64,000 nt of DNA, from assembly GCF_003667275.1 (NCBI RefSeq), contig NZ_RCNV01000010.1, forward strand, positions 1-64,000, in the 5' to 3' direction. How positions within the stretch are numbered: position 1 is the first letter of the stretch; each line of letters begins with the position of its first letter. Under the pieces are notes generated by a model. The model saw nothing but the letters and a program-made list of their open reading frames with translations, had not been told where the DNA came from and made no database searches. Positions 1-64,000 of the stretch are shown one piece after another. The translations under genes and the position numbers were made by a program. This DNA comes from Mesonia aquimarina. Lineage in GTDB: Bacteria > Bacteroidota > Bacteroidia > Flavobacteriales > Flavobacteriaceae.

Positions 1-29
1 CTTCAATCGCCTTATCTGCGATTGCGGGT

Positions 30-60
30 GCAAATGTAAAACTTATTTTTAATCTGACAA
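30..60 (-). promoter_or_regulatory. Predicted promoter reading out of the left edge
   Basis: Read on the minus strand there is a Bacteroidetes -7 box TACATTTGC (30-38) with TTG (58-60) 19 bases upstream, close to the known TTTG-N19-21-TAnnTTTG consensus. The predicted transcript begins ACCCGCAATCGC and leaves the window at position 1, so the gene served is not visible. A second copy with the same start region lies at 177-207. Confidence 0.55.
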
Positions 61-176
61 GCTTTTATTTTACTTTTTTTTAAAAGTTTTTTTTAGCTCC
101 TTAAAACCAAATAAACACTTCCAAATAATCCCGATCCCTCTATGAACTTTTACAACCGCTTAGCGCAATTGCGGGT

Positions 177-207
177 GCAAATATACAACCCTTTTTCTTC
201 CCAAAAC
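177..207 (-). promoter_or_regulatory. Second copy of the left-edge promoter
   Basis: On the minus strand TATATTTGC (177-185) has a TTTG-like box about 20 bases upstream. The sequence just after it, ACCCGCAATTGCG, closely repeats the start region of the promoter at 30-60, so the two look like tandem promoters. They read away from the porin gene. The rest of 1-287 holds no gene. Confidence 0.5.
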
Positions 208-287
208 AAACTTTTTTAATGAAAATTTAAAAGTTTTTTAACCCCAACAAGCAATCCGTTGATTGTCAATCTATACAAATGAAAATC

Positions 288-2249
288 CTACAAAAAGAAA
301 TTCCAAACTAAACCAAATCGAAGGGAGAAATCACGGGAAGGATGAATCGGTGATGAGAAACTTGTATTCTGATTCCATAAAAATTGAGCGTTTTCTAACT
401 TAAAAAAGATACGCGTTTGACGAATTTTTGCATTCACAATAAAGTCTAAGGAAGGAAAACCCTCTAGCTCATAATCATTTTGAACAAAAAATTCTGCTAA
501 AACAGGATCGTAAGCATTCGCTTTATAAGATGTAAAGTATTTAAAAATAAATCCTGTTTGCAAATAAAGATTTCGCTCAAAAAAATGATTATCATAATAA
601 AGCGCCTGGCGAGTCACAAAATCGGGTACTCTAAAGACATCTTTTCCGTTTAATACTTGCTGATACATTATAGTATTATCTAACGAAAAATGCCCTAATG
701 TGAATTTTCTCTTCAACTTATATTTTGCATAGCTTACATTTTCTCCATATTGAAATGGTGTAACTAAAGAATCTGCCTCTGTATTTTCAGCTATATTATC
801 ACGCAAACCAAAATAAGTATAATTATTAATCTGTGTAAAATCTGCTTCTATATTGGCTATTTTTTTTGCATTTAATGTCAAACTTATATTTTGAGACTGT
901 ATATTATCGTATGTATTTCTCCAATTGTAATTAACATAATCACTCTGAAAAAGCAAGAAATTAAAATTAGGGGCTCTGGAATTTACGGCAATGCCGGCTT
1001 CAACAGCATAATTTTCATTTAACTTATAATCTGCTTTTGCTTTGATGTAATTGCCAGAAAATTCATCGCTGAGATTGATCATCGCATCTGCCTTAAGATT
1101 AAACCCGCCGATTCTTTTTTGATAAGCGCCTCCTACTGATAAGAAGTTTCCGGTGAGCCTATTGGGAATTACTCCGTCATCTAATATTAATTTAGAACGG
1201 TATCCATAATTATAATCTGTAAAGCGAGTTTTAAAAGTAAAATCTCCTAAGATATTATTTTGATATCTTCCGTAAAGTGTATTGGCTACGCTTTGATATT
1301 CTACTTCGTCTCGTAAAGAAGTATCTTCATATGTATTACCATATCCAGCAAAAGCCGTTTCCTGGGTAAAGCTATATTCTTTATCTGTAAAATTTAATTG
1401 ATGCCCGATTCTTAATTGATTATTTCCTGTTGAGTCATTTCCTTTTAGTACCTTATAGTGATGCTTCAGAAAAAAACGCTTTGTCAATAATAAAGTTTCG
1501 GCGTCTTCATAATTAACTTCAAGAACAGATCGATCGTCAAATTCATCATCACCAGAACTATATTGCTGATTTGCTTGGGGACTTAAGCCCCCATTTTCTT
1601 CATTACTTAAGTCTTGTGAGACAAAATGTGTTTTTAAATCGTAACGGTTATTTTTTGTTTGGTAATTTATGGTAAAACGAAAACTCCCCTGACTAGCTAA
1701 TATGTGCTGATATCTTCCCAAGGAACGCAAACCACGATACGCGATTGAAAAATTTAAACGCGGCGTCATATTAGTAGTAAAAAAAGCGTCTACATTTTGT
1801 CCTTGTTCAAACGTAGTTTTAAAATAGAGTTCCGTTAAAGGTGTTGGTACATTATAATAATGAATATCATCAACTTCGTAATACGGAAAATGTTTACCGC
1901 GCGCACCAATATCCGGTAATAAAGAAACATCTTGAAAAGAGTACCCCAATTGATTGTAGGGTTGACCAACATTGGTAAATGGTAACAGTTCAAAATTATC
2001 TTTCCGCAAATAATTATACTTATAGTCCTTATATATACTCAAAGTAGTATCTACATAAGTTGTATCATTTTCTACCGATATAATTTTATAATCTTCAATC
2101 GGGGGTTTTTCACGATTATCTACTACCGTTTTATTATCATCTTGATTATTGATATTACGAGTGTTCCCGTTTTGATTTGTTCTGAGTGTTTGCGAAAACA
2201 AAACAGCTGGCAGAACAATTAATATGAGTAGAAATAAGTACTTCTTCAT
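288..2249 (-). CDS. Putative outer-membrane porin (flavobacterial family)
   Basis: This encodes a protein of about 653 residues that probably forms an outer-membrane beta-barrel. The ATG at 2249 is preferred over a TTG at 2270 because it starts directly at a signal peptide (MKKYLFLLILIVLPAVLF, then SQ). The body is rich in alternating aromatic and polar strands, and it ends in the aromatic-rich LRFGLVWNFFL, typical of a barrel C-terminus recognised by the BAM machinery. The pattern fits the Bacteroidetes putative-porin family, which is known only from prediction; the solute is unknown. It is divergent from rnhB, about 100 bases away, and appears monocistronic. Confidence 0.8.
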   Translation of the reverse strand: MKKYLFLLILIVLPAVLFSQTLRTNQNGNTRNINNQDDNKTVVDNREKPPIEDYKIISVENDTTYVDTTLSIYKDYKYNYLRKDNFELLPFTNVGQPYNQLGYSFQDVSLLPDIGARGKHFPYYEVDDIHYYNVPTPLTELYFKTTFEQGQNVDAFFTTNMTPRLNFSIAYRGLRSLGRYQHILASQGSFRFTINYQTKNNRYDLKTHFVSQDLSNEENGGLSPQANQQYSSGDDEFDDRSVLEVNYEDAETLLLTKRFFLKHHYKVLKGNDSTGNNQLRIGHQLNFTDKEYSFTQETAFAGYGNTYEDTSLRDEVEYQSVANTLYGRYQNNILGDFTFKTRFTDYNYGYRSKLILDDGVIPNRLTGNFLSVGGAYQKRIGGFNLKADAMINLSDEFSGNYIKAKADYKLNENYAVEAGIAVNSRAPNFNFLLFQSDYVNYNWRNTYDNIQSQNISLTLNAKKIANIEADFTQINNYTYFGLRDNIAENTEADSLVTPFQYGENVSYAKYKLKRKFTLGHFSLDNTIMYQQVLNGKDVFRVPDFVTRQALYYDNHFFERNLYLQTGFIFKYFTSYKANAYDPVLAEFFVQNDYELEGFPSLDFIVNAKIRQTRIFFKLENAQFLWNQNTSFSSPIHPSRDFSLRFGLVWNFFL

Positions 2250-2315
2250 TACATAAATTAACTGCCACAAAAGTATAATTTTTTAATGAATGTAAATTTT
2301 GATTATTATCTATTC

Positions 2316-2343
2316 TTTGCATAGCTTCAAAATAGTACCTTTG
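2316..2343 (+). promoter_or_regulatory. Promoter of rnhB, possibly leaderless
   Basis: TACCTTTG (2336-2343) matches the Bacteroidetes -7 box TAnnTTTG, with TTTG at 2316-2319 as a slightly close -33 box. The rnhB ATG follows only four bases later, so a transcript started about 7 bases after the box would have little or no 5' leader. Confidence 0.45.
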
Positions 2344-2347
2344 GCGT

Positions 2348-2947
2348 ATGTTAGCCCTTCAATATAATACCAATTTATTAGAGTGCGGAACCGATGAAGC
2401 CGGAAGAGGCTGTCTTGCCGGACCAGTTACTGCTGCTGCTGTTATCTTGAAGAAAGATTTTAGCAATGAAGTCTTAAATGATTCAAAAAAATTATCACTA
2501 AAAAACAGAAACACACTTCGGGAAGTTATAGAACAAGAAGCGCTCAGTTTTGGTGTGGCACATATAATGATGAAAAAAATAGATGAAATAAATATTCTGA
2601 ATGCTTCTATCTTGGCAATGCACAAAGCGATTGAACAATTAAAGTGTTTGCCGGAGCATATTGCGGTTGATGGAAATAAATTTAAACCATTTCAAGAAAT
2701 TCCACATGAATGCATCATTAAAGGAGACGGTAAATATTTGAATATTGCAGCGGCTTCTATTTTAGCAAAAACACATCGCGATGAATTTATGACAAAAATT
2801 GATGCTGAATTTCCGCAATATCAATGGAAAAAAAACAAAGGCTACCCTACAAAAGCGCATCGCGAAGCCATAAAAAATTTCGGTCCCACAAAATATCACC
2901 GTCAAAGTTTTAAACTTTTACCAGATCAACTTTCTTTAGACCTTTAA
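2348..2947 (+). CDS. rnhB: Ribonuclease HII
   Basis: This is a 199-residue ribonuclease HII. It cuts the RNA strand of RNA-DNA hybrids and removes ribonucleotides misincorporated in DNA, acting in the cytoplasm. The family signature DEAGRG is at residues 16-21, giving the first two acidic ligands. Further metal-binding aspartates lie in VDGNKF (about 108) and in the KTHRDEF helix (about 143), within [10 protein letters not shown]. Length is normal for the family and the ATG sits at the expected distance before the motif. The next gene (3019) is on the same strand but about 70 bases away. Confidence 0.97.
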
Positions 2948-3018
2948 TTATTACTGCTTTTTTTATTTTTGTTTAACATAAAAAAGGTTGTAATACACTT
3001 ATATTTGAAATATTGCTT

Positions 3019-5490
3019 ATGAAAAAGTTTCTAGTTTACCTCATCGTTATTTTTATGTTTTCTTGCGACAATCAGCAAGAAAAAAAGTCTGATTTGCTCA
3101 ATTTTGTGCCGCCAAAAACAGCTGCAATTTTAAAAACAGACAATTTAGATGCTTTTAGAGAAAACATACAAGAAAATAAACTTGTTCAAGAAAACGCATC
3201 TATCGATTTAATTCAGTTTTTTTCTAAAAACTTGTTTCTCTTAAATCACATTCAATTAGACCAAGAAAGCTTACTTTGCTATACAAAAAACGGGCGAGAT
3301 CAATACGGATTTACACTAATTACCGCACACCGGCCTACAATTGTAAAAACCGATTCTATTACCGATAAAAAAGTAGAAAGTTTCACCTACGACGGACAAG
3401 AAGTACAAAAATACACCCTTGAAAACAAAGTAGGTTATGGGACAAAATTAAATGACAAGTTTATTTTTAGTAACTCCAAAATTGTATTAGAAAATATTAT
3501 TAGAGTACACAATAATAAACTTCCACAAGATCCGCAGCTTACAGAAATCTATGCAGTTGCCGGAAATAATAATGCCGCATTATTTATAAATCATCCCCGC
3601 TTAGGTGAAATTTACGCAGAATTAACCCCTAAAAAATCATCGGCTTATTTAGCCAGTTTTTCTGATTGGAGCGCTTTAGATATTCAAATTGAAGAAAATA
3701 GTCTTCAGTTGAATGGAGTTTCCAAAGCAAACACACAAGAGAACAGAGTGCTAAATATTTTTAAAAATACGAAAGCGCAAACTAATGAAATTGCCGATAT
3801 TACCCCTGTAAACGCTTCAGGAATTTATTCATTTACCTACAGAAAATACGAAAATTTACGTCAAAATATTTCAAGCTTTCGCGAAAAAGACGTTCCCGAA
3901 CTAGAAAATGAAGCTCTATTAAATTCTGCTCAAGAAATTGGCGTTATTTATGCCAACAAAAAAGCTGCGGTAATTTTAAATTCAATCGACAATAGCATTA
4001 CCCAAGATGCACTTTTAGCAAGTCAGCAATTAAAAGATGAATTTAGAGGAATCTCTATTTACGAATTTTCTAGTCCTAATTTTTTCCATACCGCTTTTTA
4101 TCCGTTAATAAAACAGAAAAAATTAAACTTTTATGCTGTAATCGATCACTTTTTTGTTTTTGCCGAAAACCAACAAACTATCGAAAATATTATTGCCAAT
4201 TACCAAAACCGAAGCATTTTGGGAAATCAAGCATATTACCAAGCAACACGAGAAAAATTAAGTGACGAATCTTCTTTATTATTTATAGGAATAAACGAGA
4301 ATATAAAAAACCTACTAGCCGAAAGTGTTGCCGAAAAACATCAAAACGATTTTAAAAAATTAGCTTTAACCGGCAATCAATTAAGTGCTTTACAATTTGT
4401 GTATGATAAAGATTTTGCACACGTAAACCTGTTAATTGAAAAAGCCGAAGCAACTAAAAAAACCGGCGGAAGCGCCCAATTAAACAGCATTAAACTAGAA
4501 GAAGAATTGGCAACGCGACCTATTTTTGTAACAAATTGGCGTACTAACAATCAAAATATAGCAGTACAAGGAATTTCTAATACACTTTATATTTATGATG
4601 GCAGCGGAAATTTACGTTGGAAGAAAAAATTAGACGGAAGAATTTTAGGTGATATTCAAGAAATGGATATCTATAACAATAATAGAATTCAACTCGTCTT
4701 CAATACTCAAAATAGTTTTTACCTTTTTGATATTGATGGCGATACGGTAAAACCATTTCCTAAAGAATTTTCTGAAACTATTACGCAACCACTCGCCGTT
4801 TTTGATTACGACAATAACAGCAAATACCGCTTTATTGTTACTCGTGGAAATAAACTTAGTATGTATAATAAGGAAGGGAAAGAAGTAAAAGGATTTACCT
4901 TTAACAAAACGAAAAGCGATGTTTCACAAACACCAAAACATATTAGAATTGGTAAGAAAGATTATATTGTAATTCCTGAAAATAATGGTGATTTACATAT
5001 TTTAAATCGCGTTGGAAAAACTAGAGTGAAAGTTGATCAAAAGATAAATTTATCTGAAAATGATTGGTTTTTATATGACTCTAAATTTACCTCAACTACC
5101 AAAGATGGAAAATTGATTCAGATTACAGAAAACGGAAAAAGTAGCACAAAAAATTTAGATCTTGCCGAAGCCCATACTATAGATGCTACAGCAAAAACCT
5201 TAGTGAGTTTTTCTGAAAACCTGCTCACTATTAAAGGTAAAAAAGTAGAGCTTGATTTTGGTCTTTATACCGAACCAAAAATATTTTACATCAATAATAA
5301 ACTTTACATCAGCATTACCGACACGCAAGCGAGCAAGGTGTATTTATTTGACAGCAATGCTAATTTACTTTCCGGTTTCCCTGTTTACGGAAATTCTGCA
5401 ATTAGTTTAGCAAATTTAGACAACCGCGGAAGTTTAGAATTTTGCGTTCAAGGGGAAGAAGATAGCATTCTGATTTATTCGCTGGAATAA
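3019..5490 (+). CDS. Large predicted lipoprotein with C-terminal propeller-like repeats
   Basis: This is a protein of about 823 residues of unknown function. The ATG at 3019 begins a lipoprotein signal (MKKFLVYLIVIFMFSC, Cys lipidated), so the protein should be anchored in the outer membrane or at the periplasmic face. Residues 25-480 contain a beta-rich region starting FVPPKTAAILKTDN. From about residue 490 there are repeated strands of the type LYIYDGSGNLRWKKKLDG, LYLFDSNANLLSGFP and NRVGKTRVKVD, which resemble PQQ-like or VCBS-like propeller blades. Family members commonly lie beside rnhB in flavobacteria, but I cannot name a function. It ends in a hairpin shared with the convergent gene at 5555. 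Confidence 0.75.
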   Translation: MKKFLVYLIVIFMFSCDNQQEKKSDLLNFVPPKTAAILKTDNLDAFRENIQENKLVQENASIDLIQFFSKNLFLLNHIQLDQESLLCYTKNGRDQYGFTLITAHRPTIVKTDSITDKKVESFTYDGQEVQKYTLENKVGYGTKLNDKFIFSNSKIVLENIIRVHNNKLPQDPQLTEIYAVAGNNNAALFINHPRLGEIYAELTPKKSSAYLASFSDWSALDIQIEENSLQLNGVSKANTQENRVLNIFKNTKAQTNEIADITPVNASGIYSFTYRKYENLRQNISSFREKDVPELENEALLNSAQEIGVIYANKKAAVILNSIDNSITQDALLASQQLKDEFRGISIYEFSSPNFFHTAFYPLIKQKKLNFYAVIDHFFVFAENQQTIENIIANYQNRSILGNQAYYQATREKLSDESSLLFIGINENIKNLLAESVAEKHQNDFKKLALTGNQLSALQFVYDKDFAHVNLLIEKAEATKKTGGSAQLNSIKLEEELATRPIFVTNWRTNNQNIAVQGISNTLYIYDGSGNLRWKKKLDGRILGDIQEMDIYNNNRIQLVFNTQNSFYLFDIDGDTVKPFPKEFSETITQPLAVFDYDNNSKYRFIVTRGNKLSMYNKEGKEVKGFTFNKTKSDVSQTPKHIRIGKKDYIVIPENNGDLHILNRVGKTRVKVDQKINLSENDWFLYDSKFTSTTKDGKLIQITENGKSSTKNLDLAEAHTIDATAKTLVSFSENLLTIKGKKVELDFGLYTEPKIFYINNKLYISITDTQASKVYLFDSNANLLSGFPVYGNSAISLANLDNRGSLEFCVQGEEDSILIYSLE

Positions 5491-5496
5491 ACTATG

Positions 5497-5544
5497 AATT
5501 CAATTGGGCTTTTTCACATTTGTACAAAAAAACCCAATTGAATT
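5497..5544. terminator. Bidirectional terminator hairpin
   Basis: A perfect 12-bp inverted repeat (AATTCAATTGGG at 5497-5508 and CCCAATTGAATT at 5533-5544) lies between the convergent genes ending at 5490 and 5555. The loop contains T-rich and A-rich runs, so it can serve both strands. Confidence 0.7.
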
Positions 5545-5554
5545 TCACTTACAA

Positions 5555-6091
5555 TTAATTTGCTCTTAAATTAAAGTATAGATGTAGATTTGGTTCAGGA
5601 ATTTGTATAGAATATTTTGTACAAGTTCCTTCACAAGAAGTACAAAAACAACTATCGCCTGCTTTTTTTAGTTTGCATCCGGTTTCACGACAATCAAAAG
5701 TTTTACACGTACATAAACCTTCTTTTAAGGAAAAACTTGAAGGTCCTATTTTATTTAAGTCTGATGAAATTCTAATACCTCCTTCTTCATTCTCTACTAA
5801 TAAATAATAAAGAAGCTCATCATTATTATCAAGAGTTTCTTCAATTGTAATTTCATCAATTGATAAGCTCTCTTCTTCTAAAACTTTTTGATAAAAATCT
5901 TCTAACTGTTGAGGAGTTATTTCATGAAATTCGTTATTGTCATCAAAAACACCTATTGTATTCTCTTCAAAAACCGAAAAACTTGCAGCTGTTAAATCAA
6001 AATTATCTTGTTTAGCTTCTTCTTCATTGTTTGAACAAGCGCATAGTGAAACGAGTAAAGTAAGAATGATTAAATTTTTAAACTTCTTCAT
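5555..6091 (-). CDS. Small Cys-rich lipoprotein
   Basis: This encodes 178 residues with a lipobox signal (MKKFKNLIILTLLVSLCAC). The mature middle is acidic (many Glu and Asp). Residues about 127-160 hold eight cysteines in a tight cluster: CTC, DCRETGC, SCFCTSC, GTC. This pattern is compatible with metal binding or dense disulfides outside the cytoplasm. I do not recognise the family. The start is the only ATG that gives the signal peptide. It is transcribed alone, downstream of lipB with a 71-base gap on the same strand. Confidence 0.7.
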   Translation of the reverse strand: MKKFKNLIILTLLVSLCACSNNEEEAKQDNFDLTAASFSVFEENTIGVFDDNNEFHEITPQQLEDFYQKVLEEESLSIDEITIEETLDNNDELLYYLLVENEEGGIRISSDLNKIGPSSFSLKEGLCTCKTFDCRETGCKLKKAGDSCFCTSCEGTCTKYSIQIPEPNLHLYFNLRAN

Positions 6092-6162
6092 AATTCATTT
6101 ATTTAATTAATACTTAGAATCTGAAAAAGTTATAACATTCTAGCATATAAACCAAAAATATT

Positions 6163-6861
6163 TTAGCTTAATTCTATTTCAAATAAGGTAATAAAATGCT
6201 TCAATAGTTTTTCCTTTACTTCAGCTACAGGTATTTCTTTTTTCCCTAATTCAACATTTAAGGAAGTAACTGCTTTATCTTGTATTCCACAAGGAACAAT
6301 ATTGTCGAAATAGCCTAAATCAGCATTTACGTTTAACGCAAAACCATGCATGGTTACCCAACGACTCGCGCGAACGCCCATGGCACAAATTTTTCTAGCG
6401 AATGGCGTACCTACATCTAACCACACGCCTGTTTCACCTTTACTTCGTTCGGCTTTTAAACCGTATTCGCCCAAAGTTAAAATAACCATTTCTTCTAATA
6501 AGCGTAAATATTTGTGAATATCGGTAAAGAAATTTTCCAAATCAAGAATAGGATAACCCACTACTTGGCCAGGACCGTGATACGTTATATCGCCACCACG
6601 ATTAATTTTATAAAAGGTTGCGCCTTTTTTTTCTAGTTCGGCTTCATTCAATAGCAAATTTTTAAAATCGCCACTTTTCCCCAAGGTATAAACATGCGGA
6701 TGTTCCACAAAAAGTAAATGATTTTGCGTTGGCAAGTCAAGCTCTTCTCTCCTATTTTTAATTTTGGTTTGTAAAATAGCCTGAAACAGTTCTTCTTGAA
6801 AATCCCAAGTTTCCTTATAGTCTTTAACGCCTAATTCTTGTACTTCAATTTTTTTATTCAT
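6163..6861 (-). CDS. lipB: Octanoyltransferase (lipoate biosynthesis)
   Basis: LipB moves the octanoyl group from octanoyl-acyl carrier protein onto lipoyl domains, the first step of lipoate synthesis in the cytoplasm. About 232 residues, normal length. The signature RGGDITYHGPGQVVGYPILDL is followed by the catalytic lysine in ARKICAMGVR and the catalytic cysteine in VPCGIQDKAVTSL. The conserved MHGFALNVN is also present. The ATG at 6861 is chosen over a TTG two codons upstream. Confidence 0.96.
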   Translation of the reverse strand: MNKKIEVQELGVKDYKETWDFQEELFQAILQTKIKNRREELDLPTQNHLLFVEHPHVYTLGKSGDFKNLLLNEAELEKKGATFYKINRGGDITYHGPGQVVGYPILDLENFFTDIHKYLRLLEEMVILTLGEYGLKAERSKGETGVWLDVGTPFARKICAMGVRASRWVTMHGFALNVNADLGYFDNIVPCGIQDKAVTSLNVELGKKEIPVAEVKEKLLKHFITLFEIELS

Positions 6862-6915
6862 CACCAATAATTTGCTACTGCAAAGTTACAATTATTATTA
6901 GTGGGATATGAAAAG

Positions 6916-7043
6916 GAGGCTCTCCATAAAATTAAAAAGCGTCATTCTGAATTTATTTCAGAATCTCATCCTACGGAAATACAAAAATTATGAGAACCTG
7001 AAACAAGTTCAGGTTGACAAAAGCAGATTTTTCAGACAGCCTC
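6916..7043. repeat. Intergenic palindromic repeat with GAGGCT ends
   Basis: An imperfect inverted repeat (GAGGCTCTC at 6916-6924, GACAGCCTC at 7035-7043) encloses two inner hairpins: TCATTCTGAA..TTCAGAATC and GAACCTGAA..TTCAGGTTG. The same layout (outer AGGCTGTCT arms, inner TCATTCTG and AACCTGAA stems) occurs at 18293-18464. A 63-codon open frame here only translates the repeat and is not a gene. Confidence 0.7.
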
Positions 7044-7084
7044 TTTCAACAAATCACCTTCACTCGGTAAACGAGTTTTATTTT

Positions 7085-8203
7085 TTATTTAATCGATAGT
7101 TTTTTGATGATAGTTTTTGTTTTAGTTGAAATCTTCAAGAAATAAACACCGGTAGAAAATTCTGAAATGGAAACTTCTTGTTTTCCCGAAGCGTTTTGAG
7201 TAGGAAATTCCTTAACTAATTTCCCGTTCATATCAAAAAGTTGCATTTTTTCAACTTCAGCATTACTTAATTGAATTGTGATAATTTCGCTTGCCGGATT
7301 TGGATATACTGAAAAATCTATCGCTTCAAAATTTCCGGTAGAAAGCGCTACGCTATCTTCTAAATAATCGGGTACGCTGTTTGAATTTGTATCGTCATCA
7401 GTCGGGTCGCCATTTTGATTGTAATCTTCATCTGCGGTTAATACCCCATCGCCGTCATCGTCATCATCTAAATAGTTTGGAATGCCATCACTATCAGTGT
7501 CGTCATCATTTAAATTTCCGTTGTTATTTACATCTTCTGTAGAAGTCACCACTAAATCGCTATCTGAATCTTGGGTACAATCTACAACAGAAAGCATAAA
7601 ATCAGTCGTCGCGTAACAATTTGAATTAGTACTTTCTACGCGTACATAAACGATTTGACCATTAGAAACATTTGCGTAATTTGTAGGATCTGCAATTTCA
7701 AAATCTCCATCATTAGCATCAGCTAAAGTTCCATAAAAACTCACTTCAAATTCAGATGGATTTTGACTTCCTAAAACAGCACTTTCATTCAATGTTAGAT
7801 CAAACGTTCCTAAACCTTGATTTCCGCATCCTGCCATATCTGGTGCTGGATCTACGGTAACTTCTTCCGCAACTTCTAGAAAAAGATTAGAAATCGCATA
7901 ATTACCACTCCCTAGCTCTTCTACTCGAGCGTATAACATTTCGTTAAAAGCAGTTGTATTTGTATATGTTGGTAATACTGGATTTACCGCATTTTGAGCA
8001 TCTGGATTGGTAACATGATAAGTCACTTGAAAATTTGTGGTCAGTTGACCGTTTAACACATCATTATCTGCTTGCGTTAAATCGAATGTAGCAAAACCAT
8101 CTGTATTTATTTCACATATAGTTAAAGTAGCATCACTTGCTGTTACTTGTGCAAATGTTAGGCTTACAGCCATTAGGCTAAATAATAGTAATAGTTTTTT
8201 CAT
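7085..8203 (-). CDS. T9SS-secreted protein with calcium-binding Asp-rich repeats
   Basis: This encodes 372 residues with an N-terminal signal peptide ending near FAQ. Two tandem domains of about 95 residues follow (starting ASDATLTICEINTDGFATFDLT and DMAGCGNQGLGTFDLT). Next comes an Asp/Asn-rich stretch (about 215-280) of thrombospondin-type-3 style: NDDDTDSDGIPNYLDDDDDG and DPTDDDTNSNSVPDYLED. This should bind calcium. The last 80 residues form a type A T9SS sorting domain (YPNPAS, GKLVKEF, GVYFLKI, KKLSIK), so the protein is exported and probably surface-attached. Role unknown; adhesion or matrix binding is inference. Confidence 0.85.
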   Translation of the reverse strand: MKKLLLLFSLMAVSLTFAQVTASDATLTICEINTDGFATFDLTQADNDVLNGQLTTNFQVTYHVTNPDAQNAVNPVLPTYTNTTAFNEMLYARVEELGSGNYAISNLFLEVAEEVTVDPAPDMAGCGNQGLGTFDLTLNESAVLGSQNPSEFEVSFYGTLADANDGDFEIADPTNYANVSNGQIVYVRVESTNSNCYATTDFMLSVVDCTQDSDSDLVVTSTEDVNNNGNLNDDDTDSDGIPNYLDDDDDGDGVLTADEDYNQNGDPTDDDTNSNSVPDYLEDSVALSTGNFEAIDFSVYPNPASEIITIQLSNAEVEKMQLFDMNGKLVKEFPTQNASGKQEVSISEFSTGVYFLKISTKTKTIIKKLSIK

Positions 8204-8290
8204 GATATTGGTTTTCGTTTCTATATATAAAACAAATCAACTAAAAAAACTCCTACTTCGCTATTTATTTAAAAAGCTTTTCCTTGCTTT

Positions 8291-8323
8291 TTTGATTGCT
8301 AACTTCTTTGTAATTATCTTTGC
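8291..8323 (+). promoter_or_regulatory. Promoter of lysS
   Basis: TTTG (8291-8294), exactly 20 bases, then TATCTTTGC (8315-8323): a textbook Bacteroidetes -33/-7 pair. The lysS ATG is at 8347, leaving a leader of about 17 bases. Confidence 0.75.
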
Positions 8324-8346
8324 GCCTCTAAAAATAGAAATGACTT

Positions 8347-10041
8347 ATGCAATTATCTGAACAAGAACTTGTACGAAGAGAAAAATTAGCTTCGCTTAGA
8401 AAATTAGACATCAATCCGTATCCTGCAGATCTGTTTCCCTTAGATCATACTTCTGCTAAGATTAAACAGGAATTCGAAGAAGGAAAAAAGGTTATTATCG
8501 CCGGTAGATTAATGTCTAGAAGAATTCAAGGAAAAGCTTCTTTTGCCGAATTACAAGATTCTGAAGGACGCATTCAAGTTTATTTTAATCGTGACGAAAT
8601 TTGCCCGGGAGAAGATAAAACCCAATACAATGATGTCTATAAAAAATTATTAGACATTGGTGATTTTATTGGGATTGAAGGAGAGTTATTCAACACCAAA
8701 GTAGGCGAAAAAACTGTAATGGTAAAAAAGTTTACTTTATTGAGCAAATCCTTAAAACCGCTTCCGTTACCTAAAATTGATAAAGAAGGAAAAGAGTTCG
8801 ATAAATTTAATGACCCTGAAATGCGTTACCGTCAGCGTTACGCAGATTTAGCGGTCAACCCTAAAGTGAAAGAGGTTTTTATAAAGCGTACCAAGTTATA
8901 TGGCGCCATGCGAAATTTCTTCAACGAAAAAGGATATTTTGAAGTTGAAACACCAATCTTACAGTCTATTCCTGGAGGTGCTGCAGCAAGACCTTTTATT
9001 ACACATCACAATGCTTTAGATATTCCGTTGTATTTACGCATCGCAAACGAGTTATATTTAAAACGCTTAATTGTTGGTGGATTTGATGGCGTTTATGAGT
9101 TTGCAAAAAACTTCAGAAATGAAGGAATGGATAGAACGCATAATCCGGAATTTACCGTAATGGAAATTTATGTAGCTTATAAAGACTACAATTGGATGAT
9201 GGATTTTACCGAAAAACTTTTAGAACATTGTGCGATGCAAGTAAACGGTACAACTGAAACCACATTTGGCGAGCACAAAGTAGATTTTAAAGCACCGTAC
9301 AAACGTGTCACAATGACCGATGCCATTAAAGAATTTACCGGTTTTGATATTACCGGAAAATCTGAAGAGGAGCTTCGAGAAGCTGCTTTGGGAATGGATT
9401 TGGAAGTTGACGAAACCATGGGAAAAGGAAAATTAATCGATGAAATTTTCGGTGAAAAATGTGAAGGAAACTACATTCAGCCCACATTTATTACTGATTA
9501 TCCAAAAGAAATGAGTCCGCTTTGTAAAGAACACCGAGACAATCCGGAGTTAACAGAGCGTTTTGAATTAATGGTTTGCGGAAAAGAGATTGCCAATGCT
9601 TATTCTGAATTAAACGATCCGATCGATCAGCGTGAGCGTTTTGAAGAGCAATTAAAATTATCTAAAAAAGGTGATGATGAAGCAACCGAATTTATTGATC
9701 AAGATTTCTTGCGTGCTTTAGAATACGGAATGCCTCCAACGTCTGGTTTAGGAATAGGAATGGATCGTTTAATCATGTTTTTAACCAATAATCCATCCAT
9801 TCAAGAAGTGTTGTTTTTCCCACAAATGAAACCGGAACGTAAAAAGATAGATTTAACGGAAGAAGAAAAAACAGTCTTAGACATTTTAAAGAAAGAATCT
9901 CCACAAAAATTGGAAACCATAAAAGGGAACTCCGGACTTAGCAATAAAAAGTGGGACAAAGCCATTAAAGGACTACGTAAACATAATCTCGCGACTGTAA
10001 ACAAAACCGACGATGGTTTATTTGTGGAGTTGGATGAATAA
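8347..10041 (+). CDS. lysS: Lysyl-tRNA synthetase, class II
   Basis: It charges tRNA-Lys with lysine using ATP, in the cytoplasm. Of 564 residues, about 55-145 form the OB-fold anticodon-binding domain (AGRLMSRRIQGKASFAELQD). The class II catalytic core shows motif 2 (FRNEGMDRTHNPEFTVME) and motif 3 (GLGIGMDRLIMFL). After the usual end near FPQMKPE there is an extra tail of about 67 residues (KIDLTEEEKTVLDILKKES onward) that looks like a small winged-helix-like domain. Such tails are common in Bacteroidetes enzymes. It is followed by a strong terminator. Confidence 0.97.
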   Translation: MQLSEQELVRREKLASLRKLDINPYPADLFPLDHTSAKIKQEFEEGKKVIIAGRLMSRRIQGKASFAELQDSEGRIQVYFNRDEICPGEDKTQYNDVYKKLLDIGDFIGIEGELFNTKVGEKTVMVKKFTLLSKSLKPLPLPKIDKEGKEFDKFNDPEMRYRQRYADLAVNPKVKEVFIKRTKLYGAMRNFFNEKGYFEVETPILQSIPGGAAARPFITHHNALDIPLYLRIANELYLKRLIVGGFDGVYEFAKNFRNEGMDRTHNPEFTVMEIYVAYKDYNWMMDFTEKLLEHCAMQVNGTTETTFGEHKVDFKAPYKRVTMTDAIKEFTGFDITGKSEEELREAALGMDLEVDETMGKGKLIDEIFGEKCEGNYIQPTFITDYPKEMSPLCKEHRDNPELTERFELMVCGKEIANAYSELNDPIDQRERFEEQLKLSKKGDDEATEFIDQDFLRALEYGMPPTSGLGIGMDRLIMFLTNNPSIQEVLFFPQMKPERKKIDLTEEEKTVLDILKKESPQKLETIKGNSGLSNKKWDKAIKGLRKHNLATVNKTDDGLFVELDE

Positions 10042-10092
10042 TGGTATTTAGCTATGAGTAGTTAGTAGTGAGAAGTTTCTCAATACGATAGT

Positions 10093-10139
10093 AAAAAAGG
10101 AACCCTTCTTAGTGGAGTGGTTCCTTTTTTATTTTTTAC
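10093..10139 (+). terminator. Rho-independent terminator of lysS
   Basis: Perfect 12-bp stem AAAAAAGGAACC (10093-10104) with GGTTCCTTTTTT (10119-10130), 14-base loop, then a T-rich tract. It is located 52 bases after the lysS stop. Confidence 0.85.
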
Positions 10140-10178
10140 TTTTAAATTCCAAAATAGTTTTCTTTCAAAATATAATGC

Positions 10179-10886
10179 ATGAAATATGTTAGACCTCTTA
10201 TTTTAATTTTCATTACTTGTACTTTATTTTCTTGTAATAAGCTTTTGGTTGAATTATTTACTTCAAAAAAAGTAAAGACAGAAGTTTTTTATAACCAAGA
10301 AAAAGAAAAAACGCTAGTACTTTTCCCGATGGTTCATATTAACCACCCTGAATTTTATGCTGATGTAAAAACCAAATTAGAAAAACTCCGAAAAAAAGGG
10401 TATACTGTTTTTTATGAAAGTGTAGCCTTACAAGATTCTACATCTTTTTCTCCCAAGGAAATGGACACGTTGACACGAAAAACACGGAAAATCACAGGAA
10501 TTTATATGAGTGACTATAAAGATCAGCAAAACAAATCTATTCCAAAAGCAATTAGAAATAACAATTATATCTCACAAAGTAAAGAAAATTTAGGTATAAC
10601 CCCCCAAGACATGCTCGTAGACATTCCTATGAATGAATTAATTGAGATTTATGAAAAAAAATACGGCGCTATAAAATTAACCCAATGTGATTGGAAAACT
10701 GACTATTTAGAAGAATATGATTGCGAAACCGTTCCAAAAGTCCGCACAGATGAAATTATTGTTTACACTAGAAACGATACCATTGAAAAGCGAGTTTATG
10801 AGTCTAAACTAAAAAAAATAGCTTTGGTATACGGGAAAAAACATTTTCAATTTATAAAAGGGGGGGGTTATGCACCATGGCTATAA
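10179..10886 (+). CDS. TraB-like lipoprotein, C-terminus frameshifted at a G8 tract
   Basis: 235 residues with a lipobox (MKYVRPLILIFITCTLFSC). The segment LVLFPMVHINHPEFYADV resembles the first motif of TraB/PrgY/GumN proteins, and IALVYGKKHFQFIKGG resembles their C-terminal GxxH motif. At 10860-10867 eight G residues end the open frame shortly afterwards (GGGYAPWL). With seven G the frame continues as GGVMHHGYKEVDTLDLFND and stops at 10920. That continuation fits the family ending better. So the read frame is either shifted by a natural slip-prone tract, truly mutated, or a sequencing error. Function is unknown. It lies upstream of the gene at 10958 on the same strand. Confidence 0.65.
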   Translation: MKYVRPLILIFITCTLFSCNKLLVELFTSKKVKTEVFYNQEKEKTLVLFPMVHINHPEFYADVKTKLEKLRKKGYTVFYESVALQDSTSFSPKEMDTLTRKTRKITGIYMSDYKDQQNKSIPKAIRNNNYISQSKENLGITPQDMLVDIPMNELIEIYEKKYGAIKLTQCDWKTDYLEEYDCETVPKVRTDEIIVYTRNDTIEKRVYESKLKKIALVYGKKHFQFIKGGGYAPWL

Positions 10887-10957
10887 AGAAGTTGATACCT
10901 TAGATTTATTTAATGACTAAAAAAATATATAAATTCAAAGGAAATAAAAATAAGTTT

Positions 10958-11536
10958 ATGTATAAGTTCACTTGGTTGCTATTTCTTATCTCCCTATCAG
11001 CTTTAGGTCAAAACGATTCAACAGATTTCAGACTTCAAGGAAAAGCGGTTATCAATCCGGGAGAAATAGAAGTTGCTATTGGCAAAAAACACAATAGAAT
11101 TAAGACGTCAAAATACGGATATATTTACCTAACTCACAATGACGTACCTAGACTAGAAGTGGAAAAAATTGCTAGAAGAACCTATACCGTAACACATAAA
11201 CAAATTCCTAACAAAAAAATTTTAATCAGTAAAATTTTTATTAAAAACAATAAAATTCATTTTACATCTTCTATAGACAATAAAGAATCACCTTTAGCCC
11301 CTTTAGAGTTAAGAGGACAAATTTCTTTTTCTGATAAAGAAAACTATAAGAACGATTATGTGGAGATGATATATAAATATGTTTTACCTGTTATTCATGA
11401 TTACTTAACTAAATCAACAGAAGACCATCCCAACAGTTGTATTAATCAAGCCATGGAAGCTTGTTTAAAAAAAGTCACTAATAAAACTATTGATGTAAGT
11501 CTTTTTCTAATGGGTTGTTCTTATGCTTGTGATTGA
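10958..11536 (+). CDS. Secreted hypothetical protein with C-terminal Cys pairs
   Basis: About 192 residues from the ATG at 10958, which directly starts a signal peptide (MYKFTWLLFLISLSALG, then Q). An ATG at 10913 is in frame but would bury the signal behind 15 charged residues. The C-terminus holds four cysteines (NSCINQAMEAC and GCSYACD), likely disulfides. I do not recognise the family. A degenerate copy of the last 45 codons lies at 12913-13049, beyond the neighbouring barrel gene. It probably shares a transcript with the gene before it. Confidence 0.65.
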   Translation: MYKFTWLLFLISLSALGQNDSTDFRLQGKAVINPGEIEVAIGKKHNRIKTSKYGYIYLTHNDVPRLEVEKIARRTYTVTHKQIPNKKILISKIFIKNNKIHFTSSIDNKESPLAPLELRGQISFSDKENYKNDYVEMIYKYVLPVIHDYLTKSTEDHPNSCINQAMEACLKKVTNKTIDVSLFLMGCSYACD

Positions 11537-11598
11537 ATTTCAACTCAACACAGACACTTATACCACAATCTATGTAAATAAGGTTTAACTATTAGATA

Positions 11599-12690
11599 CT
11601 ATTTTATGCCTTTTTTATTTATTCCGAAGCGATATTGTAAACCTGTTAGCAGAAAACGCTGATTATCAGAAAGGCTGTATTCTCCTCTTACCATCCAATT
11701 TTTATTTATTTGTAAGTTCAACCCTATCTGAAAAGTAACCGTCTGCACAAGTTCTTTTTGTATTGTATAATCTACTTCTGTAGAAAAAACTCCACTCTCA
11801 TTTACAGTATTCTCAATTGTTTTCAAGGCTTGGTTTTGTGCTTGCAATTTAATTTTTTCGGTTACGCTGGTACTAGGATCATTAATAATTTCTTCATTAT
11901 TTGCTATTTTTGCATCTACTGTTTCATTAAAGGTTGCATCCAAATCTGGAAACACTTCATCTAAACCTATATCTCCAGTATTTCCTTCAGCTCCAATAAA
12001 ATCTCTATACATCACCCCTAAATAAGGCGCAACAAAAAAATCTTTGTTGGTGTTAGACAATTTAATACGATATCCGGCTCTAGCAGATAAGGTTCCGTAG
12101 CCAACTTGCTTTTTTAATAATTCGGTATCTGTACGAGAATAATTAAAATCTGTACTTAAAAAATAATTATTCCACCCAAATATTAAAGTGGTACCAAAAC
12201 CATAGGTTAAGGCATTAAAACCAACATTAGAAGAAAATTCTGGGAGTTGCAAAATAACTTCGCCTGTTGCATCTTTCCATGTGGGTTGCAGCGACACTTG
12301 TGTCCCACCTGTTACAGATGAAAATAAGCCATAGACATTCATAAAAGGTAAAACCCAAGCATCGGCTCTTAAGTTTATACCATTGGTTGTTGCACTTACT
12401 TGCTGAAAATTTAAGGTTTCTAGATTAACAATATTTGACAAATCACGATCACCTAAAGACAATCCAAATTCGGTAATCTCTAAATCCATATAAGAATTAA
12501 CGTAATTAAGATTAACTCCGAAAGGTAATTGCAATTGATCTGCCATACCTCTATCTTGTACTTTTTGCCCCCAAATTGGTAAAACATAAGGAAATACGGT
12601 GGAGTCTTTTTCAACAGTATTAAGCTCTTGAGCATAGGTTTGATAAGGCAAACTTAGTATTATGATGAACAATGTGGTTAATAATTTCAT
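11599..12690 (-). CDS. Predicted outer-membrane beta-barrel protein
   Basis: About 363 residues from the ATG at 12690, which starts a signal peptide (MKLLTTLFIIILSLPYQTYAQ); a longer frame to 12741 has no such signal. The body is rich in amphipathic strands (YGLFSSVTGGTQVSLQP, YFLSTDFNYSRTD, VTFQIGLNLQINKNWMVRGEYS) and ends in LLTGLQYRFGINKK. A charged helical insert lies at about residues 255-315. This resembles transporter-like barrel proteins of Bacteroidetes, but no substrate can be inferred. Confidence 0.7.
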   Translation of the reverse strand: MKLLTTLFIIILSLPYQTYAQELNTVEKDSTVFPYVLPIWGQKVQDRGMADQLQLPFGVNLNYVNSYMDLEITEFGLSLGDRDLSNIVNLETLNFQQVSATTNGINLRADAWVLPFMNVYGLFSSVTGGTQVSLQPTWKDATGEVILQLPEFSSNVGFNALTYGFGTTLIFGWNNYFLSTDFNYSRTDTELLKKQVGYGTLSARAGYRIKLSNTNKDFFVAPYLGVMYRDFIGAEGNTGDIGLDEVFPDLDATFNETVDAKIANNEEIINDPSTSVTEKIKLQAQNQALKTIENTVNESGVFSTEVDYTIQKELVQTVTFQIGLNLQINKNWMVRGEYSLSDNQRFLLTGLQYRFGINKKGIK

Positions 12691-12912
12691 AATAGTTAGT
12701 GTAGTTTCATTGGAAAGATAATAATTTATCCATAAATACACCTTATATTTTTATTGTCATTCTAAACACCATTTCATAATTTATGATGACGTTGTTAGCT
12801 TTACTCGCACAGAAAATTTAAAACCATTTGTTAGAAAACAAATAGCTTAAAAGTTGGTCAAAACTATCTGCCCAAGCAATATACACTTTATAGTAATTAC
12901 CAAATTATAACT

Positions 12913-13049
12913 CATGATTAACTAAAGCAACAGAAGACCATCTTAACAGTTGTATTAATCAAGCCATGGAAACTTGTTCTAAAATAGTTACTAATAAAGC
13001 TATTGATGTAAGTCTTTTTTTAATGGGTGGTTCTTATGCTTGTGATTGA
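12913..13049 (+). pseudogene. Degenerate copy of the C-terminus of the 10958 gene
   Basis: This stretch closely matches 11397-11536 over about 140 bases, including the stop. Relative to the parent it has a 4-base deletion near its start that shifts the frame, and a Cys-to-Gly change (MGGSYACD instead of MGCSYACD). No start or signal peptide precedes it. It is the remnant of a partial tandem duplication now separated by the barrel gene. The rest of 12691-13110 holds no gene. Confidence 0.75.
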
Positions 13050-13110
13050 GTTTTAAATCAAAAAACATTATAACATACTAGCTTTAAAATTATTTTTCTA
13101 ACTTAGGGAG

Positions 13111-13674
13111 ATGGAAAAGCAAAACCTTCCTAAACAACCTTCGCTTTTTACTTCTTACCTAGAAGTAAGCAAATGGCTGTTGACTTCACAGGGACTTTTT
13201 ATTGCAGAAAGTATGCTGTATTGGCAACAATTACAAAAAGCGCAATTGCAGAATTCTAGTCTTCTTATTGCTTTTTGGTGGAGCTGTTTTCTGTTTGCTT
13301 TTGTGCATATTTTTTTAGTGTTTATGGATAGTTGGTCGCGGTTTCAAAACTACAAACGCATTAAAGATCAACTTTACGCTTATGGATTTCAACCAAAAAT
13401 CGCTAATAACTATACATCTTCAAAATGCCAGCGACACGCTTTATCGATTGCTTGTAAAGAACTTGGCTTAGAAAAAGAAGTACAACGTTTTTTTAAATTA
13501 CGTAAAATTAAATGGTATCATTTTATTCCGACTTTTATGGTAAATGATCCCTTCTTTTTAGGTAAAAAACATTTTTGGAACCGAACTTTCCTCGAAAAAT
13601 ATTATGCTCCAAAATTTAATTATAGACTTTTATCAACTAAAAAAGAGGGCGAAATTTTACCCTCTTTAAAATAA
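13111..13674 (+). CDS. Hypothetical membrane-associated protein
   Basis: 187 residues, unknown function. There is one clear hydrophobic segment (LIAFWWSCFLFAFVHIFLVFM, about 56-76), with a weaker one before it around WLLTSQGLFIAESMLYW, so one or two membrane passes. The C-terminal 100 residues are basic and aromatic (QRFFKLRKIKWYHFIPTFMVNDPFF). No family recognised. It is convergent with yiaA, five bases apart. Confidence 0.65.
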   Translation: MEKQNLPKQPSLFTSYLEVSKWLLTSQGLFIAESMLYWQQLQKAQLQNSSLLIAFWWSCFLFAFVHIFLVFMDSWSRFQNYKRIKDQLYAYGFQPKIANNYTSSKCQRHALSIACKELGLEKEVQRFFKLRKIKWYHFIPTFMVNDPFFLGKKHFWNRTFLEKYYAPKFNYRLLSTKKEGEILPSLK

Positions 13675-13679
13675 ACGTG

Positions 13680-14138
13680 TTACCTTTTTTGATTATGTAG
13701 TCGCAAATCTCGTACATTTTTTTGAATACTAATAGACGCATAAAGACTTAAGGTAAAAGCCATTCCGTAAAAGCCTTTTTCACTTAAGGCTAAATCTGCA
13801 TGCCACAAACCAATAATTAAAAGTAAGATAGAAACAAAACTTGTAAACCAACTTAACCCGTGGTAAGCTTCGGTTACCGGAATTCCTTCTTGTTTATCGC
13901 GAACACTTTTTTGCACCGAAATCACAGAAAATAATCCGAAAATTAAAATTGCAAAATAGTATCCCTTTTCATTTAGCCACATATCTGCATTCCATAAACC
14001 AATGCAATAAGCAGCCATACCTACAAAAAGGGCAATCCAAGATGCAGTTACAAATGCCGGAGTGGGTTTGCCGGATTCAAAAGTAGAATTACTTTCTTTT
14101 GATTTTTTTTCTTCCGATAAAAATTCTTGATTTTCCAT
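13680..14138 (-). CDS. yiaA: YiaA-type inner membrane protein
   Basis: 152 residues from the ATG at 14138. Two tandem copies of the YiaA/B two-helix domain are visible: ASWIALFVGMAAYCIGLWNA..EKGYYFAILIFG..SVQKSVRD and LSWFTSFVSILLLIIGLWHA..EKGFYGMAFTLS..SIQKNVRD. Together they give four membrane helices. The family is known but of undetermined role in the inner membrane. The N-terminal 25 residues are polar. Confidence 0.88.
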   Translation of the reverse strand: MENQEFLSEEKKSKESNSTFESGKPTPAFVTASWIALFVGMAAYCIGLWNADMWLNEKGYYFAILIFGLFSVISVQKSVRDKQEGIPVTEAYHGLSWFTSFVSILLLIIGLWHADLALSEKGFYGMAFTLSLYASISIQKNVRDLRLHNQKR

Positions 14139-14290
14139 AATCAACTGTTTTAGTTTTACAAGTCAAAAATGAAAACAAAAGAAATAGTAGAAAATACAGT
14201 TTCAAATAATTTCTTATGACTTAATTAAAAAAGTATTTATAATTTTTACTTATATTTCAATGGTTTAAACAATTATAATCTTACGATATT

Positions 14291-15739
14291 TTGAATGATT
14301 TAATCAACAGTATACATCTACTCACTAAAAAAGAGCAAGAAGAATTCAAGAAAATTCAGCTGAAGAAAAATAAAATTAGTAGCACAAAAAATATTGAACT
14401 TTTTAAACTTTTAGCAACTAAAAAAAACACGGAGGAAGAATTAAATAAGTTTTACACAACCGATAATCGAAATGCCTTTTATGCGTTAAGCAAAAGATTG
14501 CAAGACAATTTAATTGATTTTATTGCTCAAAAAGGTTTTGAAAAAGAAAATTCAATTGAAAATGAAATTCTTAAAGGCTTCCTTGCCGCTAGAATATTTT
14601 TTGAACACAAGATGTATAATTTAGGTTTTAAACTACTTTGGCGAATTGAAAAAAAAGCAATTGCATTTGAACTTTACCCGATTCTCAATGAGATTTATGC
14701 TACCGCTTTACAAAATAGCCACTTTTCTAATTCGATTAATTTTGAAGAAATTTCAACAAGGGCACAAGAAAATTTCAATAAAGTAGAAATGGAATTTCGC
14801 TTAAATTTGGCTTATGCTGAAATTCAACAGCAACTAAGATCATCAACCAATATAGATGATCTTATTAAGACTGCTTTTGCAAAACATCAAATAGAAATTT
14901 CGAAACATTTAAGCTATAAATCTTTAAATAAACTCTTCAAAATTTTTCATGTTCAAGGAAAATATGAAACCAATTATTTTTCAATCTCTCCTTATTTAGA
15001 ATCGCTTTATAAGAAAATTGACCATAAAAAGCACCTCAGTCAAAAACACCTATTTTATCACGTAGAAATTTTGGTAATTATGAGTTATGCTGCTTTTCGA
15101 AAAAGAGATTTCAAGTATTCTAAACAGTATTTACAAAATGTAAAATCCATCCTAAAAGAAAACAACAACAAATTCTACAAACACTTTCAAGAAGATATTA
15201 TTTTACTGGAAGCTTATCAATTAAACTTTACAAATCAAGCACAAAAAGCAATTGCTATTTTAGAGAATTATGAAGACGATTCTTTCTTTAGAGACTTGTT
15301 TTTAATTACCTGTTATATTCAGCAAAATCTAATAAAAGAAGCCTATAAAAAATTTCTTCAACTAAAAAAATCAGATTTATATTACGAGAAAAAATATGGT
15401 TGGATCTGGGTCTTCAAGAAAAATATTATTGAATTAATTTTACTAATTGAACTCGACAAATTAGATGTTTTCTCCTCGCGCATTTTATCCTTTAAGCGAA
15501 AATTTTTTCCACAACTAAAATCAGACAAAAAAAGCAAGCCGATTTTATTTGTAGAAGCCTTACAAGATTTTTATGACGATAAAATTTCAAAGGCAAAAAA
15601 GAAGTGCGAAAAAATTCAGGTAAATAGTGAAAAAGAAGAAGATGTGTTTAACCTTTGCTTTTATGCTTGGCTCCACACCAAAATAGAAAAGCCATCGTCT
15701 TCTCTGTATGAAAATACACTTTCGCTACTAAACACCTAA
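14291..15739 (+). CDS. Hypothetical alpha-helical repeat protein
   Basis: 482 residues, predicted cytoplasmic because no signal or membrane segment is seen. It is almost entirely helical with TPR-like spacing (AFRKRDFKYSKQYLQNVKSI, ILLEAYQLNFTNQAQKAIAIL). The start is TTG: a stop lies five codons upstream (14276-14278) and there is no in-frame ATG for more than 100 codons. It lies 67 bases upstream of the metalloprotease gene on the same strand and may share its transcript. Function unknown. Confidence 0.65.
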   Translation: MNDLINSIHLLTKKEQEEFKKIQLKKNKISSTKNIELFKLLATKKNTEEELNKFYTTDNRNAFYALSKRLQDNLIDFIAQKGFEKENSIENEILKGFLAARIFFEHKMYNLGFKLLWRIEKKAIAFELYPILNEIYATALQNSHFSNSINFEEISTRAQENFNKVEMEFRLNLAYAEIQQQLRSSTNIDDLIKTAFAKHQIEISKHLSYKSLNKLFKIFHVQGKYETNYFSISPYLESLYKKIDHKKHLSQKHLFYHVEILVIMSYAAFRKRDFKYSKQYLQNVKSILKENNNKFYKHFQEDIILLEAYQLNFTNQAQKAIAILENYEDDSFFRDLFLITCYIQQNLIKEAYKKFLQLKKSDLYYEKKYGWIWVFKKNIIELILLIELDKLDVFSSRILSFKRKFFPQLKSDKKSKPILFVEALQDFYDDKISKAKKKCEKIQVNSEKEEDVFNLCFYAWLHTKIEKPSSSLYENTLSLLNT

Positions 15740-15806
15740 CCTAAAAAGAGATTAAACTATTTATAAAAATCATAGTCATACTAATAACCAAATATTAGGT
15801 ATCATT

Positions 15807-18293
15807 ATGACAAAAAATCCAACAAAACTACTATCGCTTTTTACTGCTTGTCTTTTGCTGTCCAGTTGTGCAATTTTCCAATCGCAAAAAAAGGAAGATT
15901 CAGCAGAAAAGTCTTCTAAAAAAGACGGCGATATAAAAGCTTACGAAAAAGTAATCACCGATGAAGCAAAAACCGACGAAGGTCTTTTTAGCGTTCATCA
16001 AGTTGACAAGAAATACTATTACGAAATTCCAGATTCGCTCTTAAACCGAGAAATGCTTATGGTTACGCGAATTGCAAAAACTGCAAGCGGCTTAGGTTTT
16101 GGTGGCGGAAAACAAAACACGCAGGTATTACGTTGGCAAAAGAAAAACGACCGTATTTTGTTGCGTGTGGTTTCTCACGAAATTGTAGCGGCAGATTCAT
16201 TACCGGTCCACGAAGCGGTAGTTAACTCCAATTTTGAACCAATTTTATATGCTTTCCCAATAAAGGCTTTTCATAAAGATTCAGTGAATAATGCTTCAGT
16301 TATTGAAGTAAGCGATTTATTCGAGAAAGATGTACAAGCTTTAGGCATAAGAGATTCCAGAAGAGAAAATTACAAAATCTCAAGTTTAGATGATGATCGC
16401 TCCTATATAGATACCATTAGAAGTTATCCGAAAAATATTGAAGTTCGCCACGTAAAAACCTACAAAGCCGGCAAAGCACCTTCAAATAAAAGTGTCGGAT
16501 CTATTTCTGTTGAATTAAGCAACTCGATGGTTTTGCTTCCTAATGAACCGATGAAGCGTCGCTATTTCGATCAGCGTGTGGGGTGGTTTGCCAGAAGCCA
16601 AACCGATTATGGATTAGACGCACAAAAAAGTAAAAAAGTGCGCTATTTAGATCGTTGGCGATTAGAAGTAAACGAAGAAGATCTGGAGAAATTTAAAAAT
16701 GGTGAATTAGTTGAACCAAAAAAGCAAATTGTTTATTATATAGACCCAGCAACTCCAGAAAAATGGCGTCCTTACATTAAACAAGGAATTGAAGATTGGC
16801 AAGTTGCTTTTGAAGAAGCGGGTTTTAAAAATGCTATTATTGCCAAAGATGCGCCAACAAAAGAAGTAAACCCAGATTGGAGTCCGGAAGATGTTCGCTA
16901 TTCAGTTGTCCGTTATTTAGCCTCTCCAATTCCTAATGCAAACGGACCGCACGTTAGTGATCCGCGTTCGGGAGAAATTTTAGAGTCTGACATTAATTGG
17001 TATCATAATGTGATGACCTTATTGCGCAATTGGTTTTTTGTACAAACCGCAGCCATCAATGAAGATGCACGTGGTGTAGAATTTAAAGATGAAATTATGG
17101 GAAGATTAATTCGTTTTGTTTCTTCTCACGAAGTTGGTCACACCTTAGGTTTACCGCATAATATGGGAAGCAGCGTTGCGTATGATGTTGAAGATTTACG
17201 CGATGCGGAATTCACCAAAAAATATGGAACTGCACCTTCAATTATGGATTATGCGCGATTCAATTATATCGCTCAGCCGGAAGACGGCGATGTTGCTTTG
17301 ATGCCAAATATTGGTCCGTATGATAAATACGCGATAAAATGGGGCTACAAACCTATTCTTGATAAAACGGCAAAAGAAGAAAAAGAAGTCTTAGACGATT
17401 GGATTCTTGAACACGCCGGCAATCCTATTTATCGCTTCGGAAGCCAACAAAGCGGAAGCGTAATCGACCCGAGTTCACAAACGGAAGATTTAGGAAACGA
17501 CGCGATGAAAGCGAGTATGTACGGAATTAAAAACTTAAAGCGTATTGTACCCAATCTCATTGAATGGACCAAAGAAGACGGAAAAGATTATGAAGATTTA
17601 GACGATTTATACAAGCAAGTTTTAGCACAATACAATCGTTATATGGGTCACGTAACGGCAAATATTGGCGGTGTTTACGAATATTATAAAACTTACGATC
17701 AAGAAGGCGCGGTGTACACGCACGTTTCAACAGAAACACAACAGCGCGCAATGCAATTTTTACAAGAAAATTTATTTGAAACGCCGGATTGGTTACTCGA
17801 AAATGAAATTTTTAACAAAATTGAATTTGACGGAAGTGTAGAACGTGTTCGTCAATACCAAGTTAGAACACTAAATAATTTATTGGAGTTTGGACGAATG
17901 GCTCGTTTAATTGAAAATGAAACTTTAAACGGCGAAGATGCCTATGGCTTGATAGATATGATGACTGAACTTCGTGAAGGAATTTTTGAAGAATTAAGTT
18001 CAACTGAAAACATCAATACCTACCGAAGAAATTTACAGCGTGCTTACTTAGATAGAATGGAATATCTTATGAAAAATGAACAAAAAGAAATTCCTGCGCG
18101 TTATAGAAATTATATCAATAGAAGTTCAATTAATGTAAGCCAAAGTGATATTCGCCCGGTAGTTAGAGGTGAATTAGAAAGCTTAGAAAATGAGCTACAG
18201 CGTAGTTTAAGAAGAAATAGAAATACAATTACTGAATATCATTTAAAAGATTTATTAAAGCGAATTGATTTAATTTTAAATCCGAAGCAGTAA
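15807..18293 (+). CDS. Zinc-dependent metalloprotease lipoprotein (DUF5117/DUF4953 type)
   Basis: 828 residues. The lipobox (LLSSCAIF) predicts a lipid-anchored envelope protein. After a charged linker comes the DUF5117-like region (about 75-300, with AKTASGLGFGGGKQNTQVLRW), then the catalytic domain with the zinc motif SHEVGHTLGLPHNMG near residue 441. This is HExxHxxGxxH, with the three histidines as zinc ligands and the glutamate catalytic. A downstream SIMDYARFNYIAQPED supplies the Met-turn-like SIMDY typical of metzincins. Substrates are unknown for the family. The downstream element 18293-18464 probably terminates it. Confidence 0.92.
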   Translation: MTKNPTKLLSLFTACLLLSSCAIFQSQKKEDSAEKSSKKDGDIKAYEKVITDEAKTDEGLFSVHQVDKKYYYEIPDSLLNREMLMVTRIAKTASGLGFGGGKQNTQVLRWQKKNDRILLRVVSHEIVAADSLPVHEAVVNSNFEPILYAFPIKAFHKDSVNNASVIEVSDLFEKDVQALGIRDSRRENYKISSLDDDRSYIDTIRSYPKNIEVRHVKTYKAGKAPSNKSVGSISVELSNSMVLLPNEPMKRRYFDQRVGWFARSQTDYGLDAQKSKKVRYLDRWRLEVNEEDLEKFKNGELVEPKKQIVYYIDPATPEKWRPYIKQGIEDWQVAFEEAGFKNAIIAKDAPTKEVNPDWSPEDVRYSVVRYLASPIPNANGPHVSDPRSGEILESDINWYHNVMTLLRNWFFVQTAAINEDARGVEFKDEIMGRLIRFVSSHEVGHTLGLPHNMGSSVAYDVEDLRDAEFTKKYGTAPSIMDYARFNYIAQPEDGDVALMPNIGPYDKYAIKWGYKPILDKTAKEEKEVLDDWILEHAGNPIYRFGSQQSGSVIDPSSQTEDLGNDAMKASMYGIKNLKRIVPNLIEWTKEDGKDYEDLDDLYKQVLAQYNRYMGHVTANIGGVYEYYKTYDQEGAVYTHVSTETQQRAMQFLQENLFETPDWLLENEIFNKIEFDGSVERVRQYQVRTLNNLLEFGRMARLIENETLNGEDAYGLIDMMTELREGIFEELSSTENINTYRRNLQRAYLDRMEYLMKNEQKEIPARYRNYINRSSINVSQSDIRPVVRGELESLENELQRSLRRNRNTITEYHLKDLLKRIDLILNPKQ

Positions 18294-18464
18294 AAAAAAG
18301 GCTGTCTAAAAAGTATCAAAATGTCATTCTGTTTCGATAGCTATCGGAACAGAATCTCATTTTACTGAACTACAAATCTGTATGAGAACCTGAAATCGAA
18401 GATTCAACGTAGTTATTCGAGTTCAGGTTGACGTAAATAGGCTTTTTAGACAGCTTTTTTTTTA
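18293..18464. repeat. Palindromic intergenic element acting as shared terminator
   Basis: Outer arms AGGCTGTCTAAAAAG (ending 18313) and CTTTTTAGACAGCTTTTTTT (from 18442) pair over about 15 bp. They enclose two inner hairpins, one tipped by CGATAGCTATCGG, the other using GAACCTGAA and TTCAGGTTG. The element overlaps the end of both convergent genes. The A-rich and T-rich flanks make it a plausible bidirectional terminator. It has the same architecture as 6916-7043. Confidence 0.7.
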
Positions 18465-19532
18465 AAAATCTTTAATCATCGTATTCCACTCCATAGTTTT
18501 CAATAGCCCAATTAATTCCGGATCAATTTTTTTCAATAAAGGAGAATCTTTTGGAAAAGCATAGCTAAAATAATCTTTCTTTAAGGTCTTCTGTAAAACT
18601 TCAAGATCATCATCTTTGCCATTTTTCTGAATCAAATAATTTAGAATAGGCGCATCATAAATAAATAAAGCTGTATTTCCATCGGCCACTTCTTGTAAGC
18701 CCTCTTCACCACTTTTCACTTTTGAATGTTGAATATTATAAAGGTCTAAAAATTCTTGTGAGCTTGAGCTTTCTACCGTACTTACGTTAAAACGCTCTAA
18801 ATCTTGCACATTACTAATTTCATCATTTATGCTTTGTACCGTTAACGCAGAAGCAATACCGGCGGTTAAGCTGGAAATTAAAATAATAGCTACAAACATC
18901 CAGATTAAACCTACCACTCTTCCGCCCGTAGTTCTAGGAGATTTATCACCATAACCCACAGTGGTCATTGTTACGGCACTCCACCAAAAACCTTCTTTAA
19001 TACCGCTTAAGCCTTTTCCGCCAAATTCTTCATGATTGTGTTTCCTTTCAAAAAGCCAAACCAAAACACCAAAAAGAAAAATAATGCCTCCAAGAAGTAA
19101 AATAGCCGAAATAAAATCCCAACTCCATAAATTTTTAATAAAATGCCACGCTTTAGATTCTTTTTTCTTTGCAACCGCTGTGTGAGAAATAAAATAAGGT
19201 TGCGAAAAATCTAAACGATTCATCCGTTTATCGGTTACGGTAATCGGATTAATACTAAAATCTACTTCGCCTTTTTCTATACCAGTTAATAAATCGCCTA
19301 AGGTTTTATATACTTTGTATTCATATTCATAGGAAAGATTTTCATTCAACATTTCCCAAGAAGAAATACTTAAACCGGTAAAATTCGGTCCCTTTTTCAT
19401 CACAAAAGGTGGTGTTTCAGTAATACCAATTTGCAATTTTTTGGATTGCGTAATTTCTGTTGAATCTTGTGCTTGTAATCCAATAACAGAACTTACAAAA
19501 ACAAGTAAAAAAAGAAAAGGTTTGACAGACAT
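18462..19532 (-). CDS. GluR0-like ligand-gated potassium channel
   Basis: 356 residues. After a signal peptide (ending near LQAQ) comes the first lobe of a solute-binding domain (QIGITETPPFVMKKGPNFTGLS, ending in DFSQPYFISHTAVAKK). Then there is a membrane helix (SAILLLGGIIFLFGVLVWLFE), a pore loop with WWSAVTMTTVGYGDKSP near residue 190 (the TVGYGD selectivity filter), a second helix (VGLIWMFVAIILISSLTAGIAS), and the second binding lobe to the end. This is the arrangement of prokaryotic ionotropic glutamate receptors such as cyanobacterial GluR0. The ligand is unknown. It is an inner-membrane protein with the sensor facing the periplasm. Confidence 0.92.
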   Translation of the reverse strand: MSVKPFLFLLVFVSSVIGLQAQDSTEITQSKKLQIGITETPPFVMKKGPNFTGLSISSWEMLNENLSYEYEYKVYKTLGDLLTGIEKGEVDFSINPITVTDKRMNRLDFSQPYFISHTAVAKKKESKAWHFIKNLWSWDFISAILLLGGIIFLFGVLVWLFERKHNHEEFGGKGLSGIKEGFWWSAVTMTTVGYGDKSPRTTGGRVVGLIWMFVAIILISSLTAGIASALTVQSINDEISNVQDLERFNVSTVESSSSQEFLDLYNIQHSKVKSGEEGLQEVADGNTALFIYDAPILNYLIQKNGKDDDLEVLQKTLKKDYFSYAFPKDSPLLKKIDPELIGLLKTMEWNTMIKDF

Positions 19533-19635
19533 ATAATTTTGCTTTCAGAAAATTTTTATAGTTGAAAAAACTACATGAAATCAAATTGAATTGCAAGTTT
19601 TAATTACAAAACTACTTAAGAAGAAATAAAAAACC

Positions 19636-19692
19636 CTAAGACGCTAATGCTTTCAAGAAAAAATACAACCGATTTGTAATTACCTTTTTCAT
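19636..19692 (-). other. Possible 18-codon leader ORF inside a stem-loop
   Basis: On the minus strand, upstream of the channel gene, ATG to TAG encodes MKKVITNRLYFFLKALAS. It lies in the loop of a 9-bp inverted repeat (AAAACCCTA at 19630-19638 and TAGGGTTTT at 19712-19720). The stop overlaps the 3' arm, which runs into seven T residues on that strand, as in an attenuator. A regulatory role is inference; it could also be chance. Confidence 0.35.
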
Positions 19693-19855
19693 GCTGAAAA
19701 CTTAACACCTCTAGGGTTTTAAAATTAGCTTTAACAATTAATCAACTAATCTGTAATGTAAAGGTAAAACGATATCTAGATTGAAAACATCCCCTTTAAC
19801 GAGTATTTTTTAAAAATACCTCAATATCAAGTTTATTTTATTACATTTGGTGTAT

Positions 19856-19974
19856 CATTACGAACCTCTTGAATGGGGTAGCAACCTGCCAGAACAGGCG
19901 AAGGTGCTAAGACAATGAGCCTTTCTAAAGGAAAAGTATGTCAACTCCCTTTAATTCGCTTTGTTTTCGTAATG
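19856..19974 (+). ncRNA. Candidate SAM-clan (S-box-like) riboswitch
   Basis: A four-way junction can be drawn. P1 is CATTACGAA (19856-19864) with TTCGTAATG (19966-19974). P2 is ACCTC (19864-19868) with GGGGT (19875-19879), where A19864 must belong to P1 or P2. P3 is TAGCAACC..GCC with GGC..GGTGCTA (19879-19909). P4 is GACA (19911-19914) with TGTC (19939-19942) around CCTTT/AAAGG. The GCAACC...AAGGTGCTAA core is the hallmark of P3 in SAM-I and SAM-IV riboswitches. The canonical long P2 with kink-turn is absent. An ORF of unknown function follows 24 bases later. Confidence 0.5.
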
Positions 19975-19998
19975 TTTTAATTTTTAAAACATTAGTAA

Positions 19999-20274
19999 AT
20001 GAAACCAACATTAAATCCACAAGAAATTTCAGCAATCAATCAGCAATTTGCGTTTACAGAAAAAAACAAATCCAAAAAAAAGATTAAAAAAATACACAGC
20101 AAACTCACAAAAGTTGATCAGGGAAAAATGGGACTCTACATTCAATTGAATGAACATGTATTGCAAAAGAAAGATTTATATCAAATTTACTTACAAATTA
20201 TTGCCAGCTGGAAAAACTTTGTTCCTATTTTAAGTGAATGCAAAGATTATGAAATAGAAATTTGTGTGGGTTAA
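19999..20274 (+). CDS. Small hypothetical protein behind the candidate riboswitch
   Basis: 91 residues, not recognised. The N-terminal half is lysine-rich (TEKNKSKKKIKKIHSKLTK) and the second half looks alpha/beta (GKMGLYIQLNEHVL, LYQIYLQIIASWKNF, YEIEICVG). No signal peptide or membrane segment, so probably cytoplasmic. It stands alone, with the candidate SAM-clan RNA as its 5' leader and the convergent tex gene beyond a repeat region, so any regulation by that RNA would act on this gene only. Confidence 0.6.
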   Translation: MKPTLNPQEISAINQQFAFTEKNKSKKKIKKIHSKLTKVDQGKMGLYIQLNEHVLQKKDLYQIYLQIIASWKNFVPILSECKDYEIEICVG

Positions 20275-20295
20275 TTATTATTAGGGTCCGATTAA

Positions 20296-20512
20296 AATTT
20301 CTTGAATTAACGTAAATAATTAGTATAGTTGAGATTCTGTTCCAATAGCTATCGAGATAAATTCAGAATGACGTTTTTCCAACCTTTTTAGACAACCGAA
20401 TTACTCTTTATCAATTAGTTAGAATCAAGTCTTGGTTCCTGGTTCTTGGTTCTAAAAGCAAAGCCTGTGCCTACCGACAACCGTAGAATCTTGGTTCTTT
20501 ACCTGGATAATA
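20296..20512 (+). repeat. Intergenic direct repeat, copy downstream of tex
   Basis: Segments such as ATTTCTTGAATTAACGTAAA, TTTATCAATTAGTTAGAATC and TCTTGGTTCTTTACC recur in the same order and orientation at 22715-22905 on the other side of tex. A degenerate short palindromic repeat (CAATAGCTATCGAG, then TTCAGAATGACG) sits in the middle of this copy only. Confidence 0.55.
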
Positions 20513-20513
20513 A

Positions 20514-22640
20514 TTACTTCTTATACAATTTTAACTGAATACGCTTTCGCGGAATATCTACCGACAAAACCTCCACTATAATTTGTTGTTGAAGATGAAC
20601 GTGTGTATTTACATCACTAACAAATTCATCGGCTAAATTAGAAACGTGAATAAGTCCGCTTTCTTTGATTCCGATATCTACAAAACAACCGAAATTAGTA
20701 ATATTATTTACAATTCCCGGTAATAATTGCCCCTCGTGTAAATCATCGATCGTTTTTATGTTCTGATTAAAGGTAAATACTTTCGCTTCTTCACGAATAT
20801 CAAGTCCTGGTTTTTCCAATTCAGTTATAATATCTTTTAAAGTCGGTAAGCCAATTTTTGACGTACAGTATTTTTGAAGGTCTATTTTTTCTAAGGCAGT
20901 TTTATTCCCTATTAATTCTGGAACAGTTTTGTTTTCATCTTTCACAATCTTTTCGACAACCGAATATTGCTCCGGATGCACAGCTGAATCATCTAAAGGG
21001 TTTTCAGCATTTTTAATTCGAAGAAAACCTGCACTTTGCTGAAATGCTTTCTCCCCTAAACGACTAACTTTTTTAATTTCATTTCTACTTTTAAAAGCAC
21101 CGTTTGTAGTACGATAATCTATGATATTTTCAGCTAATTTTTCACCGATCCCCGAAACATAACGCAACAAATGTTTGCTCGCCGTATTTAGATTTACCCC
21201 AACCGAATTTACACAACTTTCTACCACACGGTCTAATTCGCTTTGCAATTTAGACTGATCTACATCGTGCTGGTACTGCCCTACTCCTATTGACTTCGCA
21301 TCAATTTTTACCAATTCTGCCAAAGGATCTTGCAAACGTCTCCCTATTGAAACCGAACCACGAACTGTTGCATCATAATTCGGAAATTCTTCGCGCGCAA
21401 CTGAAGAAGCCGAATAAATAGAAGCCCCGACTTCACTCACCACAAACACTTGCATATCATTTTTAAACCGAATTCTTCGAATCAACTTTTCTGTTTCTCG
21501 GGAAGCGGTTCCATTTCCTAGTGCAATAGCATCGATTTTATAAGCTTCGGTTAATGTACTTATTTTTTTAATCGCTCCTTTTTGATCGTTCTTTGGTGCG
21601 TGCGGATAAATAGTTTCGTTATGTTTTAATTCTCCTTTTTCGTTTAGACAAACCACTTTGCAACCTGTTCTAAAACCGGGATCAATCGCTAATACGCACT
21701 TTTCTCCCAATGGGGAACCCAGCAGCAATTGCTTTAAGTTTTTAGCAAAAACTGAAATCGCTGCATCATCGGCTTTTTCTTTCGCATTTTGCAAAGCTTC
21801 TTTACTTAGCGAAGGCAACAATAAGCGTTTATATGAATCTTTTATGGCAAGCTGAATTTCTTCTGCAGTATCAACACTATTTTTTATAATTTTTTGGGCA
21901 ATTTTTTCCAGAATTCGCTCATCATCTAACGCAATTTTCACTTTAATAAAACCTTCATTTTCGGCACGTTGAATCGCTAAAAATCGATGGGAAGGTAGTT
22001 GCGCTAAACGTTCTTCCCACTTAAAATAATCTTGAAATTTTTGCGCCTTTTCCTCTTCTTTTTTTGCTTTTACGACTTTCGTTTTTAAAATTGAAAATCG
22101 TTCAAGTTGAAAACGAATATAGTTGCGAATATCAATTCGTTCTGCAATCCATTCGGCTATAATATGGCGCGCCCCTTCTAAAGCTTCTTCGGCAGAATTT
22201 ATGCTTGCTGAGATATAGTGCTTCCCAACAGTATTTAAATCCGTAGTATTTTGTGCCATGATAATTTTTGCGAGCGGTTCTAAACCTTGCTCTCGCGCTG
22301 AATCGGCTTTTGTTTTACGCTTTTTCTTAAACGGCAAATACAAATCTTCTAAGACCGTTAACTCCTTTACTTTTTGAATGCTTTCAGCTAAATCTTCAGT
22401 AAGTACTTCTTGTTCTTTTAAACTTTTTAAAATGCTTTCTTTTCGCTTTTCAAGCGCTTCAAAAGTAGTTTTTGCTTTTATAATTTGCTCGAGTTGAACT
22501 TCATCTAGATTTCCGGTACGTTCTTTTCGGTAACGTGCCATAAAAGGAATGGTACAATCTTCAGAAATTAATTGAAGGGTGTTTTGAATAGATTGTTTAG
22601 GCAAGCCAGTTTGCGCCTGTATAAAAGAAATGTTTTGCAT
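20514..22640 (-). CDS. tex: Tex family RNA-binding transcription accessory protein
   Basis: 708 residues, full length for the family. Order of domains: N-terminal helical Tex domain (1-190, PFMARYRKERTGNLDEVQL), YqgF/RuvX-like nuclease fold (about 318-450, VLAIDPGFRTGCKVV and ALGNGTASRETE), helix-hairpin-helix repeats (about 490-560, VSGIGEKLAENIIDYR), and a C-terminal S1 RNA-binding domain (about 636-708, LPGIVNNITNFGCFVDIG). Tex proteins bind RNA and affect transcription; the precise role is unsettled. It is monocistronic and flanked on both sides by related intergenic repeats. Confidence 0.95.
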   Translation of the reverse strand: MQNISFIQAQTGLPKQSIQNTLQLISEDCTIPFMARYRKERTGNLDEVQLEQIIKAKTTFEALEKRKESILKSLKEQEVLTEDLAESIQKVKELTVLEDLYLPFKKKRKTKADSAREQGLEPLAKIIMAQNTTDLNTVGKHYISASINSAEEALEGARHIIAEWIAERIDIRNYIRFQLERFSILKTKVVKAKKEEEKAQKFQDYFKWEERLAQLPSHRFLAIQRAENEGFIKVKIALDDERILEKIAQKIIKNSVDTAEEIQLAIKDSYKRLLLPSLSKEALQNAKEKADDAAISVFAKNLKQLLLGSPLGEKCVLAIDPGFRTGCKVVCLNEKGELKHNETIYPHAPKNDQKGAIKKISTLTEAYKIDAIALGNGTASRETEKLIRRIRFKNDMQVFVVSEVGASIYSASSVAREEFPNYDATVRGSVSIGRRLQDPLAELVKIDAKSIGVGQYQHDVDQSKLQSELDRVVESCVNSVGVNLNTASKHLLRYVSGIGEKLAENIIDYRTTNGAFKSRNEIKKVSRLGEKAFQQSAGFLRIKNAENPLDDSAVHPEQYSVVEKIVKDENKTVPELIGNKTALEKIDLQKYCTSKIGLPTLKDIITELEKPGLDIREEAKVFTFNQNIKTIDDLHEGQLLPGIVNNITNFGCFVDIGIKESGLIHVSNLADEFVSDVNTHVHLQQQIIVEVLSVDIPRKRIQLKLYKK

Positions 22641-22714
22641 GCTGCTAAGATAAAAATTATGAGGTTTTAGGCTTCTGCGTAAGCTTAATAATTTTTAATC
22701 ATTAATGTCTACAT

Positions 22715-22905
22715 AGAATTTCTTGGTTTAACGTAAAGAACAATTACTATTGAATTTCAAGAATTTATAAAATATGGTATCTTGCTTGTTGCAAAAAAAT
22801 AATGCTAAATAATTTTACTACTGTTTATCAATTAATTACAATCAAGTCTTGGTTCTTGATTCTAAAAGCGAAGCGATCTTGGTTCTTTACCAGACAACAA
22901 TAATT
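22715..22905 (+). repeat. Intergenic direct repeat, copy upstream of tex
   Basis: This carries the same ordered segments as 20296-20512 (ATTTCTTGGTTTAACGTAAA, TTTATCAATTAATTACAATC, TCTTGGTTCTTTACC). The two copies flank tex in direct orientation. No gene is seen in 22641-22946. Confidence 0.5.
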
Positions 22906-22931
22906 TTTAATCGAAAATAAATCATTTCGAT

Positions 22932-22940
22932 TATATTTGC
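22932..22940 (+). promoter_or_regulatory. -7 box just before the FAD oxidoreductase ATG
   Basis: TATATTTGC matches the Bacteroidetes -7 box, and the ATG follows after only six bases (22947). No clear -33 box is seen. If used, the transcript would begin at or near the start codon, suggesting leaderless translation. Confidence 0.4.
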
Positions 22941-22946
22941 TGCACG

Positions 22947-24521
22947 ATGAGCCAGCTGATACAAATTTCTATTTTACCCGAGCAAAAAGATGATCATGCA
23001 TTTATTTTAAAGCGCGGACTGCAAAAAGCGAAGTTAAAATCTTCAGAAATTAAGGATTGGCGCATCAGAAAACGTTCTATTGATGCTCGCCAAAAACAAA
23101 TAAAGCTCAATCTACAATTAGAATTTTGGTTAGAAGGAGAAAATAGAAAAGAAATTCCGCCATTTATTCCAAAAAACGTTCATTCAGCAGAAAAAATTGC
23201 GATTATAGGCGCTGGTCCCGCAGGTTTGTATGCAGCATTAAGAGCTATTGAAGCTGGACTAAAACCCATTATTTTTGAACGTGGAAAAGATGTGCGTTCT
23301 CGACGTAGAGATTTAGCTAAAATAAATAAAGAGCAACTTGTAAACCCAGAATCTAATTATTGTTTTGGCGAAGGCGGCGCAGGTACGTATAGCGACGGTA
23401 AATTATACACCCGATCTAAAAAACGCGGTAATGTGCTCAAAGCAATTGAATGGTTTGTTCATTTTGGCGCTGATCCAGATATTTTAGTTGATGCGCATCC
23501 ACATATTGGCACCAATAAACTTCCCAAAATTATTACCGCCATGCGTGAAGCCATTATTGAGTTTGGCGGCGAGGTTCACTTTAATAGTAAACTCACAGAT
23601 TTAAAGTTAGAAAATCAGGCAATAAAATCAATTGAAATTAACGATAAAAACTGGTTCCATTTTACAGATGTGGTTTTAGCTACAGGACATTCTGCTCGTG
23701 ATATATTTTATCTTTTACATCATAAAAAAATTAAAATTGAAGCAAAGCCTTTTGCCTTAGGAGTTCGAGTAGAACATCAGCAAGAATTAATAAATTCTAT
23801 TCAATACCACGGTGACGATGACAACCCTTATTTACCTCCTGCTTCCTACAGTTTGGTAGAGCAAGTTGAAGGTTTGGGTGTGTATTCTTTTTGTATGTGT
23901 CCCGGCGGAATTATTGCTCCCTGCGCTACCAATCAAGAAGAAGTGGTTACAAACGGTTGGAGCCCTAGTAAACGGAATAACCCGTATGCTAATTCGGGTA
24001 TTGTCGTAAGTATTTCGCCAGATAATTTACCTCAATACAAAAAGGACAATCCTTTTGTTTGTTTAGAATTTCAGCAACAGGTAGAACAAGCTTGTTGGGA
24101 AGCTGCCGGAAAAACTCAACAAGTCCCCGCACAACGTATGATCGATTTTGTGGAAGGAAAAGTATCTAAAGGTTTCCCGAAAACTTCTTATCAACCGGGA
24201 ATTGTTTCCGTGGATCTTAATCAAATTTTACCCGAATTAATCGCTCGTCGTTTGCAAAAAGCTTTTGTTGCTTTCGGTAAAAAAATGAAAGGTTATTACA
24301 CCAATGAAGCTGTACTTCATGCGCCCGAAAGTAGAACCTCATCGCCTATTCTTATCCCTAGAAATACAGAAACTTTAGAACATATAGAAATTAAAGGTTT
24401 ATATCCTTGCGGAGAAGGTGCAGGTTATGCCGGCGGAATTATATCAGCAGCAATAGACGGGATTAATTGTGTAGATAAAATTGTAGAAAAATTAGCTTCG
24501 TCTTCACAAAATCCTTCTTAA
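22947..24521 (+). CDS. FAD-dependent dehydrogenase (COG2509 type)
   Basis: 524 residues. An N-terminal domain of about 80 residues (ISILPEQKDDHAFILKRGLQKAK, WRIRKRSIDARQKQIKL) precedes the dinucleotide-binding motif IAIIGAGPAGLYAALRAIEAG at about 88. Other features are CFGEGGAGTYSDGKLYTR, VVLATGHSARDIFYLL and the C-terminal FAD-contacting GLYPCGEGAGYAGGIISAAIDG. This is the conserved uncharacterised FAD-dehydrogenase family; the substrate is unknown. Predicted cytoplasmic. The next gene is 148 bases downstream on the same strand. Confidence 0.9.
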   Translation: MSQLIQISILPEQKDDHAFILKRGLQKAKLKSSEIKDWRIRKRSIDARQKQIKLNLQLEFWLEGENRKEIPPFIPKNVHSAEKIAIIGAGPAGLYAALRAIEAGLKPIIFERGKDVRSRRRDLAKINKEQLVNPESNYCFGEGGAGTYSDGKLYTRSKKRGNVLKAIEWFVHFGADPDILVDAHPHIGTNKLPKIITAMREAIIEFGGEVHFNSKLTDLKLENQAIKSIEINDKNWFHFTDVVLATGHSARDIFYLLHHKKIKIEAKPFALGVRVEHQQELINSIQYHGDDDNPYLPPASYSLVEQVEGLGVYSFCMCPGGIIAPCATNQEEVVTNGWSPSKRNNPYANSGIVVSISPDNLPQYKKDNPFVCLEFQQQVEQACWEAAGKTQQVPAQRMIDFVEGKVSKGFPKTSYQPGIVSVDLNQILPELIARRLQKAFVAFGKKMKGYYTNEAVLHAPESRTSSPILIPRNTETLEHIEIKGLYPCGEGAGYAGGIISAAIDGINCVDKIVEKLASSSQNPS

Positions 24522-24669
24522 TTTTCCTAAAATCCTCCTAAGATTTTCTTCGTTTACTAAAAGCAAGCAACAAAGAATTTTTATCTTCAGACCTCATTTC
24601 TTCGGAATTATTTAACACCTTACTGCTGTTTTAATTTTTACTTTTAAATTGAATTTTAAAACCTAGCGC

Positions 24670-26031
24670 ATGTCTTTATTCGGAAAAATAAAAAATACCA
24701 TCGATTTACTGAAAGGAGTCGATTTAGATCAATTGGCAAAAATCAATGAAAAAATTGATCTCAAAAAAACGATGGATACGTTAGGAAAATTAGACGATCG
24801 TCAGTTAAAAGGCATGATGAAAATGCTGAATCATCAAGGTAAAAAAGGGCAGCACCAATTACCGCCAATTGATGGCGATTTTTATAACTTAGATTTAAAA
24901 TTAACCGAAGAACAACGCAAAATCCAAATGGAAGTTCGCAATTTTATGGAAGATGAAGTGCGTCCGTTAATCAATGATCATTGGAATAGAGCTAAATTTC
25001 CGTTTGAGGTTATCGAAAAATTCAAAAAACTAAACATTACCGGCATTCCTTATGAAGGTTATGGTTGTCCCAATTTACCATTTTTAATGGAAGGAATTAT
25101 TGCACAAGAAATTGCGCGCGTAGATGTTTCCATTTCAACCTTTTTTGGCGTTCATAGCGGCTTAGCAATGGGATCTATTTATTTGTGTGGTAGTGAAGAA
25201 CAAAAACAGGAATGGTTACCAAAAATGCAACAATTAGAAAAAATTGGTGCATTTGGTTTAACTGAACCCAATGTTGGTTCTGCCGTTTCACAAGGAATGG
25301 AAACCACTTGTAAATTTGATGGCGAAAATTGGATTCTTAACGGGCAAAAAAAATGGATAGGAAACGCCACTTTTGCCGATGTTATTATTATTTGGGCTAA
25401 AGACGAAGACAGCCATCAAGTAAAAGGTTTTTTAGTACGCAAGGAAAATCCGGGCTTTAAGGCTGAAAAAATGGAAGATAAAATGGCCTTGCGCATTGTA
25501 CAAAACGCGATTATTACCTTAACCGATTGTAAAGTACCCGAAAGCGACCGCTTACAAAAAGCCAATTCATTTAAAGATACCGCTAAAGTTTTAAAAATGA
25601 CACGCGCAGGAGTCGCCTGGCAAGCGGTTGGTTGTGCAAGAGGAGCTTACGAAAGCGCATTAAAATACACTAAAAAAAGGGAACAATTCGGAAAACCTAT
25701 AGCATCGTATCAACTCATACAAAATCATTTGGTAGAAATGGTTTCTAACTTAACCGCCATGCAAACTATGGTATTCCGACTCTCTGAAATGCAAGATAAC
25801 GGCATTTTAACCGACGAACATGCTTCTTTAGCCAAGGTATTTTGCAGTATGCGCACTCGAGATATAGTAAGTAGAGCCCGAGAGGTTATGGGGGGCAACG
25901 GAATTTTATTGAAACATGACGTAGCACGTTTTGTAGCTGATGCGGAAGCGATTTACAGTTATGAAGGCACCAAAGAAATCAACTCTCTAATTGTGGGTAG
26001 AGCCATTACAGGCTATAGTGCATTTGTTTAA
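24670..26031 (+). CDS. Acyl-CoA dehydrogenase, glutaryl-CoA dehydrogenase-like
   Basis: 453 residues. The first 70 are an extra charged helical extension (KINEKIDLKKTMDTLGKLDD). The acyl-CoA dehydrogenase fold follows: FGLTEPNVGS, NGQKKWIGNATFADVIIIWA, YESALKYTKKREQFGKPIASYQ and EVMGGNGIL. The C-terminal YEGTKEINSLIVGRAITG holds a glutamate at the position of the catalytic base in glutaryl-CoA-type enzymes. It oxidises an acyl-CoA with FAD, in the cytoplasm; exact chain or acid unknown. It is followed after 40 bases by a hydroxyacid dehydrogenase on the same strand, probably cotranscribed. Confidence 0.88.
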   Translation: MSLFGKIKNTIDLLKGVDLDQLAKINEKIDLKKTMDTLGKLDDRQLKGMMKMLNHQGKKGQHQLPPIDGDFYNLDLKLTEEQRKIQMEVRNFMEDEVRPLINDHWNRAKFPFEVIEKFKKLNITGIPYEGYGCPNLPFLMEGIIAQEIARVDVSISTFFGVHSGLAMGSIYLCGSEEQKQEWLPKMQQLEKIGAFGLTEPNVGSAVSQGMETTCKFDGENWILNGQKKWIGNATFADVIIIWAKDEDSHQVKGFLVRKENPGFKAEKMEDKMALRIVQNAIITLTDCKVPESDRLQKANSFKDTAKVLKMTRAGVAWQAVGCARGAYESALKYTKKREQFGKPIASYQLIQNHLVEMVSNLTAMQTMVFRLSEMQDNGILTDEHASLAKVFCSMRTRDIVSRAREVMGGNGILLKHDVARFVADAEAIYSYEGTKEINSLIVGRAITGYSAFV

Positions 26032-26071
26032 GGAATTTGTAATTTTATTTATAAAAAAACAACAATAATCA

Positions 26072-27007
26072 ATGCCAAAAAAAATTGTAATTATAAGTCC
26101 GGGGCGCGATTGTACGCCATGGATTAGAGCTTTAAAAAAAGAAGAACCTAATTTAATCGTAGAAGTTTATCCTGATGATACCAATCGGGAGGATACCGAC
26201 TTTATTCTCACTTGGAATCCACCGAAGAATGTTTTTGAAAACTACCCCAATCTAAAAGTAATTGCATCGATGGGCGCGGGAATTCGGCATATTTTAAAGG
26301 AAAATAAGATCCCCAAACAAGCTGAAATTACCAAAATGGACGACCCGTTACTGAAAGAAGATATGAGCTATTTTGTATTGACAACGGCTTTAAATTTTCT
26401 TCGGAATATTCCGCTTTATTTTCAGCAACAAAATGATAAAATTTGGGAAAGACTAGCTTACCAACGACCCGAAGAAATTAACATCGGAATTATGGGGTTT
26501 GGTAATATTGGCGTAAAAGTAGGCGAATTATTGGTGAAAAATAAGTTTAATGTTCGCGGCTGGTCAAAATCAAAAAAATCACATCAGCATATTGAAACAT
26601 TTGCAGGCGATAAAGAATTAACTAATTTCCTTGAAGGAAGTAATATTCTGGTTTGCTTACTCCCGCTAACCGATGAAACAGAAGGAATTCTTTCAAAAGA
26701 AATATTTCAGCAATTACCGAAAGGAGCTTATTTAATAAACGTAGGTCGCGGACCGCATTTAATTGAGGAAGATTTAAAAAACGCGTTGAAAAACGAGCGA
26801 CTTTCCGGTGCGGCGCTCGATGTTTTTCAAGAAGAACCTTTACCAAAAGATCATTGGTTTTGGAATCATAAAAAAATTCAACTTACGCCACATACGGCAA
26901 GTGTAACCGATCCTGAATCGATTAGCAGCCAAGTGATTGAAAACTTAAATCGATTAAAAAAAGGAGAAGAATTATTACATGTTGTTTCTTTAAAGAAAGG
27001 GTATTGA
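26072..27007 (+). CDS. D-2-hydroxyacid dehydrogenase, GhrA-like
   Basis: 311 residues. It resembles glyoxylate/hydroxypyruvate reductase A, which reduces 2-oxoacids such as glyoxylate with NAD(P)H. The nucleotide-binding motif IGIMGFGNIGVKVGELL is at about 135. Catalytic residues of the family can be placed: Arg in INVGRGPHLIEEDL, Glu in LDVFQEEPLPKDH and His in IQLTPHTASVTDP. Length is normal. It lies 40 bases after the acyl-CoA dehydrogenase gene. The true substrate is not decided by sequence. Confidence 0.88.
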   Translation: MPKKIVIISPGRDCTPWIRALKKEEPNLIVEVYPDDTNREDTDFILTWNPPKNVFENYPNLKVIASMGAGIRHILKENKIPKQAEITKMDDPLLKEDMSYFVLTTALNFLRNIPLYFQQQNDKIWERLAYQRPEEINIGIMGFGNIGVKVGELLVKNKFNVRGWSKSKKSHQHIETFAGDKELTNFLEGSNILVCLLPLTDETEGILSKEIFQQLPKGAYLINVGRGPHLIEEDLKNALKNERLSGAALDVFQEEPLPKDHWFWNHKKIQLTPHTASVTDPESISSQVIENLNRLKKGEELLHVVSLKKGY

Positions 27008-27137
27008 GTTAGATGTTATAATAATATATTTTTTGAACTTTAATTTCAAAATGTTTTCAATGTCTTTCCAAGATAATTATGAATAGGTATTATAAAATTC
27101 AACATATTTTTAAATCATTCAACAATAACTTCATCTC

Positions 27138-28154
27138 TTATTTCGTAAAAATATGATGCTGGGTGGCTGTAAAATAATCACAAAATATTTGGTGGATTTC
27201 TTGATCGGTGCGGCTGGCTTTAACCCCCAAATGCGGGTACACCGAAATAAGGGAATGCGTTAATTCCTTTACAGAATGAGAGGCTTGGTGATGAATGGTA
27301 TTCATCATTTCACCGGAGATGTCTTGCTCTTTTGTGATGTATTCTTCCACTTGGTCGGCATACATCTTAACTTGTTGATTCACTTGATGTAGCTGTGGTT
27401 CTAAATCACCCCATAAATTTCCTGTTTTAAGCCCTTTTCCGGCTTCCATGAAATGGGTCGCCATCCCGATATAATTTACCCAAAGCGTTAAATCAGCAAA
27501 GACGGCAAATGGGATTTTAAAGATCGGGTGCGGTTGGTAAAATTGATCGTAAACAAAACTAGCCTCTTGATGCACTAAAACCTTTTCTACTTGAAAGGAA
27601 TGCGTAGCGGATGCTTTTAAGCCCATACTCTGCCAGTCTTCTATAATACTCACCGCAGATTTGGGCAACACAAACGATAAGACCTTCGGACTGCCATCGG
27701 AATGATGTATCGGTTTTCCGTTCTCGTAAATCTCCGCATTTAAGGTAAAATGACTCAAATAAGGAGCTCCGGTAGCATAAGACCACGTCCCGGAAATTTC
27801 ATAGGCATCTCCTCGTTTTTCTGCAATTCCCGAAACCGCTCCACTTCCACCAAAACATACGTTGTTCGGCTTTTCGCTGAAAATTGACGCTGCCCTGGCC
27901 GGCGATAAGTTCCCCACAAAATAATTGGCGCCACTGCACAAGGTTACACACCAACCCAAGCTTCCGTCTATTTGTGCTAATCCTTGCAACTTGGCGAGCC
28001 CTTCTGTCAATGAAGATTCCAATCCACCGTATTTTTTAGGCACCCAAATATTCCATAAATTTTCTCGAGCAATCCAATCGAGGACAGATGACGGAAAAGT
28101 ATCCTGTCCCGCTTTTAGGTCCCTAAGCGTTTGCCGGTTGTTGATCTTGTTCAT
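27138..28154 (-). CDS. Acyl-CoA-dehydrogenase-like flavoprotein in the TPP operon
   Basis: 338 residues with the acyl-CoA dehydrogenase superfamily fold. The N-terminal helical part (NIWVPKKYGGLESSLTEGLAKL, IDGSLGWCVTLCSGANYF) and the beta domain (GGSGAVSGIAEKRGDAYEISGTWSYATGA) are most like group D flavin monooxygenases (HsaA/DszC kind) rather than true dehydrogenases. The catalytic glutamate region is not seen, and the protein is about 40-60 residues shorter than typical members. Its first 32 bases overlap the end of pnuT, so it is translated from the TPP-riboswitch transcript. An oxidative step in thiamine or precursor salvage is inference only. Confidence 0.75.
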   Translation of the reverse strand: MNKINNRQTLRDLKAGQDTFPSSVLDWIARENLWNIWVPKKYGGLESSLTEGLAKLQGLAQIDGSLGWCVTLCSGANYFVGNLSPARAASIFSEKPNNVCFGGSGAVSGIAEKRGDAYEISGTWSYATGAPYLSHFTLNAEIYENGKPIHHSDGSPKVLSFVLPKSAVSIIEDWQSMGLKASATHSFQVEKVLVHQEASFVYDQFYQPHPIFKIPFAVFADLTLWVNYIGMATHFMEAGKGLKTGNLWGDLEPQLHQVNQQVKMYADQVEEYITKEQDISGEMMNTIHHQASHSVKELTHSLISVYPHLGVKASRTDQEIHQIFCDYFTATQHHIFTK

Positions 28155-28728
28155 TTTTTATAATTTTTCTCCATGTAAAGTACCCGGAAGTTCCTACAAT
28201 AAATAAGAATACCGTTAATCCGGCATACACGTATAAGTCTTTATAGATTAACAACGGAATCGAGATCACATTACTGATATTTAAAAACACCCAATTTTGC
28301 AATTTGCGTTTTGCCATCAACCACATGCCTGCCCAGGCAAAAGCACTTGTGGTGGCATCCCAAAAAGGAACATCAGAATCGGTAAAGCCCACCAACCAAG
28401 TACTCATCAGAATAAAACACCCCACTACAATGCCAATGGCTTTTATGTACTCGTTTGGACTTGCGCTAGAAATCGGAGCCTCTTCGTGCTGTTTTCCATA
28501 TTTCCAATAGACCCAACCATAGATACTCATACCCAAATAATATAGGTGTAAAACAAGGTCGGCGTAAAGCTTAGACTCATAATGAACCCATAAACCAATA
28601 AGAATCGAAGCGATCCCGAAAAGGTAATTATGAATATTATTTTTTCGAGCTAACAAGACTTGCATCACTCCTAATGCGGTGCCTATGCTTTGTAATCCGA
28701 TAAGGTTCGTTAGAAATTCCTCTGTCAT
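28123..28728 (-). CDS. pnuT: PnuC-family transporter, probably thiamine-type PnuT
   Basis: 201 residues from the ATG at 28728; a longer frame to 28884 would only translate the riboswitch. Six to seven membrane helices are visible (IGTALGVMQVLLA, YLFGIASILIGLWVHY, LVLHLYYLGMSIYGWVYWKYG, IGIVVGCFILMSTWLVGF). The PnuC WxxW signature appears as GWVYWKYG. PnuC proteins facilitate uptake of nicotinamide riboside; members under TPP riboswitches are inferred to move thiamine and are called PnuT. The TPP element upstream supports that. The ACAD-like gene overlaps its 3' end. Confidence 0.9.
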   Translation of the reverse strand: MTEEFLTNLIGLQSIGTALGVMQVLLARKNNIHNYLFGIASILIGLWVHYESKLYADLVLHLYYLGMSIYGWVYWKYGKQHEEAPISSASPNEYIKAIGIVVGCFILMSTWLVGFTDSDVPFWDATTSAFAWAGMWLMAKRKLQNWVFLNISNVISIPLLIYKDLYVYAGLTVFLFIVGTSGYFTWRKIIKNEQDQQPANA

Positions 28729-28799
28729 TGCGATCGTAAAATTCAATGAAATGAGGAGACAAGCTAGAAATCGGCCATAAACAATATTGTTTAGCCTCA

Positions 28800-28886
28800 A
28801 ATTTCCTACGCCGGCATTATCCGGATCAGGTCTTGAGCATCTTGCTCGCGGGTATGATCTCAGCCTGTTTGACAAGCACCCCATTT
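28800..28886 (-). ncRNA. TPP riboswitch (THI element)
   Basis: On the minus strand all conserved blocks appear in order: GGGGTGC, GGCTGAGA, ATACCC, ACCTGATC, GGATAATGCC and GCGTAGGAA. It lies about 70 bases before the pnuT ATG. By family knowledge it lowers expression when thiamine pyrophosphate is abundant. The pnuT start and the overlapping flavoprotein gene are its targets. Confidence 0.96.
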
Positions 28887-28946
28887 CAAATTCCGTAGCA
28901 AAGCTACTATTTTTCTTGGGAAGAATTGTGTTGTGAGGAGGGAAAA

Positions 28947-29015
28947 TTAGTGCTTAGTGCTTAGTGCTTAGTGCTTAGTGCTTAGTGCTTAGTGCTTAGT
29001 GCTTAGTGCTTAGTG
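28947..29015 (+). repeat. 7-bp tandem repeat (GTGCTTA), nearly 10 copies
   Basis: The unit TTAGTGC is repeated without visible error for 69 bases (9.9 copies). It is intergenic, between the TPP riboswitch and a dispersed repeat. Such arrays change copy number readily. Confidence 0.9.
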
Positions 29016-30212
29016 GAAAATTAAAATTTAAAATTCAGTATTCAAAATTTTGACTTGCCATATGGTTTAGGTTTTAAGCTGGAGGCTGGAGGCTTGTTTT
29101 TTATGGAAAAATGAATCAGGAAACAAGAAAATAGTACTTTTTTCGTTTTTAAATTAATACTTTCCAACTTCAAACCTTTAACCTTAAACAACACGAATGT
29201 CATGCTGTTCCGATAGTCCCGATAGCTATCGGGATCGGAAATGTAGAAGCATCTCATTGTGTTTAGCTTTTAATTGTTAGCACATTGGTTTTAAGTAGAC
29301 ATTTCTTTTCTGATGCTTAATTTTTCATTTTTTTCATTGCTGTAAAAATGCATTCCTCTCCCGTTGGTCGTCGGATGCACTAAAAGTCTAGGCTTAAGAA
29401 ACTAACTCTAAATTTATTGCTTGACTCCTAAATTTTAGGAACTCGCTCCGCTCAAACAGCCTAAAATTTCACGGAGCCTGCCCTTCAAATTTTACAAGCT
29501 ATTTTCTGTAGGCCGGGTTAACATCCTAATTGTCATGCTGAACTTGTTTCAGCATCTCATCGAGTAGCTATATGCTTTATGGTCGTTTATAAAAAAATCT
29601 TCATCTTCAAAACACTTCGACAGGCTCAGTGTGACAGATCATTTTCAAATTTTCAAATCGACACATTACTACATCAACCCCTTCCAACATCCAGCTTACA
29701 ACTTCAAACCTTTAACAACACGAATGTCATGCTGTTCCGATAGCTATCGGAATTGTCGAAGCATTCGTTAAGCTGTATGCTGTTATGTTGCTATGCTGTT
29801 ATGGTGTTATGGTGTTATGGTGTAAGCGAGTTTTTATAGAAACACGAATCAGGAAACACGAACCAGGACTTTTTTCGTTTTTAAATTAGTCCTTTCCAGC
29901 TTCCAACTTTATACTAATAAATACTCATGGACATAATCTATATAACATTTCAATTGAACATTAAACATTATTCATTTAACAATTAAAAACACTTCGACAA
30001 GCTCAGTGTGACAGGTAATTTTCAAATTTTCAAATCGACACATTACTATATCAACCCCTTCCAACATCCAGCTTCCAGCTTCCGCCTTCATCTTAAAACA
30101 CTTCGACAGGGGCGTGTGACTATTAGCTATTGTCTTGTAAAACGAAAACCCCGTTTAAAAGAATTTTCCGTTACGCAACACACAGCCTCCTTGAACCCTT
30201 AGAGATAAATAC
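29016..30212. repeat. Repeat-filled intergenic region left of wrbA
   Basis: No gene is seen. It holds copy A of the long repeat (29249-29541), short palindromic repeats of the GTCATGCTG..GAAGCAT / CACTTCGACA..GTGTGACA kind (about 29199, 29530, 29609, 29725, 29988 and 30098), a TTATGGTG array near 29806-29822, and recurring blocks such as AGCGAGTTTTTATAGAAACA and TTCCAACATCCAGCTTCC. Open frames inside only translate these repeats. Confidence 0.8.
29249..29541 (+). repeat. Long dispersed intergenic repeat, copy A
   Basis: 293 bases, the same length as copy B (31075-31367), with only about one base different by eye. The two lie in direct orientation around wrbA. The core includes GCATTCCTCTCCCGTTGGTC, AAAGTCTAGGCTTAAGAAAC and AGCTATTTTCTGTAGGCCGG, and a CCTAAATTTTAGG palindrome. 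Related, more diverged copies are at 63129-63390 and, inverted, within 45549-46690. No coding frame or transposase is present. Confidence 0.88.
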
Positions 30213-30809
30213 TTAACTTAATTTCGCTGCTAAGCTTAAGGTGCGGTTAACTTGAACTTCAATAGCTTTCTTTTGTTTATCGTTTAGCGCTTCCCCGCCG
30301 ACCATACTAAAACCGTACGGATTTCCTCCGGTTTCAAAGAGTACTGGATCGCAATAACCGGGTGCTGCAATTATTGCTCCCCAATGCATCATCGTTTTGT
30401 ATAAGGACAACAACGTGGTCTCTTGCCCTCCATGGGGGTTCCCGGCACTTGTCATACCGCTAACAACTTTATTGACCAGTTTGCCTTTTTGCCACAGGCC
30501 TCCGGTAGCATCGAGCAAGCTTTTAAATTGTGAAGGTAAATTTCCATAACGCGTAGGCGCACTAAAAACAATAGCATCTGCCCAGTCTAAATCGTCAACA
30601 CTTGCGGTTGCAATCGATTTGGTTTGTTGATAATGATTGTACCAACCCTCATTTTCTTTCATCACTTCCTCCGGAACAGTTTCTTCTATTCTTCTTAACC
30701 GTATCTCTTTAACCCCTAACTTTTGAGCTGCAGACTCAGCTTCTTTAGCTAATTGGTGATTTGTTCCGGTCGCACTGTAATAAATAATCGCTAGTTTTAG
30801 ATTTTCCAT
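30213..30809 (-). CDS. wrbA: WrbA-type NAD(P)H:quinone oxidoreductase
   Basis: 198 residues, flavodoxin fold. The FMN phosphate loop is YYSATGTNHQLAKEA (9-24). The WrbA signature SAPTRYGNLPSQFKSLLDATGGLW is at about 105, with FATGGNPYGFSMVGG-like FMN contacts (FETGGNPYGFS) later. WrbA proteins reduce quinones by two electrons with NAD(P)H and are thought to limit oxidative stress. It is monocistronic, with the start at an ATG directly before the phosphate loop. Two near-identical 293-bp repeats lie on either side. Confidence 0.93.
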   Translation of the reverse strand: MENLKLAIIYYSATGTNHQLAKEAESAAQKLGVKEIRLRRIEETVPEEVMKENEGWYNHYQQTKSIATASVDDLDWADAIVFSAPTRYGNLPSQFKSLLDATGGLWQKGKLVNKVVSGMTSAGNPHGGQETTLLSLYKTMMHWGAIIAAPGYCDPVLFETGGNPYGFSMVGGEALNDKQKKAIEVQVNRTLSLAAKLS

Positions 30810-31593
30810 AAGTAATTTTTATTTGGAAGATACTCTAAATCAATTCATCATAAAAAAAACAAGTTTTAAAATTTTTATAATTTTTCAACTAAGTATTGTT
30901 TATTGGCTCTTTCCTGAGTAGACTGTTAGTTGTATGTTTAAGGCTTTAGGCTGTAAGCTAGTTTTTATAGAAACATGAATCAGGAAACAAGAAATAGTAC
31001 TTTTTTCGTTTTTAAATTAATCCTTTCCAGCTTCAAACCTTTAACAACACGAATGTCATGCTGAGCTTGTCGAAGCATCTCATTGTGTTTAGCTTTTAAT
31101 TGTTAGCACATTGGTTTTAAGTAGACATTTCTTTTCTGATGCTTAATTTTTCATTTTTTTCATTGCTGTAAAAATGCATTCCTCTCCCGTTGGTCGTCGG
31201 ATGCACTAAAAGTCTAGGCTTAAGAAACTAACTCTAAATTTATTGCTTGACTCCTAAATTTTAGGAACTCGCTCCGCTCAAACAGCCTAAAATTTCACGG
31301 AGCCTTCCCTTCAAATTTTACAAGCTATTTTCTGTAGGCCGGGTTAACATCCTAATTGTCATGCTGAGCTTGTCGAAGCATTAGGTAAGCTTTTTGTTTC
31401 TTTTCAACTTCATAACAACATCACTTGATAACTTCATAACTAAATTATATAAGCTTTATGCCTTAGGCTATTAGCTTTACGCCAGTTTCAAAATAAAGAG
31501 CCTTCGGTTTCAAATTTTCAAATTGACACATTTCCACATCAATCCCTTCCAACATCCAACTTCAAGCTTCCGCCTTCAACTTAAAACTGACCG
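30810..31593. repeat. Repeat-filled intergenic region right of wrbA
   Basis: No gene is seen. It contains the block TTTTTATAGAAACATGAATC, short palindromic repeats at about 31052 and 31357, long repeat copy B, and CCTTCCAACATCCAACTTC-type strings before the next stop codon. Confidence 0.8.
31075..31367 (+). repeat. Long dispersed intergenic repeat, copy B
   Basis: Same length and orientation as copy A at 29249-29541, with GCCTTCCC in place of GCCTGCCC. The hairpins at its left border differ: copy B has GAGCTTGTCG where copy A has a longer arm with CCCGATAGCTATCGGG. Confidence 0.88.
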
Positions 31594-31977
31594 CTATCCC
31601 TCGTGAAAATAGGCTTCAAATCTACGTAGATGTTTTTTTGTTAGAGGCTTAGAAATAAAGTCAATAACCATATCAAATTTGGCTGCTTTATCCTTATCCG
31701 ATTGATCGATTGAAGAGGAAACTATAATGACTTTTACATTTGTAAAAGCTTTTTCATTTTGCATTTCTACTAAGAAATCCCATGCGTTCATCAGCGGCAT
31801 ATTAATATCTAAAAAAATAAGGCAGGCTTGTTCCTGATGAAATTTCAAGTAAGTTAAGGCTTCTTTAGCATCCGTAAATACCTTTAGATCGCTAGCCGGA
31901 AATACCGAGTTTATCACTTTTGATTGCACCAGATTAATGATCGGATCATCGTCTATGAGTAAAACCTTATAGCTCAT
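31594..31977 (-). CDS. Single-domain response regulator (CheY/Rcp1-like)
   Basis: 127 residues, receiver domain only. Acidic pocket DDD at 9-11, phospho-acceptor Asp57 in IFLDINMP, signalling Ser/Thr region VIIVSSS, and the conserved Lys in FISKPLT. There is no output domain, so it must act through protein contacts or as a phosphate shuttle. Its ATG overlaps the stop of the upstream kinase-like gene (ATGA, 31974-31977), so the two are translationally coupled and probably partners. Confidence 0.92.
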   Translation of the reverse strand: MSYKVLLIDDDPIINLVQSKVINSVFPASDLKVFTDAKEALTYLKFHQEQACLIFLDINMPLMNAWDFLVEMQNEKAFTNVKVIIVSSSIDQSDKDKAAKFDMVIDFISKPLTKKHLRRFEAYFHEG

Positions 31978-34900
31978 AAGTCTTTAATAGTTATGGTTTC
32001 ACTTTTTTTTGTCACACTTTTAATCACTTCATCCATTTCTTCACATGATTGAAGCATGAGTTTGTATAGGTCTTCTTTAGACTTCCCTCCTCCTTCAAAT
32101 TCTGTAATCAGTTGCACTATACTTATAACACGAGTTAAAGGAGCTCGCAGCACATGCGATTGTATCCAAGCAATTTCCTTTAATTTCTTATTTTGAACTT
32201 GTATAGCCTCAATATGCCTTCGTGACGGGGTTACATCTAATGCGGCCCCCACAGCACGAATGATTTCTTTTTTTTCATTTCTAACAATAAAGCACCGATC
32301 TATTACATACACCAACTCATCGGCGGAAGTTATCATTCTATACTCTTTTGACCATTGATTAATCTCAGGATCGGCGATGGTTTCTTCTATTGATGCCCAT
32401 AAGCCATCAAGATCTTCCGGGTGTACTTGGGAGAACCATGAATTGTTTTTCCCACCTTTTTCATGCGACAGGTAATTTAAGAATTTGTCATACCCACTAC
32501 TTCGGTCTATTTCGTTGGTTTCAAAATTCCAATCCCACATCATCTCATTAGTCGCTTTCATAGCAAGGCTAAAGCGTTCATTACTCCTCCTTAATTTCTG
32601 TTCGATTAAACGTTGTTCAGTAACATCTTGAACGGTTCCTTCCAGCAAGGTTGGATTCCCTTTCTGATCTTTTTTTAAACTGATCCGTTGGTGTATCCAT
32701 CTCAGCTTTCCTTTTCCCGAAATAATCCGATGCGTAAAATCATGCTCTTCATCATCCGGCAAGTGAACAGACAAATCTTCTTCTATAAGGTAGCGGTCTT
32801 CCGGGTGAAAACTATGGGTTACATTCTGTAAATTAGGCACAAAATGTTCCGGGTCTTGATCAAAAATTTTATACATTTCTTCCGACCACTCGGTTACATC
32901 TTCAGCTATATCTCTTACCCAATAGCCCAGATTAGCCATTTTCTGTGCATTTTTTAGACGCGCATAAGCATTTCGTAAATTCTCTTCAGCAACTTTTTGT
33001 TTTGTAATGTCTTTTCCTACCGAATAAATCATTTTCTCTTCATGCTTTGTTCCCGAACTCCACAAAACCCAAATTCGCTCTCCTTCTTTTGTCTGAAAAC
33101 AAGTTTCATAAGCATCAACACTCGGTTTACGCACTAAAGACTGCAAAGCCTGATGGAAGTTTTCTCTTTCGTCCCAAGGAATAAAAGCGGTAATTGGTTT
33201 AGAAATTAGCGTTTGACGGGAATAGCCCATTTTATTGACAAAGGCTCTATTCACTTTCTTAAGGTAACCATCAAAATTCCATATACACAAAGGATCCGGA
33301 GAAATATCAAAAAAGTAATTCAATTCATCTTCGATGAGTTTGTGTTTTAAAGATGCACCGATCTGCTTTCCGATAGTACTTAAAATATGCTTGATGGTAA
33401 AGAGGCTGTCGGCAGACTGTCGCGATAGTAATAAAAACATGCCTTGAAATTTCCCATGATAAATGATGGGAACGCCCAAAGCCGACTGAAGCTTGTATAT
33501 TTCTGCATTATGTTTACGAATAAAAGCATCATGCGTTTGTGTTTTCCAAATCAACGCCTTTTTCTCTTTCCATACACAACCGGGCAGTCCTTCTCCAATA
33601 TTCACCGAAGAAAGTCCGTTCTTCCGCTCGTAAAAACCGACTACTTCCGGCTGATCTACCGCATAAGCAATAAGGTTTAGTTTTGTTTCGTCTCGCGAAC
33701 ACAGCCATACTTCTGCAGCTGCCAGGTCAGAAAATTCTCGGAGCTGCGTGGCAGCGGTTTGAAGGCAAGTCTCTAAATTAGAAGATTGACTGAGTACACT
33801 TGATAAAGAAAGTAAGAGTTTTTCCTCCTTTTCTTTTTCAACAATCGACGTAATATCTTTTACCGCTCCTATTAAACGTATGGCATTACCTCTTACATCA
33901 CGTATAATATGACCCGAATCTACAATTGTAGCATAGGTTCCGTCTGCTTTTCTAAATCGGTATTGCTGTTTACAAATCGATTTAGATAAGTCCTTAAGAT
34001 AACGATCAAGCTTATCATAGACTTGTACTTTCTCATCGGGATGTAAATGCTCCTCCCAAAATTCACTATCATAAGATCGATTAGCGGTATACCCGAAAAG
34101 GGTAATCAAGGACTCTCCTACCCGGGTTACTTTTCCGGTTTTTAAATCCCAATCATAAATATGATCTTGAGAGGCTTCAGAGGCAATTCTGTAACGTTCA
34201 TGAGCAATTTGCAACTTTTCTCGTGTCTTTACCCGTTCAGTTACATCCCTGGCATTCATCACAATCCCCTTAACAATATGATCTTCCAGCAAGTTCGTAA
34301 ATGTACTTTCGATGTAACGCCAGTTCCCATCTGCATCTTGATGACGAAATACCGGCAGCTTGGTTATCTTTTGCTGACTTGCTTTGTTAAAGTATTTTTT
34401 TACCAAACTTGCATCCTCCGGATAAATGAAATGGCTAGGGCGATGTTGCTCCAAGCTTTGAATTTCAAAACCGAGAATATGCTTAAAGTTCGGACTGAGA
34501 TAGGTATAATGACAACTTGCATCGATCACCGCAATCAGTTCATTTCCTTCTTGCACAAGGGAGCGAAATTTATATTCGCTGTTTTGCAATTGTTCCAGAA
34601 TTTGTTTTTTCTCTATAATTCCGGAAAGGTTATGGAGTAAAGTTCTTAAAAATTCAAGTTCATCGGCAAGCCAGACTCTTTCTTTTGTACAATCATCAAA
34701 GCCTATAAATCCATGAAAGGAATCTTTTATAAATAAGGGAAAAACTATGATTGATTTAATTCCTTGATCAACCAACATTTCCTTAAGAAAAGAGGTCTCC
34801 ATATCCGAAATCAATGCCTGATAAGGTTTATTTTCACTAAGTGGTTTTGTAAAAGTTTGAATAACATCAAAAGGTATATTCTGCAAGTCGCTATTCTCAA

Positions 34901-35489
34901 TTTGCGGCACTATGCCCTCCCGCGACCATTCCAGCCGTTGCGAACTCAACCTTTTCCCTGAATTGTTATCGGTATGATTTTCAAAATAATAAACCCGATC
35001 TACTTGGAGGTTCTGACCTATTATTTTCAAGGAGTCACCAAGTGCTTGTAACCAATCATTTGAAGCATATAAAGCGGTATTCACTTCAGAAAGGGCTTGT
35101 AAAAAGAGTCTATTTCGATGTACTACTTGCTTCTCCCGCAATTCATCACTAATATCAAATGCCGCAAACATCCCTAGCTTTTGATCATCCATCGTTATCA
35201 GATTACAGCAGGTCTTCACCTCCATCAGTTTCCCCTCTTTCGTTAGATGTTGTACATGTGCTGAAGCGGCGAGCAAGTCATTTTTATCATGAGAGGCCGA
35301 CGGGAGAATAGCCTGCATATCCATAGATAAAAACTCCTCCTTTGTATAGCCATACTGTACTAGTGCTGTTTTATTTACGTGAAGAAATTTTAAGCTTTCA
35401 ACATCAATTATCCACATAGGTACTGGACTGGCATCAAAAAACAGCTGATAAAATTCTTGATCGGAATTATAGTGTTGAATGTTTTCCAC
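31974..35489 (-). CDS. Multi-PAS/GAF histidine-kinase-like protein lacking the ATPase domain
   Basis: 1171 residues, no membrane segment, cytoplasmic. Approximate order: PAS (10-125), GAF (130-295), PAS (300-420), PAS (430-550), GAF (555-715), PAS (720-840), PAS (845-965), PAS (975-1090), then a dimerisation/phosphoacceptor helix pair (1095-1165) with IQSHVLRAPLTRV, candidate His near 1112. The protein ends there: no N, G1 or G2 boxes of an HATPase domain follow, and the stop overlaps the response regulator start. Either it is phosphorylated in trans, or it signals without kinase activity. Ligands of the PAS and GAF domains are unknown. Confidence 0.88.
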   Translation of the reverse strand: MENIQHYNSDQEFYQLFFDASPVPMWIIDVESLKFLHVNKTALVQYGYTKEEFLSMDMQAILPSASHDKNDLLAASAHVQHLTKEGKLMEVKTCCNLITMDDQKLGMFAAFDISDELREKQVVHRNRLFLQALSEVNTALYASNDWLQALGDSLKIIGQNLQVDRVYYFENHTDNNSGKRLSSQRLEWSREGIVPQIENSDLQNIPFDVIQTFTKPLSENKPYQALISDMETSFLKEMLVDQGIKSIIVFPLFIKDSFHGFIGFDDCTKERVWLADELEFLRTLLHNLSGIIEKKQILEQLQNSEYKFRSLVQEGNELIAVIDASCHYTYLSPNFKHILGFEIQSLEQHRPSHFIYPEDASLVKKYFNKASQQKITKLPVFRHQDADGNWRYIESTFTNLLEDHIVKGIVMNARDVTERVKTREKLQIAHERYRIASEASQDHIYDWDLKTGKVTRVGESLITLFGYTANRSYDSEFWEEHLHPDEKVQVYDKLDRYLKDLSKSICKQQYRFRKADGTYATIVDSGHIIRDVRGNAIRLIGAVKDITSIVEKEKEEKLLLSLSSVLSQSSNLETCLQTAATQLREFSDLAAAEVWLCSRDETKLNLIAYAVDQPEVVGFYERKNGLSSVNIGEGLPGCVWKEKKALIWKTQTHDAFIRKHNAEIYKLQSALGVPIIYHGKFQGMFLLLSRQSADSLFTIKHILSTIGKQIGASLKHKLIEDELNYFFDISPDPLCIWNFDGYLKKVNRAFVNKMGYSRQTLISKPITAFIPWDERENFHQALQSLVRKPSVDAYETCFQTKEGERIWVLWSSGTKHEEKMIYSVGKDITKQKVAEENLRNAYARLKNAQKMANLGYWVRDIAEDVTEWSEEMYKIFDQDPEHFVPNLQNVTHSFHPEDRYLIEEDLSVHLPDDEEHDFTHRIISGKGKLRWIHQRISLKKDQKGNPTLLEGTVQDVTEQRLIEQKLRRSNERFSLAMKATNEMMWDWNFETNEIDRSSGYDKFLNYLSHEKGGKNNSWFSQVHPEDLDGLWASIEETIADPEINQWSKEYRMITSADELVYVIDRCFIVRNEKKEIIRAVGAALDVTPSRRHIEAIQVQNKKLKEIAWIQSHVLRAPLTRVISIVQLITEFEGGGKSKEDLYKLMLQSCEEMDEVIKSVTKKSETITIKDL

Positions 35490-35820
35490 GTAGCGGTTTT
35501 TAATTGATCGATTAATGTCTCATCCTTTTGAGCGATCAACCTAAGTTTGTATACTAATTTTGAAAGAAAAGTAATTATTTTAAAAAAAACGTGCAATTTT
35601 TTTAACCCAAAGATTACACTATTTCTCTACTACTTACCTCGATTCTTATGCGGTTAACATTTTACTCCCTACAAACCAGTATTATGCACAAAATAAACGT
35701 TAAATATCCAAGAAAGTAATTACAATTAAATCTTCATTAATTTTTTAACAAACCTTTTATAATAGGGCAAAAAAACTATTTTTGCATTTTTTTAACTTTT
35801 TAACCAATTATCACCGTTCT
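35490..35820 (+). promoter_or_regulatory. Intergenic region with candidate adhesin promoter
   Basis: A -7-like TATTTTTGC (35777-35785) lies 36 bases before the adhesin ATG at 35821; no convincing -33 box is seen. The rest of this 330-base gap between divergent genes is AT-rich and shows no gene. Confidence 0.4.
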
Positions 35821-38800
35821 ATGAAACAAAAACTACTGTTATTATTTTTATTGACCACAGGGCTCGTAAATGCACAGTTTACGGGTATCTATGATTTAAG
35901 CAATTGGACTTTGACCAATAACAATCCAAATTCTACTGCTAGTGTAGACTTAAGTGGCGCACCAAATTCTTTTGTATTTACGGGGAGTGATTCTGGGATT
36001 TCAGGTAATAATTTGTATGATGATTTTGAGATTATCGTCCCTAATACAACCACACTTAATTTTAATTACAATCATTCTAATCCTGATATAGATAATTTTC
36101 AATATGTTATCAACGGGGTCTCCACCTTGGTTACCAATAACGGAAGTGGAACTCTTTCGATACCCGTTTCTACAGGCGACACATTTGCATTTAGGATCTA
36201 TAATGATGATGATATTTTTGGGGCTGGAATCCTTAGCATATCTAATTTTAGTGCAGGTTCTACATGTACCTTAACCGCTTCCATCACCTCACAAACTAAT
36301 ATCGCTTGCCATGGAGACTTAACAGGTACACTTACCGTAACCGCAACTAATGGAGCTGCAAACTATAACTATGAATGGACACAAAATTCTTCACCTTATA
36401 ACTCAACACTCGGCACAAGCTCTGCCAGTAATACAATTAATGGACTATCGGCAGGTTCATACACCGTAACTATTACCGATAATAATGGATGTACCGATAC
36501 GGCATCAGCCACCATAACAGAACCTACCAGTGTTTTATCGGCCAGTGCAGTCGCTACCCATGTTTCCTGTAACGGTGGGAACGACGGGGCTGTAGACCTG
36601 ACCGTCGTTGGTGGTACGCCACCTTACACCTTTGCGTGGAGCAACACCGCTACTACCGAAGATATGACCGGTTTAGAAGCAAACACTTATTCTGTAACCG
36701 TAACCGATGCAAAAGGATGTACCGCTACAGATTCTGTTGAGGTTCAGCAGCCGGCATTATTATCAGCCAGTGCAGTCGCTACCCATGTTTCCTGTAACGG
36801 TGGGAACGACGGGGCTGTTGATTTAACTGTTGTTGGTGGAACGCCACCTTACACCTATGCATGGAGCAACACTGCTACTACCGAAGATATGACCGGTTTA
36901 GAAGCAAACACTTATTCTGTAACCGTAACTGATGCAAACGGATGTACCACTACTGAATCTGTGGAGGTAACAGAACCCGCTATTCTATCGGCCAGTGCAA
37001 TAGCTACCGATGTTTCCTGTAACGGCGGGAACGACGGGACTGTAGATTTAACTGTTGTCGGTGGAACGCCACCTTACACCTTTACGTGGAGCAACACCGC
37101 TACTACCGAAGATATGACCGGTTTAGAAGCAAATACTTATTCCGTGTCCGTAACCGATGCAAAAGGATGTACCGCTACCGATTCTGTAGATGTACTTGAA
37201 CCGAGTGTACTTCAAGCAAGCATTACTATTAATCAACTTGCCGGTTGTATTGACACTTATAACGGAGAAGCTACAGTAATTGTTAGCGGAGGAACTACCC
37301 CATATACTTTTAACTGGGACAACGGAGAAACTACAGCAAACGTAACTAATTTAAACGCAGGGGTTCATAACCTTAGTATAACGGATGCAAATGGATGTCA
37401 ATTAACAAAATCAATCACAATGAGCTATTCTGACACAACACCGCCGCTAGCGGATAGTGCTTCTCTAAGTGACATTAGCATGGAGTGTGAAGTCTTAGCT
37501 ACCGATGTTCCAACGCCAAACGCAACCGATAATTGCAGTGGGACTGTAAGTGTAACGCATGATGCAAATTTCCCGATTACAACACAAGGAACTACTGTCA
37601 TTACTTGGACCTATACCGATGTAAACGGAAACTCCTCAACCCAAATACAAAATATCATCATTGATGACACAACGCCGCCGGTAGCGGATAGTGCTTCGTT
37701 AAGTGACATCACTACAGAATGTGAAGTATTAGCTACGGATGTTCTAACACCAACGGCAACCGATAATTGCAGTGGGACTGTAAGTGTAACGCATGATGCG
37801 AGTTTCCCAATCAATACGCAAGGAACCACCGTAATCACGTGGACCTATGAAGATGAAAACGGAAATACATCTACGCAAACGCAACAGGTAATTATAGATG
37901 ATGTAAGCGCACCGGTTGCCGATCAAGCTACTTTAGCTGATGTAACCATGGAATGTGAAGTATTAGCTTCTGATGTTACCACGCCAACCGCTACCGATAA
38001 CTGTGGTGGAACGGTAACGGTAACGAATGATGTGAGTTTCCCTATTGCAACACAGGGAACTAGCGTCATTACTTGGACCTATACCGATGTAAATGGAAAC
38101 TCCTCAACCCAAATGCAAAACATCATCATTGATGACACAACGCCGCCGCTAGCGGATAGTGCTTCTTTAAGTGACATTAGTATGGAATGTGAAGTCTTAG
38201 CTACCGATGTTGCAACACCAACGGCAACCGATAATTGCAGTGGGACTGTAAGTGTAACCCATGATGCGAATTTCCCGATTACAACACAAGGAACTACCGT
38301 CATTACTTGGACCTATACCGATGTAAACGGAAACTCCTCTACCCAAATGCAAAATATCATCATTGATGACACAACGCCGCCGCTAGCGGATAGTGCTTCT
38401 TTAAGTGACATTAGTATGGAATGTGAAGTCTTAGCTACCGATGTTGCAACACCAACGGCAACCGATAATTGCAGTGGGACTGTAAGTGTAACCCATGATG
38501 CGAATTTCCCGATTACAACACAAGGAACTACCGTCATTACTTGGACCTATACCGATGTAAACGGAAACTCCTCTACCCAAATGCAAAATATCATCATTGA
38601 TGACACAACGCCGCCGCTAGCGGATAGTGCTTCTCTAAGTGACATTAGTATGGAGTGTGAAGTCTTAGCTACGGATATTCCAACACCAACAGCAACCGAT
38701 AATTGCAGTGGAATTGTAAGTGTAACGCATGATGCGAATTTCCCGATTACAACACAAGGAACTACCGTAATCACGTGGACCTATGAAGATGAAAACGGTA

Positions 38801-40590
38801 ATACCTCAACGCAAACGCAACAGGTAATTATTGATGATGTAAGCGCACCGGTTGCCGATCAAGCTACTTTAGCTGATGTAACCATGGAATGTGAAGTATT
38901 AGCTGCTGATGTTACCACGCCAACCGCTACCGATAACTGTGGCGGAACAGTAACCGTAACCAATGATGCAACTTTCCCTATTGCAACACAGGGGACTAGC
39001 GTAATTACCTGGACCTATGAAGATGAAAACGGAAACACTTCAACGCAAACACAAAATGTAATCATTGATGATGTAACCGCGCCGGTTGCCGATCAAGCTA
39101 CTTTAGCTGATGTAACCATGGAATGTGAAGTATTAGCTGCTGATGTTACCACGCCAACCGCTATCGATAACTGTGGTGGAACGGTAACGGTAACGAATGA
39201 TGTGAGTTTCCCAATCAATACGCAAGGAACCACCGTAGTCACGTGGACCTATGAAGATGAAAACGGAAACACTTCAACGCAAACGCAAAATATCAATGTA
39301 GTAGCTTCACCGATTGCAGGCGTTACTTTTGATGATGCTAGTCTTACCTATGATGAGAATGTACACACATTATCTGTAAATAATTTGCCTGCCGATGCCA
39401 GTGTAAGTTATACTACTTCACCAAGTACAGGGACACCAAACGGAGCTAGCGAGGCAGGATCGTATACCATCACGGCAATAGTAACTCCTCCCGCCACCGC
39501 GGTAAATTGCGAGCCTATTACACTTACGGCAACGCTAAGCATTAGCCAGGCAGCACAAAGCATCGATTTCGATGCGCTTCCGGTAAGGATACTAGAAGAA
39601 GATCCTGATTTTCAATTACAGGCAGCTGCAAGTTCTAATCTTCCGGTAACCTATACATACACCTACACCGCTGTAAATCCTCCGGCTACTGTTTCTGCCA
39701 CAGGATGGGTTGAGTTACTAACATCGGGTACTATTGAAATTACGGCTCATCAGCCGGGTAATGAGAATTACCTACCCGCCACCCCTGTTACCCAAGACCT
39801 ACAAATCAACAGTCGGGATGCCGCTGCACATACCGTGCATATAGAAGGAGAAGCCTATGAGACACCGGAAAGCGATATTTATTACCGCATTGAATGTCAG
39901 GATAATAAAAACCAAGTAGAGGTTATATTTGAAACGGAAACCAATGCTAATATCACTCCAAGTCATACCTTTATTATTGCGACCCCTACACCGGGTATTT
40001 ATCGTCAAACTGTAGAAATTACTTCTCAAGACGGAAGTACGCAACAAAACTTTACGGTAATCGTAGAAAAAATGTTTCCTTTTAAGGCTATTGTAGAACA
40101 AAAATTCAATAATGTATTGTTGGTCAATAACAACCCGAATACCAACGGAGGTTATAAATTTGTTGCCTATCAGTGGTATAAAGACGGAGAGCTTATTGGG
40201 GATGGACAATATTATTCTGCCGGACCTCAACAAACTGATGTTTTAGATACAGAAGCCAATTATTATGTACAGATGGAAACGGAAGAAGGAGACCTACTTC
40301 AAACTTGTATCGGCAAGGTAAACTTAATCAACAACTTTGCTGTTTCCATGTATCCTAATCCGAATACTTCCGGAACAAATTTAAATATTGAAGTTGAAGG
40401 CTATCAAATAACAACCGAGAACAACTTACACGTAAACTTGATTTCCTTACAAGGAATTTCTGTTAAACAATGGAAAACTGACCGCAATACCAGTACGGTA
40501 AATTTACCGGAAAATTTAGCTTCAGGAATATATATTGTTAAATGTACGATTGGAACCACCAGTCGTAATTTTAAATTGATCATTGAATAA
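35821..40590 (+). CDS. Large T9SS-secreted repeat adhesin (SprB-type repeats)
   Basis: 1589 residues from the ATG at 35821, which starts a signal peptide (MKQKLLLLFLLTTGLVNAQ). An N-terminal beta-rich domain (about 20-145) is followed by SprB repeats (about 150-540, HVSCNGGNDGAVDLTVVGGTPPYTF). Then come eight 78-residue HYR/Ig-like repeats (about 539-1162, ECEVLATDV, DNCSGTVSVTHD, GTTVITWTY). A linker region follows with FDALPVRI and YLPATPV strands. A type A T9SS sorting domain ends it (VSMYPNPNTSG, GIYIVKCTIG, FKLIIE). SprB-like proteins serve gliding and adhesion. Spontaneous changes in repeat number are likely. The barrel gene 11 bases downstream is probably cotranscribed. Confidence 0.93.
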   Translation: MKQKLLLLFLLTTGLVNAQFTGIYDLSNWTLTNNNPNSTASVDLSGAPNSFVFTGSDSGISGNNLYDDFEIIVPNTTTLNFNYNHSNPDIDNFQYVINGVSTLVTNNGSGTLSIPVSTGDTFAFRIYNDDDIFGAGILSISNFSAGSTCTLTASITSQTNIACHGDLTGTLTVTATNGAANYNYEWTQNSSPYNSTLGTSSASNTINGLSAGSYTVTITDNNGCTDTASATITEPTSVLSASAVATHVSCNGGNDGAVDLTVVGGTPPYTFAWSNTATTEDMTGLEANTYSVTVTDAKGCTATDSVEVQQPALLSASAVATHVSCNGGNDGAVDLTVVGGTPPYTYAWSNTATTEDMTGLEANTYSVTVTDANGCTTTESVEVTEPAILSASAIATDVSCNGGNDGTVDLTVVGGTPPYTFTWSNTATTEDMTGLEANTYSVSVTDAKGCTATDSVDVLEPSVLQASITINQLAGCIDTYNGEATVIVSGGTTPYTFNWDNGETTANVTNLNAGVHNLSITDANGCQLTKSITMSYSDTTPPLADSASLSDISMECEVLATDVPTPNATDNCSGTVSVTHDANFPITTQGTTVITWTYTDVNGNSSTQIQNIIIDDTTPPVADSASLSDITTECEVLATDVLTPTATDNCSGTVSVTHDASFPINTQGTTVITWTYEDENGNTSTQTQQVIIDDVSAPVADQATLADVTMECEVLASDVTTPTATDNCGGTVTVTNDVSFPIATQGTSVITWTYTDVNGNSSTQMQNIIIDDTTPPLADSASLSDISMECEVLATDVATPTATDNCSGTVSVTHDANFPITTQGTTVITWTYTDVNGNSSTQMQNIIIDDTTPPLADSASLSDISMECEVLATDVATPTATDNCSGTVSVTHDANFPITTQGTTVITWTYTDVNGNSSTQMQNIIIDDTTPPLADSASLSDISMECEVLATDIPTPTATDNCSGIVSVTHDANFPITTQGTTVITWTYEDENGNTSTQTQQVIIDDVSAPVADQATLADVTMECEVLAADVTTPTATDNCGGTVTVTNDATFPIATQGTSVITWTYEDENGNTSTQTQNVIIDDVTAPVADQATLADVTMECEVLAADVTTPTAIDNCGGTVTVTNDVSFPINTQGTTVVTWTYEDENGNTSTQTQNINVVASPIAGVTFDDASLTYDENVHTLSVNNLPADASVSYTTSPSTGTPNGASEAGSYTITAIVTPPATAVNCEPITLTATLSISQAAQSIDFDALPVRILEEDPDFQLQAAASSNLPVTYTYTYTAVNPPATVSATGWVELLTSGTIEITAHQPGNENYLPATPVTQDLQINSRDAAAHTVHIEGEAYETPESDIYYRIECQDNKNQVEVIFETETNANITPSHTFIIATPTPGIYRQTVEITSQDGSTQQNFTVIVEKMFPFKAIVEQKFNNVLLVNNNPNTNGGYKFVAYQWYKDGELIGDGQYYSAGPQQTDVLDTEANYYVQMETEEGDLLQTCIGKVNLINNFAVSMYPNPNTSGTNLNIEVEGYQITTENNLHVNLISLQGISVKQWKTDRNTSTVNLPENLASGIYIVKCTIGTTSRNFKLIIE
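36538..37212 (+). repeat. Three 225-bp in-frame SprB repeats
   Basis: Units start at 36538, 36763 and 36988 with a period of exactly 225 bases (75 codons). Units share long identical stretches such as GGAACGCCACCTTACACCT and GAAGATATGACCGGTTTAGA. More diverged units flank them on both sides. Confidence 0.9.
37435..39306 (+). repeat. Eight 234-bp in-frame tandem repeats
   Basis: Units start at 37435, 37669, 37903, 38137, 38371, 38605, 38839 and 39073, all exactly 234 bases (78 codons). By eye, units 4 and 5 (38137-38370 and 38371-38604) are identical. Units 1, 2, 4, 5 and 6 begin ACAACRCCGCCG; units 3, 7 and 8 begin GTAASCGCRCCGGTTGCC. This shows recent amplification or gene conversion between two unit subtypes. 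Confidence 0.95.
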
Positions 40591-40601
40591 AAAATAAACG
40601 A

Positions 40602-41480
40602 ATGAATTTAGTTCACATATCAACCTATTTATCAAAAAAGCAGTTTTCTTTTATCTGCTTGTTCATTAGTATTTTAAGCATTAACATAGGGCAAGCTCAA
40701 ACAAGAAGTGAGTTTGCTATCGAAGCCGGAGGAATATTCAACAAATTAACTTACGAGCTTTCTTCGGAAGACGCTTCTATAAATCATTCCGATGGTGCTA
40801 GCATTGGAATCGGTTATAGTTTCTATTTGAAACCGCAATGGGCTATTAGTATTGGAGGTATTTATCAACACTATCAATCCGAAGCTCGTTTCGGTATACT
40901 TCAAGGAAGTTACACGGCCACCGATATAGAAGGAGAAAACTTTGAATTTCGTTATACGGCAACCGATTATTCCGAAGAACAGAACCTAAATGTTGTTCAT
41001 ATACCCTTAACCCTACAATTTCAAACAGAGGGCGACACTAAGATTTATGTACGTGCCGGTGGACAAATCGGAATCTTACTTTCATCGGAGTATACAAGTA
41101 TAACAGAGAGATTAAGCACCAGTGGATATTATCCGCAATATGATGCAGAACTATTCGACCCACAGTTTATGGGGTTTGGAACCTATAACAATCTTAAAGC
41201 TCCTGCCCGAGAACTGGATTGGAACACTTCTTTTTCAGCGGTATTGGAAGCCGGAGTAAAACGAGAAGCCGGAAAAAACAGTCATTTGTATATCGGGTTT
41301 TTCATAAACTACGGACTCAATACCATTAGCAATGATAATCGTGAGGAAGCTTTAGTAGCCTATCAAACTTCCAAACCGGATGACTTTTTATTCAACAGTA
41401 TATTTAGTACCGGTAATGCAAAACAAGCAAGGCTACAATCCTTCGGTGTTAAACTTCGTTATGCATTTGGAGGCTATTAA
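40602..41480 (+). CDS. Outer-membrane beta-barrel protein beside the adhesin
   Basis: 292 residues with a signal sequence (FICLFISILSINIGQAQ). The rest alternates in barrel fashion (YSFYLKPQWAISIGGIYQHYQS, IYVRAGGQIGILLSS, LYIGFFINYGLNTIS) and ends SFGVKLRYAFGGY. It fits the small barrel (OMP beta-barrel/OmpA-like) group. It starts 11 bases after the adhesin stop, so it is very likely cotranscribed. SprB proteins often have a PorP/SprF-type barrel partner; this protein does not look like that family but sits in the same place. An anchoring role is inference. Confidence 0.75.
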   Translation: MNLVHISTYLSKKQFSFICLFISILSINIGQAQTRSEFAIEAGGIFNKLTYELSSEDASINHSDGASIGIGYSFYLKPQWAISIGGIYQHYQSEARFGILQGSYTATDIEGENFEFRYTATDYSEEQNLNVVHIPLTLQFQTEGDTKIYVRAGGQIGILLSSEYTSITERLSTSGYYPQYDAELFDPQFMGFGTYNNLKAPARELDWNTSFSAVLEAGVKREAGKNSHLYIGFFINYGLNTISNDNREEALVAYQTSKPDDFLFNSIFSTGNAKQARLQSFGVKLRYAFGGY

Positions 41481-41497
41481 TGCTTCGTGTGTTTATT

Positions 41498-41537
41498 ACA
41501 AACAAGCCGTTTTAGGAAATCTAAGCGGCTTGTTTGT
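41498..41537. terminator. Strong hairpin after the adhesin operon
   Basis: A perfect 12-bp stem ACAAACAAGCCG (41498-41509) with CGGCTTGTTTGT (41526-41537), with an inner TTTAG/CTAAG extension. It lies 17 bases after the stop. A clear T tract is missing, so it may protect the mRNA end rather than terminate. Confidence 0.6.
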
Positions 41538-42258
41538 ACACTTAGCAATATATTAAATTCACGATTCTACAGTAAAATTATAGATTGACATCTGTCAGCG
41601 AAGGAACGAAGTCGAAATTTCTTTCTCTGACAAATAGGAAGACGCTTCGACTTCATTTCATTTCGCTCAGCGTGACAACATTGATTCAACATTTTTCAAA
41701 GCAATATGCTCTTAGCAGTTAGGAGTTAACAAAATTGTAAATTTGATATTGAAATAAAGTAAATGACTTATTAACTTTTTATCTCTTTAACTTTTTAGCT
41801 TTCATTTCATTTTCAAATTGATCCATCAACACATTATCACATCATCACATCAACCCCTTCCAACTTCAAGCTTTAAACAATCAACATTAAACATTAAAAA
41901 AAACACTTCGACAGGCTTAGGGTGACAAGTCACATTCAACTCTAAACATAAAACTCTATTCATTACCTCTTAAACCTTTCAAACTTACAGCTACCAACCC
42001 AATGGTTTACTTATAGCAATCCCGACGTTAGCACAAGGCTTAACCAATGCTGACTCGAAGCTTAGTCGTATAAAGTTCCTAAATACGGGTTAAGTACGGT
42101 TCTGCTTCGAAGGAGTAATGATTTAGCTATACTAGAGCTATGGTTTATCCATACTTTTTCTATGGAAAAACCTGCTTACATGCCATGCGCATTCTAATAT
42201 TTTTGAAGAAGATTTTTATGAAGCCAACAAACATTAACCATAAAACACTTCATAGCAT
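41538..42258. repeat. Intergenic repeats before the accessory region
   Basis: Contains palindromic repeats near 41641-41690 (GACGCTTCGACTTCA..CGCTCAGCGTGACA) and 41901-41930 (CACTTCGACAGGCTTAGGGTGACA), then TTCCAACTTCAAGC-like strings. From about 42018 to 42130 there is a more GC-balanced stretch (CCCGACGTTAGCACAAGGC) that I could not assign. Open frames here are not convincing genes. Confidence 0.6.
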
Positions 42259-42891
42259 ATGGCACGATTACTCAACAATCCTTTTGGAAATATTAGCGGA
42301 AAAGCGGGAAGCATTGTTTTTAAAAGAAACAAAAACGGCATATACATTAGCACACTTCCTACTCCTAGCTTACAAAAACCTAGTGCAGCGCAAAGCTTAC
42401 AGCAATCTAAGATGACAATAGTGATGCGCTTTTTACAAGCATTGAAGTTTTTATTCAAATCGAGTTACTTCCCTTTAGATCCTAAAAAGTCAGCATTTAA
42501 TCATGCTAAATCTTATTATTTAAAAGAAGCCTTAATCCATACGCCCGTCGGCTATGGTATTAATTACGCAAAAGCTATAGTCAGTTATGGAACTATACGG
42601 GTACCGGAGCAAGTGCACGCGCATCGACCGGCAGCGGATCATTTAGAACTCCATTGGCTGGCACAAAGCGGTCAAGCTTTTGCATCTACAAAAGATCAAG
42701 TGCTATTGGTTCTGTATCACGAAAAAACGCAAGAAGTCTATTTTCAAACCCAAGCGGGACTGCGTGCAGATGCATATTTAAATTTTAGCATCCCCAAAAA
42801 ATGGCAAACACTTCCTTTTCATCTTTGGATGGGTTATATACAACCGGAAGCAAAGCGAGCTTCGGTTAGTGTGTATTTGGGGGAGTTTTAG
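42259..42891 (+). CDS. DUF6266 family protein
   Basis: 210 residues. The N-terminus MARLLNNPFGNISGKAGSIVF carries the recognisable DUF6266 start (short sequence, then a G-x-I-SGK-x-G pattern). It continues with a helical part and a beta-rich C-terminal half (DHLELHWLAQ, VLLVLYHEKTQEVYF, WMGYIQPEAKRASVSVYLGEF). Function unknown. No signal peptide. The gene begins an accessory stretch and is followed after 12 bases by a small secreted protein gene on the same strand. Confidence 0.85.
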   Translation: MARLLNNPFGNISGKAGSIVFKRNKNGIYISTLPTPSLQKPSAAQSLQQSKMTIVMRFLQALKFLFKSSYFPLDPKKSAFNHAKSYYLKEALIHTPVGYGINYAKAIVSYGTIRVPEQVHAHRPAADHLELHWLAQSGQAFASTKDQVLLVLYHEKTQEVYFQTQAGLRADAYLNFSIPKKWQTLPFHLWMGYIQPEAKRASVSVYLGEF

Positions 42892-42903
42892 CATATTAAT
42901 TAA

Positions 42904-43326
42904 ATGTTTAAACACATATTTTTTATTCTATTAGTTGGCTGTTACTCTCCACTTGCTAATGGACAACAAACAATTGGTAAAATAGAAGGAGCCGAAGTTT
43001 TTGAAACCAAAAAGCATTATGAGCTTATCTTTAAAAATAAAGCTATTAATAAGTATACCTCTGCTTACTTAACTAAAAATGGTAAAAAAGAAAATGCTTA
43101 CACTGTTTTAAAGAGATACGTGTTTTCATTATTTGATAACCCTACTATAAAAAGTTATCTCTTGCAGTTAGAAGACGATAGCTTGTATTTGGTTTATAAA
43201 GACAAGAAAGTTAGAATCGAAATATGGAGGAATCATAATAGCAATAATCGTAAATCTTCCCAATGGTATAGTTATGCTGAATATTTACAATTATTTGGTA
43301 TTACGCTAGATAAAAATACTTTTTAA
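42904..43326 (+). CDS. Small secreted protein, first copy of a duplicated module
   Basis: 140 residues with a signal peptide (MFKHIFFILLVGCYSPLANG, then QQ). The C-terminal half, LLQLEDDSLYLVYKDKKVRIEIW..SSQWYSYAEYLQLFG, recurs in the truncated copy at 44393-44599. The family is not recognised. Together with the short gene right after it (43337), this forms a two-gene module that appears again, damaged, beyond a toxin-antitoxin pair. Confidence 0.7.
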   Translation: MFKHIFFILLVGCYSPLANGQQTIGKIEGAEVFETKKHYELIFKNKAINKYTSAYLTKNGKKENAYTVLKRYVFSLFDNPTIKSYLLQLEDDSLYLVYKDKKVRIEIWRNHNSNNRKSSQWYSYAEYLQLFGITLDKNTF

Positions 43327-43336
43327 TACAATTATA

Positions 43337-43474
43337 TTGACCTTATACGAGTTTAAACTTTTGGATAATGAGAAACAATTTGAGGTTACTTTTAAAGAAG
43401 GTAATTTTATTGACTACCATTTAGAGACTAAAAGGCGCTTCATACTTTATGCAGTAAATAAATTATTGCGATGA
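43337..43474 (+). CDS. 45-residue small protein of the duplicated module
   Basis: TTG start, 45 codons: begins LTLYEFKLLDNEKQFEVTFK and contains IDYHLETKRRFILYAVNKLL. It matches the ATG-started ORF at 44610-44741 across its whole length (MTLYEFKLLDKEKQYDVIFK). Conservation of the frame in both copies supports translation. It resembles the N-terminus of longer flavobacterial proteins of the MTxYEFNLLDE type, so it may be a shortened form. Confidence 0.55.
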   Translation: MTLYEFKLLDNEKQFEVTFKEGNFIDYHLETKRRFILYAVNKLLR

Positions 43475-43596
43475 AATAACTATAAATTTTCAATAAATCT
43501 TTTTTCTCTCCAATTGGTATGCTAATGACTTTAATTACCGTATGCTATAAGCTACTAAAAACAGGCTTTTGCCATAGCAAAATCAGTAGTACTTTA

Positions 43597-43911
43597 TTAT
43601 TCAATCCGATTTTCATCATTCATTTTAGTCGGATTTTGTCGTGTATCAAAGACATCATTAATTATAATTTCATTACCGATTATTCTGTAAATAAGTTTAT
43701 AATGTCCACTTATTAAGTATCGGTGATTTTTATTTAGAATTGTCAAATTAGGTTCTACTGGACCAGAATTCGGGTTTTTTATTAATTGTTTAGAGGATTC
43801 AAGTATTTGTTTTCTGATTTTATGAGCAAGTTTTTTATTTACTTCAATAGAATAATAATCAAAAATGTCTTTTAAATTTCTGATAGCAAAATCAGTCCAA
43901 ACTATTTTCAT
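43597..43911 (-). CDS. RelE/ParE family toxin
   Basis: 104 residues from the ATG at 43911. ParE/RelE fold: IVWTDFAIRNLKDIFDYYS at the start, then the helix NKKLAHKIRKQILESSKQL, NPNSGPVEPNLTIL, and the strand pair YRYLI-like HRYLISGHYKLIYRIIGNEIIINDVFDTRQNP. ParE toxins act on gyrase and RelE on translating ribosomes; sequence alone does not decide. It starts 3 bases after the antitoxin stop. Confidence 0.9.
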   Translation of the reverse strand: MKIVWTDFAIRNLKDIFDYYSIEVNKKLAHKIRKQILESSKQLIKNPNSGPVEPNLTILNKNHRYLISGHYKLIYRIIGNEIIINDVFDTRQNPTKMNDENRIE

Positions 43912-43913
43912 TG

Positions 43914-44150
43914 TTACCAATTTGCTGATATTCGCTCTAAATCTTCTTGACTTTTTACATTCCCATTTTTGAAATCCAATTCAGATTTTTCAATTCGATT
44001 AATTAATTCCTCGACAGTAAATGGTTTTAATTCAGGATTGTGTTCAATCTCTCTTTTTAGGATATAATTTTCCAATTTGTCAAATAATATCTCGTCCTTA
44101 ATTTGGGCTAGATAAGTTATTAAATTGAGTTTTCGAGTTTGTAAATCCAT
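43914..44150 (-). CDS. Antitoxin of the RelE/ParE pair
   Basis: 78 residues, small and acidic: LNLITYLAQIKDEILFDKLENYI, then PFTVEELINRIEKSELDFKNG and a C-terminal ESLERISANW-like QEDLERISANW. This is the common flavobacterial antitoxin layout: an N-terminal DNA-binding or dimerising part and a C-terminal toxin-wrapping helix. It precedes the toxin gene with a 2-base gap, so the pair is an operon. Confidence 0.85.
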   Translation of the reverse strand: MDLQTRKLNLITYLAQIKDEILFDKLENYILKREIEHNPELKPFTVEELINRIEKSELDFKNGNVKSQEDLERISANW

Positions 44151-44392
44151 AATTCGTGTATTTAATCAAAAATACAATTTTTTTACTAAATGTTTATTTG
44201 GAAAACGATTTTGTATTATTGCCAACGGCAGTCTTTCTCAAAACTACCTGCTTTATAGTTAAAAATAGTTATAATCTGGTATCAAACCAAAAAGCTAATC
44301 TTATCCGGTTTTTTTATTTCATAGACCAATCAAATCTGATTTATTGGACTTTATATATACTAAAATACACTTATCTTGTCTACTAAGGTTTT

Positions 44393-44599
44393 GTGTATAA
44401 GACAGTTGATAAATTAACAAGAAAAAGTTTTCTGCTGCAACTAGAAGACGATAGTTTGTATTTGGTATACAGAAAAGATAAAGTAAGAATAGAAATTTGG
44501 GCAAAACATGATAGTAACAATCGTAAATTTTCCCAATGGTATAGTTATGCTGAATATTTACAATTATTTGGTCTAGCACCAAACAAAAATTCGTTTTAA
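44393..44599 (+). pseudogene. Truncated copy of the 42904 secreted protein
   Basis: GTG-started frame of 68 codons that matches the C-terminal half of the 42904 protein (LLQLEDDSLYLVY, KVRIEIW, FSQWYSYAEYLQLFG) but lacks the signal peptide and the first 60 residues. Upstream DNA (44151-44392) has no remnant of the missing part and no other gene. Probably a 5'-truncated duplicate. Confidence 0.7.
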
Positions 44600-44609
44600 T
44601 TGTAAGCTG

Positions 44610-44741
44610 ATGACCTTATACGAGTTTAAATTATTAGATAAAGAAAAACAGTACGATGTAATATTTAAGCAAGGTACTTTTATAGAGTATCACTTAGAAC
44701 TTAACAGGCGTTTCGCTCTATATGCGGTAGATAAATTATAG
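44610..44741 (+). CDS. 43-residue small protein, second module copy
   Basis: ATG-started, 43 codons, homologous end to end to the TTG-started ORF at 43337-43474. It contains IFKQGTFIEYHLELNRRF and ends ALYAVDKL. It lies 10 bases after the truncated secreted-protein copy, the same order and spacing as the first module. Confidence 0.55.
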   Translation: MTLYEFKLLDKEKQYDVIFKQGTFIEYHLELNRRFALYAVDKL

Positions 44742-44752
44742 TGATGAAACAC

Positions 44753-45160
44753 CTAAGCATTTTTCAACAACTCCCTTTTCTCCTCAATTTGTGTTTTAAT
44801 GGATTTAATAGCATTTAGAAAAAAAGCTTCTGATTCCTCAAGGCTTTTGTGACTCTCTTTTAATAACAGTAAATGCTTTTCTAAAACTTTCACCTCCTTT
44901 TGTAAAAGATAAGTAGGATCTTCTTTCGGTTCTTCAGCTTTTTGGTGAGGTTCAGCTAACATATCTCCCTCTTGACATAATAACCAAGCCGGATTTAATT
45001 CAGGACATCTTCGATAAACCAATTCAGCATCAAATGTATTTCTTCCTTTCCAATTAGAAAAAACCTGTGGTCTAATTCCAAGAAAAGCTGCAAACTTGGC
45101 ATCCGTTTCAAAGCCATAGTGTTGTTTAATTTGATTCAGCATTTCTGATTTATCCAACAT
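44753..45160 (-). CDS. CI-like phage repressor, helix-turn-helix protein
   Basis: 135 residues. Residues 5-60 form a Bacteriophage CI repressor-type helix-turn-helix domain (MLNQIKQHYGFETDAKFAAFLGIRPQVFSNWKGR, with VYRRCPELNPAWLLCQEGDM at the end). The C-terminal 55 residues form a heptad-like coiled coil (LLQKEVKVLEKHLLLLKESHKSLEE), probably for oligomerisation; no peptidase domain is present. Two palindromes lie between it and a divergent small ORF, as expected for a lysis-lysogeny style switch, although no other phage genes are near. Confidence 0.85.
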   Translation of the reverse strand: MLDKSEMLNQIKQHYGFETDAKFAAFLGIRPQVFSNWKGRNTFDAELVYRRCPELNPAWLLCQEGDMLAEPHQKAEEPKEDPTYLLQKEVKVLEKHLLLLKESHKSLEESEAFFLNAIKSIKTQIEEKRELLKNA

Positions 45161-45188
45161 AACTTAATTTCTTATATATTTTAACAGT

Positions 45189-45216
45189 AAACATTTTGAA
45201 TACAAACAAAATGTTT
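45189..45216. promoter_or_regulatory. Candidate repressor operator 1
   Basis: Perfect 10-bp inverted repeat AAACATTTTG (45189-45198) and CAAAATGTTT (45207-45216) with an 8-base spacer, 29 bases upstream of the CI-like repressor start. Its position fits autoregulation. Confidence 0.55.
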
Positions 45217-45244
45217 ATATGTTTGATATCTAATTTATTATTAC

Positions 45245-45265
45245 TTGTTCCCGAGCTCGGAACAA
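45245..45265. promoter_or_regulatory. Candidate repressor operator 2
   Basis: TTGTTCC (45245-45251) and GGAACAA (45259-45265) flank CGAGCTC, a 7-7-7 palindrome. It lies between the repressor gene and the divergent Cro-like ORF. GC-rich against an AT-rich background. Confidence 0.5.
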
Positions 45266-45293
45266 CTGTAAAAGTTTTAAAGATACAAAAAAA

Positions 45294-45467
45294 GTGGAAC
45301 AAGCCTGTCATGCAGCCATTATTAAGCGATTAGCAGAAAAGTATGAAGTCAGCATGCGGTATATACGTTATTGCTTAAATAATGAACGAAATCCACCTTT
45401 TTCAGATAAGTTGAAACAGGACTATAAACAAATGATTAGAAAGGTGATGGTAGTGATTAAAGAGTAG
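45294..45467 (+). CDS. Short Cro-like DNA-binding ORF divergent from the repressor
   Basis: GTG-started frame of 57 codons: VEQACHAAIIKRLAEKYEVSMRY, then IRYCLNNERNPPFSDKLKQD and a C-terminal helix. KRLAEKYEVSMRYIRYCLNNERNP has helix-turn-helix character. The frame is open further upstream but no ATG exists before codon 21, so the exact start is uncertain. It faces the CI-like gene across two palindromes. The call rests on pattern only. Confidence 0.45.
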   Translation: MEQACHAAIIKRLAEKYEVSMRYIRYCLNNERNPPFSDKLKQDYKQMIRKVMVVIKE

Positions 45468-45548
45468 TTTCATGATAAGAATTAATGGAGTAGAAAGCAG
45501 TAATAAAGAAAACTTGTAAAGCTAAATGTTTTTTTTAGAACTGAAGAT

Positions 45549-46800
45549 CGGCCTATAGAAAATAGCTCGTGAAATTTGAAGCGCGGGCTCCGTAAAATTT
45601 TAGGCTGTTCGAGTGGAGCGAGTTCCTAAAATTTAGGAGTCAAGCAATAAATTTAGAGCTAGTTTCTTAAGCCTAGATTTTTTTGCTTCGTTTTTTCATC
45701 AATGGAAAAAATGAAGAATGAAATACTAGAAAAGAAATGTAGAATTAAAACCAATGCTTATGTAGCAAAAATCGAACAGTTGATAGCGATTAGAATAGAA
45801 CTATTATTTGTAGCATGGTAAACTTGATTAATGCTTCGACAAGCTCAGCATGACAGCTAGAAGCTAAAGGCTAACAACTAAAACAAATAAGCTTTTTTAT
45901 TTCCTTTGGAGGAGCAGGAGGAAGACAATAAAGGCTGTTCATTTTCTTTGCTTACCCAAAGAAAAGAACCAAAAGAAAGGGAACTTTTTTGTAGGTGTTT
46001 TGCCTAAGGGCAAACCGAATTCCTTCTCCTAAATTGCTTCCAAGGCTTCAGCAATTTTTAACGGAGAAATAATTCTACACTTAAAAAAAGGATAAAAAAC
46101 TAAAATATATAAGGCTATGCTATACAAAAATAAGGAGAAACTGGAAGTTAATAGTAAACAGCTTAGGGTAAGCTAGAGTTAAACCCGGCCTATCGAAAAT
46201 ATTGCGTGAAATTAGTAGTGAAGGAAGCGTAAAATTTCAGACTGTTTGAGTGGAGCGAGTTTCTGAAATTTAGCTTTCGAACAAATAATTTAGCAATAGT
46301 TTCGTAAGCCTAGACTTTTTTGCTTCGTTTTTTTGGCAATGAAAAAAATGAATAATGAAATACTAGAAAAGAAATGTAGAATTAAAACCGATGCTTATAA
46401 GAACATAAGAGATGCTAAAAGCTAAACAGGATGAGATGCTGAAACAAGTTCAGTATGACAGCCAGGATAGAATTTTAAACTGGCCTATAGAAAATAGCTC
46501 GTAAAATTTGAAGCGCGGGCTCCGTAAAATTTTAGGCTGTTTGAGCCCCGATGGTCCCGATAGCTATCGGGAGAGTTCCTAAAATTTAGGAGTCAAGCAA
46601 TAAATTTAGAGCTAGTTTCTTAAGCCTAGATTTTTTTGCTTCGTTTTTTCATCAATGAAAAAATGAAGAATGAAACATCAGAAAAGAAATGTTGAATTAA
46701 AACCGATGCTATAAGAAAATACTAAAAGCTAAACAGGATGAGATGCTGAATCGAGTTCAGCATGACAGCTACAAGCTAAAGGCTAACAGCTAAAAAACAA
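45549..46800 (-). repeat. Cluster of three inverted long-repeat copies
   Basis: Copies D (about 45549-45780), E (about 46185-46395) and F (about 46483-46710) are in opposite orientation to copies A-C. Each has GGCCTATAGAAAATAGC-like, ATTTTAGGCTGTTYGAG, GTTTCTTAAGCCTAGA and TTTTTGCTTCGTTTTTT blocks. Copy F carries a CCCGATAGCTATCGGG insert where copies A and B have CTCCGC. Palindromic repeats at 45831, 46437 and 46743 sit between copies. Near 45945 a stretch reads TTTTCTTTGCTTACCCAAAG, a common flavobacterial intergenic string. No gene is seen in 45468-46885. Confidence 0.8.
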
Positions 46801-46804
46801 AAAA

Positions 46805-46839
46805 AACCTCCCCTTCAGTTTGCAGACCGCGGGAAGGTT
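46805..46839 (+). other. GC-rich hairpin in the susC leader region
   Basis: AACCTCCCC (46805-46813) pairs with GGGAAGGTT (46831-46839), one bulge, 47 bases before the susC ATG. It may be the terminator-like remnant of the preceding repeat cluster or a leader structure; no test possible by reading. Confidence 0.35.
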
Positions 46840-46885
46840 CAAAATTTTAATTAAAGAATATGTAACTAAAATTTACTACAAAATT

Positions 46886-49885
46886 ATGAAAAATTACTAC
46901 ACGCCCGCCTATGGGGCAGGACTATTTATGCTCCTACTCTACCTTTATAGCGGGCAAGCCTACGGGCAAACCACCTACCCTCTTAGCGGAACCGTTACCG
47001 ATACCACGGGACAAGTCATCCCCGGCGTGCATGTGCAACGCCTGGGCACCCCACAGGGAACCACCACCAATTTTGAGGGGCAATATTCATTAGCCGTACA
47101 AGCCAGCGACAGCCTTATGTTTACCTATTTAGGACTCACGCCACAGCGCATTGCAGTAAATGGCCGGCAGGAGCTGCATGTACATTTACAACCCGACCAA
47201 GAAGCACTGGATGCGGTGGTCATTAATGCGGGGTATTACAGTACGACGAGAGAAGAAAGCACAGGAAGTATAGCCAAGGTCACTGCTAAAGAAATGGAAA
47301 AGCAACTATTAAGCAGTCCTTTAGAAGCTCTGCAAGGACGAGTGCCCGGAGTCGTCCTTACACAAAGTAGCGGACTTCCCGGCGCGGGGGTAAATCTACA
47401 AATACGCGGGCAAGGAAGTCTGCGTTCACGTGCCAATTACCCGCTCTATGTGGTTGATGGCGTCCCTATACAATCGACTCCTATTCCTTCAGTTAACGGA
47501 TTATACCCGGCAAATGTTGGGTTTAACCCCTTGAGTAGTCTAAATCCTGACGATATAGAAAGCATAGAAGTCTTAAAAGATGCTGATGCCACTGCCATCT
47601 ACGGCTCTCGCGGAGCCAATGGCGTAATATTAATAAGTACTAAGCAAGGGCTAGCCGGAAAGCCACAATTTAGTATAGATGTACGCAGTGAAGTTTCGCA
47701 AGTGAGTAATCAATTAGCGCTTTTGCATACAGAAGATTACTTGGCGATGCGTCGGGAAGCTTTTGCCAATGATGAGGTAGAACCTACGGTGGCGAATGCT
47801 CCTGATTTGGTGTTATGGGATCAAGACCGCTATACCGACTGGCAAGATAAATTTATAGGAAACAGCGCATATAGCCACCAAGTCTCTGCCGCCCTAAAAG
47901 GAGGAAGTAAAGCTATGCAGTATCGCCTTTCGGGTCGTTTTAGAGATGAAGAAACGGTATTTCCGGGAGATTTTGGCACCCAAAGTGCAAATGTTGGGCT
48001 GCATTTGAGTCAAGGTGCGCCCGATGATGCTTTTCAAGCACAATTATCGGTTAATTACGCCTATCAAGACCAGTCTTTTTTTAACGCTTCTTCTTTGATG
48101 AATACCTTACTTACTTTGCCTCCTAACGCACCAGCGCTATATGATGAACAAGGCAACTTAAATTGGGAACTTGATGAGCAAGGAAACCCTACTTTTTCTA
48201 ATCCGATGGCACTCTTACTACAAGAATATAGTGCGCAAACCCATAATTTGGTAAGCAATGCCGTATTAGAATATGAGGTGCTTCCGGATTTACGGCTAAA
48301 AGCAAATTTAGGCTATACCCGAATTGAGCGACAAGAAGAAACTATTTACCCAAGAGAAGCCATTAGTCCGGCCTATCTGGAGACAAGCGAATCGAATACC
48401 CAAACCGGCAGCCTTATTCGAACTTCGGGTATTGTAGAACCGCAAGTGCTTTATGAATTAGAAGCGGGCGCTTCGCGTTTGCAACTGCAAGCCGGGTTAA
48501 CCTTTCAGCAACGAAATGAACGCCAACAACAATTATTTGGCTCGGGCTATGCCAGTGATGCCTTGTTGGGTAGTTTAGCTCCTGCTGCTGAAGTTCGCTT
48601 ACTACGCGATGATGAAGAAGAATACCGTTATACCGCTGTATTTGGTCGCGTAGGTTATCAGTATAAACAACGTTACTTACTAAACCTAACCGGCAGGCGC
48701 GATGGCTCCAGTAGGTTTGGACCCGGAAAACGCTTTGGGAACTTTGGGGCCATTGGTGCCGGATGGATTGCTTCACGCGAAGCATGGTTTCAACAGGTAT
48801 TGCCCTTTATAAATTTTGCGAAGTTACGGGGAAGTTACGGGATTACCGGAAGTGACCAGATTGGTAATTATGGATATGCCGATACCTATTCGCCTATTTC
48901 TTTGTTTGCGGGAAGTTTAAGTAATGGTGGTCTATTGCCAAGTCGTCTAGCGAATCCTAATTATGCCTGGGAAGAAAACCGGAAGTTAGAAGCCGCAATC
49001 GATATGCAACTATGGAAGAACCGCTTGCAGTTTTCGGTAAACTGGTTTCGTAACCGAACCGATAACCAATTGATTGGATATAACTTACCGGCCACGACGG
49101 GCTTTGGCAGTGTACAAGCCAACTTACCCGCTGAAGTAGAGAATAAAGGTTGGGAACTATCCCTTTCGGGGAGCCCGATTGCTACTGATGAGTGGCATTG
49201 GGAAATTGGAGCTAATATAAGTTTTCCTTCAAACACCTTAGTTGCCTATCCTGAATTGGAAAGCTCTTCGTATGCGTATCAATACAAAATTGGGGAACCC
49301 TTAGCCATACGACAGTTATACCGCTATGAAGGGATAGACCCCGAAACCGGCACCTATGCGTTTACGGATATTAATGGTGACGGGGTTTTGACCCCCGAGG
49401 ATTATGCGGAAACCGCATTTTTAGGAAGAGAATATTATGGCGGCTTAAACAGTAGTTTACGGTATAAGGGCTTTTCATTAGATGTTTTGGTAGAGTTTGT
49501 TAAACAGCAAGGCGTAGGTACGCGCGGTTTATTTGCTTACCCCCCGGGCTTTCGGTATAACCAGCCTGCAGGAGTTGTGGAAGGTGGCGAAAATCGAGCT
49601 GAATATACGCAATCCTTTGGAAATTATATGCCTTATAGCAGGAGTAGCTCCAGTGAGCTTAACATTGAAGATGCTTCTTACATTCGTGTAAAAAGTCTTT
49701 CGATAGCTTACGATTTGCCAAAAAGCTTCTTACGTAAAACAGGCATTCTACGTACACAAGTCTATGTGCGCGGGCAAAATTTATGGACGTTTACCGATTA
49801 TTCCGGTTTAGACCCGCAAGTACCCGGAAGCACAAACCTTCCTATTTTAAAACGCCTAGCCTTAGGACTCTCTATTAACTTTTAA
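46886..49885 (+). CDS. SusC/RagA family TonB-dependent outer-membrane transporter
   Basis: 999 residues from the ATG at 46886, which starts the signal peptide (ending GQAYGQ). Next come the carboxypeptidase-like regulatory domain (GTVTDTTGQVIPGVHVQRLG, about 33-110), the plug (AKVTAKEMEKQLLSSPLEALQGRVPGV, ending IYGSRGANGVILISTK, the SusC signature), and a 22-strand barrel ending LKRLALGLSINF. SusC proteins pump a substrate across the outer membrane using TonB, with SusD as lid. SusD and a propeller-amidohydrolase follow. The 5' part looks richer in G and C than its neighbours, hinting at transfer. The substrate could be a glycan or peptide; the operon suggests peptide or amide compounds. Confidence 0.95.
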   Translation: MKNYYTPAYGAGLFMLLLYLYSGQAYGQTTYPLSGTVTDTTGQVIPGVHVQRLGTPQGTTTNFEGQYSLAVQASDSLMFTYLGLTPQRIAVNGRQELHVHLQPDQEALDAVVINAGYYSTTREESTGSIAKVTAKEMEKQLLSSPLEALQGRVPGVVLTQSSGLPGAGVNLQIRGQGSLRSRANYPLYVVDGVPIQSTPIPSVNGLYPANVGFNPLSSLNPDDIESIEVLKDADATAIYGSRGANGVILISTKQGLAGKPQFSIDVRSEVSQVSNQLALLHTEDYLAMRREAFANDEVEPTVANAPDLVLWDQDRYTDWQDKFIGNSAYSHQVSAALKGGSKAMQYRLSGRFRDEETVFPGDFGTQSANVGLHLSQGAPDDAFQAQLSVNYAYQDQSFFNASSLMNTLLTLPPNAPALYDEQGNLNWELDEQGNPTFSNPMALLLQEYSAQTHNLVSNAVLEYEVLPDLRLKANLGYTRIERQEETIYPREAISPAYLETSESNTQTGSLIRTSGIVEPQVLYELEAGASRLQLQAGLTFQQRNERQQQLFGSGYASDALLGSLAPAAEVRLLRDDEEEYRYTAVFGRVGYQYKQRYLLNLTGRRDGSSRFGPGKRFGNFGAIGAGWIASREAWFQQVLPFINFAKLRGSYGITGSDQIGNYGYADTYSPISLFAGSLSNGGLLPSRLANPNYAWEENRKLEAAIDMQLWKNRLQFSVNWFRNRTDNQLIGYNLPATTGFGSVQANLPAEVENKGWELSLSGSPIATDEWHWEIGANISFPSNTLVAYPELESSSYAYQYKIGEPLAIRQLYRYEGIDPETGTYAFTDINGDGVLTPEDYAETAFLGREYYGGLNSSLRYKGFSLDVLVEFVKQQGVGTRGLFAYPPGFRYNQPAGVVEGGENRAEYTQSFGNYMPYSRSSSSELNIEDASYIRVKSLSIAYDLPKSFLRKTGILRTQVYVRGQNLWTFTDYSGLDPQVPGSTNLPILKRLALGLSINF

Positions 49886-49896
49886 AAATTTACAAG

Positions 49897-51282
49897 ATGA
49901 AATATATCTATATTTATTTAGTAATAGGCCTAGTAAGCCTACTTTGGAGCTGTGAAGACTATGTTGATATCGGGCAACCTCCCAATGATCTAACTCAAAC
50001 CAGTGTTTTTACAGAAGAACGAACGGCCCAAGCTGCATTAGACGGCATCTATCATCAGCTTCAAGAAAGCGGTTTTGCCAGTGGCGATCGAAATAGCGTA
50101 AGTTTATTAAGTGCGGTAAGCAGCGATGAAATGATTGAATATGCACAAGAAAACGACCGACAAGCTTTTTTTAGCATGACCTTACAAGCAGAAAATAGCC
50201 ATAATGAAAGTTTATGGGCTAGTTTTTACGAACGTATATATTCGATTAATGCTTTTTTGGAAGGAGTGACAACGAGCGAAGCTTTACCGCCGGAGTTTGT
50301 AAAGCGGGCACAGGGAGAAGCCTTGGCATTACGTGCTTTTAGTTATTTGTATTTAACTGAGCTTTACGGGGCCGTACCCTTGGCGCAAGGGACAGCCTAT
50401 CAAGAAAATGCTCAATTAGAACGAAGCCCGCAAGTTGATGTATATAACTTTATATTGAGTGATCTGTTGCAAGCCCGAGAACACTTAGAAGACCACGGGA
50501 TATCGAACCCGGGTATACGTACGCGTATAGGTGCTGCGGCTGTGGAAAGTTTATTGGCTCGTGTATATTTATACCAACAAGCTTGGCCTGAAGCTGAAAA
50601 AGCCGCTGATGCGGTATTGGCTGAGGGAAGCTATACATTGGAAAATGATTTGAATGCGGCATTTTTAGCGGATAGTGCCGAAGCTATTTGGCAGTTGTTG
50701 CCCACAGACCCCCGGTTTAATACTTGGCAAGGGCAGTATTATATTTTAACCGGCTCGCCAGAAACCCCTTTAGCGCCGGCTTCTTTAGCAATGCGGGAAG
50801 AATTGGTAAATGCTTTTGATGCCCAAGACTTACGAAAACAAGCTTGGATAGGAAGCTTAAATGAAGGCGGAAACACCTATGCCTATCCGTTTAAATACAA
50901 ACAAAAGCAGCAAGGCGAACCTATGGAATACAATATGATGTTACGCTTGGCTGAAATCTACTTAATTCGTGCCGAAGCCCGTTTGGAACAGGGAAAAATT
51001 AGCGAAGCCCGTAGTGATTTAAATATGATAAGAACCCGTGCTGGTTTAGCTGATTTTACAGGCCAAGGAGAAGCTGCTCTGCGGGCTGAACTTTACCACC
51101 AACGCCGCTTAGAGCTTTTTGCGGAAGGAGGGCATCGCTGGATTGACTTAAAACGATGGAACAGAGCCGGTACGGTATTAGCTCCCTTAAAACCTGCTTG
51201 GGATCCCCACGACAAATTATATCCCATTCCTGCTTCCGAATTGTTGAAGAATCCAAATCTCGATCAAAATGAGGGCTATTAA
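49897..51282 (+). CDS. SusD/RagB family surface lipoprotein
   Basis: 461 residues. Lipobox LLWSC with acidic ED after the lipidated Cys, matching Bacteroidetes surface-export signals. TPR-like helices typical of SusD: TAQAALDGIYHQLQESG, AQGEALALRAFSYLYLTELYGAVPL, and the C-terminal LAEIYLIRAEARLEQGKISEARSDLNMIRTRAGL with RRLELFAEGGHRWIDLKRW. It binds substrate over the SusC channel. It starts 11 bases after susC and overlaps the next gene by 14 bases (51269-51282), so the three are one operon. Confidence 0.96.
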   Translation: MKYIYIYLVIGLVSLLWSCEDYVDIGQPPNDLTQTSVFTEERTAQAALDGIYHQLQESGFASGDRNSVSLLSAVSSDEMIEYAQENDRQAFFSMTLQAENSHNESLWASFYERIYSINAFLEGVTTSEALPPEFVKRAQGEALALRAFSYLYLTELYGAVPLAQGTAYQENAQLERSPQVDVYNFILSDLLQAREHLEDHGISNPGIRTRIGAAAVESLLARVYLYQQAWPEAEKAADAVLAEGSYTLENDLNAAFLADSAEAIWQLLPTDPRFNTWQGQYYILTGSPETPLAPASLAMREELVNAFDAQDLRKQAWIGSLNEGGNTYAYPFKYKQKQQGEPMEYNMMLRLAEIYLIRAEARLEQGKISEARSDLNMIRTRAGLADFTGQGEAALRAELYHQRRLELFAEGGHRWIDLKRWNRAGTVLAPLKPAWDPHDKLYPIPASELLKNPNLDQNEGY

Positions 51283-54200
51283 AAAACAATGCTTACAAGG
51301 AGTTTGGAGTATGCTATTCTTGTTTAGCATAGCGATGTTAGGACAGCCTGCAGAACATAAGGAGATTAATTTTGAAACACAGCAATTTACCAACCCCCAT
51401 CTTTCGTTATCCCCAAACGGAGAAGACCTTTTATTTGATGTATTGGGAGACTTATACCTCGTGCCTGTAAGCGGAGGAACTGCCATTCCTTTATTGCGTG
51501 ATGCCCATTGGAATATGAAGGCTAGTTTTTCTCCCGATGGTAAATCTATTGCTTATTTAAGTGATCGTGGTGGCAACATTGCGCTATGGCAAACGAATTT
51601 GGATACTGGCAAAAGTACCTCCTATGCTTTAGCACGGAAACATTGGAGCGCCACTTATTTCTGGTTAGGCAATGCCTTAGGCTATGAAAAAGACGGATCA
51701 ATTTATTATTTTACAAAGGACAACACAAAAGAGGCATGTTATTCGGCAATAGCGGTACCCCCTTATCAAGTAGGCTCTATTTCAGCAACCGGATGGAAGG
51801 CTTATTGTGGCGGGCAAAACTTACAAGAAATTGATTTAGCAACAGGAACCTCGCATACATTGTTCGAAACTGATAATAGCGCCATACAGCCCAAAGTAAA
51901 TGCAAGGGGTGATGCAGTTGCTTACCTATCGCCTCGCCCCAGCTTTTCAGGATCCAAATTTGATTTGATGCTTTGGAATCGCACCACCAGTGAGCATGAT
52001 ACCATTGCCGCTGTTTCGGCAGCTGAGCGCTTATTACCTGATTATAATTTTGGAGCCTCTGGTGACTACTTGTATTTTCCTTTAGAGGGGAAGATACACC
52101 GGTATTCCCTAGCTACAAAAAAAATTAGACCGCTACCTATACGTCTGTCCATTAAAAAATCAATTAATGCTCCTTTGCAACATGTGGATTCCCTTGCAAA
52201 AGATAGTATTACGCATCGTATTATCCGCTGGCCGGATCTTGATGCTAAACGTAATCGCTTTGTTTATACGAGTCTAGGCGAGTTATACTTTCAAGAAAAA
52301 AAAGTAACTGAACCTAGGGTACTTGCAACCGGCAAAGGCTTTGCTTTTTCTCCTGCTTTATCGCCTGATGGTAATTGGATAGCCTATGTACAATGGCAAG
52401 ACGAAGCACAAGGACAAATTTTTATACGTTCGGTAAAAGAAGAAGGAAAGCCTATTCCTATTACAAAAAAAGCCGGACGCTATATAAACCCTACTTGGTC
52501 TCCCGACGGGAAGCAATTAGCCTATATTGAAGATGCCAGCAAAGCCCGTTGGGGACTAAAGTCGCAACACGCAGGACCCAATTACCGAGGATGGGATTTG
52601 AGTTTACAACTTGTGAATGTAAGCGGAACAAAAAAATTGTCGAGTGGTTTTCACACCAAAACACTGGATAGTTTAACAATTGCTGCGGTACGACCGGGGC
52701 GATTTTATCCAGCCATAACGTATCATAATAAAGGAAAGAAACTTTACATAAATACATTCAACCAACAAAAAGACCAACCGGAAATTCGAGAAATCAGTCT
52801 GAAAGGAAACATAAAATCACGTTATCCGATACCGTTTTCTGATGAAGCCAGTATGGCTCATGACGGTAAACGTGTTGCTTGGGTGGCTGAAGGTCGCTTA
52901 TGGATAGGAAGTCCTCAAGAAAATGGAGTTCCAATTCATAAAGCAGTATTATCGGAAAGCGACCCCCGCTATCTGCGGTGGATAGGAAGTAAGGAATTAA
53001 TTTGGACGGAACGTAATACACTGGTACGCTATGACTTAGAGAGTAATAAAAACTACCGCTCGTCGATTAATTTATCTAGTGCCATTGACAAACCCAACGG
53101 AAGTTATGCTTTAGTGGGTGGTCGGATTATTACGATGGAAGGCGATAAGATTATTGAAAACGGGACGCTTATTATTAAAGACAATCGAATTGTAGCAGTG
53201 GGGAGTAAGGAAACAGTAAAAGTACCCGCAGGGATGAAGCAATTTTCCTTAGAGGGCACAACTATTATGCCGGGCTTGATAGATGTGCATGCGCATGATC
53301 ACCACGAAGGCCCTGAAATTTGGCAAAGACAAAATAGTAATTACATCGGGAAACTGGCCTTTGGGGTTACGGGTTTATATGATCCGGCGGCCATAAGTAC
53401 CGATGTTTTTGGAAAAGCTGATTTAGTGCGGACAGGGAAAGCTATAGGTCCTCGTATTTTTTCTTCGGGGGCAGTAATTATGGATGCTCCAAAACAAACA
53501 GAGTTTAGAGCGCTGAAGGATTCAGTAGATGTGGCACGCGTGGTGCGTAATCACTTGGAATATGGCGCACGAATGTTAAAAGAATATGACCAAAAAGATC
53601 GCCGAAAGCGACAAGCCCTTCGTGAAGAAGTTGCTTTGCAAGGCGGACTACTTACCAGTCATATAAGTGAACAACTTGCCGAACGTTTAAGTCGAGTAGT
53701 TGATGGCTACAGCGCCTTAGAACATGAATTGGCTGATTATCCTGTTTATAAAGATGTAATAGAATTGATGGCACAAAGCGGAATTCATTATACACCCACT
53801 TTTATCGTAAGTCCGGGATTCGGTGATCGTTACCTCAGCAGTATGGAAGATTATTCTACAAAATTACAAACCTTGATGCCGCCTTTTCAATACCAAGAAA
53901 TGCTATCTCATTATATGCATTTGGATCCGCGCTTACGAAAACGCTATTCACATGAAATTATACGTGCCGGAGAAATGGTTGAGAAGTTTGTTGCCGCCGG
54001 AGGAAAATTAAGTGTAGGTGCTCACGGCAACGGGCCACCCGGCTTGGGAACCCATTGGGAACTTTGGGCTTTAACAGAAGGTGGTTTATCGCCCATGGAA
54101 GCACTTCGGGCAGCTACGTATAACGGAGCTGATAAATTGGGGCTCGCAGAAGAATTAGGTTCTATTAAAGAAGGTAAATTAGCCGACATAGTTGTATTGA

Positions 54201-54343
54201 ATAATAATCCTTTAACGGATATTCGCGCAACCGCAGATGTAATGTATACCATTAAAAATGGTGTGCTTTATAAAGCATCTACCATGAAAAGCTTGTGGCC
54301 GGAACAGGAGACTTTAGCTCCTTGGCCTTGGGAAGTTGAATGA
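51269..54343 (+). CDS. TolB-propeller amidohydrolase fusion, secreted
   Basis: 1024 residues with a signal sequence (GVWSMLFLFSIAMLGQPA). Residues about 35-620 form a TolB/WD40-like propeller with SPDGKSIAYLSDRGG, SPDGNWIAYVQW and SPDGKQLAYIED repeats. Residues about 630-1010 form an amidohydrolase: TIMPGLIDVHAHDHHEG (HxH metal site), LTSHISEQLAERL, EHELADYPVYKDV, and VGAHGNGPPGLGTHWELWALTEGGLSPMEALRAATYNGADKLG. This family hydrolyses amide-type bonds, often prolidase-like; the substrate is unknown. It ends at a shared terminator. Confidence 0.93.
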   Translation: MRAIKKQCLQGVWSMLFLFSIAMLGQPAEHKEINFETQQFTNPHLSLSPNGEDLLFDVLGDLYLVPVSGGTAIPLLRDAHWNMKASFSPDGKSIAYLSDRGGNIALWQTNLDTGKSTSYALARKHWSATYFWLGNALGYEKDGSIYYFTKDNTKEACYSAIAVPPYQVGSISATGWKAYCGGQNLQEIDLATGTSHTLFETDNSAIQPKVNARGDAVAYLSPRPSFSGSKFDLMLWNRTTSEHDTIAAVSAAERLLPDYNFGASGDYLYFPLEGKIHRYSLATKKIRPLPIRLSIKKSINAPLQHVDSLAKDSITHRIIRWPDLDAKRNRFVYTSLGELYFQEKKVTEPRVLATGKGFAFSPALSPDGNWIAYVQWQDEAQGQIFIRSVKEEGKPIPITKKAGRYINPTWSPDGKQLAYIEDASKARWGLKSQHAGPNYRGWDLSLQLVNVSGTKKLSSGFHTKTLDSLTIAAVRPGRFYPAITYHNKGKKLYINTFNQQKDQPEIREISLKGNIKSRYPIPFSDEASMAHDGKRVAWVAEGRLWIGSPQENGVPIHKAVLSESDPRYLRWIGSKELIWTERNTLVRYDLESNKNYRSSINLSSAIDKPNGSYALVGGRIITMEGDKIIENGTLIIKDNRIVAVGSKETVKVPAGMKQFSLEGTTIMPGLIDVHAHDHHEGPEIWQRQNSNYIGKLAFGVTGLYDPAAISTDVFGKADLVRTGKAIGPRIFSSGAVIMDAPKQTEFRALKDSVDVARVVRNHLEYGARMLKEYDQKDRRKRQALREEVALQGGLLTSHISEQLAERLSRVVDGYSALEHELADYPVYKDVIELMAQSGIHYTPTFIVSPGFGDRYLSSMEDYSTKLQTLMPPFQYQEMLSHYMHLDPRLRKRYSHEIIRAGEMVEKFVAAGGKLSVGAHGNGPPGLGTHWELWALTEGGLSPMEALRAATYNGADKLGLAEELGSIKEGKLADIVVLNNNPLTDIRATADVMYTIKNGVLYKASTMKSLWPEQETLAPWPWEVE

Positions 54344-54377
54344 TAGGAGTTAGAAACGATAAAATGCTCAACTAAAA

Positions 54378-54407
54378 AAGAGAGAATCAAAAAAATGATT
54401 CTCTCTT
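54378..54407. terminator. Bidirectional terminator after the SusC operon
   Basis: Perfect 12-bp stem AAGAGAGAATCA (54378-54389) and TGATTCTCTCTT (54396-54407) with a 6-base loop, an A run before and TTTTT after. It lies between the convergent genes ending at 54343 and 54430. Confidence 0.85.
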
Positions 54408-54429
54408 CGTTTTTCGCGGTCAGCTTATA

Positions 54430-54696
54430 TTAGTCTGCCGGTAGTGCGTCAGGACTATTATGAAATACTTGCTGAGTACACATAATGTCATTCCATACAT
54501 TTCGTACTCCATCAGGAGTGATTACTTTGCATAGAAAATCTCCAGAATTACTGCAACCTACCGTGATGTTGGTGCAAGAATTCGGATTTGTCGGTTGTTG
54601 TAAGTAACGATAACTGTTTTGTGTTGTAAAAGCAAAAGCTCCAAAAACAGCTAATGCTAAAACAGATAACTTTACATACCATTGTTTAATTCTCAT
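54430..54696 (-). CDS. DUF6520-type small secreted Cys-rich peptide
   Basis: 88 residues. The N-terminal helix KLSVLALAVFGAFAFTTQ is a signal or membrane segment. The mature part has four cysteines (NPNSCTNITVGC, FLCKV, IMCTQQ) and ends in DALPAD. This fits DUF6520, a short family limited to Bacteroidetes with no known function. It follows the MauE-propeller gene after 84 bases on the same strand. A shared role, such as being oxidised by the MauE/DoxX protein, is inference. Confidence 0.8.
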   Translation of the reverse strand: MRIKQWYVKLSVLALAVFGAFAFTTQNSYRYLQQPTNPNSCTNITVGCSNSGDFLCKVITPDGVRNVWNDIMCTQQVFHNSPDALPAD

Positions 54697-54780
54697 AACT
54701 ATAGAATTTAAAATTACTAATAGGCTTATTTTTTTTACAGGTTTATAAGCTTCATTCCTGATCGATTCGGATTAATGGGA

Positions 54781-56259
54781 TTAAATACCTTCCTGAGGGA
54801 GTTTATACGTGACGAGTGTTCGTTCATATAGCGCTATTAAATAGTTGTCTGTGACCTCAAATTGTTTTAATAGTGCGTGATTATAGCTTGGCACTTTTAT
54901 ACTTTGCTGATATGTTCCGGTATCTAATTGATAGATGTCAATTATAGTATTTGTTTTAACGGTTTTTGGGCTATCAGACTGGGATTGAATATTATTACTG
55001 ATATAATGGTAATTACCATAAGAAGTACTCGTTTTATGAATAGGGGTTAATTGTTTAGAAGGTACTTTCTCTTTACCACTACTCACCCTGACCTCACTAA
55101 AGGTATTATCTGGAGGTTGAACCTCTGTTTTGAAGGTACACCATTCTGAAAAGTCCGTTTCTAAGACTATGTATTTGCTTTGATAGAAAAAGGTATAAAT
55201 TACTTTATCATTTGCGGCATTATAGCTAAACATCCCATCGAGATCAAATATACCGTCAGAGCGTTTTGTAAGGATATCGGGTTTTATATTTAAACTGAGA
55301 TTGTGTGGATTAAATAAAGCTAATTCCTGCTCTTGTGTAGGTCGCTTAAGCACTCTGATTGCATACTTGTTACAAGGGAGCACTTGTATGGCATTAAAAT
55401 AGGGTATTTGTTTATTAATAGGATGAGCTTGCCAATCCGTATGTTTTCCTTTTAAGATAATCCCGTTGCTGCCATCAATTAAATAAAAATAATCATGCAA
55501 AACACTTAATTTTGGAATACTAGTTTTGGGAAGCGGTTCAGCCTTAATAGTGTTGTATCTAAGAGAAGTTAATTCTAAATCACCTGCCACTACGGTTAAA
55601 TAACCAGTACTATTGCCTAAATAGACAGAATCGTTAGTTGTACCAGCAAGGTAATAAGAATTATAAGGAAGCGCTTGGGTATTAAGGAGTGTTAAGTCAG
55701 GTAGATAAGTTCTTTTAAAAGATTTATCTTGTAGCATTTTTTTCTCTTCCATTCCTAAAAGTAAGCTTCCTATTATTACTATACAGCTTATGAGAATACC
55801 TATCATTAAAAAACTATAGCGTTTGCCATTAAAATTACACTTTTGATGTAAAAAACTAGCGGTAAAGGCAAGGACAACAAATATTAAATTCACATAGAGA
55901 TGCTGTTCCCAACCCAGATTTTCTAAGATCCCTCCACAGGAGCAAGGAATACTGGGACTGAAATTTAAAATTGCCACAATATACAGGCTGAATAATAGCA
56001 TAAGTATTCCTGAAGCATATAAAGCGAAATATTGTAGTTTAGGAAGCAGTAAAGCTATGGCAATCAAAATTTCAATAAAGGGAATTATGAAAACCAGTAA
56101 CGAGGAGTAGTTGGTAAGTAATGGTGATTGTGATAATTGTGAACGAAACACCTCAAAATCTATCATTTTACTCACCGCCGCATAGACAAACAATAAAACA
56201 AATAAGTAAGAAACTATTCTTACTATTAAATTACGCGTTTTTAAATTTGTTTTAAGCAT
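54781..56259 (-). CDS. MauE/DoxX membrane protein with C-terminal propeller-like domain
   Basis: 492 residues. N-terminal 4-helix MauE/DoxX domain (about 8-140: FVLLFVYAAVSKMIDFEVFRSQL, FIIPFIEILIAIALLLPKLQYFAL), with the redox-type motif SIPCSCGGILENLGWEQH near 104. A fifth helix (MIGILISCIVIIGSLLLG) leads to about 320 soluble residues with repeated beta strands (YLTVVAGDLELTSLRYNT, YFYLIDGSNGIILKG, YLIALYERTLVTYKLP) of propeller type. MauE helps electron transfer or disulfide maturation. The fused propeller could bind a substrate. Periplasmic orientation is likely. It neighbours DUF6520 on the same strand. Confidence 0.82.
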   Translation of the reverse strand: MLKTNLKTRNLIVRIVSYLFVLLFVYAAVSKMIDFEVFRSQLSQSPLLTNYSSLLVFIIPFIEILIAIALLLPKLQYFALYASGILMLLFSLYIVAILNFSPSIPCSCGGILENLGWEQHLYVNLIFVVLAFTASFLHQKCNFNGKRYSFLMIGILISCIVIIGSLLLGMEEKKMLQDKSFKRTYLPDLTLLNTQALPYNSYYLAGTTNDSVYLGNSTGYLTVVAGDLELTSLRYNTIKAEPLPKTSIPKLSVLHDYFYLIDGSNGIILKGKHTDWQAHPINKQIPYFNAIQVLPCNKYAIRVLKRPTQEQELALFNPHNLSLNIKPDILTKRSDGIFDLDGMFSYNAANDKVIYTFFYQSKYIVLETDFSEWCTFKTEVQPPDNTFSEVRVSSGKEKVPSKQLTPIHKTSTSYGNYHYISNNIQSQSDSPKTVKTNTIIDIYQLDTGTYQQSIKVPSYNHALLKQFEVTDNYLIALYERTLVTYKLPQEGI

Positions 56260-56506
56260 AGCAGTAAATTATACCACTAAGATAAATTTACTATAGGTTA
56301 AAAAGTGAGGGTTTTACCATACAATATGTATGCTGTTTCCCTGCTTAAAGCTCATCTAAAAATGTTATGGGTTAAATTAATTCTAGCTAACTTATATATA
56401 TACTATAATGTAAACGCTTATATTAGGTAAATCTTACAAGACCACATGAGAATGGTTTTTTGCGTTAACTCGCAAAATTTTATTTGAATAGCCATTCTAC
56501 TTCTTT

Positions 56507-57184
56507 TTAAATATAACCCAAATTCCGCGCTTTTTGTAATAATGCCCTGTCTCCTTTATGGGCTACGCCAAAAATTTCTTTGAGTTGTTTTTTTCTACGC
56601 TCAATGCCATTTCGCGATAAGGGAAGTAAAGATGAAAGATCTTTTGTTTTAGAACCTAAAGATAACTGATACAATATTTTGCGGTCAATAAAATCTAATC
56701 GCATATCATTAGATACATATTTACGTAATGCGCGACGTACAGTCTTACTGTAATAAGGAACTCCTTCTAGCATATCACTAATGCAGAATTGAAGCTCATT
56801 CTCCGTAAGATCATTTTTAACTAGAAAACCATCGGGATTTACACTTTGAAAAATACTATGTATTCTAAAATTGTTATTGAACATGGTGGCGATAACTATT
56901 TTTGTGTCCGGGAATTTCTCTTTAATGGCTAGGGCAAAATCTTCACCGGATAAAAGATCCACGTCGGGTGAAGGGGACAGTTTTAAATCTACGAAAACAA
57001 TATCGGGAGGTTGATGGCTATTATATTGCGCCAATTCGTGATGAGCACGAGCCAAGGTATGCGCTTCTATTACCTTAAAACCTGTAGGCGGGTATTTTTC
57101 TTGGATGAGTTGAAAAGCTTTTTGATAAGCTGCCGTAATAAGCGGATGATCATCTACTAAGAGTACGCGATATATTTTTTCCAT
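56507..57184 (-). CDS. NarL/LuxR-type response regulator
   Basis: 225 residues. Receiver domain at 1-130 with DDH at 11-13 and phospho-acceptor Asp66 (IVFVDLKLSP), Lys in DGFLVKND. The C-terminal domain (about 155-225) is an HTH of LuxR type by position (LDFIDRKILYQLSLGSKTKDLSSLLPLSRNGIERRKKQLKEIF), though diverged from the usual LSxRE pattern. It pairs with the TPR kinase gene 18 bases upstream. Targets could include the SusC operon and the MauE gene; this is inference. Confidence 0.9.
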   Translation of the reverse strand: MEKIYRVLLVDDHPLITAAYQKAFQLIQEKYPPTGFKVIEAHTLARAHHELAQYNSHQPPDIVFVDLKLSPSPDVDLLSGEDFALAIKEKFPDTKIVIATMFNNNFRIHSIFQSVNPDGFLVKNDLTENELQFCISDMLEGVPYYSKTVRRALRKYVSNDMRLDFIDRKILYQLSLGSKTKDLSSLLPLSRNGIERRKKQLKEIFGVAHKGDRALLQKARNLGYI

Positions 57185-57202
57185 AAGGTTTAGTTTAATT
57201 CG

Positions 57203-59185
57203 TTAGTCTTTGCCCATTATTAATCTTATAAAAACACAAGTACCTTTTCCCGGTTGGCTTCTGAAATGTACCTTCCCTTCTAGTTTTTGTACTCGTCTTT
57301 TGATGTTCATTAAACCTATACCCTGTTCGTTAGACTTTACCCTAAATCCACATCCATTATCGGCTATCATCAAGTTTAAACTACGCGAACTTCTTCGCAA
57401 TCTTAGTCTTACCTCAGAAGCCTGAGCGTGTTTTATAATGTTATAAAGTGTTTCTTCTAACACACTGTAAAGAGAAGTACTTATTTCTTGTGCGATCTTT
57501 TTTTCTTGTACCGAATTTTCGATTTGCAGCTCGTAGGTAAATCCACCTAGTTCAGCTTTTTCGCTTATTAATTTGTTTAGATTTTTCATGAATGGAAAAT
57601 TAGCAGAAGGGTGTTCACTTTTTAAATTATGAGATATATCCCGAATCTCCTTTTCCATAGATTTTAAAGTGATTAAATATTTCTTATGCTGCTGTATTTC
57701 TGAAGTCGCCCCCTTTAAGGGTAACATCGCCCAGTTCATCCGTAAACCAAAGAGTTTACTTAATACCCCATCATGTAAATCTTCTGCAATACGATAGCGT
57801 TCCTCCTCCCGTTCTTCTTCAAGTTGTTTTTGTTGTGCTCTTTGTATTGCTAAGCGTTTTAATTTAGTGCGCTGTTTAAAAAAGAAGAAAAGCATTCCGA
57901 TAAGTAGTAAGAGCACTCCTAAACTTATGAATAAGTAGGTTTGTTGATTTTTTAAGCGAATACTTTGTTTTTTAAATTTCTGTGTTTCATACTGTATTTT
58001 AGCTACTTTATTTCGTTGTTCTCTAAGCTGTTGTTCGTGTTGATGCTGTACTTTATACCATTTGTTAATATATAGAGCTGCATTGGCAGGATCTATAGTA
58101 GCCAACAATTCTAAGGCCTTTAACTCATCTCGCTTAAGCTGAATACTATGCGCAAGCTGATAGGCCTGTTGGGCTTGTTTAATAGCTTTTAGCGTATCTT
58201 GTGCAGCCCAATAAAATTCTGCCAAATGAATACGGTTGATTACAATACCTTCTTTATTTTGTAGGCTATCGCGAATACTCAGTGCTTGTTTAAACTCTTT
58301 TTGTAACCCAGGTGTACCAAAACAACGAAATTTTGCATAAGCACGATTATCTAGTAAACGAGCATAAAGTGCAGGGCTGTCATGCTCTATAGCAGTATTC
58401 TCTAAAGCTTTATTATAGTAAGCAATCGCGCTGGGATAACCTCCTCTTTTAAGCGCCAATAATCCCAAATTATTATAAGTCGCTTGTTGTAAGAACTGCT
58501 GTTCTTCCGGCAGGTAATTCAGCGCTTTCCTATGATATTTCTCGGCCACTGCAAAGCCTTCGAGTTCCTCATAAATTAACCCAAGTTGGGTATAACATAA
58601 GTAGATTTGTTTGTTTCTTTTTTTCTTTAAAAAAACGGGAAGTGCTTTATATAATAATGCTTCACTAGCCTCATATTCTTTTAGTCGCGCTTTTATAAAA
58701 GCCAAATTATAATTCATCTTTGCTTCATAATACCTGTGTTTAACCTTAGCAAATCCTTGGCGAGCTTTTGCATAATGAAAGTAAGCTTTATCAAAATCTC
58801 CCTTTTGTAAGGCAAAGGCTCCAAAATTCCAATGAGCATCGGCTATCGCAAAAACATCTTCTTGTACTTGCGCTTCTTTTAATGCCAAACGGTTATTGTT
58901 ATAAAAATTAGTAGAGTCACGCAAACGGTAAGCGAGATACGCAAGCTCACTTAACTTTTTTTGTCTTTCTGAGGAAGAGGGAAGTCCTTGAATATAGCTT
59001 GTGGCTTGCGAGAGTGCTTTCTTTCGTTGCGAGAGTGGCAGGCCTACTCGTTGTGCCGTTTTTATATACCGATCTATGGGTGAAAATTGTGAAGAATCAG
59101 GTTGATAAAAAATAAAATATCCACCTAGTATAACCCCCATACTTATTACTATAAAGTAGTAATAATATTTCTTTTTTAAAGACAT
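57203..59185 (-). CDS. TPR-containing sensor histidine kinase (HisKA_3)
   Basis: 660 residues. An N-terminal membrane anchor (YYYYFIVISMGVILGGYFIFY) is followed by about 340 residues of TPR repeats (AHWNFGAFALQKGDFDKAYFHYAKAR, YNNLGLLALKRGGYPSAIAYYNKAL), then a second membrane helix (FISLGVLLLLIGMLFFFF, about 418). The HisKA_3 motif EERYRIAEDLHDGVLSKLFGLRMNW near 472 carries the phosphoacceptor His, followed by the ATPase domain (NIIKHAQASEV, DNGCGFRVKSNEQGIGL). The TPR sensor faces the periplasm. It phosphorylates the regulator encoded right after it. Confidence 0.94.
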   Translation of the reverse strand: MSLKKKYYYYFIVISMGVILGGYFIFYQPDSSQFSPIDRYIKTAQRVGLPLSQRKKALSQATSYIQGLPSSSERQKKLSELAYLAYRLRDSTNFYNNNRLALKEAQVQEDVFAIADAHWNFGAFALQKGDFDKAYFHYAKARQGFAKVKHRYYEAKMNYNLAFIKARLKEYEASEALLYKALPVFLKKKRNKQIYLCYTQLGLIYEELEGFAVAEKYHRKALNYLPEEQQFLQQATYNNLGLLALKRGGYPSAIAYYNKALENTAIEHDSPALYARLLDNRAYAKFRCFGTPGLQKEFKQALSIRDSLQNKEGIVINRIHLAEFYWAAQDTLKAIKQAQQAYQLAHSIQLKRDELKALELLATIDPANAALYINKWYKVQHQHEQQLREQRNKVAKIQYETQKFKKQSIRLKNQQTYLFISLGVLLLLIGMLFFFFKQRTKLKRLAIQRAQQKQLEEEREEERYRIAEDLHDGVLSKLFGLRMNWAMLPLKGATSEIQQHKKYLITLKSMEKEIRDISHNLKSEHPSANFPFMKNLNKLISEKAELGGFTYELQIENSVQEKKIAQEISTSLYSVLEETLYNIIKHAQASEVRLRLRRSSRSLNLMIADNGCGFRVKSNEQGIGLMNIKRRVQKLEGKVHFRSQPGKGTCVFIRLIMGKD

Positions 59186-59363
59186 ATCATAGAAAACTGG
59201 TGCTACTAAAATAAAAAAAAGCTTTTGAGTTTCCTCAAAAACTTTCTCTTTTGTATATAATCATTTTCTGAGAAATAAATAATTATACGCTCTAATACGC
59301 TTATTTGCTCACCTATTTAAGACCGTGTTTTATTTACTTCACCCAAAAATGATTTTCTTTTTC

Positions 59364-59564
59364 TCACCCATCTTTATCATTGTCGGGTTCTATACTTTGA
59401 TCATCCCCGGTGTCTGGTGTAGTATTTTGAATAGGGTTTGTTTCTTCTAATGGCTCTCCAATAGAATCTTCGGCTTGCCTGTTTTCGCTTATATGCTCGG
59501 GGGTGCAAGCTCCTATAAGTCCAATGAATACTACTCCGATAAATAATTTTTGACTGTTTATCAT
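59364..59564 (-). CDS. Very small lipoprotein
   Basis: 66 residues with a lipobox (VFIGLIGAC) and an acidic tail (DSIGEPLEETNPIQ, ending DDQSIEPDNDKDG). The family is unrecognised. The ATG is at 59564. It lies upstream of the TPR kinase gene on the same strand, with 178 bases between. Confidence 0.6.
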   Translation of the reverse strand: MINSQKLFIGVVFIGLIGACTPEHISENRQAEDSIGEPLEETNPIQNTTPDTGDDQSIEPDNDKDG

Positions 59565-60270
59565 GTCCGTTGTGTTTAAGAATTAATAATTACTATGGCA
59601 CAGCCCTAGAAGGCTGCTCATTCTTAATTGTGCGCACAATCTGTTTATAAAAAGCCTAGGTTTCGGTTAACTAAATTAGTGTAGCAATGGCTTAGCACCA
59701 TTAAAAAATAAAAGGACTTAGTGAGTGTTCTTGTACTGGAAGTGAATGGACTCTTTTTAAGGGTGAAGTGATTTTTGAAAAAGCAAAATCATATGCTCTA
59801 GGACTTGCATATGCTATGCTCGTTAACTTGTTGATCAATTTCTGCAAGTTAGTGCAATTGATATTTGTGTAACCAGATCGACGAAGAAGATTCATAAACA
59901 CTTAAACAATCATAAAACAGATGAAAAGTCATCATTGAAGAAATAAACATTCAAAAGCTGTAATTTCTAAGCATGTTTCTAAAAAATATTCCACAGTACG
60001 AATGTCATGCTGAGCCTGTCGAAGCATTTGTTAAGCTGTAGGCTGTTATGTTGCTATGCTGTTATGGTGTTATGCTATTTGCTGTAAGCGAGTTTTTATA
60101 GAAACACGAAACAAGACTTTTTTTCTGTAGCAAGTAAAAGAGTTAAACAGTTAGAAAAGCGCCCCAGTGTCAGTTCGAGTTTTTTAAGCGGAATACAATG
60201 AAATTAGGCAACAGTTAAAATCCACGTTAAAAAAATAGAATGTTTAGATTATATTTGTAGCTTTGATATT
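59565..60270. repeat. Intergenic region with short palindromic repeats
   Basis: Nothing gene-like in the first 430 bases. From about 60000 the region carries the ATGTCATGCTGAGCCTGTCG repeat, a TGTTATG-type array and the AGCGAGTTTTTATAGAAACA block also found near 29830, 62930 and 63880. Confidence 0.65.
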
Positions 60271-60504
60271 ATGGGTTTAAGTTTAGAAAATAAAAAAATT
60301 GAATTAATTCAATGGTTATCAACATTGAACGATACTTCACTGATTGATAAACTGATGAAATTAAGAGAAAAAGAAAAAAACGATTGGTGGAGTGAAATTT
60401 CTGCAAGTGAAAAAGAGTCCATTGAAAAAGGAATTCAAGATGCTGATAACGGAAAATTGACTTCTCACTCAAGCGTGAAAGGAATTTATGAAAAGTGGTT
60501 ATAA
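60271..60504 (+). CDS. Antitoxin of a damaged toxin-antitoxin pair
   Basis: 77 residues: MGLSLENKKIELIQWLSTLND, then TSLIDKLMKLREKEKNDWWSEI and SSVKGIYEKWL at the end. It is the common short antitoxin type partnered with RelE/ParE toxins in flavobacteria. Its last 17 bases overlap the start of the toxin remnant (60488), so the pair was an operon. Confidence 0.85.
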   Translation: MGLSLENKKIELIQWLSTLNDTSLIDKLMKLREKEKNDWWSEISASEKESIEKGIQDADNGKLTSHSSVKGIYEKWL

Positions 60505-60790
60505 AGTACTGTGGACTGACCACGCCAAATCTGAACTTAGACAAACTATTGAATATCTTGAAAATAAATGGACTTAAAGAGAATTAAGAACTTTCTCTAC
60601 TAAATTAGATCATAAAATAGAACTGATTTCAAAATCCCCCGAAATTTTCCCGGTATCATACGATAAAAAAAACATTCGAAAGGCTGTAGTCGAAAAACAT
60701 AATAATCTTTATTACCGAATTAATAAAAGTTCAATTGAGATTGTTTCTTTGTTTTCAAATAGAAAGAACCCGAAGAATAAAAAATTATAA
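60488..60790 (+). pseudogene. RelE/ParE toxin remnant with a premature stop
   Basis: Frame MKSGYKVLWTDHAKSELRQT continues to WT, then TAA at 60575-60577, after which the same frame resumes as RELRTFSTKLDHKIELISKSP and runs to TAA at 60788-60790 (ending IEIVSLFSNRKNPKNKKL). Both halves are recognisably one ParE-family toxin of about 100 residues. The stop is in-frame with no shift, consistent with a nonsense mutation that disarms the toxin. Confidence 0.85.
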
Positions 60791-61135
60791 ACGCCATTGT
60801 ATAAAAGCGCATCACAGTTTATGTCGGAATTGATGCCGAATCAAAGGTTTTTGTATTTTTAAAAAAATAAAACCTTAACTTAAATTTTGCGCATCTTTGC
60901 TTGCCACAAAATAAAGCCCCTTCGTTTTCAAATTGACCCATTACTGCATCAATCCCTTGCAATATCCAGCTTCCAACTTTATATTACTAAGTACTTATGA
61001 ACATGATCTGTATGATATTTCAATTCAACATTCAACATTATTCATTTAACAATTCAAAACACTTCGACAGGCTCAGTGTGACAGTTCAATTCAAAACTCA
61101 AAACTATCACATCAACAAATTAATCTCTAAACATC
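60791..61135. repeat. Intergenic stretch with short repeats
   Basis: Contains a CACTTCGACAGGCTCAGTG repeat at 61060-61084 and TTCCAACTTTATATTACTAA strings also seen near 29900. No gene. Confidence 0.6.
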
Positions 61136-61837
61136 CTAATAAGCCTTTTTCATCAAAGTTTCATTAAGTTGGTTGAGCTCTTCTGTAAAACTTTTTGAAA
61201 ACGGAATGGGTTGTTGGCAGCCAGTAAGTTCACAATTCCTTTTTCCGAAATCTATTCGTCTTATTTTATTCGTATTAATCAAATAGCTTTTATGAATACG
61301 TAAAAACCCCGAAGGTAGGCGAGACTGATAGGATTTTAGGGTTTTAAACCCATGAACTCTTTTCATATTATTTATATAAAAATCCGTTGTATTGTTATCA
61401 GCTTTTAGAAATAAAATATCATTAATTTTTATGTATTGGTAATCACGATAGGAACGAATACATAACGTATTCTTCTTTACAATACAATGCCGTTTAACTT
61501 TTTGAACACACTTCACTACCTCCGGCTCAACAAAAGGAAAAATTAAAAAATGGAGGAGATTATATTTAAAAACCGAGTAGGCTAATGATTTACAAGAAGA
61601 AATTACAATGATATGTGCTTTCGGATAGACTATTTTACATTGGAGTAAGTCTTGATTATCTTCTTGATTTCCTTGTACATACATATAAATGACGTCAGGT
61701 ATAATTTGTTCATGCAACCATGCTTCTTCACTAATTGATTGATAAAAGAACCTGCTGAACGGATCAAAAGCTTCCAATTGATTTCTCAACAATTGAAGTT
61801 TATCACTGTGCTTAGCAATTACCAGACAAGTTAACAT
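61136..61837 (-). CDS. LytTR DNA-binding regulator with degenerate receiver
   Basis: 233 residues. The first 120 have a receiver-like fold, but the expected phospho-acceptor Asp is replaced: IIPDVIYMYVQGN where active receivers read xDxxLxDxxM. The C-terminal LytTR domain (about 135-233) is well kept: LCIRSYRDYQYIKINDILFLKADNN, GFKTLKSYQSRLPSGFLRIHKSYLINTNKI. Such proteins bind DNA as dimers. It is divergent from rteC-like gene 61979 with 141 bases between, and may control it. Confidence 0.88.
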   Translation of the reverse strand: MLTCLVIAKHSDKLQLLRNQLEAFDPFSRFFYQSISEEAWLHEQIIPDVIYMYVQGNQEDNQDLLQCKIVYPKAHIIVISSCKSLAYSVFKYNLLHFLIFPFVEPEVVKCVQKVKRHCIVKKNTLCIRSYRDYQYIKINDILFLKADNNTTDFYINNMKRVHGFKTLKSYQSRLPSGFLRIHKSYLINTNKIRRIDFGKRNCELTGCQQPIPFSKSFTEELNQLNETLMKKAY

Positions 61838-61978
61838 ATATCAAAATCAAAACCCCAAACATATATTAGGGTAACGGATAAAGGATATGGTTTTTAAACA
61901 TTAAATTGAGGGTTTTCACATACTCTGCTCTCTCCTATTCTATTTACATTGCATCTCTTCATCTCTAAATTTTATGCT

Positions 61979-62821
61979 ATGTTGATCTATAAAAATCTTC
62001 TTTTAGAATTAGAAGAAGCCTTGGAAGTAATTGAATCTGATATTGATGATAGTTTAACCCGCGCCGAAAAAGGCATGGAGATTAGCAAGCACTATATTAA
62101 CAGTATGCGTCGCCTAGTAGTAGAACACGACTTCTCTTCTGAAGAAAATGAATGTTTATTCTTTAAAAAAATAAAACCCCAAGCACTTAGCAAACTGATT
62201 TATTACATTAAACTGTTTACCATTGAAAGTAAACGTCCAAGGAGCAGTCCTAAAGCACAAAAAAGGTATTTTCAAACTGAGATAGATAAGTTACAGGCTT
62301 ACTTTAATGAAAACTTGGAGTTTTATCACTATTATCGGCGCGGTTCTGTCCGTTTAGATTATCAATTTTTTCTTCGAAAAAAAGCAAGCCTCCGACTCCA
62401 TCCCGATAGCATTCACTTTGTGATCGACGCGCAATTTTCTACCAGTCATGATAGCTCGGTGGCTACTATTATTGCTTACGATATGCTAATTGTATATTTA
62501 CAACAGGAAATAGAAAATATCATTTACAAAAAGAATGCTATTTATAAACAGCCCAAAAAATCACTTCCCTCTGTTAAATGGTCGCACAACAAAGTAGATC
62601 TAATTGAGCTTATCTACGCGCTACATACTACCGGTGCTATTAATAGTGGTACTGCCAGCATCAATGAAATCGCGCTACTCTTTGAGCGAGTTTTTGACAT
62701 TGAATTAGGTGATTATTACCGTACGTATTTAGAATTACGTTCTCGTAAAATAAACCAACTTAAATTTTTAGATTTACTGAAAACTTCCCTTCATCAACGC
62801 ATGCAAGATGCGGATGCTTAG
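61979..62821 (+). CDS. rteC: RteC family protein
   Basis: 280 residues from the ATG at 61979; an upstream TTG at 61949 would add 10 residues. Helical N-terminal half (LLLELEEALEVIESDIDDSL) and the RteC signature KWSHNKVDLIELIYALHTTGAINSGTASINEIALLFE. In CTnDOT RteC activates excision genes; in other genomes the role is unknown. No integrase or transfer gene is seen here, so this is a family match rather than proof of an element. It is divergent from the LytTR gene. Confidence 0.88.
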   Translation: MLIYKNLLLELEEALEVIESDIDDSLTRAEKGMEISKHYINSMRRLVVEHDFSSEENECLFFKKIKPQALSKLIYYIKLFTIESKRPRSSPKAQKRYFQTEIDKLQAYFNENLEFYHYYRRGSVRLDYQFFLRKKASLRLHPDSIHFVIDAQFSTSHDSSVATIIAYDMLIVYLQQEIENIIYKKNAIYKQPKKSLPSVKWSHNKVDLIELIYALHTTGAINSGTASINEIALLFERVFDIELGDYYRTYLELRSRKINQLKFLDLLKTSLHQRMQDADA

Positions 62822-64000
62822 TTATACGCTTTAGGCTGTAGGCTGTAGGCTGTAGGCTGTAGGCTTAGGTTGTTATGGTGTTATGCTATTCGCTGTAAGC
62901 TCTAAGCGCTAAGCGCTAAGCAAGTTTCTAAAAAAACTTCAACTGTACGAATGTCATGCTGAGCCTGTCGAAGCATTAGTTAAGCTTACAGTATTGTTCG
63001 GAATAACAATTTTATTATCAATTTTTAAATTCTTATCGTTTACATTGTAAAATATGGACTATTACTTTCATTCCTTTACTTTTTTACTCACCCACTTTAT
63101 TATTGTTTAAGTGTTCGTGAATCGTTGATTTCCATTGCTGTAAAAATGCATTCCTCTTCCGTTGGTCGTCGGATGCACTAAAAGTCTAGGCTTAAGAAAC
63201 TAGCTCTAAATTTTTTGTTTGGCTCCTAAATTTTAGGAACTCGCCCGATAGCTATCGGGACCATCGCGGCTCAAACAGCCTAAAATTGCCAACGCGACAG
63301 GCTGGCTCTCTCACTAAAATAGTCCACAGGACTATTTTTTAACGTTCAGCCCTTCTTCAAATTTTACGAGCTATTTTCTGTAGGCCGGGGTTATTTGAAA
63401 TAGAAATTCATAACTTTCAAATTAACACATCAACTCATTAACACATCTATCTCTTCCACCTTCAAACATCCAGCTTCCGTCTTCACTCATTCACTCATTC
63501 ATAACTCAAAACTCAAAACTCATAACTTGATAACTAAATTATATAAGCTGTAAGCTATAGGCTGTAGGCTGTAAGCGAGTTTATAAAAAATCTTCACCTT
63601 CAAAACACTTCGACAGGCTCAGTGTGACATTTTAAAAGCTATATGCTTTAGGCTGTAAGCTTGTTTTTTTTGAAAAATGAATCACGAAACACGAAACAGG
63701 ACTTTTTTCGTTTTTAAATTGAGACTTCCAACTTCAAACCTTTAACCTTTAACAACACGAATGTCATGCTGAGCCTGTTGAAGCATTCGTTAAGCTGTAT
63801 GCTGTTATGTTGCTATGTTGTTATGTTGTTATGCAATTTGTTGTTATGCTGTTATGCTGTTATGCTATTTGCTGTAAGCGAGTTTTTATAGAAACACGAA
63901 GCAAGAAACAGGAGGCAGGACTTTACTTCATATTTAATTTGAGCCATTATTCTATTAACCTCTTCAAGCGTCCAACAACAAGCTTCCAACTTTAAACATT
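62822..64000. repeat. Repeat-filled right end
   Basis: No gene is seen. It carries GTAGGCT arrays after 62830, GTCATGCTGAGCCTGTCGAA repeats at about 62949 and 63760, a CACTTCGACAGGCTCAGTG repeat at 63604, copy C of the long repeat (63129-63390) with a CCCGATAGCTATCGGGA insert, and a TTATGTTG/TTATGCTG array near 63800-63870. Open frames only translate the arrays. Confidence 0.8.
63129..63390 (+). repeat. Long dispersed intergenic repeat, copy C
   Basis: It shares the GCATTCCTCTTCCGTTGGTC, AAAGTCTAGGCTTAAGAAAC and AGCTATTTTCTGTAGGCCGG blocks with copies A and B but contains two inserts: CCCGATAGCTATCGGGACCA at about 63244 and a GCCAACGCGACAGGCTGGC to GTCCACAGGACTATT stretch at about 63288-63335. 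Compared with A and B it is more diverged. Confidence 0.8.

Follow-up and report, generated by a model that had tools for sequence, protein, structure and literature searches.

A TPP riboswitch, a pnuT-like transporter gene and an overlapping flavoprotein gene stand together in a stretch of Mesonia aquimarina DNA of 64,000 nucleotides (contig NZ_RCNV01000010.1), hereafter the window. The reading we favour, with a probability of roughly 0.6, is that they form a vitamin B1 acquisition operon in which a TPP-controlled pnuT is joined to a class D monooxygenase that oxygenates a molecule of that route. The parts of the locus are ordinary, their combination is new and conserved, and the finding in flavobacteria and some of their relatives of a conserved oxygenase gene beside a likely B1 importer points to an undescribed step in obtaining vitamin B1. 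To our knowledge, an oxygenase step on a thiamine vitamer is absent from the known B1 pathways, and if the reading is true, this conserved, TPP-headed and importer-coupled oxygenase would add a reaction to those by which B1 is used. External vitamin B1 is a requirement of many aquatic Bacteroidota. A field survey reports several Bacteroidota clusters in which the B1 synthesis and transport systems described so far are lacking (PMC10881298). Our literature search, which ran over titles and the starts of abstracts and took in few subscription papers, returned no description of a TPP-controlled flavoprotein beside PnuT.

The gene pair in the window and across Bacteroidota

The locus consists of the following features, read from the minus strand:

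28785-28893, minus strand: TPP riboswitch aptamer upstream of pnuT (Rfam RF00059, 59.2 bits, full length)
28123-28731, minus strand: pnuT-like gene for a PnuC family transporter of 202 aa (ATG at 28731; PF04973, 163.6 bits)
27138-28154, minus strand: class D flavin monooxygenase-like gene, 338 aa, with its start within the pnuT 3' end
28123-28154, minus strand: overlap of pnuT and the flavoprotein gene, 32 bases by the gene coordinates

A first-pass annotation, made from the letters of this DNA, had proposed a TPP riboswitch upstream of pnuT and a flavoprotein gene starting 32 bases inside the pnuT coding end, on the same TPP-controlled transcript. Both features were borne out, the aptamer covering positions 1-105 of the Rfam model above its gathering score of 54.3, and a single TPP-headed run is supported by the aptamer, the overlap and the recurrence of the pair described below. 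The operon appears to hold two genes, since the next long ORF downstream (26072-27007) lies on the opposite strand. A longer ORF form of the transporter (253 aa, start 28884) begins within the aptamer; alignments with orthologues start no earlier than residue 2 of the 202-aa form. Translational control of pnuT is the simpler reading, because no terminator-like site was found between the aptamer and pnuT; of 200 shuffled versions of this region, 196 fold less well. At 34 other loci, with gene starts called mechanically and locus L145 left out for its over-long flavoprotein ORF, PnuT and flavoprotein genes overlap by 4 to 41 bases in 28 (by exactly 32 bases in 10 of these) and by 1 base in one, and lie 1 to 66 bases apart in the remaining five.

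The genome search returned three TPP elements in the window genome, including the one at pnuT: the second stands before thiM-thiE-thiD-tenA and the third, at 43.4 bits and thus under the Rfam cut-off, before a TonB receptor. Elsewhere in the window lie a WrbA-type gene (30213-30809), a SAM-I/IV riboswitch (19850-19947, 54.6 bits) and, just upstream of the TPP riboswitch, about 10 head-to-tail copies of the heptamer TTAGTGC (28947-29015).

In a set of 60 genomes (the window genome and 59 relatives), some PnuC occurs in 55, and one with at least 65% identity to the window PnuT in only nine (next best 38%). A flavoprotein homologue at E 0.001 occurs in 15 of the 60 and a close one (at least 49% identity) in nine, which are the same nine genomes; in all nine the two genes are adjacent and preceded by a TPP element, two of these elements falling under the Rfam cut-off at 49.6 and 48.7 bits. 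A family search of 397 genomes found the flavoprotein at 1e-20 in 25, among them 21 close orthologues (E 1e-100 or lower). Intact PnuT lies directly upstream in 19 of the 21, is broken in G226 and is lacking in G166, and a TPP element is present in 20; of these elements, eight exceed the Rfam cut-off, 11 fall short of it with E values of 1.3e-5 or better, and the one in G226 is weak at 28.5 bits. The other four of the 25 comprise a remnant with stop codons (G069), a match at a contig edge (G126) and two divergent homologues (G211, G385).

Across the phylum (395 genomes), 30 flavoprotein homologues were found at 1e-20. PnuT lies directly upstream in 14, the window genome included, and 13 of these loci have a TPP element, placed before the pair or before a TonB-sized gene in front of it; two of the 13 elements exceed the Rfam cut-off, and none was found at the remaining PnuT-linked locus, G803. 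The other 16 homologues have no adjoining PnuT, which argues that the wider flavoprotein family is not a thiamine family; one of them, in G582, closely precedes a TPP element and a TonB receptor. Neighbours of unlinked distant relatives include a porin-like gene (L136), a GMC oxidoreductase (L137) and an esterase-like gene (L140), among others.

A pattern scan of named genomes gave at least 559 confirmed relatives among the 599 stretches listed. In the best 80 of these at least 559 loci, PnuT forms one long match directly upstream in 75, is broken in L240 and is lacking in four, and a TPP element stands upstream in 76, as judged with a model (R1) derived from 18 TPP elements of the cassette and one of thiM. 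The 80 loci overlap other counted genomes and are not independent samples (L240 is the same DNA as G226, and L200 the same as G166). They include Salegentibacter, Arenibacter, Maribacter, Leeuwenhoekiella, Allomuricauda, Roseivirga and Empedobacter. The flavoprotein gene stands by itself, with PnuT and TPP absent nearby, in four: L200 (Kriegella), L229 (Neptunicella marina) and the metagenome-assembled L242 and L246. In the genome of the Kriegella case, G166, a TPP element also stands ahead of a TonB receptor and another PnuC-family transporter, which shares 30% identity with that of the window (L250:3759-6828).

Two candidates from these loci were rejected. A 585-aa ORF in L145 resembled a PnuT-flavoprotein fusion, but pnuT there is read in a separate frame, and the upstream portion of the ORF runs open across it by chance. 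The TPP aptamers upstream of pnuT in Salegentibacter (L170, L171, L174, L175, L193) contain a long insert, measure 161 to 204 nt overall and fall below the Rfam cut-off; two model R1 matches each in L170, L174, L175 and L193 suggested tandem aptamers, and Rfam aligns each pair as a single aptamer with a long insert.

The pair with its TPP element therefore recurs across Bacteroidota in the 60-, 397- and 395-genome sets and in the named-genome scan. The first-pass annotation had named two observations that would speak against it, a flavoprotein unlinked to TPP riboswitches or thiamine genes elsewhere and an operon unique to this strain; we checked for both, and for close orthologues neither spoke against it. 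Linkage of the flavoprotein to PnuT and TPP is strong in close orthologues, and more distant homologues are often without a thiamine link.

The flavoprotein and the transporter

No Pfam family matches the 338-aa flavoprotein, and its best NCBIfam match, the HsaA-type model, is weak at 59.1 bits, far under the cut-off of 450. Overall, the HsaA, HPAH and SfnB equivalogs score 45-59 bits against cut-offs of 430-650, so the protein falls outside these equivalogs; each of the 26 homologues aligned is recognised by the HsaA and HPAH models at E 0.001, and 14 of them by PF08028. Profile matches of the window protein are XiaF, Rv3094c and HsaA. The AlphaFold2 model (pLDDT 90.0, pTM 0.89) has an acyl-CoA dehydrogenase-type fold whose nearest neighbours by Foldseek are XiaF, HsaA, 3-HSA hydroxylase, Rv3094c and p-hydroxyphenylacetate hydroxylase C2, with acyl-CoA dehydrogenases ranking behind. 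Rv3094c, HsaA, XiaF and the C2-type p-hydroxyphenylacetate hydroxylase, which we take to be class D two-component flavin monooxygenases, have the same fold (E 5e-20 to 2e-16) and are longer, at 376-422 aa; the window protein lacks residues in the C-terminal helical part. With L146, a longer relative, the match to Rv3094c extends over residues 45-358, almost full length (E 3.7e-24).

The flavin-ring residues and ethionamide contacts of Rv3094c have been described, as has the role of its His351 as proton donor to the hydroperoxyflavin (PMC9904262). These pocket residues map to W68, G103, S104, G105, Y126, T128, W174, L179, T184, T329, H333 and H334 of the window protein. Six of the 12 positions are identical, including the proton-donor histidine, three are similar and three changed. 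His351 corresponds to His333, which is invariant in 31 of 31 homologues in one alignment (A3) and 26 of 26 in another (A1). Among the differences, W115 of Rv3094c is replaced by Gly105, F352 by His334 and the gate residue F221 by Ala220, and the ethionamide contacts that map are all changed save V202 (V201 here, variable among homologues). Oxygen chemistry is probably kept, because His333 and most flavin-pocket residues are retained, and the substrate probably differs from that of Rv3094c, because the mapped ethionamide contacts are changed with that one exception.

The protein does not qualify as an acyl-CoA dehydrogenase: although some relatives match its Pfam families in part, the window protein has neither the Pfam domains nor a conserved catalytic glutamate. 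No position is conserved as Glu in the 26 (A1) or 31 (A3) aligned homologues, so that the usual dehydrogenase reaction is unlikely. Acidic positions kept in at least 85% are 63, 221 and 237 in A1 and 63, 221 and 326 in A3; the window protein has Asp at each of these except 237, a Glu (E237) that alternates with Asp and other residues among homologues. We dropped an early candidate reading, loss of flavin binding for want of an invariant Arg or Lys, as the flavin contacts given for Rv3094c name no Arg or Lys (PMC9904262). Predicted structure and alignment thus give good support to the protein being a class D (two-component) flavin monooxygenase that is shortened and altered on its substrate side. 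This agrees with the first-pass annotation, which had seen a group D monooxygenase type without the catalytic glutamate and had suggested a predicted structure as a check on the active site; fold neighbours and a flavin pocket with 9 of 12 positions the same or similar are of the monooxygenase type.

The transporter belongs to the PnuC/PnuT family by PF04973 (NMN_transporter), scoring far above the cut-off of 27.3, and is a putative thiamine PnuT, to judge from its TPP control and the TonB and ThiE linkage of its relatives. Nicotinamide riboside transport by PnuC with NadR involves the same transporter family, and for this the window genome appears to keep a separate protein: a second PnuC, 34% identical to the window PnuT, lies beside an AAA_28 (PF13521) gene that we take to be NadR and is therefore presumably the nicotinamide riboside importer.

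A probable role in vitamin B1 acquisition and its rivals

Four genomes of one genus from another family (L146, L147, L148, L151) have a TPP element followed by a TonB-sized gene (800 aa, in L146 a TonB receptor by Pfam), PnuT and the flavoprotein. In L146, L147 and L151, ThiE stands one gene beyond the flavoprotein; the gene between them, in L146 a type I phosphodiesterase by Pfam, has a similar size and start in the other two. These runs put the flavoprotein inside a full vitamin B1 uptake-and-use run.

Thiamine genes were compared by profile search in 78 genomes of our choosing, 39 carriers (including G166, G226 and G582, which lack an intact adjacent PnuT) and 39 non-carriers; the genomes are related and the counts are not independent events. 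ThiC was found in 6 carriers against 16 non-carriers, ThiE over cut-off in 23 against 21, strong ThiM in 9 of each, TPK (PF04263) in 3 against 12, and ThiL in all 78. TPK was not found in 63 of the 78 genomes and 36 of the 39 carriers; within the window's genus it occurs in none of 7 carriers against 7 of 9 non-carriers. The cassette as a rule replacing TPK is a reading we do not rely on, given that TPK is rare overall (15/78) and 18 non-carriers also lack ThiE and TPK. Neither ThiE over cut-off nor TPK was found in 15 carriers (G226 and G582 among them) and 18 non-carriers, jointly 33 of 78. In these 15 carriers no recognised source of TMP was found, though ThiL is present, a gap that the 18 non-carriers share; the PnuT cargo is therefore uncertain, and in such genomes it may be TMP, or the cells may have a kinase not yet recognised.

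These 15 carriers could not use HMP or thiazole by known enzymes, which argues against the making of either as the general role and for a general substrate that is an intact thiamine vitamer or something not meant for re-assembly. When TPP is scarce, TPP riboswitches permit expression, and by this knowledge the riboswitch here would allow joint expression of pnuT and the flavoprotein gene that overlaps it. A TPP-controlled TonB receptor would carry thiamine or a vitamer across the outer membrane and PnuT across the inner one, going by their families. For its reduced FMN or FAD the flavoprotein would depend on a separate reductase, none being encoded in the two-gene operon, and a hydroperoxyflavin stabilised by His333 would then oxygenate a small molecule arriving by the PnuT route, as predicted fold and aligned pocket suggest. 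Carriers without ThiE make an intact thiamine-skeleton vitamer the likelier substrate over free HMP or thiazole. Our best guess at the reaction, a tentative one, is S- or C2-oxygenation of the thiazole part.

In favour of the B1 operon are the pair and its TPP element in the surveys, the L146-type runs, the context in G582, the window genome's other TPP sites and the pocket match. Against it are the 4 of 80 loci without PnuT or TPP, the 16 of 30 phylum homologues without PnuT, the mere 2 of 13 TPP elements over cut-off, the lack of a reductase in the operon, the three of 12 pocket positions that differ from Rv3094c and the unsure cargo. A more specific form of this reading falls somewhat short of even odds: a TPP-repressed oxygenase dedicated to B1 acquisition, acting on an intact vitamer imported by PnuT, may in many Bacteroidota hold the place beside PnuT that tnr3, a thiamine pyrophosphokinase gene, has in Bacteroides. 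The TPP-controlled OMthi and pnuT-tnr3 thiamine uptake operons described for Bacteroides combine a TPP element, a TonB receptor and a PnuC-family thiamine transporter (PMC5613172), as here, where the transporter function is putative. They differ in that pnuT is followed there by tnr3 and here by a flavin monooxygenase-like gene, in carriers of which 36 of 39 have no PF04263 match.

The first-pass annotation had imagined an undescribed salvage step on thiamine or a precursor. A step on thiamine itself accords with our reading; the making of HMP or thiazole does not stand as a general role. Oxidative precursor salvage, in which the enzyme produces or trims HMP or thiazole and ThiD, ThiM and ThiE put the parts together again, would suit the window genome, where ThiC and TPK were not found by profile search and a TPP-headed thiM-thiE-thiD-tenA run is present, and also the three genomes with ThiE after the cassette. 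Yet ThiE over cut-off is missing from 16 of 39 carriers and strong ThiM is no commoner in carriers than in non-carriers (9/39 each), and we consider this explanation unlikely. The enzyme might otherwise oxidise toxic thiamine analogues (e.g., of the bacimethrin type) that enter via PnuT when uptake is induced; co-expression with the importer, persistence of the gene without PnuT and a substrate side unlike Rv3094c would fit, but such a role does not need tight coupling to pnuT, making detoxification quite improbable.

A thiamine-degrading oxygenase, turning thiamine into pyrimidine products such as FAMP, is very unlikely, as a TPP-repressed thiamine destroyer makes little sense in cells unable to rebuild thiamine. 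A marine flavobacterium, Pibocella sp., grown in the dark, is described as having FAMP and AmMP in its cells and a gain of FAMP in its medium, but the fresh medium already contained FAMP (PMC10470507); a link of our flavoprotein to dark FAMP production is a lead only. There is scarcely any likelihood that a general flavin monooxygenase came to be coupled to pnuT by chance as an unrelated passenger: distant homologues do occur in other contexts, but PnuT linkage holds in 75 of the best 80 of at least 559 named loci, Roseivirga and Empedobacter among them, and in 13 other phylum-search genomes at 29-54% identity.

Descent of the pair and further TPP-headed runs

In a quick tree of 67 homologues (no bootstrap, midpoint root, L145 cut by hand), 40 PnuT-linked and 10 unlinked rows fall on one branch with 95% SH-aLRT, and the PnuT-linkage label changes 7 times, against 21.5 in shuffles. 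The Roseivirga rows L133 and L197 form a group (98%) with the gammaproteobacterial records L229 and L246 inside the Flavobacteriaceae branch (80-87%). The PnuT rows of L133 and L197 likewise lie among Flavobacteriaceae in a PnuT tree with five chosen PnuC proteins as outgroup. This shared nesting of both proteins suggests that the pair was transferred as one unit.

Among the carriers, G734 and G249 have another TPP-headed run (L252:3008-5734 and L253:3033-5730, respectively) of a SAM methyltransferase, a ThiL-like AIRS protein, a ThiE-like protein and a 94-aa protein, the last being Trm112-like in L252. Neighbouring TPP, ThiL-like and ThiE matches also occur in G409, G288 and G060.
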